From a virus, in IMG/VR virus record IMGVR_UViG_3300040960_001799, positions 1-27,932 of that record: a stretch of DNA of 27,932 nucleotides; one strand, given 5' to 3'. The position numbers and the translations under genes are program-made. Shown here piece after piece: positions 1-27,932 of the stretch (positions are counted from its first letter, which is position 1; each line of letters starts with the position of its first letter). The notes under the pieces were generated by a model, which did no database searches, was not told where the DNA came from, and saw only the letters and a list, made by a program, of their open reading frames with translations.

Positions 1-57
1 CGATGCGATTACCCACCCGCTATGGCTCAGGAAGGACCCGACGCATGGTGGTGGGGG

Positions 58-723
58 CTAGCCCTTGGCGACGTTGGCGGCGAGGTACTGGCGGAGGTAG
101 ACGCTGAAGCGACGCTCTGCGACCTTGGTGCCGATCTCGTTGATGGGGAAGATCGGGCGATAGCTGGGCAGGCTGGCAGATAGGAAGAGCGGCTTGAGCT
201 TGCCGCCTCTGGTGCGTTGATAAATGCCGGGTTCTCTACCACCGCCAACGGGTCGGCCAATGAAGACGCTGTTAGGGCCGAAGGTGGCTACCTGCTTCGA
301 GATGCGTTTGATGGTGGCAAGTGACACGTTGCCGTTGGCATTGGTGCGAATGGCAGCGGGTATCAGGGCTCTTCCTTGTGGCAGGGTGCCTGTCGTCAGT
401 GACTGGTAGCGCAGCTCAAAAGGTTTTTGTCCACGTGTGCCGCCTGTGATGTTGCGGCCGATGTAGGGCTTGCGCTTTGCGTCTGGGTAGACCTCAACGA
501 TCAGGTTGCGTTTGGTGCTCTTCCGCACGAGGAAGGATTTCTGAATGAATTTGGTTGGGCGATCGAAGTATTGACGAGTTGCGCCGTTGAGTGATTTGCG
601 TGCGTCAAATCCTGTGGCGTTGAGTGCCTGTGAGATTGAAAAGGGAAGCTGCTTAGTCATGGCGTCCGTCCAACGGACTGCCTTAGGCAGCTCATTGCGG
701 ATGTTGAGGGTGATGCTGGCCAT
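58..723 (-). CDS. Minor tail protein, lambda gpZ-like (tentative)
   Basis: This 221-residue basic protein starts at an ATG (MASITLNIRN); a GTG 33 bases upstream would begin inside a GC hairpin and is less likely. Seen in the sequence: an N-terminal stretch predicted to be helical (KAVRWTDAMTKQLPFSISQA), a basic middle (RKSTKRN), a glycine-rich turn (GGTRGQKPF) and a late IYQRTRGGKLKPLF segment before a helical end. This layout resembles the Minor_tail_Z family of lambda gpZ (about 192 residues), which acts at the tail end that joins the head; that link is made by eye and is an inference. It sits downstream of the replication genes, not in the tail module at 10947-27028 where a Z gene is usually found. 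No Shine-Dalgarno is visible; the leader reads CCCACAAACCC before the ATG. It could instead be an unrelated phage structural protein. Confidence 0.5.
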   Translation of the reverse strand: MASITLNIRNELPKAVRWTDAMTKQLPFSISQALNATGFDARKSLNGATRQYFDRPTKFIQKSFLVRKSTKRNLIVEVYPDAKRKPYIGRNITGGTRGQKPFELRYQSLTTGTLPQGRALIPAAIRTNANGNVSLATIKRISKQVATFGPNSVFIGRPVGGGREPGIYQRTRGGKLKPLFLSASLPSYRPIFPINEIGTKVAERRFSVYLRQYLAANVAKG

Positions 724-741
724 GGGTTTGTGGGAGTTAAG

Positions 742-765
742 CCCCGCCGCCGTCACTCGGCGGGG
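742..765. other. GC-rich hairpin between two leftward genes
   Basis: CCCCGCCG (742-749) pairs perfectly with CGGCGGGG (758-765) around an 8-base loop. It lies between the stop of the 87-residue gene and the ATG of the Z-like gene. There is no T-run on either strand, so it is not a classical intrinsic terminator; an mRNA-stability or attenuation role is an inference. Confidence 0.5.
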
Positions 766-806
766 TAGGTCCGCTCACAGGAGTCATCCCAGCAGAGGGT
801 AGGAGA

Positions 807-1070
807 TCAGAAAGGGAACTCAGCGTTCTCGTCGTATTCAGGCTGCTGGTTCTTTATCGGCTGTTTGACTTGCGCTTGCTCTGGCTCGTCCCGTAAGGGG
901 TTGCTGTAGGCGATGCCTCGGTAGCCATTGGGGAATAGCTCAGGGCAAACCCTGGTGTTACTCAACCAGCCCGGTGACGGACGATCGAGCTGATCAACGG
1001 TCCATAGGCCTCGTTCAAGACCGCGGCGCAGGATTGCCCGAAGCGCAACCGGGTCGATAGCCCTAAGCAT
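807..1070 (-). CDS. Small protein with SSB-like C-terminal tip
   Basis: An 87-residue protein from ATG 1070, preceded on its strand by AGGTGG five bases upstream and overlapping the end of the previous gene by 8 bases; a GTG at 1079 is an alternative start. The N-terminal half is helical and basic (LRAILRRGLERGLWTVDQLD), the middle contains a P/W-rich loop (RPSPGWLSNTRVC), and the C-terminus is a low-complexity Q/P/E linker ending in DENAEFPF. An acidic tail finishing in P-F at the very end is the hallmark of bacterial SSB proteins, where the tip recruits replication and repair enzymes. There is no visible OB fold here. It follows the replication initiator and the gene after it in one transcription unit, which fits a replication accessory role, but no family is recognised. 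Confidence 0.65.
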   Translation of the reverse strand: MLRAIDPVALRAILRRGLERGLWTVDQLDRPSPGWLSNTRVCPELFPNGYRGIAYSNPLRDEPEQAQVKQPIKNQQPEYDENAEFPF

Positions 1071-1464
1071 CGAAGCCACCTACCAGAACGGGGTTTGTTG
1101 CGGCTTGCTTAAGCAGCGGCTCGTGATCGGCTTCTGGCGCCTGATGGTGAGGGTGGAAGCACGAAGGCAGCGCCATGCGGTGATGCAGGTCAGCCTTAAG
1201 GCCCCAGTCGAAGGCAGGCTGGCCATCGCGCATACGGAACACGTAGCTGAGCACCTGCAGATGCAGCGGAAGCTCTTTGGCCGGTTCAGGGTCCATCATG
1301 CGCTGCGAGCAGCCGAAGGCCCACATCTCGTCGGTGACTGTGGCTTTGACATCAGCAGGCAGCAGTAGCCAGATGAACTGCACCTCTTCGTTGGTGAGCT
1401 TCTTGCCGTAGGGCAGCGAACCGGACAGGGCCATTAGGCCTAGGCCGAAGGTCTTGGCGTTCAT
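1063..1464 (-). CDS. Replication-operon protein of unknown function (position of lambda P)
   Basis: A 133-residue protein whose ATG overlaps the stop of the replication initiator as ATGA, which implies translational coupling. The N-terminal two thirds looks compact and helical (TFGLGLMALS, LTNEEVQFIWLLLPADVKAT, LPLHLQVLSYVF); the C-terminal third is histidine-rich (HHRMALPSCFHPHHQAPEADHE) and ends in VLVGGFDA. I do not recognise the family. Its place directly behind the initiator is where lambda P and other phage helicase loaders sit, so a loader role is a reasonable guess from position only. In-frame sequence upstream of this ATG overlaps the initiator gene and is not expected to be translated. 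Confidence 0.7.
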   Translation of the reverse strand: MNAKTFGLGLMALSGSLPYGKKLTNEEVQFIWLLLPADVKATVTDEMWAFGCSQRMMDPEPAKELPLHLQVLSYVFRMRDGQPAFDWGLKADLHHRMALPSCFHPHHQAPEADHEPLLKQAATNPVLVGGFDA

Positions 1465-2270
1465 TGGTTTGTGGGGACTACAGGGATTGCGTTGGGGAAA
1501 AAGGACTTGCCGTTCAGGGCGTCCCAGTCGATCTGAGAGCGATCGAACTGGTCCTGATAGCTGGATGGCCGCGAGAGACGCCCAGAAGCCCCTAGAAGGG
1601 GCTCCGGCGCCTTGTGGTGCAGATCGGCCCAGCAACCAGCGATAGCGGCCTCCAAGGACGCTGTGCGGTCCTCTGGTGGCCAGCCGGCCAGCTTGCGGCA
1701 GATGCGATTGAAAACAGGCGTGCTTCTGGCGCCTTTCTTGCCGGCCCAGTATTCGGCCAACAGGTCGGCGTGCTGTAGCAGCTCCAACGGCACGGCATCA
1801 GGCGGTAGCTGCTTGAAGCGCAAAGGGTCCGTTTTGGAGCGTTTCGGGCCTGGCTTTTTGGACTCTCCGTTAGGAGAGTCTTTTTCTATCTGGTTAATGG
1901 GTTCTGGTTTGAGTGCACTTTTGTGCACTGGTAGCCGTGCACTTTTGTGCACTGGTTGGGTGGTGCACTTTTGTGCACTGGTCCTGTCTGCACGCATAGG
2001 GCGGACGAAGTAGACGGTGGTGCTGCCTTGGCGTTTGGCGTGATCGACCCAGCCGTTCAGGCGCAGCCACTTGAGGCAGCGCAGGGCGGTGCGGCGACAG
2101 ACCTTGGAATCGGTTGCGATGCGCTCAGCAGACGCGAAACAACCTCGATCTGAACGGTTGCCGTACAGGTGCAGCACGGCATAGACCGCGATGGTGTAGG
2201 CATCAGGAGCGTCGGCGATCAGATCGGAAGGGATCTGGGCGAACTGGACGCTGCGGAACTGAGCAGGCAT
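1461..2270 (-). CDS. Phage replication initiator, winged helix-turn-helix (lambda O-like)
   Basis: A 269-residue protein that probably binds the phage origin and starts replication. The N-terminus (residues about 15-90) is a winged-helix domain: helix AYTIAVYAVLHLYGNR, helix-turn-helix CFASAERIATDSKVCRRTAL with recognition helix up to LKWLRLNGWV, and a wing VDHAKRQGSTTVYFV. This is the helix-turn-helix type common in phage replication proteins. A linker (residues about 97-155) contains the peptide repeat PVHKSA, encoded by the DNA repeats at 1913-1981, and a basic run (KKPGPKRSK). The C-terminal part (about 160-235: LLQHADLLAEYWAGKKGARS, FNRICRKLAGWPPEDR) may contact the helicase loader, as in lambda O. 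It starts one base into the stop of the upstream regulator (TGATG) and overlaps the next gene by ATGA. Placing the origin inside this gene is an inference from the lambda arrangement. Confidence 0.8.
   Translation of the reverse strand: MPAQFRSVQFAQIPSDLIADAPDAYTIAVYAVLHLYGNRSDRGCFASAERIATDSKVCRRTALRCLKWLRLNGWVDHAKRQGSTTVYFVRPMRADRTSAQKCTTQPVHKSARLPVHKSALKPEPINQIEKDSPNGESKKPGPKRSKTDPLRFKQLPPDAVPLELLQHADLLAEYWAGKKGARSTPVFNRICRKLAGWPPEDRTASLEAAIAGCWADLHHKAPEPLLGASGRLSRPSSYQDQFDRSQIDWDALNGKSFFPNAIPVVPTNQ
1861..1880. other. Perfect hairpin next to the iteron array
   Basis: GACTCTCC (1861-1868) and GGAGAGTC (1873-1880) form an 8-bp stem with a GTTA loop, followed on the + strand by TTTTTC. It has the form of an intrinsic terminator for + strand transcripts, yet both flanking genes run leftward and it lies inside the initiator gene. 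It may be a dyad belonging to the replication origin, or it may stop antisense transcripts. The 30 bases between it and the first iteron are T-rich. Confidence 0.6.
1913..1981. repeat. Three 19-bp iterons (six GTGCAC boxes), candidate replication origin
   Basis: The sequence GTGCACTTTTGTGCACTGG occurs three times without mismatch at 1913-1931, 1937-1955 and 1963-1981. Each copy holds two GTGCAC palindromes exactly 10 bases apart, so there are six boxes; the copies start 24 and 26 bases apart. The array lies in the linker-coding part of the replication initiator gene. Lambda and relatives carry their origin iterons in the same place within gene O, beside an easily melted stretch; here a T-rich stretch (1881-1912) and a perfect dyad (1861-1880) lie next to it. 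Origin function is an inference. Confidence 0.75.
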
Positions 2271-2437
2271 CAGGCCTTAGCTGAGCTGTTATCGCCAACC
2301 TTCTTGAGGCCTTGCTGGATCAGGTAGTTCACCCATCCGGTACGGCTGACGCCGGCCGGTGCTGAGGTGTCAACAAGCTCGACAACGGTTGGGTCTAGAT
2401 AGACGCGAGTTGCGTTGGCGCTGTTCTTGCGTGTCAT
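2270..2437 (-). CDS. Ribbon-helix-helix regulator
   Basis: A 55-residue protein from ATG 2437. Residues about 9-21 (ATRVYLDPTVVELVD) form the expected beta strand and start of helix A; GVSRTGWVNYLIQQGLKK is helix B with its turn. This is the Arc/CopG/MetJ type of small dimeric DNA-binding protein. It is the first gene of the leftward replication unit and shares a TGATG junction with the initiator. The control region in front of it has GCCTA boxes at about one helical turn spacing and a TATAAT box, so it is likely to regulate itself and possibly the divergent nuclease operon. Longer in-frame versions reach back into that control region and are less likely. The fold is clear; the regulatory target is an inference. 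Confidence 0.75.
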   Translation of the reverse strand: MTRKNSANATRVYLDPTVVELVDTSAPAGVSRTGWVNYLIQQGLKKVGDNSSAKA

Positions 2438-2473
2438 GTGCCTAAAAGTGCCTAGAGCAGGCCTATTATAGGC
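2438..2473. promoter_or_regulatory. Divergent control region: GCCTA operator array with TATAAT box
   Basis: GTGCCTA occurs at 2438-2444 and 2448-2454, GCCTA again at 2461-2465, and its complement TAGGC at 2469-2473, so that GCCTATTATAGGC (2461-2473) is a perfect palindrome. The boxes are spaced 10, 11 and 8 bases apart, as expected for a tandem ribbon-helix-helix operator. On the minus strand 2470-2465 reads TATAAT, a consensus -10 box for the leftward genes, about 28 bases from the regulator ATG; its -35 region is poor (TGTCCT at 17 bases), which fits a regulated promoter. On the + strand TATTAT (2464-2469) could serve the nuclease operon. Confidence 0.65.
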
Positions 2474-2495
2474 AGCAGAAGCCCACCAGGACACA

Positions 2496-3191
2496 TTGCC
2501 AGCCATCACCGGACCAGCCCTTAGCCTCCCATCTGCCGGCCAGCTCTTGCCGCCTATTGAAGGCCTTTGGATGGAGCCAGGCGCCCATCGCTACTGCTTC
2601 CGCGGTGACTGGCTGCCCTTCAGCGTCACCCGCATCGTGAGCGATCTGAGCCCCAAAGCCCGCGAGCAGATCGAGCGCACGAAAGACGGCCCGGATGGCT
2701 GGGCCATACGTGGCAGCAGCATTCACGGGATCCTCGAGCAGCACCTTCTTGGAGTGGCCAGCGGCGGCCTGCAGGGAGTGATCTATGACAATCGGTGGAG
2801 TCAGTGGGCTGAGCCGCTCCTTGACCACTGGCTGTTTAGAGACTGCAAGGTGCTAGCCGTCGAGATGGCGCTCTGTGATCCACGCAAGAGGGTTGGCGGC
2901 AGCTTTGATTTCCTAGTGCGCACTGCCGAGGGGCAGACAATCCTGGGCGATCTGAAGACGGTCACCACCGCCGCGGCCTTGAAATCGCGCAAGCCGGCAA
3001 CGGCGCAGCTGGGTGCCTACGCCTCGATGATGTGCTGGTGGTGGCCAACAATCACGATCGACCGCTGCGCCACGTTGGTGGCTGCACCGGGCGAGTGTGA
3101 GCTGAGGGTTGAAGACACGGCCAAGTGCATGGCGGCATGGCAGGAGGCCTGGGAACGGCACGATACAGCTGAGCGTTTGCGTGGCTTCTGA
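2496..3191 (+). CDS. PD-(D/E)XK exonuclease, RecB/Cas4 family
   Basis: A 231-residue nuclease. The RecB-type motifs are in order: His77 in RGSSIHGILEQH, Asp138 in GGSFDFLV, the D-x-K motif Asp152/Lys154 in ILGDLKT, and QxxxY (Gln171, Tyr175) in QLGAYASMM. This metal-dependent fold trims DNA ends; in phages such a nuclease often works with a single-strand annealing protein, and one is encoded at 5776-6477. The start used is TTG, preceded by AGGA five bases away; ATG 2571 gives a 206-residue version that keeps all motifs. It is the first gene of the rightward operon, facing the ribbon-helix-helix regulator across a 58-base control region. Family assignment is firm; partnership with the annealing protein is an inference. 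Confidence 0.85.
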   Translation: MPAITGPALSLPSAGQLLPPIEGLWMEPGAHRYCFRGDWLPFSVTRIVSDLSPKAREQIERTKDGPDGWAIRGSSIHGILEQHLLGVASGGLQGVIYDNRWSQWAEPLLDHWLFRDCKVLAVEMALCDPRKRVGGSFDFLVRTAEGQTILGDLKTVTTAAALKSRKPATAQLGAYASMMCWWWPTITIDRCATLVAAPGECELRVEDTAKCMAAWQEAWERHDTAERLRGF

Positions 3192-3367
3192 TGGCACAGC
3201 CGGATTGGGTGGCGATCTTCGCGCTGCGGCCTGATCTGGAGCCGCCTGGCTACGCCGAGACGGTGATCGACATGTTGAGAAGCCCGCGTGAGCGTCCCGC
3301 ACGTGGAAAATCCAAGGGCCGCAAGCGCGATGCGCACTGGCCGAGCCTTAAACACGGGGCCGATTGA
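3191..3367 (+). CDS. Small basic protein, unknown
   Basis: A 58-residue protein starting at the ATG that overlaps the nuclease stop as TGATG, so its translation is probably coupled. The N-terminal half has an aromatic/proline character (PDWVAIFALRPDLEPPGY) and a short helix (AETVIDMLR); the C-terminal half is strongly basic (RERPARGKSKGRKRD), suggesting nucleic-acid contact. Its TGA stop lies inside the -35 box of the promoter at 3364-3392. No family is recognised. Coding is supported by the coupled start, the full open frame to the promoter and the same codon style as its neighbour. Confidence 0.65.
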   Translation: MAQPDWVAIFALRPDLEPPGYAETVIDMLRSPRERPARGKSKGRKRDAHWPSLKHGAD

Positions 3368-3392
3368 CCGACCCCCTGTGGTATGCCATAAT
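3364..3392 (+). promoter_or_regulatory. Sigma-70-type promoter, first copy
   Basis: TTGACC (3364-3369), a 17-base spacer and CATAAT (3387-3392) make a near-consensus promoter. The 18 bases at 3375-3392, CCTGTGGTATGCCATAAT, recur unchanged at 3741-3758. TATGCCATA (3382-3390) is a palindrome about one central base and could be an operator. Transcription would run through about 135 bases of leader before the 63-residue gene at 3534. Confidence 0.7.
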
Positions 3393-3533
3393 GGTTGGCA
3401 CGAGGGGAGCGGCCCACTCGCAAAACTCAACCGCCGGCCGAACAGCGCACACGAGGCCGTTAAACCCGAGCGCAACATGCCCTGAATAAGGCTGCACCGC
3501 CGGTTGGCCCGGCACCCACTTACCACTCAGACC

Positions 3534-3725
3534 ATGACCACTACCGTCTGCCTGCTGGCCACACTGCTCGCGCTGCTCACCGTGCCGCTGGCAATCCTGC
3601 TCTGGGCCACCGAGAGCAAACAGCAGAGAGCTCGCCGCTGGCGTCGCAAGGGCGATTCCCTGCGCTCGATTGCCGGTCGCCTTGGCGTAAGCCACACGAC
3701 AGTGCGCCGCTGGTGTGCCGCTTGA
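3534..3725 (+). CDS. Membrane-anchored helix-turn-helix mini-protein
   Basis: A 63-residue protein from ATG 3534. Residues 4-24 (TVCLLATLLALLTVPLAILL) form one strong transmembrane segment, residues 29-40 are very basic (KQQRARRWRRKG) and should stay in the cytoplasm, and residues 41-61 (SLRSIAGRLGVSHTTVRRW) look like a helix-turn-helix of the resolvase/transposase type. The combination suggests a membrane-tethered DNA-binding peptide. It lies alone between two near-identical promoters, so it has its own transcription unit. No Shine-Dalgarno is seen; the leader ends CACTTACCACTCAGACC. Coding is likely; the tethering role is an inference and no named family is recognised. Confidence 0.65.
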   Translation: MTTTVCLLATLLALLTVPLAILLWATESKQQRARRWRRKGDSLRSIAGRLGVSHTTVRRWCAA

Positions 3726-3729
3726 GGCG

Positions 3730-3758
3730 TTGACGATCCGCCTGTGGTATGCCATAAT
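3730..3758 (+). promoter_or_regulatory. Sigma-70-type promoter, second copy
   Basis: TTGACG (3730-3735), a 17-base spacer and CATAAT (3753-3758). It shares the 18-base core CCTGTGGTATGCCATAAT with the promoter at 3364-3392, 366 bases upstream. It begins just after the stop of the 63-residue gene. A short hairpin (CGGGC-GCA-GCCCG) follows in the leader, then tandem ACTCA motifs before the ATG at 3800. It probably drives the long small-gene and recombination operon. Confidence 0.75.
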
Positions 3759-3799
3759 TCTCTCAACGGGCGCAGCCCGCCACTCATCACTCACCATCC

Positions 3800-4012
3800 A
3801 TGACCACCAACACCGTTCAAATCCAGTCCGTCGGCCGCGTCGCAGGCAAGCCCGCGGGAGAGCTCAAGCCTGGTGATCGCACCGTCTGGAACTTTGGCTA
3901 CACCCACACCGTCGTCGCGATCGTTCGCGAAACCAAGGCTCAAGTCGTCATTGAATTTGATGGCGGATGGCAAAAGCGCATGGGCAAAACCCGGCTCGTT
4001 GCCATGGCCTGA
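3800..4012 (+). CDS. Small conserved-looking protein with a possible SH3-like barrel
   Basis: A 70-residue protein from ATG 3800, first gene behind the second promoter. The sequence alternates strands and turns: KPAGELKPGDRTVWNFGYTH, TVVAIVRETKAQVVIEFDGG and WQKRMGKTRLVAMA. GELKPGDRTVWNFGYTHTVVAI resembles the openings of small beta-barrel (KOW/SH3-like) domains that read 'G-x-L-x-x-G-D'. Function is unknown. A GC hairpin follows at 4022-4035. Two leaders in this region, before 3534 and before this gene, share paired ACTYA motifs. Confidence 0.7.
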   Translation: MTTNTVQIQSVGRVAGKPAGELKPGDRTVWNFGYTHTVVAIVRETKAQVVIEFDGGWQKRMGKTRLVAMA

Positions 4013-4021
4013 CCCACACCG

Positions 4022-4035
4022 GGCCCTCCGGGGCC
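4022..4035 (+). terminator. Weak hairpin, GGCCC-TCCG-GGGCC
   Basis: A perfect 5-bp GC stem with a TCCG tetraloop follows the stop of the 70-residue gene. Only two T residues follow, so it would stop transcription partially at best. The hairpin at 7199-7212 has the same stem with loop TTCG and a proper T-tract. Confidence 0.45.
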
Positions 4036-4061
4036 TTACTCAGCACTCAGCGATTTATGCC

Positions 4062-4448
4062 ATGTTCACTCAAGATCAGATCAACTTTATTAACCAGCTC
4101 ATTGATGAGCGAATCGCGCATCACGCGCAGCTAGATCATCAAAATAGCCGGATGCGTGATTTTCACACCATCGGCGACATAAGGGCTCTCATCCTTGCAA
4201 ACCTAGAAGAGTTTAGATCTTTTTGTTCTGGCGATGAGTTTCACCTTGCCACGCTAACTATGTTCTTGAAGATGCATACAGAGCTCACTGCATACGACAA
4301 AGAGACTTTGCCACAAGGCAAAAACACGGTGACTCGTTTTGAATCACAAGTGCGAAGCGTTTTTTCTAAATGGCACAATGCCCCTATAAAAAGAGCCGCC
4401 AGGCGCGGCTACTACCGATTCGTGAACCTTCGTCAAACTCAGCCATGA
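4062..4448 (+). CDS. Hypothetical helical protein
   Basis: A 128-residue protein from ATG 4062 (MFTQDQINFINQLIDERIAH). The sequence is mostly predicted helix with many charged residues, a histidine-rich section near residues 21-37 (AHHAQLDHQNSRMRDFH) and a basic C-terminus (IKRAARRGYYRFVNLRQ). No signal peptide, membrane segment or family motif is seen. Base composition is clearly more AT-rich than in its neighbours upstream, which suggests a different recent origin. It overlaps the next gene by ATGA. Longer in-frame versions would run through the preceding gene and the hairpin and are unlikely. Confidence 0.65.
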   Translation: MFTQDQINFINQLIDERIAHHAQLDHQNSRMRDFHTIGDIRALILANLEEFRSFCSGDEFHLATLTMFLKMHTELTAYDKETLPQGKNTVTRFESQVRSVFSKWHNAPIKRAARRGYYRFVNLRQTQP

Positions 4449-4654
4449 ACTTCGACCGCTTGTTCACCGCCGGCCTTCTACTTGGCCTATTCACCGGCAT
4501 CGTTGCCTTCACCTATGGAACTCGGACCGCTCGCACGACTCTTGATCTGGCTCCTCAATCGCTGCCCGAGCATCAGCTTTATTCAGCTGGACAGCACTCA
4601 GAACTCACACTCCTGCCAGCCGTCCCTTCAACCGGACTACGTATTGGACCGTGA
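4445..4654 (+). CDS. Small single-pass membrane protein
   Basis: A 69-residue protein whose ATG overlaps the previous stop (ATGA). Residues 7-24 (FTAGLLLGLFTGIVAFTYG) form a single transmembrane segment; the rest (RTARTTLDLAPQSLPEHQLY and on) is polar and would lie on one side of the membrane. No family is recognised. Its 3' two thirds overlaps a second open frame (4515-4751), so two products may come from one stretch. The membrane segment and coupled start support coding; a role in lysis or signalling cannot be told. Confidence 0.55.
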   Translation: MNFDRLFTAGLLLGLFTGIVAFTYGTRTARTTLDLAPQSLPEHQLYSAGQHSELTLLPAVPSTGLRIGP

Positions 4655-4751
4655 CGTTCTATCCATTGAGCTGAGAGATCCAGTCTTCAGGCAGTTCTAC
4701 ATGGATCACCTTGAGAGCTGCTTAGCCATGCCATCATTTCAAAAGCAATGA
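4515..4751 (+). CDS. Hypothetical protein overlapping the preceding gene out of frame
   Basis: A 78-residue frame from ATG 4515. It overlaps the membrane protein gene for 140 bases in another frame and continues alone for 97 bases, where the sequence looks coding (VLDRDVLSIELRDPVFRQFY). It ends in an ATGA overlap with the next gene, the usual junction here. The N-terminus has a short hydrophobic run followed by a cysteine (ARLLIWLLNRC), loosely like a lipobox but without the small residues expected. The start could also lie further in. Function unknown; the C-terminal part is better supported than the N-terminal part. Confidence 0.45.
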   Translation: MELGPLARLLIWLLNRCPSISFIQLDSTQNSHSCQPSLQPDYVLDRDVLSIELRDPVFRQFYMDHLESCLAMPSFQKQ

Positions 4752-5041
4752 CTCAGCTGCCAAAGCCGCCATTTATCCCAATGCCTAACCGCATACGCGA
4801 GTTAGCGGAAGACATAACTCTGGCCGATCTGCTGGACAGCCCTGTAATGGTCTGCGATGCAATCAGCTTAATGGCAAACATCATTAACAACGGATGGTTC
4901 TATTCAGGCTTGCAATCAAACGCAGATCTAAGCATTCAACGCGATCTATACGCAATTTCACAGTCCTACGGCGCACAGGTTCGTCAGCTCGCGTTCTCGC
5001 ACCTGCGTGATCGCCGCGAATACTCCAAGGAGAACCGATGA
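4748..5041 (+). CDS. Hypothetical protein
   Basis: A 97-residue protein from ATG 4748, coupled to its neighbours by ATGA at both ends. The sequence opens with a proline-rich segment (LPKPPFIPMPNRI), then helices (IRELAEDITLADLLDSPVMV, CDAISLMANIINNGWFYSGL) and a basic C-terminus (HLRDRREYSKENR). An AAGGAG motif near its 3' end could serve as ribosome site for the next gene. No family is recognised. Confidence 0.65.
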   Translation: MTQLPKPPFIPMPNRIRELAEDITLADLLDSPVMVCDAISLMANIINNGWFYSGLQSNADLSIQRDLYAISQSYGAQVRQLAFSHLRDRREYSKENR

Positions 5042-5343
5042 ACTCAAAAGTCGAAGATCTAATGCATCAGATCACAAGCACAAAAAAGGCCATCAAGATG
5101 CTTGATTTCCAGCTTGAAGGATTGATGAACACTCTTGACGAATACCGGGCAAACGGTTTGCTTGATGACTATGAAGGCGAAGATGGCACCTTCTACATCA
5201 ATCGCAGTCGCCTTGTCCCGGTGACACGCAGCAGCTGGGCTTACACCAAGGCCGTCAAGCAGCTGCAGGAGCAAGAGCAGGTAAGCGGCGCTGCAACGCG
5301 CAAGCAGACCACATACCTGCGCATTGATCTTCCAAAGCAATGA
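5038..5343 (+). CDS. Hypothetical protein with N-terminal coiled coil
   Basis: A 101-residue protein from ATG 5038, preceded by AAGGAG at a good distance. Residues about 3-38 (KVEDLMHQITSTKKAIKMLD and on to LNEY-like heptads) suggest a coiled coil; then an acidic loop (LDDYEGEDGTFYINRSRLVP) and a C-terminal helical part (AYTKAVKQLQEQEQ) before a short strand end (TTYLRIDLPKQ). It overlaps rusA by ATGA. Function unknown; its position suggests a part in recombination or replication. Confidence 0.7.
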   Translation: MNSKVEDLMHQITSTKKAIKMLDFQLEGLMNTLDEYRANGLLDDYEGEDGTFYINRSRLVPVTRSSWAYTKAVKQLQEQEQVSGAATRKQTTYLRIDLPKQ

Positions 5344-5783
5344 GCCTTGCCTATTCCTTCACGGTGTGGGGTACAGCTGCACCGCAGGGCAGCAAGCGAT
5401 TGCTCGGCAAGGTGATGGTGGAATCATCCAAGCGTGTCCACCCTTGGCGCAGCGATGTCCGCATGGCTGCCATAGAGAACAAGCCTGCAATCTGGGCAAT
5501 GAATGTTCCCATGGATGTTCTGATCCGCTTTTGGTTCCCTAGGCCTGCCAGCCATTACGGGTCCAGAGCAGGCATCAGCTACCTGAAGGCCAGCGCACCA
5601 GATGAGCCAGTTAGCGCAAGGATCGGCGACATCGACAAGCTCAGCCGAGCCATCCTTGATGCCCTGACAGGTGTTGCATACCTCGACGATCGTCAGGTGA
5701 TTGGTCTGAACTCAAGCAAGGGGTATCTGATCGGCCGCGACTGCGCGCCTTACACACACATCGCAATCACGCCTCATGCCTGA
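5340..5783 (+). CDS. rusA: RusA-type Holliday junction resolvase
   Basis: A 147-residue protein. RusA enzymes are dimeric, metal-dependent endonucleases that cut four-way DNA junctions during phage recombination and before packaging. Seen here: the N-terminal strand and PQGSKR turn, the catalytic GDIDKLSRAILDAL (Asp97, Asp99, Lys100, Asp107) and YLDDRQV (Asp116/Asp117), which match the conserved acidic residues of the family. The length is a little above that of E. coli RusA (about 120). The start overlaps the previous stop as ATGA, and the end overlaps the annealing protein gene by 8 bases. The assignment is strong. Confidence 0.92.
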   Translation: MSLAYSFTVWGTAAPQGSKRLLGKVMVESSKRVHPWRSDVRMAAIENKPAIWAMNVPMDVLIRFWFPRPASHYGSRAGISYLKASAPDEPVSARIGDIDKLSRAILDALTGVAYLDDRQVIGLNSSKGYLIGRDCAPYTHIAITPHA

Positions 5784-6477
5784 AACCAACAATCTCAACA
5801 TCCCCAACCTGGCGGGTGTCATCACAAAGGCCGACGTTGACACCAAGGGCACCGGCTCCTATGCCGCGTCCTACGTCAATTGGGCGAAGGTGGCGCATCT
5901 GCTCCACGAGCACGCTCCTGGCTGGGACTTCCACCTAAGGCCGGCACTTGACGGCAACCTGTTGCACCAGGCTCCTGATGGCACGGCCTTTGTGGTTGGT
6001 GAGTTCATCGGGCCAGAAGACGAACGGCTAGCCAGTTTTCCGTTCCCTTGCATGGACCATCGGAACAATCCGATCCAGTTCGACAAGGTGAGCGCTCGAA
6101 TACTGACCGACACACACCGCCGAGCGATGTGCGCCTGCGCTGCCTTCAGCTTTGGCCTGGCCTATGAACTCTGGGCTAAGGATCCGGTAGAGGATCCGCA
6201 CCGCGAGGAACCAGCATCCAAGGCCGAAGCAAAGCCAGCACCTAAGGCCGCGGCCAAGCCGTCCAAAGAGCCCCAGCAGCAGGCCCAAGGCCAGCCGATC
6301 ACAGAAGACGAACGCCAGCTATGCGTTCAGCTTTTAAAGGATCTCAATCCTGAGCAGCGCAATCAGCTGATCGTCGCATTCAAAGAGCGATTCAGCCTTG
6401 CTGCCGACGCTCTGATCACTCAACACATCACCACCACCGAACATCGTGACTTCATCCAGCAGCAGCTCACCGCGTGA
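5776..6477 (+). CDS. Single-strand annealing protein, DUF1071 (Sak3-type)
   Basis: A 233-residue protein. Residues about 28-138 fit the DUF1071 family of phage recombination proteins: SYVNWAKVAHLLHEHAPGW, a central strand pair around GTAFVVGEFI, the conserved FPFPCMDHRNNPI, and SARILTDTHRRAMCACAAFSFGLAY. Such proteins coat and anneal complementary single strands in phage recombination. A low-complexity Ala/Lys/Pro linker (about 145-172) leads to a C-terminal helical domain (TEDERQLCVQLLKDLNPEQR and on), which may bind a partner. RusA precedes it and an SSB gene follows two genes later. The family match is by eye and good in the core; the C-terminal domain is not identified. Confidence 0.8.
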   Translation: MPETNNLNIPNLAGVITKADVDTKGTGSYAASYVNWAKVAHLLHEHAPGWDFHLRPALDGNLLHQAPDGTAFVVGEFIGPEDERLASFPFPCMDHRNNPIQFDKVSARILTDTHRRAMCACAAFSFGLAYELWAKDPVEDPHREEPASKAEAKPAPKAAAKPSKEPQQQAQGQPITEDERQLCVQLLKDLNPEQRNQLIVAFKERFSLAADALITQHITTTEHRDFIQQQLTA

Positions 6478-6676
6478 TCAACTCTTTCGCGCAGCCGGTG
6501 CCATCAGGTCTTATCTCAACGAGGAGAAATCTGACGAAATGTTTTTCCGGCACCGCTACGTGGCGTGGGCCTATGAGCAGCAACGCCATGCTCAGCTCAG
6601 GATTGCGCTGGACATCATCGAAAGATGCTGCCATGGCTCAAGCGTCAACACGCCGAAAAATTATGAGTCAACCTGA
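6446..6676 (+). CDS. Hypothetical small protein, start uncertain
   Basis: A 76-residue frame from GTG 6446, overlapping the 3' end of the annealing protein gene by 32 bases. The first residues (SSSSSSPR) are out-of-frame reading of that overlap and may not be real; from DQLFRAAGAIRSYLNEEKSD onward the sequence looks like a coding helix bundle (VAWAYEQQRHAQLRIALDII). A GAGGAG motif lies about 12 bases before ATG 6539, which would give a 45-residue product. It overlaps the next gene by 14 bases. Function unknown. Confidence 0.5.
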   Translation: MTSSSSSSPRDQLFRAAGAIRSYLNEEKSDEMFFRHRYVAWAYEQQRHAQLRIALDIIERCCHGSSVNTPKNYEST

Positions 6677-6854
6677 TACTCAAAGGTTGCGCGAATACCG
6701 CAAACGCGCTGATCTAAAGAGGTGCCGCAATCAAGTGCAGGCCAGGCTACCGCCTGAGCTTGCTGATCGGTTCCGCCAGTACATGCGAACCAAAGGCCTC
6801 AACAAGAATCAGGCCCTTCTCTCAATCGTCTCCGCTTTCTTGAACCAATGCTGA
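6663..6854 (+). CDS. Ribbon-helix-helix-like small protein
   Basis: A 63-residue protein from ATG 6663. The N-terminus is basic (RLREYRKRADLKRCRNQ); then QVQARLPPELADRFRQYMRT and KGLNKNQALLSIVSAFL follow the strand-helix-turn-helix plan of ribbon-helix-helix proteins. It differs in sequence from the regulator at 2270-2437. It overlaps the SSB gene by 7 bases, so the two are probably made together. It may regulate the early operon or bind DNA in recombination; which cannot be told. Confidence 0.65.
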   Translation: MSQPDTQRLREYRKRADLKRCRNQVQARLPPELADRFRQYMRTKGLNKNQALLSIVSAFLNQC

Positions 6855-7192
6855 ACATCACCGCCTCCGGCAACCTCGCAGCCGATCCGCGAAACAACAC
6901 CGCAGGATCGACAGAAGTGACCAACTTCACCTTGCTGGTCAACAAGAAGATTAAGGACGAAGAATATGTGACGGCAATCGATTGCGCCGTGTGGGGGGCA
7001 CGCGCTGCTGTGGCCGCGCAGTACCTCAGCAAGGGCTGCCAGATCACAGTGGCAGGCGATGCCCACGCCGAAACTTATGAACGAAAAGACGGCTCAACAG
7101 CCTGCAAGCTGGTGCTGAGGGTCTCTAATTTCACCTTGCCACCACGCCCAGCGCAGCAGCCTGATCCGTCTGCCGCTGAAATGCCCTTCTGA
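6848..7192 (+). CDS. ssb: Single-stranded DNA-binding protein (SSB)
   Basis: A 114-residue OB-fold protein. The sequence follows bacterial SSB: LNITASGNLAADPRNNTAGS, TEVTNFTLLVNKK, AIDCAVWGARAAVAAQYLSKG and QITVAGDAHAETYERKDGS, then a short tail. The DNA-binding core is complete, while the linker is only about 15 residues and the tip reads AAEMPF, a reduced form of the usual acidic DDDIPF. SSB protects single strands and recruits partners through that tip. It closes the early recombination cluster and is followed by a terminator. It is shorter than E. coli SSB (178 residues), as phage versions often are. Confidence 0.88.
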   Translation: MLNITASGNLAADPRNNTAGSTEVTNFTLLVNKKIKDEEYVTAIDCAVWGARAAVAAQYLSKGCQITVAGDAHAETYERKDGSTACKLVLRVSNFTLPPRPAQQPDPSAAEMPF

Positions 7193-7198
7193 TCACAC

Positions 7199-7220
7199 GG
7201 CCCTTCGGGGCCTTTCTTTT
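7199..7220 (+). terminator. Intrinsic terminator after ssb
   Basis: GGCCC (7199-7203), loop TTCG and GGGCC (7208-7212) are followed by TTTCTTTT (7213-7220). The UUCG-type loop on a GC stem with a T-tract is a good rho-independent terminator. It separates the recombination cluster from the sigma factor gene 22 bases downstream, which may therefore depend on read-through or its own promoter. Confidence 0.8.
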
Positions 7221-7241
7221 GCCTTCTCACACCTTAAAGCC

Positions 7242-8162
7242 ATGGATTCCATCCACCACTATCTGACCGAGATTGCACGCCATCCTCTGCTGACTCCTGC
7301 CGAAGAGATCCAATACAGCCGACAGATCCAGAGGATGCTCGATCTGCAAGCTCAAGACATCGATCCGTCTGACTACACGCGGGAGCAGAAGATGATCATC
7401 CGCCGCGGCCAACGAGCCAAGGAGCGCATGATCACTCGCAACCTGCGCTTGGTGGTCACGATCGCGAAAAAGTACACGCGGCGCTGCTCATCGCTTGAAA
7501 TGTTGGATCTAGTGCAGTTTGGCAACATAGGTTTAGACCGTGCCACTGAACTTTTCGATCCATCGCGAGGCTATAAGTTTTCGACTTATGCCTACTGGTG
7601 GATCCGCCAATCGATCAGCCGTGGCCTGCAGGATTGCGATCGGATGATCAGGTTGCCCATCCACAGGCAGGAAAAGATTGTGAAGCTGCGCACCTTCATG
7701 ACGCGTCACCAGCAAACGACCGGCAGAGAGCCAACGCTTGCAGAATGCGCGGCCGAGCTGGAAATCGAATCTGATGATGTGATGTTGTCGCTTGTGATGG
7801 CCAGAGATGTCACGAGTCTCGACAACCATGCCTCAAACGACATTCAGAAGGATCGACTTATTGATCTGATCCCAGACGAGAAAACACTATATGAAGACGA
7901 CGATCTCACCTTTGAGCGTGACATGCTCGCAGATGCTCTCAACAGCCTGGACGAAGAAGATCGGTATTTGGTCTGCAGTTACAACGGCCTGCCCGGATAC
8001 AAGAAAGCCAGCCTTTCAGCGCTCGGCAATGAAGTTGGCATTAGCCGCGAAGGTATCAGGCAACGGATACAACGATCCATGATGCGCATCAACAGGCACA
8101 TCCGCCAGCAGTGCCAAAATGAAGGCAGGCGGCTAGCCACTAATGCGGGTTCGAGTAATTAG
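7242..8162 (+). CDS. RNA polymerase sigma factor, sigma-70 family (cyanobacterial group 2-like)
   Basis: A 306-residue sigma factor without region 1.1. Region 1.2 is at about 3-30 (SIHHYLTEIARHPLLTPAEE), region 2 at 66-139 with RNLRLVVTIAKKYTRR, RGYKFSTYAYWWIRQSISRG and MIRLPIHRQEK, region 3 at 141-195, region 4 at 228-290 with a helix-turn-helix (SLSALGNEVGISREGIRQR). It should bind host core RNA polymerase and direct it to -10/-35 promoters. The -35 contacts (Arg269, Glu270, Arg273, Gln274) are kept. Odd points: the usual core-binding IQEG reads VQFG (Phe93 in place of Glu), and residues after Gln274 differ from the norm. It is preceded by a terminator and no clear promoter. Its style suggests descent from a host gene. 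A phage transcription switch is an inference. Confidence 0.9.
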   Translation: MDSIHHYLTEIARHPLLTPAEEIQYSRQIQRMLDLQAQDIDPSDYTREQKMIIRRGQRAKERMITRNLRLVVTIAKKYTRRCSSLEMLDLVQFGNIGLDRATELFDPSRGYKFSTYAYWWIRQSISRGLQDCDRMIRLPIHRQEKIVKLRTFMTRHQQTTGREPTLAECAAELEIESDDVMLSLVMARDVTSLDNHASNDIQKDRLIDLIPDEKTLYEDDDLTFERDMLADALNSLDEEDRYLVCSYNGLPGYKKASLSALGNEVGISREGIRQRIQRSMMRINRHIRQQCQNEGRRLATNAGSSN

Positions 8163-8310
8163 CAGAATCGATCGCGATGGCGGCTTCATTGAGACGCTCG
8201 AACCTGAGCAGGGCGAGTTGTTTTATCGAAGCTGCCTAGCCGGAATCTGCCGCTACAGCTCCGATTTGTGGCAGGCCGAAATCTACCTCAACCAAATGCT
8301 CAAGCCCTGA
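8143..8310 (+). CDS. Small hypothetical protein after the sigma factor
   Basis: A 55-residue protein from ATG 8143, overlapping the last 20 bases of the sigma gene. It reads as a strand-rich start (MRVRVISRIDRDGGFIETLE) and a helical end (FYRSCLAGICRYSSDLWQAE then IYLNQMLKP), with two cysteines. No family is recognised. The overlap with the sigma gene makes co-translation likely; a sigma-modulating role is possible from position but there is no sequence evidence for it. Confidence 0.6.
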   Translation: MRVRVISRIDRDGGFIETLEPEQGELFYRSCLAGICRYSSDLWQAEIYLNQMLKP

Positions 8311-8311
8311 G

Positions 8312-8653
8312 ATGGTCAAACGCGATGCCCTGCGCCTTCCAGGCGGCATGTCAATCGAAACCGGCCCCGATTGGGATGGTCGCTATTGGATCGGCTACCG
8401 CAAGGGCTGCAGCCTTTTTTTTCGTGACGTGAAGGTGCTGCGCAAGTGGCTTGGCCTGCCGTTGGGCACACCAAGTCGCCAAGCCTTTGATAGCTGGGTC
8501 GAAAGCGTGCAAGCTTCAGACGCTGAACGCCAAGCCAAGAAGCAAAAACCTGAACAGGGCCTATCGCCTGAGCACATCGCCACCGGATTTGGGCCTGAAG
8601 TTCACGGCCTCGATGAATCTGATCCAAATCACCAGACGCGCACCATAATTTGA
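8312..8653 (+). CDS. Hypothetical protein
   Basis: A 113-residue protein from ATG 8312, one base after the previous stop. The first half looks like a small beta-rich domain with aromatic residues (GPDWDGRYWIGYRKGCSLFF) followed by a helix (DVKVLRKWLGLPLGTPSRQA); the second half is polar and probably disordered (AERQAKKQKPEQGLSPEHIA). The next gene starts within its stop (TGATG). Function unknown. Confidence 0.6.
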   Translation: MVKRDALRLPGGMSIETGPDWDGRYWIGYRKGCSLFFRDVKVLRKWLGLPLGTPSRQAFDSWVESVQASDAERQAKKQKPEQGLSPEHIATGFGPEVHGLDESDPNHQTRTII

Positions 8654-8937
8654 TGCCGGCCATCACAGCCATGAAATCTTTTGAACTCGACCAAAAACGC
8701 GCAGACATGATGGAGGCGCTTTACCAGAAAAGCGGCCGCACCTGCAACACTTACACGGGCCTATGGGAGGAGTTTTGCCGAGACATCGCCGCCAACTTCC
8801 GCGACACTTCCTACCCTGATCTGCTGAATCGCGCAGTCAAGGCGATGGACGCCACTGAGTCTGTGATGACGCAAAAACAGGCGCAGCAGGCCATAGAGGT
8901 CTGCCGTCAGAAGTTGCTGGGTAACAAGTGGCGCTAA
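8653..8937 (+). CDS. Hypothetical helical protein, last gene of the rightward operon
   Basis: A 94-residue protein from ATG 8653 (or ATG 8671 at MKSFELDQ). It is mainly helical and charged (ELDQKRADMMEALYQKSGRT, DLLNRAVKAMDATES, AQQAIEVCRQKLLG). Its TAA stop overlaps the stop of the convergent HNH gene within four bases, and no terminator lies between them. Function unknown. Confidence 0.65.
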   Translation: MPAITAMKSFELDQKRADMMEALYQKSGRTCNTYTGLWEEFCRDIAANFRDTSYPDLLNRAVKAMDATESVMTQKQAQQAIEVCRQKLLGNKWR

Positions 8938-9230
8938 GCCATCCATTGCCGGATTGCCCACTCGCCAATCGTTGAGCTGAAGGCCTGCTGCCGATACCAC
9001 TCAAGCCAAGGGCTGTGCCCTTTTGAGGCGTTGCACTTCATGCAACAGGCCACCAGATTGCTCGGCACCGTAGGGCCGCCTCGTGCTTTGGGCACTATGT
9101 GATCGATGGTTGGCTTGCATCCCAGCTCTTCGTTGCAATACGCACACCGATGATCCCAGGCCAGCAGAATCTGGTCGCGGGCTGATCTCCTTGTGACCAG
9201 CCACGTGCCTTCAATCCTGTGGTGTCCCAT
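8934..9230 (-). CDS. HNH endonuclease
   Basis: A 98-residue protein of the small HNH family. The zinc cysteines are Cys29/Cys32 (CAYC) and Cys63/Cys66 (CCMKC); the catalytic core reads TIDHIVPKARGG (Asp43, His44) followed by NLVACC and CNASKGH (Asn67, Lys70). A ribosome site AAGGA precedes the ATG. Small HNH proteins of phages often nick DNA with the terminase during packaging, or are mobile homing nucleases. This one lies beside the lysis genes and no terminase is in view, so its role here is open. It overlaps the gene before it by 20 bases. Confidence 0.88.
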   Translation of the reverse strand: MGHHRIEGTWLVTRRSARDQILLAWDHRCAYCNEELGCKPTIDHIVPKARGGPTVPSNLVACCMKCNASKGHSPWLEWYRQQAFSSTIGEWAIRQWMA

Positions 9231-9396
9231 GAATGTCCTTAGGCACCGGGACGCAGTTCACCTCAACGTCGATGATGTCCTCATCGGATCGGATATGCTC
9301 AGCGATCTGGCTGTAAACATCGCCAGCGATCAGCTGAGCCTCGGTATCTGATTGGATAAACAGCTTGCAATGCACCTCAAGGAAGTAGCCCGCCAT
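9211..9396 (-). CDS. Small hypothetical protein
   Basis: A 61-residue protein from ATG 9396. It looks like a mixed strand/helix fold: YFLEVHCKLFIQSDTEAQLI, a helix (AGDVYSQIAEHIRSD) and a strand (IIDVEVNCVPVP). No membrane segment or motif is seen. It sits between the endolysin and HNH genes in the same direction and overlaps the HNH start by 20 bases. Family not recognised. Confidence 0.6.
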   Translation of the reverse strand: MAGYFLEVHCKLFIQSDTEAQLIAGDVYSQIAEHIRSDEDIIDVEVNCVPVPKDIHGTPQD

Positions 9397-9440
9397 GGCG
9401 CTGTGCCGCTAAGCGACTGTAGCCGCCGCAACCTTTAAGC

Positions 9441-10517
9441 TCAGTAATCCCAGCGGATCTTGGCCCTGGTATTTCGAATGCCAAGATGCACAAAGCCCTT
9501 TTTGGCGCCATAGCCAATCGAATACGGCCAATTTTTGTCGCACCAAGCCTGCACCAAATGCAGGTCAGCATCAGCGATGCAAAAATCAACAGCGCCGCAT
9601 CCAAAATTGAACAGGTGCTCACTGTTGGTGGCTCCGCCAACCGCACGGTTGACGGCCTCTGGCCGATAGCCGGAAACGATCACCACTGGTTTGCCGCCAA
9701 ACTGCACCCGCACACGCTCCAAGAATGCAGCCAGCTCAGCTGCGATGTCCAGTTGATCCTGACGGTCAAACCGCCTGGCTTCTTGGTCAAGGGCGAACTC
9801 ACCTAAGCGAATATGCGGTGTCAGCCGTGCGCTGAAAGAGCTCTCAGGGCGCAGCTTGGCCGGCTCTTGCTGGATCTGTGGGTGTTGGCCCCATAGCTTG
9901 CCTTCGGCCTTGCGGCGCCTTAACAGGCCAGCCTCAACGATGGTGCCGGGGTTGCGATATAGCTCAAACACTGCAGGCACATCGCCCCAGTTACGCTCGT
10001 GCAGGCAAAGGCTGATTGTCTCAAATCCTGCAGCGCCATAGAAGCCGGCCCCGAGGTTGTAGGCAAAACTGACCAACGCGCTGCGCTGGTTGTCGTCCAT
10101 CGCCCGCCAATGCGGCACCGTGGTGCGCAGCTTCTCTGCAATACGATCAACCTCAAGCCTCAGCAGAACGTCGGCCTCAATCACGTTGATCAGATCGCCA
10201 CGCTTGACTGCTTGCCCGTTGCTGTAGCGCGTCGTGCCATATCCAATGGTCCAAGGTTCGTCACCGCTGAGCTGGTCGGGGTAGGAGCTGAGGTGACAAC
10301 CCTCGAACTCCTTAATCAGAGCGATGGCGGCGGCCAGATCGGTTTGCTTGCCGTCTTGGCTCCAAGTCGCGAACCATTCGCGGCTTCTGCGCATCGCGAC
10401 GGCGTAGCCGTTCTTTTCTAGGTCTTTCTCCAGCTGCTGAACCGCGGCCGCCTGGTGCGGCAGGCCCTTGAAATACCTGAAGAGCTGCTGCAACGAAATT
10501 GGCGCCTCGTTGGCCAT
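9441..10517 (-). CDS. Two-domain endolysin: GH24 lysozyme plus M15 peptidase
   Basis: A 358-residue endolysin. Residues about 62-215 are a T4-type lysozyme (GH24): IKEFEGCHLSSYPD with catalytic Glu72 and Asp81, then WTIGYGTT with Thr90, and NQRSALVSFAYNLGAGFY later. Residues about 240-358 are a Peptidase_M15_3-like domain: VVIVSGYRPEAVNRAVGG, then SEHLFNFGCGAVDF (His301, Asp311) and GFVHLGIRN (His344) as zinc ligands. The first cuts glycan strands, the second peptide cross-links of peptidoglycan. The first 60 residues are helical and of unknown role. There is no signal peptide, so a holin is needed for release, and two small membrane proteins lie directly upstream. Start ATG 10517 follows AAGG. 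Both domain calls are well supported. Confidence 0.9.
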   Translation of the reverse strand: MANEAPISLQQLFRYFKGLPHQAAAVQQLEKDLEKNGYAVAMRRSREWFATWSQDGKQTDLAAAIALIKEFEGCHLSSYPDQLSGDEPWTIGYGTTRYSNGQAVKRGDLINVIEADVLLRLEVDRIAEKLRTTVPHWRAMDDNQRSALVSFAYNLGAGFYGAAGFETISLCLHERNWGDVPAVFELYRNPGTIVEAGLLRRRKAEGKLWGQHPQIQQEPAKLRPESSFSARLTPHIRLGEFALDQEARRFDRQDQLDIAAELAAFLERVRVQFGGKPVVIVSGYRPEAVNRAVGGATNSEHLFNFGCGAVDFCIADADLHLVQAWCDKNWPYSIGYGAKKGFVHLGIRNTRAKIRWDY

Positions 10518-10520
10518 GGT

Positions 10521-10667
10521 TCAGCCTTGGCGCTTTGGGAAGGCTGTCTGCAGCACCTTCAACAACAGCTGCACCCAACTGTTCTCTCTGATCGGCAACA
10601 TGCCGATTACTTCAGAGCCAGCAGCGACAGCGACCGCAATGATGGCAAAAGTGGTGGCCTGGTCCAT
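10521..10667 (-). CDS. Small membrane protein, holin candidate
   Basis: A 48-residue protein from ATG 10667, ending three bases before the endolysin ATG. Residues 7-25 (FAIIAVAVAAGSEVIGML) form a single transmembrane segment; the rest (IRENSWVQLLLKVLQTAF, then PKRQG) is amphipathic with a basic end. Small size, one membrane segment, basic C-terminus and position before the endolysin fit a class III holin, which opens the membrane at the time of lysis. No sequence family is recognised, so the call rests on features and position. Confidence 0.65.
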   Translation of the reverse strand: MDQATTFAIIAVAVAAGSEVIGMLPIRENSWVQLLLKVLQTAFPKRQG

Positions 10668-10669
10668 GC

Positions 10670-10921
10670 TCAGCAGGATGGTGGTCTCGCTTCCAACTTA
10701 GAGACGCGCTGCTCAACCGTCGATAATCTCCCGAAAGTCTCTTTGCGATCTTCCTTGATGTCTGAATGCAACTCGCCAAGCGATGTTGCGATGTGCTCGA
10801 CCGCCATGGTGAGCCTGATCACAGCATCGCGGGCTTCATCGGTTCGCTTGCTGTAGCCCATGGCGCCCATTGCGGCCACAGAGATCGAAGCCCCGGCCAC
10901 TGCTGCAAGAACTTCGATCAT
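10670..10921 (-). CDS. Membrane protein with coiled coil, lysis-cassette candidate
   Basis: An 83-residue protein from ATG 10921, two bases before the 48-residue membrane protein gene. Residues 2-23 (EVLAAVAGASISVAAMGAMG) form a transmembrane segment, followed by basic residues (YSKR) and a long helix with heptads (MAVEHIATSLGELHSDIKED, FGRLSTVEQRVSKLEAR), ending in a cysteine. It resembles XhlA-type holin helpers with the order of parts reversed, or an inner-membrane spanin by its general plan. The charge pattern suggests the coiled coil is cytoplasmic, which speaks against a spanin. Probably an antiholin or holin partner, as an inference. Confidence 0.6.
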   Translation of the reverse strand: MIEVLAAVAGASISVAAMGAMGYSKRTDEARDAVIRLTMAVEHIATSLGELHSDIKEDRKETFGRLSTVEQRVSKLEARPPSC

Positions 10922-10946
10922 TGGGCCAACAGGGCACACCGACAGC

Positions 10947-11309
10947 CTAACGGCGGCGCCATCTAAGCAGGCTTTCGTCCCAATTGTAAATTTTCCCGTC
11001 AGTTGGGTAAGCCCTTGGGGCCTCCCACTGGCACGTCTCAGTATTGAGGCTCCAGCTCGGGAAGGGCTGGGGTGCGATAAAGGCGTCTAAGTCCGCATCG
11101 TATTGGTAACCTGCTTCTGCATAATTTTTGCGGAAATTGCCGTTGTAACTTGTTTGGCGCCAAATCGTATCTGCACCAAGCAGTGCTTGGCAGTAAGCGA
11201 TGCCTACAGCTTCGGATTCGTTGCCGTCAGCATCAAGGATGTTGTCGTTATCAACGACAATGACGCGCTCCACAATGTTGTTGGCGTCAAGTTGCGCAAA
11301 GTGTGCCAT
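10947..11309 (-). CDS. MAHFAQLD-type cyanophage tail-associated protein
   Basis: A 120-residue protein. The start MAHFAQLDANNIVERVIVVD, the middle WRQTSYNGNFRKNYAEAGYQ and DAFIAPQPFPSWSL resemble, from memory, a short protein family that is very common in marine cyanophages, encoded near tail fibre genes. Its function is not known; an assembly or fibre-tip role is usually guessed. The start overlaps the stop of the glycine-rich gene (TGATG). It has no membrane segment. It is the last gene of the tail module, before the lysis genes, which argues for a late structural or assembly job. Confidence 0.75.
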   Translation of the reverse strand: MAHFAQLDANNIVERVIVVDNDNILDADGNESEAVGIAYCQALLGADTIWRQTSYNGNFRKNYAEAGYQYDADLDAFIAPQPFPSWSLNTETCQWEAPRAYPTDGKIYNWDESLLRWRRR

Positions 11310-12121
11310 CAGGGTGTGGTGTAACGGATGATGACGATGCCGGAGCCGCCTTGAGCACTTCCACCTCCACCCCCACCCCCACCAGTATTAGTGGCGCCAT
11401 TGCCTGGGGAAGTAATTCCCAGGCTTGTAGCCGTACCTCCTCTTCCTCCTCCGCCTGCACCGCCAGATCCATTAGATGCACCTAGACTTGCCCCTACCAA
11501 TACCCCTCCGCCGCCGCCGCCACCGAAAAATTCTCCGCCTGTCAAACGTATAGAGCTTAGTACGCCATTTCCGCCTGTTGCTCCAACTCTAGAAGAAACA
11601 TTGGGACTGCCACCTATTCCGTTCGCTCCACCGCCGCCACCGCCGCAATCAACGATATTAAAATCTGTGCCTCCATTACCGCCTCTATTACCTTGACCCG
11701 CTATCCCTGAGCCCGGAGAACTAATGCGATTTGCACCGCCGCCCGAGCCGCCAGTTGCACCACCCCTTCCGCCTCCCGTTGATGTAACTGTTGCAAATGA
11801 AGAATTACTTCCATTACTGTTACCACCACCACCGCCTACGACGACCGCATAACTCCCGGCGGCGAAATTAGACAAGTTTCCCTGACGAACACCTCCAGCG
11901 CCTCCGCCTCCTCCAGAAAACCCAGATCCCGCTCCGCCACCACCAGCTACAACTAGATACTGAACAGTAAAGCCAGCTGGTGGATTCTCAAGCACGAAAG
12001 TACCGCTGCCGGTAAACGTGTGTACCGTGTCAGCGCCAACGGTTGTGATTGTGCCGCCGGTTGCAGAGAATGGGGGTACATCGCTAAAGCCGCCCCCCAG
12101 CAGCATTTCCTGGTTAGACAT
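11309..12121 (-). CDS. Glycine-rich tail adhesin-like protein
   Basis: A 270-residue protein from ATG 12121, which overlaps the stop of the tail fibre gene (TGATG). After a leader (SNQEMLLGGGFSDVPPFSAT) and a strand-rich segment (HTFTGSGTFVLENPPAGFTV, YLVVAGGGGAG) it is dominated by glycine runs, and it ends in GGSGIVIIRYTTP. Proteins of this plan, with poly-glycine loops after a GxxTFTxPxG-like start, are found as phage fibre-tip adhesins and on cell surfaces; T-even gp38 adhesins use poly-glycine in a comparable way. It probably sits at the fibre end and sets host range. The glycine codons make the sense strand G-rich, with runs around 11364-11390. Confidence 0.75.
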   Translation of the reverse strand: MSNQEMLLGGGFSDVPPFSATGGTITTVGADTVHTFTGSGTFVLENPPAGFTVQYLVVAGGGGAGSGFSGGGGGAGGVRQGNLSNFAAGSYAVVVGGGGGNSNGSNSSFATVTSTGGGRGGATGGSGGGANRISSPGSGIAGQGNRGGNGGTDFNIVDCGGGGGGANGIGGSPNVSSRVGATGGNGVLSSIRLTGGEFFGGGGGGGVLVGASLGASNGSGGAGGGGRGGTATSLGITSPGNGATNTGGGGGGGGSAQGGSGIVIIRYTTP

Positions 12122-14595
12122 CAGGTCAGACCCGTACCAGTTACCACAAAGACATCGGCCGCAACACATAAAATTGTAGCCACGCCGTAATTTGCAAGCG
12201 TTCGAGTGCCGGTGGTAGTTTGTCCGCCTGTCCGAAGGGTCACACCAGCGCCTTGAACAATTGACTGATCGCTTGTCGAGTTATTGAAGATAGTTACGTT
12301 ATCGCCGATACTAAATACAGAAGCGGGAACAGTTACGCCGCCTGTCGTGATACTAATGTGCTTGCCGACATCTGCTGCGACCAAGGTGTAGGCAGCTGTT
12401 TGAGCGTTTTGGGGAATTCGCCGAATAGGGCCAGTTCCGTCGGAAATGGTTCCGGTGGTTGTGATCGCGCCACTTGTGCTGATCGCAGTTGTGCCAGCAA
12501 TTGTCCCGCTGTTGATTGCACTGCCACTTACTTTTCCTGCGGTCGAGATCTGAGCGAGTTTGCTGTCTGCGATAGCTGCGGATGCATTGATGTCAGCGTT
12601 AGTAATGTTTCCAGTGAGATTAAGCTTGCTGTAACTGATGGCCGCAGAAGCGTTAATGTCGGCGTTGGTAACGTTACCGGCGAGATTCAATTTGCTGTAA
12701 GCAATAGCTGCAGAGGAGCTAATGTCGCCGTTGACGATAGTATTGGAAAGATTTAACTTGCTATACGCAATAGCCGCGCTTGCGTTAATATCTGCGTTCA
12801 GAATTGAGCCAGTGAGGCTGAGTTTTCCGTAAGCGATGCTGCCGGCAAGCATTGTGCTGCTGACAGTACCGCTGTCGCCTGTTGTGATTACAGTCCCACT
12901 TATGTTGGGCAGCGTAATTGTGCGGTTTGCTGTTGGGTCGGCAACCGTGAGCGTTGTTTTGTTTGAGTTGGCAGTCGTGCCATCGAACTGGAAACCACCT
13001 GTTGCGCCAATCTCAAGCGTGCCAGTAATTGTTGCACCAGTTGTCCTTACGCTTTCGTTGTAAACCTCTTCGACCGCCGCTTGAACGTCGGTGGCTTGAA
13101 TAAGGCTAAAAGGCGTAAATGTAATGTTTGAGGCCGTGTTGCCTGTGATTGTCCCAGAAATATCGACAAGTTGCCAAGCTGCACTTACTCCGTCAGAAAG
13201 CAACTGATCTGGAGCGTTAAGAGAAACATTGGGGACAGTCGGTCCCGAGCCTGTTCCGCTATTAGCTACAACAAAATAGTATTGGTTATTTTGGGTGCTC
13301 GGTGTAGGTAGCGTGTCTCCAGGGCTCAGTCCCAAGCCGGCGCCGGCTGCGCTAAGTGATTCAATGTTGTTTGCTGCCGCGTCGTAGATGCCGGCAAAGA
13401 TAAGCTCGCCGCTGGTTACTGTGACCGGAATCCAGGCGGAGCCATCCCAAATGTAGAGGTCACCCCTGCCAACGTCGTAGAAAAACTGACCCTTGAAATC
13501 TGCGCTCGGGAAGATTGTGACTTGAGCAGTTGTTCCAGGGCCGCCAAATTGAGTTATCGCGGCATCCGCAATGGCAGAACCAGGCACTGTGTTCGTGCCG
13601 AATACGGCTGAAGCCAGCACGCCCGAAGTCAGTTTTTCGGCTGGAATATCGGGGATGTCGTCTTCTGTCAGCGTGCCGCCATTGGTTACATGGCCTTGCG
13701 CGTCAAACGTAATCTTGGTTGCAGTGCCAGCTGTGACTGCATTTGTGTGATTTAGTACGCCAGCGTTGGTGACACTCAGACCAGTGCCGGGCTGAACTGC
13801 ACCTGTTGCGCTAGCTGTTGCGCTTGGCAGATCGGCAGCGGTAATTGCGCGGCTTCCTTTTACCAGACCTTTCGCGTCATGAGTGACGACAGAAAACGTA
13901 TTGGTTGCAGTGACATCGTTGTCTAGCTCCAGCGTTTCACCGTCTACTCGCAGACCTTCGCCATTGACAATGACTGCACCTTTAGCGGTGTTGGTCGCAG
14001 TGGGTAGATCGGAGCCGACAATCTGACGACCAGCTACTTCGCCGCCGCTTCCAGCTGGACCAGCGAGAAAGACGCCACCGCTTGGTGTAACTTGCGGATT
14101 GACCGAAAGTGTGGCTACGTCACCAACAGTCGCAACGGAGATCCGAATCGGGCCTGCAGTTGTGGCGACCAGCTGGTTGATTGATCCTGCAGCCTTAAAG
14201 CTGACCCAGCCGCTACCGTCCCAGACGTAGGCTTTATTGGTAGATGTTTCAACTGCAAGCTGACCGGCAAACACGCCAGTGGCAGGCAGAGATGTTACAA
14301 CCTGTGCGCTCGAGTTGCTCGCAAGCTTGGTTGAATCAACTGCATTAGAGGCAATTTGATCGCTGCCAACAGCGCCATTCACAAAGGCGCCGCCAGGGAT
14401 TGTTTGTGTATCAAATAGAATCTTTGCGCTTGGGATTACGTCATCTGAAATTTGCGTAACTGCTTTGTTGAGAAAATCAACTACCGTGATTTTTTTGGTT
14501 TCGCTTGCAGAGGTGTCCGCTACCGGCAGAAGGTCGTTTGAAGCTAAGTCGGCAGACGCCAGACTGTTAAGCTCACTAATCCGAAGGTCTGCCAC
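12121..14595 (-). CDS. Long tail fibre protein
   Basis: An 824-residue protein from GTG 14595, with GAGGT seven bases upstream. It begins with MADLRISELNSLASADLAS, a start often seen in cyanophage fibre or spike proteins that attach to the tail. The body has repeated fibre-like sections (KAYVWDGSGWVSF and again DLYIWDGSAWIPV, two copies of a small domain), an FQFDGTTANSNKTTL-type section, then about four and a half copies of a 22-residue repeat (IAYSKLNL and NADINASAA elements) and a C-terminal beta-rich domain (AAYTLVAADVGKHISI, TVPASVFSIGDNVTIFNN). No catalytic motif is seen. It lies after the J-like hub and distal tail genes, and the glycine-rich protein follows. Probably a trimeric fibre that contacts the cell surface. 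Confidence 0.85.
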   Translation of the reverse strand: MADLRISELNSLASADLASNDLLPVADTSASETKKITVVDFLNKAVTQISDDVIPSAKILFDTQTIPGGAFVNGAVGSDQIASNAVDSTKLASNSSAQVVTSLPATGVFAGQLAVETSTNKAYVWDGSGWVSFKAAGSINQLVATTAGPIRISVATVGDVATLSVNPQVTPSGGVFLAGPAGSGGEVAGRQIVGSDLPTATNTAKGAVIVNGEGLRVDGETLELDNDVTATNTFSVVTHDAKGLVKGSRAITAADLPSATASATGAVQPGTGLSVTNAGVLNHTNAVTAGTATKITFDAQGHVTNGGTLTEDDIPDIPAEKLTSGVLASAVFGTNTVPGSAIADAAITQFGGPGTTAQVTIFPSADFKGQFFYDVGRGDLYIWDGSAWIPVTVTSGELIFAGIYDAAANNIESLSAAGAGLGLSPGDTLPTPSTQNNQYYFVVANSGTGSGPTVPNVSLNAPDQLLSDGVSAAWQLVDISGTITGNTASNITFTPFSLIQATDVQAAVEEVYNESVRTTGATITGTLEIGATGGFQFDGTTANSNKTTLTVADPTANRTITLPNISGTVITTGDSGTVSSTMLAGSIAYGKLSLTGSILNADINASAAIAYSKLNLSNTIVNGDISSSAAIAYSKLNLAGNVTNADINASAAISYSKLNLTGNITNADINASAAIADSKLAQISTAGKVSGSAINSGTIAGTTAISTSGAITTTGTISDGTGPIRRIPQNAQTAAYTLVAADVGKHISITTGGVTVPASVFSIGDNVTIFNNSTSDQSIVQGAGVTLRTGGQTTTGTRTLANYGVATILCVAADVFVVTGTGLT
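12557..12840. repeat. 66-bp tandem coding repeats in the tail fibre gene
   Basis: About four and a half units of 66 bp encode a 22-residue repeat with the consensus IAYSKLNL, a variable turn, then NADINASAA. The amino-acid pattern is kept while many third codon positions differ between units. This is a coding repeat of the fibre shaft, not a CRISPR or intergenic array. Confidence 0.85.
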
Positions 14596-14641
14596 GGTTT
14601 ACCTCGTGCGGGCCAGTTGATAGGTAGCCACATTCTAGCCC

Positions 14642-15532
14642 TTATTCGTTCTCATCTATAGCCAGCTTGCCGCCCTGCTCCAGCAGGATGAAGTCGCCAT
14701 CCTCCTGCAGAAGCTTGCTGGGAACCGCAGTTTTCGCCCTAAGCTTGACCGCCCCAGTGGTCACAAAGCTAACCGTGGAAACGATAATCCGGCCTGGCTC
14801 AAAATTTGTTGCGCTATTAGTGATTAGAGCGTCAAACTCCCACCAAAGAGAATCGTTGATCTGCGTAGGGCTAAAAGTGCCGGAAGCCGCAGAGGTTCCT
14901 TCGCTTTTCAGGTAAAATTTAGCCCCAAAAACTCCGCCTATTTCCGCTCTTAACACTAGCTGCATTAGGTAGTTGACAGTTTCTTCGTCTGCAACATTTT
15001 TGTAGTCCCATTGAGCGGTGAGCTGGCCACTTCCAGTGATCAATGAACTGTACTGTTCCCTGTAGGCGTCAGAAAGGGAAGTTACGTCAACAGCCTCTCT
15101 GTTTGTATTTAATTCATACTGAATCACGCAACCCAGTATTCTGCCAGCGCTGTCTTTTACGGTCACAGAAATTGGAATTTCTGTGGCGATGTCTACCAGG
15201 CTGATGGCGGCGGCACTGTCGCCTTCGAGGCTGTCGTTAAAATTGTCATACAGGCGAATGCCGCCAATCTCATCAACAAAGATATACCAGTTACCGCTGG
15301 AGTGGACTGTGCCATCGCGCCAGCCGTCAATGCCGATGAAAGAAAGAGGTACGTCTGTTGTGGACGTGATAGTGACAAAGTCGCCGGTAAGGAATGCGCC
15401 TTCCTCAAAGTCAAAACTGAATCTTTTGCGAGCAACGTTTACGTCGTCTGGATTAACTATTGAAAGTTTTTCTTCTTGCAGGGATTTTCGAGTTAGTTCG
15501 ATGCTACCTACATTCCCAAGGTAAACGGCCAT
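14642..15532 (-). CDS. Distal tail/baseplate-type protein, unknown
   Basis: A 296-residue protein from ATG 15532, which overlaps the previous stop by one base (TAATG). It appears all-beta, with strands such as VNVARKRFSFDFEEG, FVTITSTTDVPLSFIGIDGW and NWYIFVDEIGGIRLYDNF, and ends in KLLQEDGDFILLEQGGKLAI. That ending, as I recall, appears on several tail proteins of phages of this kind. No enzyme motif is present. Its place between the tail-tube-like protein and the fibre suggests a distal tail or fibre-adaptor role. Family not named. Confidence 0.65.
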   Translation of the reverse strand: MAVYLGNVGSIELTRKSLQEEKLSIVNPDDVNVARKRFSFDFEEGAFLTGDFVTITSTTDVPLSFIGIDGWRDGTVHSSGNWYIFVDEIGGIRLYDNFNDSLEGDSAAAISLVDIATEIPISVTVKDSAGRILGCVIQYELNTNREAVDVTSLSDAYREQYSSLITGSGQLTAQWDYKNVADEETVNYLMQLVLRAEIGGVFGAKFYLKSEGTSAASGTFSPTQINDSLWWEFDALITNSATNFEPGRIIVSTVSFVTTGAVKLRAKTAVPSKLLQEDGDFILLEQGGKLAIDENE

Positions 15533-15963
15533 TACAGACTCGCCTCAGCTAGCGCACCCGTTACTTGAAAGTTGATCTGAGCAGATGCAACTTCACCTAC
15601 GCTCGAGCCAAGACTTGCCTCAGTTATGTAGGCGTTAAATTTAATGTCGTTAAAGTTATCACCGTTTGCATAGCGCAAAGTAAACAGAACGGTATCCGCA
15701 TCGCTGATGCCGGCCGTATTTGTGTTGATCAGTTTTTTGAGTAGGTCGCCAGCGTCGTTGCTACCGTCGTCTGCTTTGTAATACAGAAGTGTTGCGCTGC
15801 CGCTGGCGCCCTGGACTCCGGGAGTGTACGAGCGGTGGGACTCGCCCAGTGTCGTGGTTTCTAGCGTTTCTAGGTCAGATGAAAATGACCACGAGGTCAC
15901 CTTGGCCTGGGTCACGCCGTCCAGCAGCAAACTGCCATCACGACCGGTGTAAAACTTAGCCAT
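15532..15963 (-). CDS. Second tail-tube-like protein
   Basis: A 143-residue protein with the look of a phage tail tube fold: KFYTGRDGSLLLDGVTQAKV, TSWSFSSDLETLETTTLGE, HRSYTPGVQGASGSATLLYY, and a C-terminal strand SAQINFQVTGAL. The 309-residue protein at 24959-25888 is the better candidate for the main tube protein; this one lies next to the distal tail genes and may form a ring at the tail tip or a fibre base. It has the strongest ribosome site seen in the window (AAGGAGGT, 4 bases before ATG), which suggests high expression. The fold call is by pattern only. Confidence 0.65.
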   Translation of the reverse strand: MAKFYTGRDGSLLLDGVTQAKVTSWSFSSDLETLETTTLGESHRSYTPGVQGASGSATLLYYKADDGSNDAGDLLKKLINTNTAGISDADTVLFTLRYANGDNFNDIKFNAYITEASLGSSVGEVASAQINFQVTGALAEASL

Positions 15964-15975
15964 GGCTACCTCCTT
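15964..15975 (-). promoter_or_regulatory. Strong Shine-Dalgarno of the small tail-tube-like gene
   Basis: On the minus strand CAAGGAGGTAGCC stands directly before ATG 15963, giving a full-consensus AAGGAGGT at ideal distance. Most starts in the window have a weak or no ribosome site and rely on stop/start overlap, so this one stands out and suggests a high-copy product. Confidence 0.75.
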
Positions 15976-15984
15976 GGGGCCATT

Positions 15985-17028
15985 CTATACAACACTGATT
16001 AGCCGCACACGAGCGCTGCTAACGCCAGGGCGAACGTTGGTGATATCCGGTGGCTCTGCGTAACGCCAAGACCCAATCGACAGCAGCCTATCTGCAGCGC
16101 GGCTTGCAACTGTATTTGTCGTGGGTATGTAAGACGTTGCTGCAGATCCGTTTTCTAGCTGCGCACCCCAGATGTAGATGGAACCATCGGAGGGGTTGAG
16201 CACGGGGAATCCGATATTGTTGGAACCATTGGCGTTGGCCAAGAAAGTTGCTTGCAGGCGATACCAACCGTCTGCCAATGGTTCGATTGCCGCATTTGTG
16301 CATGTACCACTAACACTCACAAGCTGGTGCGCAGCTTTTAAGTCAAAATTAGCGCTGCCGAATTGTTGAAATGACCTAAGCGTGATAAGGCCAGAACTCG
16401 AAGGAAACAGTTTTATGTACACGGAAAACGTGTAGTTGTTAAACTGATGGAAAGTAAATCCTTGATAGATGTAAGCAGTTGATGCAGTCGGCTCAAAAAT
16501 CTTTACTTCAGTGGCACCGTCAGGCGCCAGTACACCACTGTTGTCAAGCAAGTCGCCTCTAGTTGTGCGCCAGGGGAAAGCAAAAGTTTCGCTATACAGA
16601 GCATTGTTTTCAGCTGCTTCTTCTAAAAGCAATCCGCTGCTTGCTCCAGTGAGGCCGTCGAACTGAAAACGTGTCTCATACGGTTCTGCTGTCTGCACTT
16701 GGCCCTGCTGGTCAGTGTAAGTAGCTGTTGTGTTTCTTTGGTTTTTATAGGCTCTATCTAAAAGGCTGCTTGATCCATCCCAGCCTTCGATCACGCGTAA
16801 AGGCAACGTAAAAGTTCCGTAAGTACCTTTTACGTTCTCGTAATGACCGAGAAATGTTTGTGCGTTTTTGTCGGTGATGTTTTGATATTGAAGATCCAGT
16901 GTGGCGCCAAACCTACTGTCGCCGTAAAGAATGCGGCTTTCAGCTCCAGACTGAGCCCGAAATGTTCGGACGGCGTAGTCGCCCAGGTTGTAATTGCGGG
17001 ATGACGGTACGAAAGCCGGGAAATCCAT
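15985..17028 (-). CDS. Tail-tip protein with carbohydrate-binding-like domain
   Basis: A 347-residue protein from ATG 17028, just after the stop of the J-like gene; a TTG at 17034 would add two residues. The N-terminal part (about 1-110: FPAFVPSSRNYNLGDYAVRT, GATLDLQYQNITDKNAQTFL, YGTFTLPLRVIEGWDG) resembles phage distal tail proteins. Residues about 140-320 contain EEAAENNALYSETFAFPW, VKIFEPTASTAYIYQGFTF, FSVYIK and IYIWGAQLENGSAATSYIPT, the pattern of the jelly-roll domain found in phage head/tail spike proteins that bind sugars. It probably adds receptor binding at the tail tip. The C-terminus (AEPPDITNVRPGVSSARVRL) may contact the hub. Confidence 0.7.
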   Translation of the reverse strand: MDFPAFVPSSRNYNLGDYAVRTFRAQSGAESRILYGDSRFGATLDLQYQNITDKNAQTFLGHYENVKGTYGTFTLPLRVIEGWDGSSSLLDRAYKNQRNTTATYTDQQGQVQTAEPYETRFQFDGLTGASSGLLLEEAAENNALYSETFAFPWRTTRGDLLDNSGVLAPDGATEVKIFEPTASTAYIYQGFTFHQFNNYTFSVYIKLFPSSSGLITLRSFQQFGSANFDLKAAHQLVSVSGTCTNAAIEPLADGWYRLQATFLANANGSNNIGFPVLNPSDGSIYIWGAQLENGSAATSYIPTTNTVASRAADRLLSIGSWRYAEPPDITNVRPGVSSARVRLISVV

Positions 17029-17030
17029 GA

Positions 17031-20000
17031 TCAACCCTCAACGATGAAGCTGGATGGACTGAGTACGTCCTGCACGATCAAGCTGTTAAACGTACTGCTG
17101 GTTGGGAACTCAGTTGCCAGCACTTCAACCAGGCCTTCGCTGTCCAACGTTAGCTGCTCCACTGCATAGGTGTTACTGGAGACTGTCGGAGAGTCGATCG
17201 TGAAAATTATGCTGAATAGGTCTGGATCAACCGCTTTGCCGTTTGTTACCGTCAGCTCTCCGGTCTGTACTTCCTCGTTCGCGGAAGTGAAGTACAGAAT
17301 CTTGTAACGGCCATCTACCAAGGTGGTAGCTGCTGTAATTGTTCCATCGGCGCCAATCACACCGTTGTTGGCGGGCTGATAAGGACTGGCTTCGGTAAGC
17401 ACTCGAATGTAGTCGCCGGGAGACAGAGCGATACCGTAGGGCGTAGTTTTGAAACGGACCGAATGAGTAACGCGGCGGCGAATGCTCATGAAGTAACGCG
17501 CCACCAAAAATGCGTGCTCGCGTGAGGTGCAGAACTGGGTTAGATCAAAGGATTCAATCGGGTAAGTATCGCTTCCAGCTTCAGCCCAGCGAACACTCAA
17601 TGTCGCTTCCTCGGACAACTGGTTTTTCTTTTCTTTGCGGTAACGCACAATTGCCTGAAAGTCTTTTCGCTCCTCTGTCTGCAGGTAATCGACAGCGAAC
17701 GAATCTTCCAAGATGTTGCCCGAGGTGAACAAGCCGTTTACCTCGATGGGCTTGTCAGCAATGTCTCCAGCAGGACCGCAAGGGAGCGCAGGCACCAAGC
17801 TGAATTTGCCATTGCTAATTACGAAAGAGCACAGAAAGTAAGGAGCGGTGTCTGCAATAAATTGACGTAAATTTGTCGGTGAGTCGATCGCGCCATCAAA
17901 GAAAAGCTTGTTTTGCTCCAAGAAGGTGGCCGTCCTTGCAAGCTCTGTTGTTTCGATGAGATTTGGACTTACGACGCCGCCGGCACCAGCTGTTTTGTCT
18001 GTAAGTAGGTGGTACACAAGGTCGGTGAATTTGTTGCTGGAGCCAATGGTCCCAGCCTCTGATGGCAGGAAACGCTGGACTTCAATGCCTTCACTGAGCC
18101 AGCAACGGATCTGATTGATTGAGGTGAAGTTTTGGCTGGCTTTTAGGGAAAGGCCTGCCAAGGAGAGGTTGCTGTACTGAGGTGGCGTTTCATTTGCGAT
18201 TGTTTCGTTGACGTAGACAATCTCGTGTTCTGGGCTGCTCTCGTTGCTTTTGCTAAGTAGGGAGTTGTAGAAACTGAGGTCGGCGACTTGGCTATTGGCC
18301 TCAAAGATACGTTCGGCGGTACGAGATTCGGGGATGTTTACTGTTTGGATGCCGAGCGTGCGCAGGCGAACGCCAACGTCTGTGCCAGGCTTTCTAAAAG
18401 GGTTGTCGCTGCTTACTGTTGCGGTGATAGTCACGTATTCACCCTTACTCCATGTGCCCTCAGTCCCTTCTGGCACAACGGTGTAGGTAACGTCTTCCCA
18501 GGCTTTTGTTTGGCCCGGGAATTTCTTGAGGCTGTCACCTCCGCGCGCTTTGATTACGCCTTGTACTCTAATTTCAATTGCATTACCTGCTTCTGAAACC
18601 CCTGAAATAATCGCTGAGTTTGTATCGCCGGAAGCGTACTGCTCTTGATCCCCAAGGATTTCGTATTCCCAACCAGACTGACGGCCTTTTGGCGGAATGT
18701 TTTGACTGGTGTTTTTGACTTGCAGCCGAACGCCACATGTAGTCAGCCCGTAGGGTTGAGCGCGAGGGTTATCAGGCGATACGTCCAGCTGAACGTTGAA
18801 AATTTGTGAGGTGTTAAAACCGCCGCTGCTGCTTTCTACTTTGATGCTTTGGAAGCTCCAGGCGCGGAAGCCTGGGAAAAATGGGTGGTTGGCTGGGTAT
18901 GTCCGGTCAACGACGCCGGTAAACAAGATCGTCGCGGATCTGCCATCACCCAGATTTACTGTTCGGCGGTAGGTGCGGACTAAGCCAGCCTGAGATGCTT
19001 GGCCGAAAAACTCGTAGTAGGTTGCGCCAGCTCGGCCGATGCTTACTCCGTCAGGCAGCCAGTCAAAAAATGCGACTTCAGTGACCGTGGCATCTGCGCC
19101 TTCAATGTCTGGGACGTAGTTCTCAATTTCAACCGAACTTGGAATTGTTGCGTCGATCCGCTCCTCGGTCACTCTGGCGTCGGTGGCCATCTGGCGGTTG
19201 AACTTGACCGCTCCAGCGGTCGTGTATTCGCCGACTGTATTGAGCGTAAAAGTTCCGTATGGGGTTTGATACTGTTCGCCGATTGGGCCGCCGTTTTTGG
19301 CGTTTAGCAACAAGAGTCGGTCTTCGTCATTGAAACGTCTTGCGATGTCTGCGCCGGGGTTTGGTACAAATCTATATTCAAACTGCGCTTGCTCTGGGTG
19401 CACCAGTCGTAAGTAGTTGAACTGGTCTTGCGGGATGCGACCGCTGACACAAAATGTTTGCCCGAGTGGCTCCCAGGCATACTCGTTGCCTTGAGCATCC
19501 GTGCCAGCTGGGCGGAGAAATAGAGCGAATGCCGAGGTGCGGCGCATGTAGTTGCTCATCGTGCCGCTTTGAAGTGCCACTTGATTTGCTTCTGCACGGC
19601 GCAGTTCTTTCGGGCTCGGTAGAGATGCAAAATTGCAAAGGCCGTTTGACTTCTGCCAGACCTGACTGCGAATGCCGATTTCGGTGCTATCGCATGCACG
19701 GTTGTTGCGAACCACGCCGATAGCAAAACGCAGCACTGGGTAAAAGTTTGTACCTGCGTTCAGTCCCAGGCCGTTGCGTGCATTGGTTTTGCCGTTGTCG
19801 TCGTTGTAGATACCGCGTCGGATCATGCGCGGGCTGATCAGACCGATTGATGCGCTCAGTGGTCCTTTACCAAAAATTTCAATGCAGCGAAGCGTGATCT
19901 CTTGTTGTTCGCTGTCATCCCTGCCACGGAAAATATCCAGTGCTCTGTTTTCGACGACCCAGACAGTTCGGCCGATCATGAAAGTTTCGCCGATCTGCAT

Positions 20001-21230
20001 TGCGTCGTCGGCTTCCTTCTGCCCTTCAAATACTTCTGTATTGATGTCGTCTACCTGTGTGCTTTTTGTTTGCTTGAAGTAATAGGTATTGGTTGATAGC
20101 CGCCCTTTCTCGATACGAAAAACTGCTCGATCGCCGACAGCAACTTGGCGCACCTCTGTTTCGCCGCTGGTTACTTTTACCCCGTTGATTGAAATAATTC
20201 CCATGCGGCGGCCATAATTTCGGCCAACTCCTTTCTGGCCTGACTTGAGCACCTCTACCCATTTGGGTGTGCTGCCGTCTCCAGTAAGTCCATAGTCGCC
20301 CGCGATTTTGATGCGCTCCAGCAGCAGAGCGCGGCCTGGGTCGTTGTCTGGGTCATCCCTGTTATTGCCTTCTAAAACTGGAACAGCAATTACTTTCCAG
20401 TTGACTCGATAGTTGGTGCCGTTGGCAATCGCCGAATAGACGCCAAATTGTGTCGTGCTACTTGGTGTATAGGCTTGACAGAAGCCAGTGTCTTGAGCTG
20501 CGTTACGAGTCGGGCACAAGTACACATCATCTGCTTGCTCGATGTCACCAGAATCTGCGCTTCCTCTAGTGCCATACAGAAGGTTGCTGCCTTTTACGCG
20601 AGCAATGCTATTTGAGTTGCGCTTCCAGTAAAAAGCAAAGGTGTGGTCGAAAACTGCATCCAGCGGTGTAGTGCCGAGGAAAATGCCAGTCAGATCTGGT
20701 GCCTTGATGCCTTCGCCTAGTCCTTGCTCACCGACAACGAACAAAAGCTTTACGGATTGCTGAGAGCCGAGGCTGAAAGCGCGAGACCAAACCAGCCTGG
20801 GCGCCACAAGCATTCCACCTGTTGTGCCGGTGTATTTGCCGAAAATGATGGGGATTGGGTCGCCGTAATTTGCCAGCTCGGCAATCGAATCAAAGCCGCT
20901 AGTGGCAAGGAAGCGATCGCTGCCTTTACGTCCGCGCAGCTGTCGCTGTCTAGTTTCTCGTACTTCAGATAAAGCTTTCGGTTTAGGCGTCAGCAAATAG
21001 CTGACTGCTGTAAACGCAAGGCCAATTGCAAGATTAACAAGAATAGTAGTTGTTACTACTAGATCACAAACAATATCAGGGGTATTGTCGTAGGCAGCCG
21101 GGCGGACTGCGGCGCGGCGGGCTGCTTCGTAGGTGAATTTTCGGTACTCTTCTTCTGTGCAACCAAGGGTTGCGATTAACTGCTTTTCATACGGAAGCAG
21201 CGGTACGCGCTTAACTGACGGAGCGAACAC
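17031..21230 (-). CDS. Tail tip hub / host specificity protein, gpJ-like
   Basis: About 1,400 residues, the largest gene here. The start used is GTG 21230, with AAGGTGAG just before it; ATG 21281 (17 residues longer) is the alternative, without a ribosome site. A hydrophobic segment near residues 60-85 (VVTTTILVNLAIGLAFTAVS) precedes AELANYGDPIPIIFGKYTG, as in J-type hubs and the I protein that helps them. The long middle is strand-rich with fibronectin-like pieces; the C-terminal part (NLRQFIADTAPYFLCSFVIS, FKTTPYGIALSPGDYIRVLT) resembles the end of J-like hubs. Lambda gpJ closes the tail and binds the receptor; here fibre and adhesin genes follow, so this protein may be mainly structural. 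It overlaps the NlpC-like gene. Confidence 0.82.
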   Translation of the reverse strand: MFAPSVKRVPLLPYEKQLIATLGCTEEEYRKFTYEAARRAAVRPAAYDNTPDIVCDLVVTTTILVNLAIGLAFTAVSYLLTPKPKALSEVRETRQRQLRGRKGSDRFLATSGFDSIAELANYGDPIPIIFGKYTGTTGGMLVAPRLVWSRAFSLGSQQSVKLLFVVGEQGLGEGIKAPDLTGIFLGTTPLDAVFDHTFAFYWKRNSNSIARVKGSNLLYGTRGSADSGDIEQADDVYLCPTRNAAQDTGFCQAYTPSSTTQFGVYSAIANGTNYRVNWKVIAVPVLEGNNRDDPDNDPGRALLLERIKIAGDYGLTGDGSTPKWVEVLKSGQKGVGRNYGRRMGIISINGVKVTSGETEVRQVAVGDRAVFRIEKGRLSTNTYYFKQTKSTQVDDINTEVFEGQKEADDAMQIGETFMIGRTVWVVENRALDIFRGRDDSEQQEITLRCIEIFGKGPLSASIGLISPRMIRRGIYNDDNGKTNARNGLGLNAGTNFYPVLRFAIGVVRNNRACDSTEIGIRSQVWQKSNGLCNFASLPSPKELRRAEANQVALQSGTMSNYMRRTSAFALFLRPAGTDAQGNEYAWEPLGQTFCVSGRIPQDQFNYLRLVHPEQAQFEYRFVPNPGADIARRFNDEDRLLLLNAKNGGPIGEQYQTPYGTFTLNTVGEYTTAGAVKFNRQMATDARVTEERIDATIPSSVEIENYVPDIEGADATVTEVAFFDWLPDGVSIGRAGATYYEFFGQASQAGLVRTYRRTVNLGDGRSATILFTGVVDRTYPANHPFFPGFRAWSFQSIKVESSSGGFNTSQIFNVQLDVSPDNPRAQPYGLTTCGVRLQVKNTSQNIPPKGRQSGWEYEILGDQEQYASGDTNSAIISGVSEAGNAIEIRVQGVIKARGGDSLKKFPGQTKAWEDVTYTVVPEGTEGTWSKGEYVTITATVSSDNPFRKPGTDVGVRLRTLGIQTVNIPESRTAERIFEANSQVADLSFYNSLLSKSNESSPEHEIVYVNETIANETPPQYSNLSLAGLSLKASQNFTSINQIRCWLSEGIEVQRFLPSEAGTIGSSNKFTDLVYHLLTDKTAGAGGVVSPNLIETTELARTATFLEQNKLFFDGAIDSPTNLRQFIADTAPYFLCSFVISNGKFSLVPALPCGPAGDIADKPIEVNGLFTSGNILEDSFAVDYLQTEERKDFQAIVRYRKEKKNQLSEEATLSVRWAEAGSDTYPIESFDLTQFCTSREHAFLVARYFMSIRRRVTHSVRFKTTPYGIALSPGDYIRVLTEASPYQPANNGVIGADGTITAATTLVDGRYKILYFTSANEEVQTGELTVTNGKAVDPDLFSIIFTIDSPTVSSNTYAVEQLTLDSEGLVEVLATEFPTSSTFNSLIVQDVLSPSSFIVEG

Positions 21231-21544
21231 CAGCTCACCTTTTGCAGCTCGGTGTTGATGTAAAGAACCCCGCTCAGCCATACGACGGCAAATGCCCAAG
21301 TGCCTTGGGTCATCAACAACACGTCTCCATCGTACTCAGGACGATCGACCCTCACGCCCCAGCGCAGTAGATCGCGCAAAACCTTGTAGCTGGAAGCGCT
21401 GTACCAGTCCTCGTTGAATTCAGGCCTAGCAATGTCTAGGCGTTCCAGCACTGTGTAAACAAGATGTATGCAGTCGATTTCGCCGTCGCTGCCGTCCGCG
21501 CCAAGCCTGTATCGCAGTCCGACAAGATCAGCGCAGTCGGACAT
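21176..21544 (-). CDS. NlpC/P60-like tail tip protein, gpK-like, catalytic His not seen
   Basis: A 122-residue protein from ATG 21544; a TTG at 21568 would add eight residues. The sequence ADLVGLRYRLGADGSDGEID followed by CIHLVYTVLERL carries the cysteine (Cys25) of NlpC/P60 peptidases. PEYDGDVLLMTQG matches the GDVxLM part before the catalytic histidine, but where HxGxY is expected the sequence is FAVVWL (Phe85), and the later His is replaced by YIN. The protein is therefore probably not an active peptidase or uses other residues. Position between L-like and J-like genes matches lambda K. It overlaps both neighbours. Confidence 0.75.
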   Translation of the reverse strand: MSDCADLVGLRYRLGADGSDGEIDCIHLVYTVLERLDIARPEFNEDWYSASSYKVLRDLLRWGVRVDRPEYDGDVLLMTQGTWAFAVVWLSGVLYINTELQKVSWCSLRQLSAYRCFRMKSS

Positions 21545-21995
21545 TTGCTGAGGTTGGGATGTTGCCAATCAGTGATTGCGTCAGGCGGCGCAGAGGCACG
21601 TCCGAGCCAACAGCGTCCAAAATCGTATTCAGGCTCAGCGTCAGGCTGGTTTCATCCCATTGGCCGGCTGCAACTTCGCCGTTGTACTCGTGCATCAAGG
21701 TGCCGACGCTGGTGTCTTCTGGGGCAAGTGCCATCACATAAACGCGGGCGAGCCAGCGCTGTTGCACTGCAGTCAATGCCCAAGCCCTGGTCAACTCGTT
21801 GTTTGGGAAAACCAAGGTGGCCTCGGTGTTGTCACCGCTTCGGTTGACGGTTACGCCACTGAACCCGTAAGGCACAAAGGTGTACTCGTCGCCCTGGAAG
21901 GTGGACGTGGACTGGATAAAGAAGTTTTGGAAATAAAAGCTGGACGTTCCTTTTTGGTTTTGAAGGCGCAGGTAGTTGCCGAGTGCGATCTCCAT
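21528..21995 (-). CDS. DUF1833 minor tail protein (gpL-like position)
   Basis: A 155-residue protein starting in the stop of the tape measure gene (TGATG). It reads as a beta-rich domain: GNYLRLQNQKGTSSFYFQNF, YTFVPYGFSGVTVNRSGDNT, EATLVFPNNELTRAWALTAV, RWLARVYVMALAPEDTSVGT and ETSLTLSLNTILDAVG. This pattern fits the DUF1833 family of phage minor tail proteins, which sits where lambda M/L genes lie and links tape measure, hub and tail tip. It ends 16 bases inside the K-like gene. The family is assigned from memory of its pattern. Confidence 0.75.
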   Translation of the reverse strand: MEIALGNYLRLQNQKGTSSFYFQNFFIQSTSTFQGDEYTFVPYGFSGVTVNRSGDNTEATLVFPNNELTRAWALTAVQQRWLARVYVMALAPEDTSVGTLMHEYNGEVAAGQWDETSLTLSLNTILDAVGSDVPLRRLTQSLIGNIPTSANVRLR

Positions 21996-24295
21996 CAGAT
22001 TCCAAGCCTCCGGCGGGTGGTGACTGATTGCTGCAGGCGGCGCAGTGCTAACTGCTGGCCACGTTCAGCTCCTTGGCTAGCAGCTTGCTGCAGGCCGGCT
22101 TGGAACTCTTGGTTGGTGACGTAATCCACGTTGTTGATGCGTTCGACGTTGTAGCGAACGTCGATGGCTGCTGGTGCCATTGTCGCCATGCCGCCGCCGG
22201 ATGTCTCGTCGCCGCCGGAAAGAACAGCGTTTCCGCGTGCTCCAGATGCATAACGATTCATCGCCGACTTCATCTTGCTAGCCGGAATGACATACTCCGA
22301 CTCACCACCTTCGCCAATCATGGCCAACGTTGGCCGGGTGACAATGCCACCAGCAGCAAAGCCCGGCAGGAATCCACTAAAGGCTGCGCTGCTGCCTGGT
22401 GTGCCGATCGAACCGAGGCCTAGGCCTGCACCAGACACGGGCGTGCCGCTGATGTTAGGAACGCCAGAACTCCCTAAGGCACCTGCACCAGTCAAGCCCG
22501 AAGCAGGGCCAAAGATCTTGGAAATGGATTCCAAGATGGTGATCTTGATCAGCTGCGAAATGATCTGAGATGACAGATCCAAGAAAGCGTTTGCGGTTGC
22601 TCGAAAAAAGCTGGCCAGTGCTTCCTTAGCGCTCAGGCTCCCGGTGACCAAACCGCGGAATGCATCGCTAAATGCCCGACCGATGCCTTCGCCCAGATTC
22701 GACACCACGTTGAGCGGTGCCACCAAATCCTGCAGGCTTGCTCGAGCCTGTTCAATCTGGCCAGACAAGCCCTCAAAAAAGCTGTCATCAGCGCCAAAGC
22801 TGATCTGTTCAATCGCCTCAGCAGATGCTTGGCGAGCCTCTTCGCCCTGCAGCTGGCCAAGCTTCAAGATCCGATCGATGTTGGCCTGCTGTCCCAACGC
22901 CTGCAGATACTGCTGAGCGAGGCCCGTTCGATCAGCGTTCACCAAGCCTTCAAACAAAAGCGTGTTGCCAGTTAGCTCACGCAGTTCGAGGATCTGTTTT
23001 TTGAGCCGGTCGCCTTCGTCGGCGATGTTGTTCAGCGCCTCTTGGTATTCCCGGTCGATTGCTTCTCGTGCAGTTTCACCTAGGCCGCTGGTCGCCAAGT
23101 CAACATCACGAATGCGACGCTTAAGCTCAGCGGCCAGATCGGCGCTTTGCAGCAAGGCGCGATTAAAATTTTCAGCGGCCTTCTGCGCTGCACGTTGCCG
23201 GTCAGACTGGGCACGGGTTGCAGCAGATTCTGATTCACGCTCTGCGGCAAGGTCGCGAAGTTCAAAACCGCGGCCAAGACTACTAGCCCCAGGCGCAGCA
23301 GCGTCGCTGAAGATGCTGCGGAACTGGCGCACGTTCTCGTTGAAGCGCTGGCGAAAACCTGCGCCGAAGAGATCAGCCTCAGCTACGGCACCTTGAAAAT
23401 CACCTTTGAACACCAGAACCACGCGTTTTGCAAAGCTGCTGATCAGGCGCACTGATTCATCGACAAGCTTGACGGTGGCCACCAAAACGGTCGTCAGGCC
23501 TCGGAGGCCAAGCTTGATCACATCGAAGAGCGCCGTCCAGTCTTGCTTGGTATCGAACAGGTCCGTGAACACGTCGATGATGCTTTGAAGCGCCGGCAAC
23601 AGCGCATCAACCAACTGCAGCTGAAAGGATTGTGTCCTAAACCCAAGCTTGGTGATGCTGTCGTTAAATGCTTCAGATCGCTTTGCAAAATCATCGCTCA
23701 GCTGGAACCCAAACTCTTCAAGCGATTTGCTGCCGCCATTCAGCAGCGTGATCAGCTCAACGCCAGATCTACCGAATAGCGAAACAGCGGCCGCGGCTTT
23801 CTGCGCACCGTCTGGCAGATCAGCAAAACGATCTGCAATCTCTGCGAAAGCCTCTTCGGTGCTCTTGAGTGTGCCATCCTCACGCTTGATCGAAATGCCA
23901 AGCTGCTCAAATCGCTTCGTTAGCTCTTCGTTGCCCTCGGCTGCTGATACCAGGTTGACGTTCAGTTTGGTTAGGCCTTTGATCAGCTGCTCGTTGCTGA
24001 CATCAGCAAGCGCTGCCGCGTTTTGGTAACCGAGAAGGGTGTTGGCTGCCACGCTTGTTCGCGTGCTGGCTTTGCCGATGGCATCGGCCGCATCAATTCC
24101 AGACTTGATGAAAGCGGTAAAAGTACCTACAGCCAGCGCAGCGCCAAGCGCCTTGAAGCTCGCGTTCAGACCGCCGACGGCCGATTTCAGGTTGTTGACC
24201 TTGCCGGTCACTCCCTGCATGGAGTTGCCCAGCCGGCGGATGTTGTTCTCGCCTTGAACGTCGGCCTTAATCCGAAGCAGCGCGTCGATGTTCAT
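21995..24295 (-). CDS. Tail tape measure protein
   Basis: A 766-residue protein, start overlapping the T-frame stop (ATGA). The N-terminus is helical (ALLRIKADVQGENNIRRLGN) with a hydrophobic stretch (FKALGAALAVGTFTAFIKSG); a second hydrophobic region lies near 255-290 (LGLRGLTTVLVATVKLVDES), and long coiled-coil helices follow (RDLAAERESESAATRAQSDR and on). The C-terminus holds FAAGGIVTRPTLAMIGEGGE with EYVIPASK, a signature of tape measure proteins. These set tail length and carry DNA-entry functions. By the usual ratio of about 1.5 angstrom per residue the tail would be about 110-115 nm, which is an estimate. It lies directly after the chaperone frames as in lambda H. Confidence 0.92.
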   Translation of the reverse strand: MNIDALLRIKADVQGENNIRRLGNSMQGVTGKVNNLKSAVGGLNASFKALGAALAVGTFTAFIKSGIDAADAIGKASTRTSVAANTLLGYQNAAALADVSNEQLIKGLTKLNVNLVSAAEGNEELTKRFEQLGISIKREDGTLKSTEEAFAEIADRFADLPDGAQKAAAAVSLFGRSGVELITLLNGGSKSLEEFGFQLSDDFAKRSEAFNDSITKLGFRTQSFQLQLVDALLPALQSIIDVFTDLFDTKQDWTALFDVIKLGLRGLTTVLVATVKLVDESVRLISSFAKRVVLVFKGDFQGAVAEADLFGAGFRQRFNENVRQFRSIFSDAAAPGASSLGRGFELRDLAAERESESAATRAQSDRQRAAQKAAENFNRALLQSADLAAELKRRIRDVDLATSGLGETAREAIDREYQEALNNIADEGDRLKKQILELRELTGNTLLFEGLVNADRTGLAQQYLQALGQQANIDRILKLGQLQGEEARQASAEAIEQISFGADDSFFEGLSGQIEQARASLQDLVAPLNVVSNLGEGIGRAFSDAFRGLVTGSLSAKEALASFFRATANAFLDLSSQIISQLIKITILESISKIFGPASGLTGAGALGSSGVPNISGTPVSGAGLGLGSIGTPGSSAAFSGFLPGFAAGGIVTRPTLAMIGEGGESEYVIPASKMKSAMNRYASGARGNAVLSGGDETSGGGMATMAPAAIDVRYNVERINNVDYVTNQEFQAGLQQAASQGAERGQQLALRRLQQSVTTRRRLGI

Positions 24296-24618
24296 CTGCC
24301 GCTCCTTTTGCTCATTGTCATCAGCACCGCCGCTTCCATGGTCTGCAGATCCTCAAGAACGGAGCGGTGGTCCTCCACTTCATAAAGTCTAAGAAGCCAG
24401 TTCACAGCGCCATAATCCAGCCCGATAGGGCCGGCCATGCCGATTCGCCATTGCGTCTGGCAACGAACGAACATCTGCACCGCTTCCCAGTTTTCCGGGA
24501 AAACCTCGAAGTTGTCGTCTCGGTCATCAGCAGGCAAAGCCACGCCAAGCGCTGCAGCATCTCGCTGGCTGTTGTCCTCAACGCCGCCGGCCGCCCAATG
24601 CTCGGCGGCCTCAATTAG
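24292..24618 (-). CDS. T-frame of tail assembly chaperone, made by -1 frameshift (DUF1799-like)
   Basis: This frame continues the G-like protein after a -1 slip and adds 108 residues, giving a fusion of about 222 residues. It starts LIEAAEHWAAGGVEDNSQRD and goes on to ALPADDRDDNFEVFPENW, VRCQTQWRIGMAGPIGLDYG and EVEDHRSVLEDLQTMEAAVL. The 83-residue stretch from GTG 24543 on looks like the DUF1799 family found in this position in phages. There is no good ribosome site at 24543, so frameshifting is the likely route, as with lambda gpGT, which brings tube proteins to the tape measure. The stop overlaps the tape measure start (ATGA). Confidence 0.8.
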   Translation of the reverse strand, partial: LIEAAEHWAAGGVEDNSQRDAAALGVALPADDRDDNFEVFPENWEAVQMFVRCQTQWRIGMAGPIGLDYGAVNWLLRLYEVEDHRSVLEDLQTMEAAVLMTMSKRSGR

Positions 24619-24624
24619 TTTTTT
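24589..24624 (-). promoter_or_regulatory. Programmed -1 frameshift signal
   Basis: On the minus strand the heptamer A AAA AAC (24624-24618) lies in the right frame, just before the TAA of the G-like gene. A 7-base spacer follows, then a perfect 7-bp stem, GGCCGCC (24610-24604) with GGCGGCC (24595-24589) and an 8-base loop. Slippery site, spacer and stem are the three parts of a classical -1 signal. The -1 frame stays open for 108 codons. Confidence 0.9.
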
Positions 24625-24959
24625 TGCTTGCCCCCCTGCAGGCTCTTGAAATAGGTTGTCACGATCGCGGTTGCGAGCATCGGCACATCGAGCAGCCGAT
24701 CTAATGCGGCCTTGCTGAAGGGCACCTCTTCGCCTTCGTCGTCGGTAATGCCAGACCAGCCCACCAGCACCTGCCGGGCGATGTCTGAATCATTCATTTC
24801 ATCGTTCTGAATGGCTTCGCCCAGTTCGCGCAGCCGGCTTTGGCTCACGCGAACAAACTCACCGTCAAAGCTTTGACGCTGGTGCCGGCCACCATCGACC
24901 GGCACATCGAAGCTGATCGGCCAAGTGAACCGATCATCTTGCTTCAGAACAAACGCCAT
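24615..24959 (-). CDS. Tail assembly chaperone, gpG-like
   Basis: A 114-residue protein starting within the stop of the tail tube gene (TGATG). It begins with KQDDRFTWPISFDVPVDGGR and contains FVRVSQSRLRELGEAIQNDE and SDIARQVLVGWSGITDDEGE, then AALDRLLDVPMLATAIVTTY. This is the pattern of phage tail assembly chaperones, with 'VGWxGIxDxxG' followed by a short helical end. It ends at KSLQGGKQKN with the slippery site in its last codons. As in lambda, the short form and the frameshifted form should be made in a fixed ratio; both help tape measure and tube assembly and are usually absent from the virion. Confidence 0.85.
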   Translation of the reverse strand: MAFVLKQDDRFTWPISFDVPVDGGRHQRQSFDGEFVRVSQSRLRELGEAIQNDEMNDSDIARQVLVGWSGITDDEGEEVPFSKAALDRLLDVPMLATAIVTTYFKSLQGGKQKN

Positions 24960-25888
24960 CAGGTAAAAGCGATCTCCAGCTCATCATTGCCCGCATCTGT
25001 AGGAGTTGCAATAAACGGCAGATTCAGCATCTGTACTCCGTCTTGGTCGCTGTAGGTTGGCGAGCCTAGATCAGTTTGCGCTGATGTGAATGTGACGATG
25101 TTGCCTGCGGTTTGGCCATGCTGGAAAACAAGGTTTCCGGTATCGCCGCCGATGGCGTCAGCGAAGTAATCATGGTCAGCGATGTCTGGAGCCTCAATGA
25201 CGACGGTTCCGCTAGGGGCACGGTTGGTGATTAGCACCTCCTTGGTGCAGCCAATCAGCTCGCGGTAGACCATCTCGTTGGCCAGATCCATGGTCACAGA
25301 CTGCAGGCAGCCGGCGTAGCTGAACAGCTGGAAACCTGAAGTGTTACCAGCCTTGAAGATCACCGGATCGGCTTGGTCGTTGTAGGTGGTGCTCGGTGGG
25401 CTCGAATCGCCAGGGGCGTTATAGATGCCCATGAAGGTGAAGCTGATCGTCGGGATCTGGCCCACTTCAGTGTTCAGGCTGAAGCTACCGCGTGCGCCTG
25501 TCAGCTTGTGGCGGATGTTGTCGTTGAAGTAGTAGATGGTGGCAGACGGGAAAGATGCGCTCAGAGGCGCGTAGGTGACGCTGGTGCCCGCCACGGTGGT
25601 CACATCAAAGCCGCAGGCCTCGAGCAGAAGGCCATAAGCCGGTGCAGTGCCTGCAGTGCCGGATCCAACCAGCTCAACCTCGAAAGTCAACTCAACGCGC
25701 TGGTTGGCCAGCAGCTGCTCAGGGTTGCCGAGGAATGGCCGAATGATCTGGCGGCTGACCACATCAGACTGCAGCGGGGTAATGCTGATGTTGATTACCT
25801 TGATCGCGTCAGCGCCGCCTGGTGTGGCGTCGGTGCCGTAGGTGGTTTCTTTGGCCGCGACAATCAGGCCTTTACGTGTCAGAGCCAT
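24959..25888 (-). CDS. Major tail tube protein
   Basis: A 309-residue protein. It begins ALTRKGLIVAAKETTYGTDA with ATPGGADAIKV, a start found in many phage tail tube proteins, and has alternating strands: LANQRVELTFEVELVGSGT, PAYGLLLEACGFDVTTV, GARGSFSLNTEVGQIPTISF. The AxxYGLLLxACGF section is typical of the tube family. It lies before the G/T chaperone genes and after the terminator-like gene, just as lambda V does. At 309 residues it is larger than many tube proteins and the C-terminal 100 residues may form an extra surface domain. It should be the most abundant tail protein. Confidence 0.87.
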   Translation of the reverse strand: MALTRKGLIVAAKETTYGTDATPGGADAIKVINISITPLQSDVVSRQIIRPFLGNPEQLLANQRVELTFEVELVGSGTAGTAPAYGLLLEACGFDVTTVAGTSVTYAPLSASFPSATIYYFNDNIRHKLTGARGSFSLNTEVGQIPTISFTFMGIYNAPGDSSPPSTTYNDQADPVIFKAGNTSGFQLFSYAGCLQSVTMDLANEMVYRELIGCTKEVLITNRAPSGTVVIEAPDIADHDYFADAIGGDTGNLVFQHGQTAGNIVTFTSAQTDLGSPTYSDQDGVQMLNLPFIATPTDAGNDELEIAFT

Positions 25889-25949
25889 CGCTCAGTTCCA
25901 TAGGGTGCAGGCCGGCTCTGATCGCCGGGGTCTTAACCATCGTAGCCAT
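25872..25949 (-). CDS. Possible 25-residue micro-protein between U-like and V-like genes
   Basis: A short frame from ATG 25949, which overlaps the U-like stop as TGATG and runs 17 bases into the tail tube gene. It would encode MATMVKTPAIRAGLHPMELS and five more residues. The coupled start is the same type as between real genes here, and without it there is a 60-base gap in an otherwise tightly overlapped operon. It may be a true peptide or simply carry ribosomes across the gap to the tube gene. Support is limited to this pattern. Confidence 0.35.
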   Translation of the reverse strand: MATMVKTPAIRAGLHPMELSDGSDT

Positions 25950-26377
25950 CAAGAAATTGCCAGATCGGTAATGCTCGTTCGATACCGAACCAAATAATCC
26001 AGACTGATCACACCAGCCGGCTGATCGGCTTCGAGCAGCTCAAACGATACGCTTTCAGGCCGCACATCAAAGGCATAACCTCCCAGCGTCAAATCAGCCA
26101 TCACCCTTGAGTGTGCGCTTTCAACGATCGGATCAGCCAGCTGATCTGGCGCATTGCCGCGAACGATGATGGCAACGCGAACCGTCAAACTCCAATCGAG
26201 CGTGGGCAGTGCCGTGGTCTGAACCGCTGTGTCGTTCACCGGCTCAACAACGATCGCCGGGCTCTCGCCTCGAGCAAAAGGCTCAACGCGGCTGCGGTAG
26301 ATCCTATTGCCGACGCTGACGGTGCCAGCAAGCGATGCAACGATCGCATCCAAGATCTGTTCGCGCTTGGTCGTCAT
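25949..26377 (-). CDS. Tail terminator / minor tail protein, gpU-like
   Basis: A 142-residue protein. It opens with a helix (TKREQILDAIVASLAGTV), then strands: GNRIYRSRVEPFARGESPAI, VVEPVNDTAVQTT, DWSLTVRVAIIVRGNAPDQL, a helix with DPIVESAHSRVMAD and a closing strand SLDYLVRYRTSITD. This helix-first, strand-rich plan with the IYRSRVEPxxxGExPAI motif fits phage tail terminator and completion proteins (gpU or gp10-type neighbours). Its place before the tail tube gene supports that. ATGA overlap with the preceding micro-gene. Confidence 0.78.
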   Translation of the reverse strand: MTTKREQILDAIVASLAGTVSVGNRIYRSRVEPFARGESPAIVVEPVNDTAVQTTALPTLDWSLTVRVAIIVRGNAPDQLADPIVESAHSRVMADLTLGGYAFDVRPESVSFELLEADQPAGVISLDYLVRYRTSITDLAIS

Positions 26378-26433
26378 GGGCCCTCAAGCGCTGTAACGCG
26401 AGCTTCTAGCAGCGTAAGGCGATCGGTGCTCAT
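26374..26433 (-). CDS. Possible 19-residue micro-protein, coiled-coil type
   Basis: A 19-residue frame, MSTDRLTLLEARVTALEGP, joined to both neighbours by ATGA overlaps (with the FII-like stop at 26430-26433 and the U-like start at 26374-26377). Leucine and valine lie at heptad positions (L-x-x-L-E-x-x-V-x-x-L-E), as in short coiled coils. Exact coupling on both sides makes chance less likely than for an isolated short frame. It could be a peptide that pairs with a neighbour's helix, or a device to carry ribosomes across the gap. Confidence 0.45.
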   Translation of the reverse strand: MSTDRLTLLEARVTALEGP

Positions 26434-26867
26434 GCTCCGCCTCCGTTAATTTCAGGCGTGTTGACGAAGGTGGTGCCGTCGTTGATGAGCATGTCGCCCT
26501 GTTGCGGGTTGGCAATGGTCACATCCGCCAGATCCTGCAACTCGAACTCACGCGGCTGGCCGCCAGGTGCTGTTGCCGGTGGCGCCAGCTTTGAGAGGAC
26601 CAGCTGACAGAAGCTCCCATCGTCGATCAGCATCACGTCGCGCACTTGGTAGTTGATGCCGTTCACCGTGATGGGGTCGCCGTAGAGCAGGCCACCGAAA
26701 TCGGAAGTCTTGGCCGTGGCCATGTACTCAGTGGTGATGACTATGCCGCCGGCTACGGTTTCGCTGGGCATATCCAGGATTACGTTGCCTGTAATTGCAC
26801 CGGAAACCGCTGGCACCGCCATCTCGTCGGTGCTTAGGAACAGGTCTAGGTCTTCGGTGAATGCCAT
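26430..26867 (-). CDS. Head-tail connector, lambda FII-like
   Basis: A 145-residue protein from ATG 26867. The sequence FTEDLDLFLSTDEMAVPAVS, then NVILDMPSETVAGGIVIT, DFGGLLYGDPITVNGINYQV and RDVMLIDDGSFCQLVLSKL follows the pattern of the FII/attachment family: acidic FLxxDEMA start, a beta barrel and the GDxIxVNGxxYxVRDxxxxDDG section. FII proteins cap the filled head and form the site for the tail. The C-terminal 40 residues (FELQDLADVTIANPQQGDML) resemble the small fibre-like motif 'DLxDVxxxxPxxGxxL', common in phage surface proteins. It leads the tail genes in this window. Confidence 0.8.
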   Translation of the reverse strand: MAFTEDLDLFLSTDEMAVPAVSGAITGNVILDMPSETVAGGIVITTEYMATAKTSDFGGLLYGDPITVNGINYQVRDVMLIDDGSFCQLVLSKLAPPATAPGGQPREFELQDLADVTIANPQQGDMLINDGTTFVNTPEINGGGA

Positions 26868-26875
26868 GGCAGCTA

Positions 26876-27028
26876 CTACTTCTGGGAACTTAGCGCCATC
26901 GCTCGATTTTCTTCGTCTTTTACTGCTTGACGGATCTGGCAGAGCACAAGATCCTCTGCTTTGGCGTTGCCAGAATCAATGGCAATCAGAAGCCTGATGC
27001 AGAGCTTGCGGTAATCTTCTTGGGTCAT
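26876..27028 (-). CDS. Small helical protein before the tail module
   Basis: A 50-residue protein from ATG 27028 (MTQEDYRKLCIRLLIAIDSG). It is mainly one or two charged helices (AEDLVLCQIRQAVKDEENRA) with two cysteines and no membrane segment. It ends eight bases before the FII-like ATG. Upstream in-frame ATGs do not exist within the likely transcript; a longer version from a non-ATG codon would cover the candidate promoter. Family unknown. Confidence 0.6.
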   Translation of the reverse strand: MTQEDYRKLCIRLLIAIDSGNAKAEDLVLCQIRQAVKDEENRAMALSSQK

Positions 27029-27083
27029 GGTTTCTAGGGAACTGTGGCCAGGGCAGGGTGTTGGCGCACGCCTGCCCCACCAC

Positions 27084-27112
27084 CTTATACCACGCAGCGC
27101 CTGCTGTAGCAA
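27084..27112 (-). promoter_or_regulatory. Candidate promoter for the tail operon
   Basis: On the minus strand TTGCTA (27112-27107), a 17-base spacer and TATAAG (27089-27084) form a fair sigma-70 promoter. It lies about 55 bases before the first small gene of the tail module and after the end of the spike gene. A GGGCAGG / CCTGCCC inverted repeat follows in the leader (about 27050-27077). It is predicted from sequence only. Confidence 0.5.
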
Positions 27113-27186
27113 ACAAGCCCACAAGACGGGGACACTGCATGTTTGATAACGTCAAAAAGGTTAATAGTCATTGCTGGGATAGTGGG

Positions 27187-27932
27187 TTAAGGATAGATGC
27201 TGTAGTGGGCGTTGATGTTGGCTTCGATGGCGGCGCGGGTTGCAGAGGTGTCTGACGAATAAATAATAATCTCCTGCATCTTGCCCGTAAACCGAAAAAC
27301 ACTAGGAGTAGCATCTCTTGCAAGGGCACCTATCCTGAATAGCTGGCTGGAATACTGCACACTACCACTTGTAGAAGTAGTGTAAACGGAGCTTCCGTTA
27401 TAACCACCCTGAAGTGCCGCTCCCGTATAAGTGGCAAAAAGCAGATAACGAGTGTTGCTCAACAAATTGCTTGGCGAAATAACTGTTATTTCAGACCCAT
27501 TATCGATTGAAGGTCGATGCTTGGATCCGACAAATGGATTTGCATATGAATTGCTGCCAATGACTCCAACTCCCTTGCCAAACATAACTTGCGTTGTACC
27601 TATTGATGTGGTACTGCAAACGGTGTAATGTGAGGGCAGGGCGACTCTAAGAGATTGCGAATCAGGGCAATCAAGTGCTTTAGTGGTACTCACAAACTGA
27701 ATGGCTGGCTTTGCGCCATCTGTAATTACAGCTCCACTGCTGACAATTTGAGGCTGGAATGACGTAGTTGACTGACCTGCGTTGTTTCCATTTCCACTCT
27801 GGTCGTACCAAGTCCGCACAAAGCCGTTATTCCCGGCACCAACCCACGTAGCAAGCATTCCATCGCTTACCTCTGTAGCGGTAAAGTCCTGTTCAGCATT
27901 ATCGTTTGAGCGGCGAACGCGGACAACAGCGG
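27187..27932 (-). CDS. LamG/arabinofuranosidase-like spike protein, 5' end outside window
   Basis: The frame is open to the window edge, so the start lies beyond it; an internal ATG at 27858 is not the true start. The part seen, about 247 residues, begins AVVRVRRSNDNAEQDFTATE and continues FVRTWYDQSGNGNNAGQST, a pattern of concanavalin-like domains known from arabinofuranosidase B-type and LamG proteins and often used in phage spikes. Later come HYTVCSTTSIGTTQVMFGKG, LLFATYTGAALQGGYNGSSV and KMQEIIIYSSDTSATRAAIE, the typical ending of such a jelly roll. It probably binds a sugar on the cell surface. Its place next to the head-tail genes suggests a head or collar spike. No catalytic residues were checked. 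Confidence 0.75.
   Translation of the reverse strand, partial: AVVRVRRSNDNAEQDFTATEVSDGMLATWVGAGNNGFVRTWYDQSGNGNNAGQSTTSFQPQIVSSGAVITDGAKPAIQFVSTTKALDCPDSQSLRVALPSHYTVCSTTSIGTTQVMFGKGVGVIGSNSYANPFVGSKHRPSIDNGSEITVISPSNLLSNTRYLLFATYTGAALQGGYNGSSVYTTSTSGSVQYSSQLFRIGALARDATPSVFRFTGKMQEIIIYSSDTSATRAAIEANINAHYSIYP

Follow-up and report, generated by a model that had tools for sequence, protein, structure and literature searches.

The 27,932-nucleotide stretch of viral DNA analysed here (IMG/VR record IMGVR_UViG_3300040960_001799; hereafter the window) carries an array of three iterons inside its replication initiator gene, which is very probably the core of a phage replication origin of the lambda type, as judged from its sequence and from the analogy with lambda. 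In gene order, the winged helix is followed by the iterons, an AT-rich stretch, a hairpin and the C-terminal domain, in agreement with a preliminary description that had placed an origin inside the initiator gene as in lambda.

The initiator gene (1461-2270, minus strand) was assigned by ORF translation and by matches to Pfam HTH_36 and PHROG profiles, and codes for a protein of 269 aa in which an HTH_36 winged helix is followed by a linker and a C-terminal helical domain. Residues 26-75 matched Pfam HTH_36 (PF13730) with 28.8 bits against a curated cut-off of 25, the sole HTH_36 match in the record, and neither Phage_rep_O (PF04492) nor RepA_N occurred among the Pfam matches of the protein at E values up to 0.1. 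Lambda O and P22 gp18 both match Phage_rep_O. The PHROG profiles matched by the window initiator belong to replication initiation and O-like families, and phrog_678 (replication initiation O-like) is common to the window protein (3.7e-6), lambda O (1.7e-35) and P22 gp18 (2.5e-38). The initiator is thus presumably O-like in its working, though it stands outside the Phage_rep_O family as defined by Pfam. An AlphaFold2 model, calculated from an alignment of 34 sequences with a mean pLDDT of 66, placed the predicted winged-helix DNA-binding domain at residues 10-92 (codons at 1995-2243, minus strand; pLDDT mostly 78-93), its predicted recognition helix at residues 59-71 and the C-terminal helical domain at residues 150-222 (1605-1823, minus strand), the latter being swapped independently of the iterons in relatives. 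Codons 97-145 (1836-1982, minus strand) correspond to a linker predicted to be disordered (pLDDT below 50), which hosts the origin-like DNA. An ORF at 1063-1464 (minus strand) starts on an ATGA overlapping the initiator stop; it is conserved in the related locus L004 and showed no family match in profile scans.

The array lies between the regions coding for the DNA-binding and C-terminal domains, the position occupied in lambda-type origins. A repeat search returned three exact 20-bp copies, reading GTGCACTTTTGTGCACTGGT on the plus strand and all assigned to the minus strand: iteron 1, the first in gene order (ACCAGTGCACAAAAGTGCAC), at 1963-1982, in a reading frame different from that of the other two, iteron 2 at 1937-1956, and iteron 3, adjoining the AT-rich stretch, at 1913-1932. 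The preliminary description had reported three exact 19-bp repeats with paired GTGCAC boxes 10 bases apart; its coordinates, copies and boxes were reproduced, while the repeat length was corrected to 20 bp. Each iteron contains two boxes 10 bp apart, and the array accounts for six of the seven GTGCAC boxes in the window. The iterons have the form AGTGCAC-AAAA-GTGCACT, with inverted arms around AAAA that are perfect over 7+7 positions in the third copy and agree at 6 of 7 in the others, resulting in an 18-19-bp inverted repeat with a central A tract, as in lambda-type iterons. The box centres are spaced 10, 14, 10, 16 and 10 bp apart across the array and, therefore, only the two boxes within one copy share the same face of the helix; this spacing ruled out the earlier reading of six equally facing boxes. 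Synonymous shuffling of the initiator gene gave six GTGCAC boxes in none of 20,000 trials and three copies of any 14-mer in none of 3,000.

Copies 2 and 3 encode the peptide PVHKSA, and the earlier statement that the frame accommodates the repeats as this peptide holds for these two; copy 1, in the other frame, encodes TSAQKC. Selection of PVHKSA, with the DNA repeat as a by-product, would fit two of the three copies, but it conflicts with the different frame of copy 1 and with the relatives, in which 29 genes have at least two motif copies and all but one of these read them in two or three frames (28 genes). The residues also vary between unchanged GTGCAC boxes, and the region is predicted to be disordered. 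The peptide-repeat reading, ruled out by frame usage, is largely refuted and deserves hardly any credence. The comparison with L004, the sole close relative with the GTGCAC type (91% identity to the window initiator), bears directly on this point. All six boxes and both spacings are kept in L004, whereas bases between the boxes changed and altered the residues: none of the 36 box bases differ against 6 of the 34 spacer bases (p 0.010). The preliminary description had named homologues that keep the peptide and lose the DNA repeat as evidence against its reading; L004 shows the opposite, keeping the boxes and changing the residues. Synonymous differences occur in 2 of 39 linker codons and in 55 of 197 codons elsewhere (p 0.0009). 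The alignment also showed a run of 82 bp without any difference (1854-1935), comprising iteron 3, the AT-rich stretch and the dyad, which was reached in 40 of 20,000 mismatch shuffles and, by codons, in 260 of 100,000. Since the window and L004 are the only two GTGCAC-type members, the constraint on the exact array rests on two sequences. On the sequence evidence, the repeats are a DNA signal and not a peptide repeat, because the copies differ in frame, L004 keeps the boxes while residues change, and synonymous change is suppressed.

Iteron-like repeats with other sequences were found at the same place of the gene in relatives' loci from viral contigs, with the same anatomy of inverted-repeat iterons, AACCCA repeats and a hairpin. 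The gene table was built from 80 loci by omitting L100 and L110, which are cut by a contig end, and removing 8 exact duplicates, so that 70 genes and the window gave 71. The iteron types of the relatives were CTAGGTCG-AAAA-CGACCTA, CCCCTTGC-AAAAAC-GCAAGGGG, GGTTCA-AAAA-TGAACC, TGTACCG-GATC-CGGTACA, and CCCC-AAAA-GGTGG together with shorter CC-AAAA-GG forms. The number of inverted repeats with 7-bp arms exceeded that of shuffles in most genes of the first four types and was near the shuffle level in L012, L014, L015, L039, L041, L051 and L106, which belong to the CCCC and CC-AAAA-GG classes; the dyads of these classes are short, and their repeats were recognised by eye as direct repeats about 24 bp apart. 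In many relatives the iterons are followed by 12-15-bp (A)AGAACCCA repeats and then by a hairpin (often GGCGCAAGCGCC), in the same order as in the window. The closest isolate by initiator protein was cyanophage KBS-S-2A, whose homologue CPKG_00028 (about 32% identity) has in-gene repeats at the same place as the window; unlike those of the window, they are of the CCCC-AAAA-GGTGG type, and the gene is annotated as a hypothetical protein.

The preliminary description had proposed examining whether repeats and winged helix change in concert, and this proved to be the case in the relatives, on the evidence of a Mantel analysis, domain swaps and a helix motif, the window type having two members. 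The Mantel set consisted of 34 genes, namely those of the 71 with a winged-helix type, an intact 5' end and more than 200 residues, plus KBS-S-2A; L018 to L022, which have other C-terminal domains, were left out. In this set, iteron k-mer distance tracked recognition-helix distance (Mantel r 0.80, p 0.0005), and with the helix controlled no such relation was seen for the C-terminal domain (r -0.085, p 0.86) or for residues 1-44 (r 0.07, p 0.18). The helix motif [ST]RKxxQR and the AGGTCG iteron were both present in 16 of the 34 genes and both missing from 18, with no mixed case. When the 17-bp iteron was searched as bare DNA, 49 stretches were retrieved, 46 of them within initiators with an intact [ST]RKxxQR, whose winged helices are of 30 distinct sequences with identities as low as 42%; the other three were a truncated initiator (L148) and single copies elsewhere (L172, L176). 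The motif was defined post hoc and many of the sequences are related, so these counts do not represent independent events.

Exchanges between relatives pointed in the same direction. Between L044 and L045, identity is 97-100% over bases 1-120, drops to 40-73% over 121-390 and returns to 87-100% beyond, the divergent part reaching from the recognition helix as far as the last iteron. The same middle dip was observed in L054/L086 and L099/L094, with lower flanking identity in places. L031, L047 and L049 have near-identical C-terminal domains with three different winged helices and three different iteron sets. In the reverse direction, the C-terminal domains of L044/L052 and of L014/L051 are different, and more of the winged helix and iterons is common to each pair. 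Breakpoint analysis, performed on 31 genes (465 pairs) after omission of L050, L065 and L111, showed scattered change-points in the 44 pairs alike at the N-terminus, with rough offsets since the automatic AACCC anchor was sometimes placed too early (at 359 or 368). Iterons and winged-helix codons are physically linked, and their co-inheritance is by itself weak evidence. The correlation with the recognition helix appears stronger, yet post hoc and among related sequences. Taken as sequence comparisons, these data indicate that in the relatives the iteron sequence is that which follows the recognition helix and not the C-terminal domain.

These results also bear on the possibility that the array is a centromere or a packaging signal bound by another winged-helix protein. 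A Foldseek search with the initiator model returned generic winged helices only (best E 0.013), and these weak matches include plasmid segregation proteins; a profile search of solved chains gave no match below E 0.055. The initiator itself, however, matches replication initiators, and the arrays vary with the recognition helix of this same protein, making a centromere or packaging role highly improbable.

An AT-rich stretch (1881-1912) follows the iterons 3' in the direction of the gene, as in lambda-type origins and likewise in the relatives; with a G+C content of 11/32 against 0.60 for its kilobase, it represents a putative unwinding element. It holds one AGAACCCA box at 1898-1905, and similar boxes are repeated in relatives. 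The perfect 8-bp dyad reported beside a T-rich stretch was recovered at 1861-1880 as GACTCTCC-GTTA-GGAGAGTC, with a T run 3' of it on the plus strand. Folded as DNA, the dyad gave a z of -5.8; for the corresponding stretch of KBS-S-2A the advantage over shuffled sequences is slight (z -1.8 and -0.95). The dyad may be a third origin element or an antisense terminator. A terminator scan of the plus strand returned a match at 1860-1881, and GTGCAC-TTTT-GTGCAC folds as well, as would be expected if the dyad and its T run stopped transcription entering from the left and the palindromes acted as RNA hairpins. Such a terminator or attenuator would account for the dyad at most and not for the iteron spacing, and it leaves unexplained both the covariation with the recognition helix and the reuse of the array DNA across frames. 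As an explanation of the whole array it is very unlikely, although a terminator and an origin may coexist.

The lambda-type origin reading was further examined against annotated origins. The annotated lambda iterons (ATCCCTC-AAAA-CGAGGGA and similar) are followed by an AT-rich stretch and an inverted repeat, and in P22 the annotated origin has dyads of the GGTAAA type together with a hairpin and AT-rich repeats; in both phages, elements that the annotation does not list were identified by eye. The window shares with lambda ori in gene O and with P22 gene 18 the inverted-repeat iterons in the linker-coding part of the initiator gene, their A-rich or short AT-containing core (the lambda iterons being 20-24 bp apart), and the AT-rich stretch after the iterons followed by an inverted repeat. 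It differs from lambda in the arm sequence, each window arm being self-palindromic, in having three copies instead of four, in its HTH_36 initiator by Pfam compared with Phage_rep_O, and in its host, presumably a cyanobacterium. According to the literature on lambda, O dimers bind the iterons, which are inverted repeats of 18-19 bp with adenines between the arms and adjoin the AT-rich region that opens (PMC6022878, PMC7466680, PMC5043065). The proposal of a distinct origin type unlike lambda iterons was abandoned upon comparison with lambda and P22, as lambda iterons, both as annotated and as published (PMC6022878, PMC7466680), also consist of inverted arms around AAAA, and the GTGCAC arms are merely self-palindromic.

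By analogy with lambda, a winged-helix dimer would bind each iteron (AGTGCACAAAAGTGCACT), the three bound dimers would wrap or bend the array, the AT-rich stretch beside it would melt, and the C-terminal domain would bring in the helicase or its loader. No helicase or loader gene was identified among the window proteins scanned with Pfam and PHROG. Elsewhere the record is consistent with a tailed phage, its genes including those for tail, endolysin, exonuclease, Sak-like annealing protein, RusA-like protein, SSB and sigma factor. At 7242-8162 (plus strand), Pfam and PHROG assigned a sigma-70 factor of the phage that spans regions 1.2 to 4. The maximum of the cumulative GC skew, near 3 kb, coincides with the change in gene orientation near 2.5 kb.

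Palindromic arrays are common beside regulators, and a small RHH-like ORF (2270-2509, minus strand) lies just upstream of the initiator gene. These features would be in line with an autoregulatory operator, bound by the initiator or another regulator only for transcription control. However, the array is intragenic, some 300 bp past the gene start, and the relatives' arrays precede a constant block of AT-rich repeats and a hairpin, like those of lambda and P22. An operator function alone is thus unlikely, and autoregulation may occur besides origin function. Just upstream of the initiator gene, L004 carries instead a 93-aa winged-helix ORF (L004:2700-2981), with an HTH_IclR match over the cut-off.

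The in-gene origin plan, and even its modularity, is already known. According to PMC8022706, lambda, P22 and Salmonella phage L have distantly related initiators, each with its own iterons in the coding region; compared with these three phages, the present set contains many more genes, identifiable recognition-helix changes and breakpoints. In the RepA_N plasmid pSK41 the origin lies inside rep, in a dispensable linker, and in the chimera pPR9 the N-terminal domain (pfam13730) and the origin were exchanged together over about 500 bp while the C-terminal domain stayed, according to PMC5703833. The new N-terminal domain of pPR9 belongs to the family of the window initiator; pSK41 and pPR9 are Gram-positive plasmids with a RepA_N C-terminal partner, unlike the phage initiators described here, and the phage swaps can be as small as about 270 bp, with the beginning of the winged helix retained. 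For the PLE satellite, PMC8263062 reports that the RepA_N DNA-binding domain varies together with the origin iterons, in contrast to a conserved C-terminal domain, with selection linked to an origin-cutting nuclease; the PLE origin is outside the gene, unlike the in-gene array of the window. A search for publications on cyanophage iteron origins, recognition-helix covariation and cyanosiphovirus origins, which covered titles and the openings of abstracts with subscription journals sparsely represented, retrieved none on such a set.

The host of the phage is presumably a cyanobacterium, on the basis of its relative KBS-S-2A. The lambda origin plan would thereby be extended to relatives of a cyanobacterial siphovirus. 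The group would gain a concrete origin candidate that can be tested; in KBS-S-2A, the one isolate encountered, its initiator is annotated merely as a hypothetical protein. The relatives provide natural matched and swapped initiator-origin pairs, an unusually clear data set on initiator-origin specificity, and these ready-made variants lend themselves to direct tests of DNA recognition rules and origin incompatibility. More tentatively, and leaning slightly against it ourselves, we consider that HTH_36 initiators might form a modular specificity system, in which phages exchange a compact cassette, bounded by the recognition helix and the last iteron, through recombination at the conserved AACCCA/hairpin block, with a readable helix-iteron code and a change of origin type. 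If so, a few helix residues, such as those of [ST]RKxxQR, would pair with the iteron arm CTAGGTCG, the GTGCAC type of the window would be one letter of the code, and the change of origin type would perhaps evade incompatibility or origin-directed interference.

In 31 genes with the same C-terminal domain, a short RHH-like domain (MPRINLTVQPELYDYIL...) takes the place of the winged helix at the N-terminus, for example in L055-L059, L061-L064, L067-L071, L073, L074, L076 and L077. The designation RHH is a reading of the sequence, and the three such domains tested gave no Pfam match. No clear in-gene iteron array was seen in the four loci of this type examined; in L056, three 18-nt copies precede the gene, and the other three loci were without an array.

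An exact 16-mer search of viral contigs returned six stretches (L004-L009), some chance matches being expected at 16 bp, and no initiator was seen in the stretches examined of L005, L007 (400 bases each) and L009. Genome contigs searched with the C-terminal alignment gave 71 pattern matches, none of them confirmed. At L006:200-330, a single GTGCACAAAAGTGCAC with degenerate neighbours is located in the linker of another O-like initiator, and at L008:6613-7275 three GTGCAC boxes 10 bp apart occur in a gene that directly follows an ATPase, which we take to be DnaC-like. The double array pattern was matched by L004, L129 and L128, the last being rejected as a repeat-rich stretch. In L129, an unrelated virus contig, three AGGTGCAC-ATTT-GTGCACCT dyads (L129:5302-5385) with the same arms as those of the window lie outside the gene, just 3' of a small winged-helix-like gene at 5408-5890 (minus strand).

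Follow-up and report, generated by a model that had tools for sequence, protein, structure and literature searches.

A phage-borne, group-2-like sigma-70 factor of the cyanosiphovirus RpsD4 lineage with phenylalanine at the E407 position

Our analysis of a linear-ended IMG/VR virus record, 27,932 bases long (the window, i.e., the whole stretch of DNA analysed), which is without the terminase, portal and capsid (head gene) end, led to one main conclusion. The product of the ORF at 7242-8162 is probably a phage sigma factor that functions as such and belongs to the RpsD4 lineage of cyanosiphoviruses; it is of old cyanobacterial group 2 origin and would steer the host polymerase to later promoters. 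The initial annotation had proposed a phage-borne, cyanobacterial-style sigma factor redirecting host RNA polymerase; this part is supported, redirection of the polymerase being most likely. The gene has phage homologues and lies in a virus-only clade; it is not a host gene. Among 153 sequenced cyanophages, 65 have been reported to encode sigma factors (PMC10452541), and cyanosiphovirus sigma factors have been reported since P-SS2 (PMC2784084). Judged by its sequence, the window sigma belongs to an already known phage type, its unusual feature being the Phe residue in region 2.2.

The sigma gene, its surroundings and its lineage

The ORF is real and complete, and its product exceeds the cut-offs of all four Pfam regions (1.2, 2, 3 and 4) and matches PHROG 351 (sigma factor, E=3e-72). 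Region 1.1 is missing, the protein starting at region 1.2, so that the earlier description of a complete sigma-70 lacking only region 1.1 was borne out. Together with these domains, the residues contacting the -10 and -35 elements place the protein in the sigma-70 family: in the alignment to E. coli sigma-70, W433, W434 and Q437 are kept, with T440 changed to Ser, and the region 4.2 contacts, also predicted to be retained, align as equivalents of R584, E585, R588 and Q589. The equivalents of D403 and Q406 are likewise kept, and the region 2.2 motif reads LDLVQFGNIGL, with Phe93 at the E407 position—confirming the replacement of the usual Glu noted initially. Two further changed sites, R562 to Tyr and F563 to Asn, are common to other phage sigmas. 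The AlphaFold model of the protein (mean pLDDT 82.6) has SigA holoenzyme chains as its best Foldseek matches, and Phe93 is located within a confident helix (87-104, block pLDDT 95).

Table 1. Positions of the features discussed, in window coordinates
Feature	Position	Strand	Basis or remark
Early promoter TTGACC-17-CATAAT, GGTATGC block conserved	3364..3392	+	pattern/consensus scans
Early promoter TTGACG-17-CATAAT, GGTATGC block conserved	3730..3758	+	pattern/consensus scans
Single-strand DNA binding protein gene (ssb), upstream of sigma	6848..7192	+	domain and PHROG searches
Terminator-like hairpin (UUCG loop, T-rich tail) separating ssb from sigma	7199..7222	+	L006 has the same sequence
Group-2-like sigma-70 gene, 306 aa, regions 1.2, 2, 3, 4	7242..8162	+	ORF, domain and homology searches
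Phe93 codon TTT, E. coli sigma-70 E407 position, region 2.2	7518..7520	+	alignment; L006 uses the same codon
W119 W120 I R Q123, -10 melting/recognition residues, region 2.3/2.4	7596..7610	+	alignment
R269-E-G-I-R-Q274, region 4.2 -35 contacts	8046..8063	+	alignment; R584, E585, R588, Q589 equivalents
Conserved ORF downstream of sigma	8312..8653	+	ORF list, synteny
Conserved ORF, last + strand early ORF	8650..8937	+	ORF list, synteny

Genes for an exonuclease, RusA, a Sak annealing protein and SSB lie upstream of the sigma gene, and two small conserved ORFs followed by convergent HNH, endolysin and tail genes lie on its 3' side. The sigma gene had been placed at the end of the early operon; it is near that end, but the ORFs at 8312-8653 and 8650-8937 still follow it. 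The order ssb-sigma-two small ORFs-HNH-endolysin is common to the window, Synechococcus siphovirus S-CBS3 and the records G008 and G010, the two small ORFs being swapped in S-CBS3 and G010. Given the UUCG hairpin between ssb and sigma, expression of the latter may depend on read-through past it. Similar hairpins precede a promoter in contig L300. Elsewhere in the window, three exact copies of GTGCACTTTTGTGCACTGGT, spaced by 24-26 bases, are found at 1913-1982 within a minus-strand gene for an HTH_36 protein.

Relatives were sampled in 80 virus contigs and 80 cyanobacterial genome loci, and all sigma factors were sought in seven cyanobacterial genomes. The closest homologue from an isolate is RpsD4 (gp29) of S-CBS3 (YP_004421751, 62% local identity), followed by those of S-CBS1 (gp27, 45%), KBS-S-2A and S-LBS1 (35-39% for the last two in the homology search), these three spanning 33-45% identity overall; all four records annotate the protein as sigma. 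In a careful tree, 33 phage sigmas formed one virus-only clade (bootstrap 100, SH-aLRT 98) inside cyanobacterial group 2, within which the window sigma pairs with that of contig L006, the pair next joining S-CBS3, L008 and L009. A quick tree with more rows agreed, except that S-LBS1 forms a long branch of unsure placement. Nested in this way, the window sigma is not a recent host gene, and both trees rule out a recent host origin; the grouping with a host gene that would have counted against the initial annotation is not seen. Its assignment to the RpsD4 lineage (S-CBS3 type) follows from the supported grouping with S-CBS3 gp29 (100/100) and from the locus between ssb and HNH/endolysin. Its relation to group 2 shows in the absence of region 1.1 and in its grouping with group 2 rather than SigA, although the score against TIGR02997 (cyanobacterial group 2) is 253.1 bits against a curated cut-off of 384.5. 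The tree thus depicts an old virus-specific sigma lineage rather than repeated capture of host genes.

Probable targets and the early promoters

With its origin far back in a cyanobacterial group 2 sigma, the factor would be made from the early plus-strand transcript, bind host core at the coiled coil with region 2 and at the flap with region 4, and direct the polymerase to those phage promoters that come into use once the first early genes have been expressed. The most likely targets would be the late minus-strand genes, which have no good consensus promoter. This late-gene role is suggested by the position of the gene, by the consensus scan of the window's late strand, where no listed promoter reaches 10 of 12 matches, and by S-CBS3, in which an extended -10 accompanies just two promoter-like hits, both early. 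Repeats and the stretches between genes, examined in both S-CBS3 and the window, yielded no convincing late promoter motif, and nothing upstream of S-CBS3 terL was clear as a late promoter; the target set is therefore a guess. We infer the host of the window phage by analogy with S-CBS3, which infects Synechococcus CB0202.

Indirect support for a functional sigma comes from S-CBS3 RpsD4: S. elongatus PCC 7942 expressing it ectopically showed raised growth and a 1.9-fold increase in acetyl-CoA (Sawa 2019, as related in PMC10452541). The same account could favour a factor acting mainly on host metabolism, as an auxiliary regulator, instead of on phage genes. However, the PCC 7942 result comes from overexpression, and the gene lies where replication genes give way to lysis genes in a small phage genome; we consider a predominantly metabolic role unlikely.

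The initial annotation had also named the TTGAC/CATAAT promoters at 3364 and 3730 as possible targets. Both are present and conserved, carry an extended -10 TG and have in common the block GGTATGCCATAAT. Its exact core, GGTATGCCATANT, occurs in two to three copies each in the window, G008 and S-CBS3, and in one exact copy plus one with a single mismatch in G010, against zero expected from shuffles, and it was found in none of six picocyanobacterial genomes. This pattern would fit promoters dedicated to the window sigma, with autoregulation of the early operon. Among the matches listed, a pattern scan placed the element in many more contigs, where its spacing is partly by construction, as the scan required TTGA at about this distance; a core-only scan of whole records also returned copies that keep the spacing but have TTGC. 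Homologues of exo, RusA and Sak are found in 18 of the 18 motif records compared in detail, and a sigma-70 region 2 match above cut-off in just one of the 42 searched (G037). No such match was obtained in G025, G031, G036, G039 and G046, records of 30-45 kb that may be fragments and that carry the same element. Relatives of this kind share the early module, so the sigma is not needed for it; moreover, the two promoters precede the sigma gene and must act before sigma is made. Dedicated targeting is thus improbable, and 3364 and 3730 make better sense as early promoters served by host sigma in a group of phages—their presence and conservation stand, and their designation as specific targets does not. 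A recognition code pairing Ser at T440 with C at -12 was dropped, the same element being found in relatives lacking a sigma gene. A third proposed promoter, at 27084, corresponds on our own reading to a weak TTGCTA-17-TATAAG on the minus strand; it is absent from the consensus scan list.

Several observations concern the element itself. The combination TTGAC-(16-18)-CATAnT with a fixed GGTATGC block recurs in exo/RusA/Sak siphophages with or without a sigma gene, e.g., in L002 (4062-4090 and 6863-6890) and L300 (15421, 15777 and 16192), and also in G025, G031, G036, G038, G039 and G046. The sequence GGTATGCC(A) is doubled in the -35/-10 spacer, 11 bases apart, in L328 (7272, TTGACGGTATGCCATTGGTATGCCATACT), L349 (1672) and L382 (3206), and likewise in L407 (7460), L321 (627) and L354 (1977). 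This doubling suggests a putative operator for a DNA-binding protein. Between the two window promoters, 3504-3725 holds a small ORF whose product begins with a hydrophobic stretch and contains a helix-turn-helix of resolvase type; the helix-turn-helix part is conserved in S-CBS3-type phages. In Synechococcus phage S-B68 (MK016664.1, 59205-59231) and contig L364 (3552), sigma genes are followed, a few hundred bases on, by copies of a similar TTGAC/CATACT element, which may be coincidence. A literature search for a name for the GGTATGCCATA element returned no relevant paper, the string appearing in one unrelated Bacillus paper.

Phenylalanine at the coiled-coil contact

The E407 position is occupied by Glu in 80 of 80 cyanobacterial genome hits and in all 46 group 1/2 representatives. 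Among the virus rows Glu dominates, with Asp in the S-CBS3 group and Ala in S-LBS1, and Phe is confined, among related virus rows, to the window and to L006 with its near-copy contig L293. When IMG/VR was searched with degenerate DNA for DLxQFGxxGL—the survey of other phages that had been proposed—Phe otherwise turned up in distant, shorter phage sigmas only. These are proteins of about 250 aa with the motif DLIQFG (L278, L279, L283, L284, L289, L297, L298 and others). The sigma of L006 is 88% identical to that of the window and has the same TTT codon at a dS of 0.7, which rules out Phe93 as error or chance. Between the two genes, dN is 0.066 and dS 0.72 (dN/dS about 0.09), so the protein, Phe included, is being maintained, and the sigma gene, on these substitution rates, is under strong purifying selection.

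From these comparisons, Phe93 is best described as a change particular to its lineage and tolerated where the protein meets the coiled coil; a special role for it is possible but unsupported. One such role would combine Phe93 with the other changes typical of phage sigmas (regions 2 and 4) into a hold on the beta-prime coiled coil mechanistically unlike that of groups 1 and 2, i.e., a new form of core capture, for example by hydrophobic, group 3-like docking or as an escape from a host anti-sigma factor—a reading we regard as decidedly improbable.

The initial annotation had suggested that the factor may be tuned, through Phe, to compete with host SigA for core. The invariance of Glu in groups 1 and 2, set beside Phe in the window and L006, and the retention of Phe over a dS of about 0.7 would agree with tuning. 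Yet of the 14 sigma region-2 proteins outside groups 1/2 in the seven cyanobacterial genomes, 11 lack Glu (nine Val/Ile and two Gln/Ser; the other three have Glu), and most host group 3 sigmas, with Val/Ile, use the same core, so Phe alone is no argument for core competition. Furthermore, the S-CBS3 clade has Asp, and Phe is restricted to one small phage lineage within this sigma family. Hodgkinia sigma factors carry E407A, and coiled-coil binding in E. coli region 2.2 mutants was only weakened (PMC8321222), the wrong direction for better competition; the changes at R562 and F563 could matter more. Tuning by Phe93 therefore appears highly unlikely, and that part of the annotation is not supported. 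Finally, although some conserved sites are lost in the window sigma, its intact frame, low dN/dS and deep virus-only clade leave a decaying, non-functional acquisition from the host with next to no probability, this reading being largely refuted by purifying selection. With Phe, Asp and Glu all occurring in nature at this single contact, variants are at hand for a simple comparison of core binding.

Comparison with known sigma factors

The nearest known system, S-CBS3 RpsD4, resembles the window sigma in clade and in its place between ssb and HNH/endolysin, but has Asp where the window has Phe, and a small ORF (gp30) separates ssb from sigma in S-CBS3 where the window has the UUCG hairpin. The factors of S-CBS1, KBS-S-2A and S-LBS1 are, like that of the window, cyanosiphovirus sigma-70s encoded near the endolysin end, and those of S-CBS1 and KBS-S-2A belong to the same virus-only clade; unlike the window sigma, they have Glu (S-CBS1 and KBS-S-2A) or Ala (S-LBS1) at the E407 position. 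Cyanobacterial group 2 sigmas share with the window sigma the layout without region 1.1 and the conserved -10/-35 residues, whereas their Glu at this position is invariant and the window sigma falls under the TIGR02997 cut-off. In contrast, group 3 sigmas of cyanobacteria resemble it in the mostly hydrophobic residue (Val/Ile) at this site, but have no region 1.2-like layout and are distant from it in the quick tree. The phage sigmas of about 250 aa with DLIQFG also carry Phe there, but represent a different, distant sigma family.
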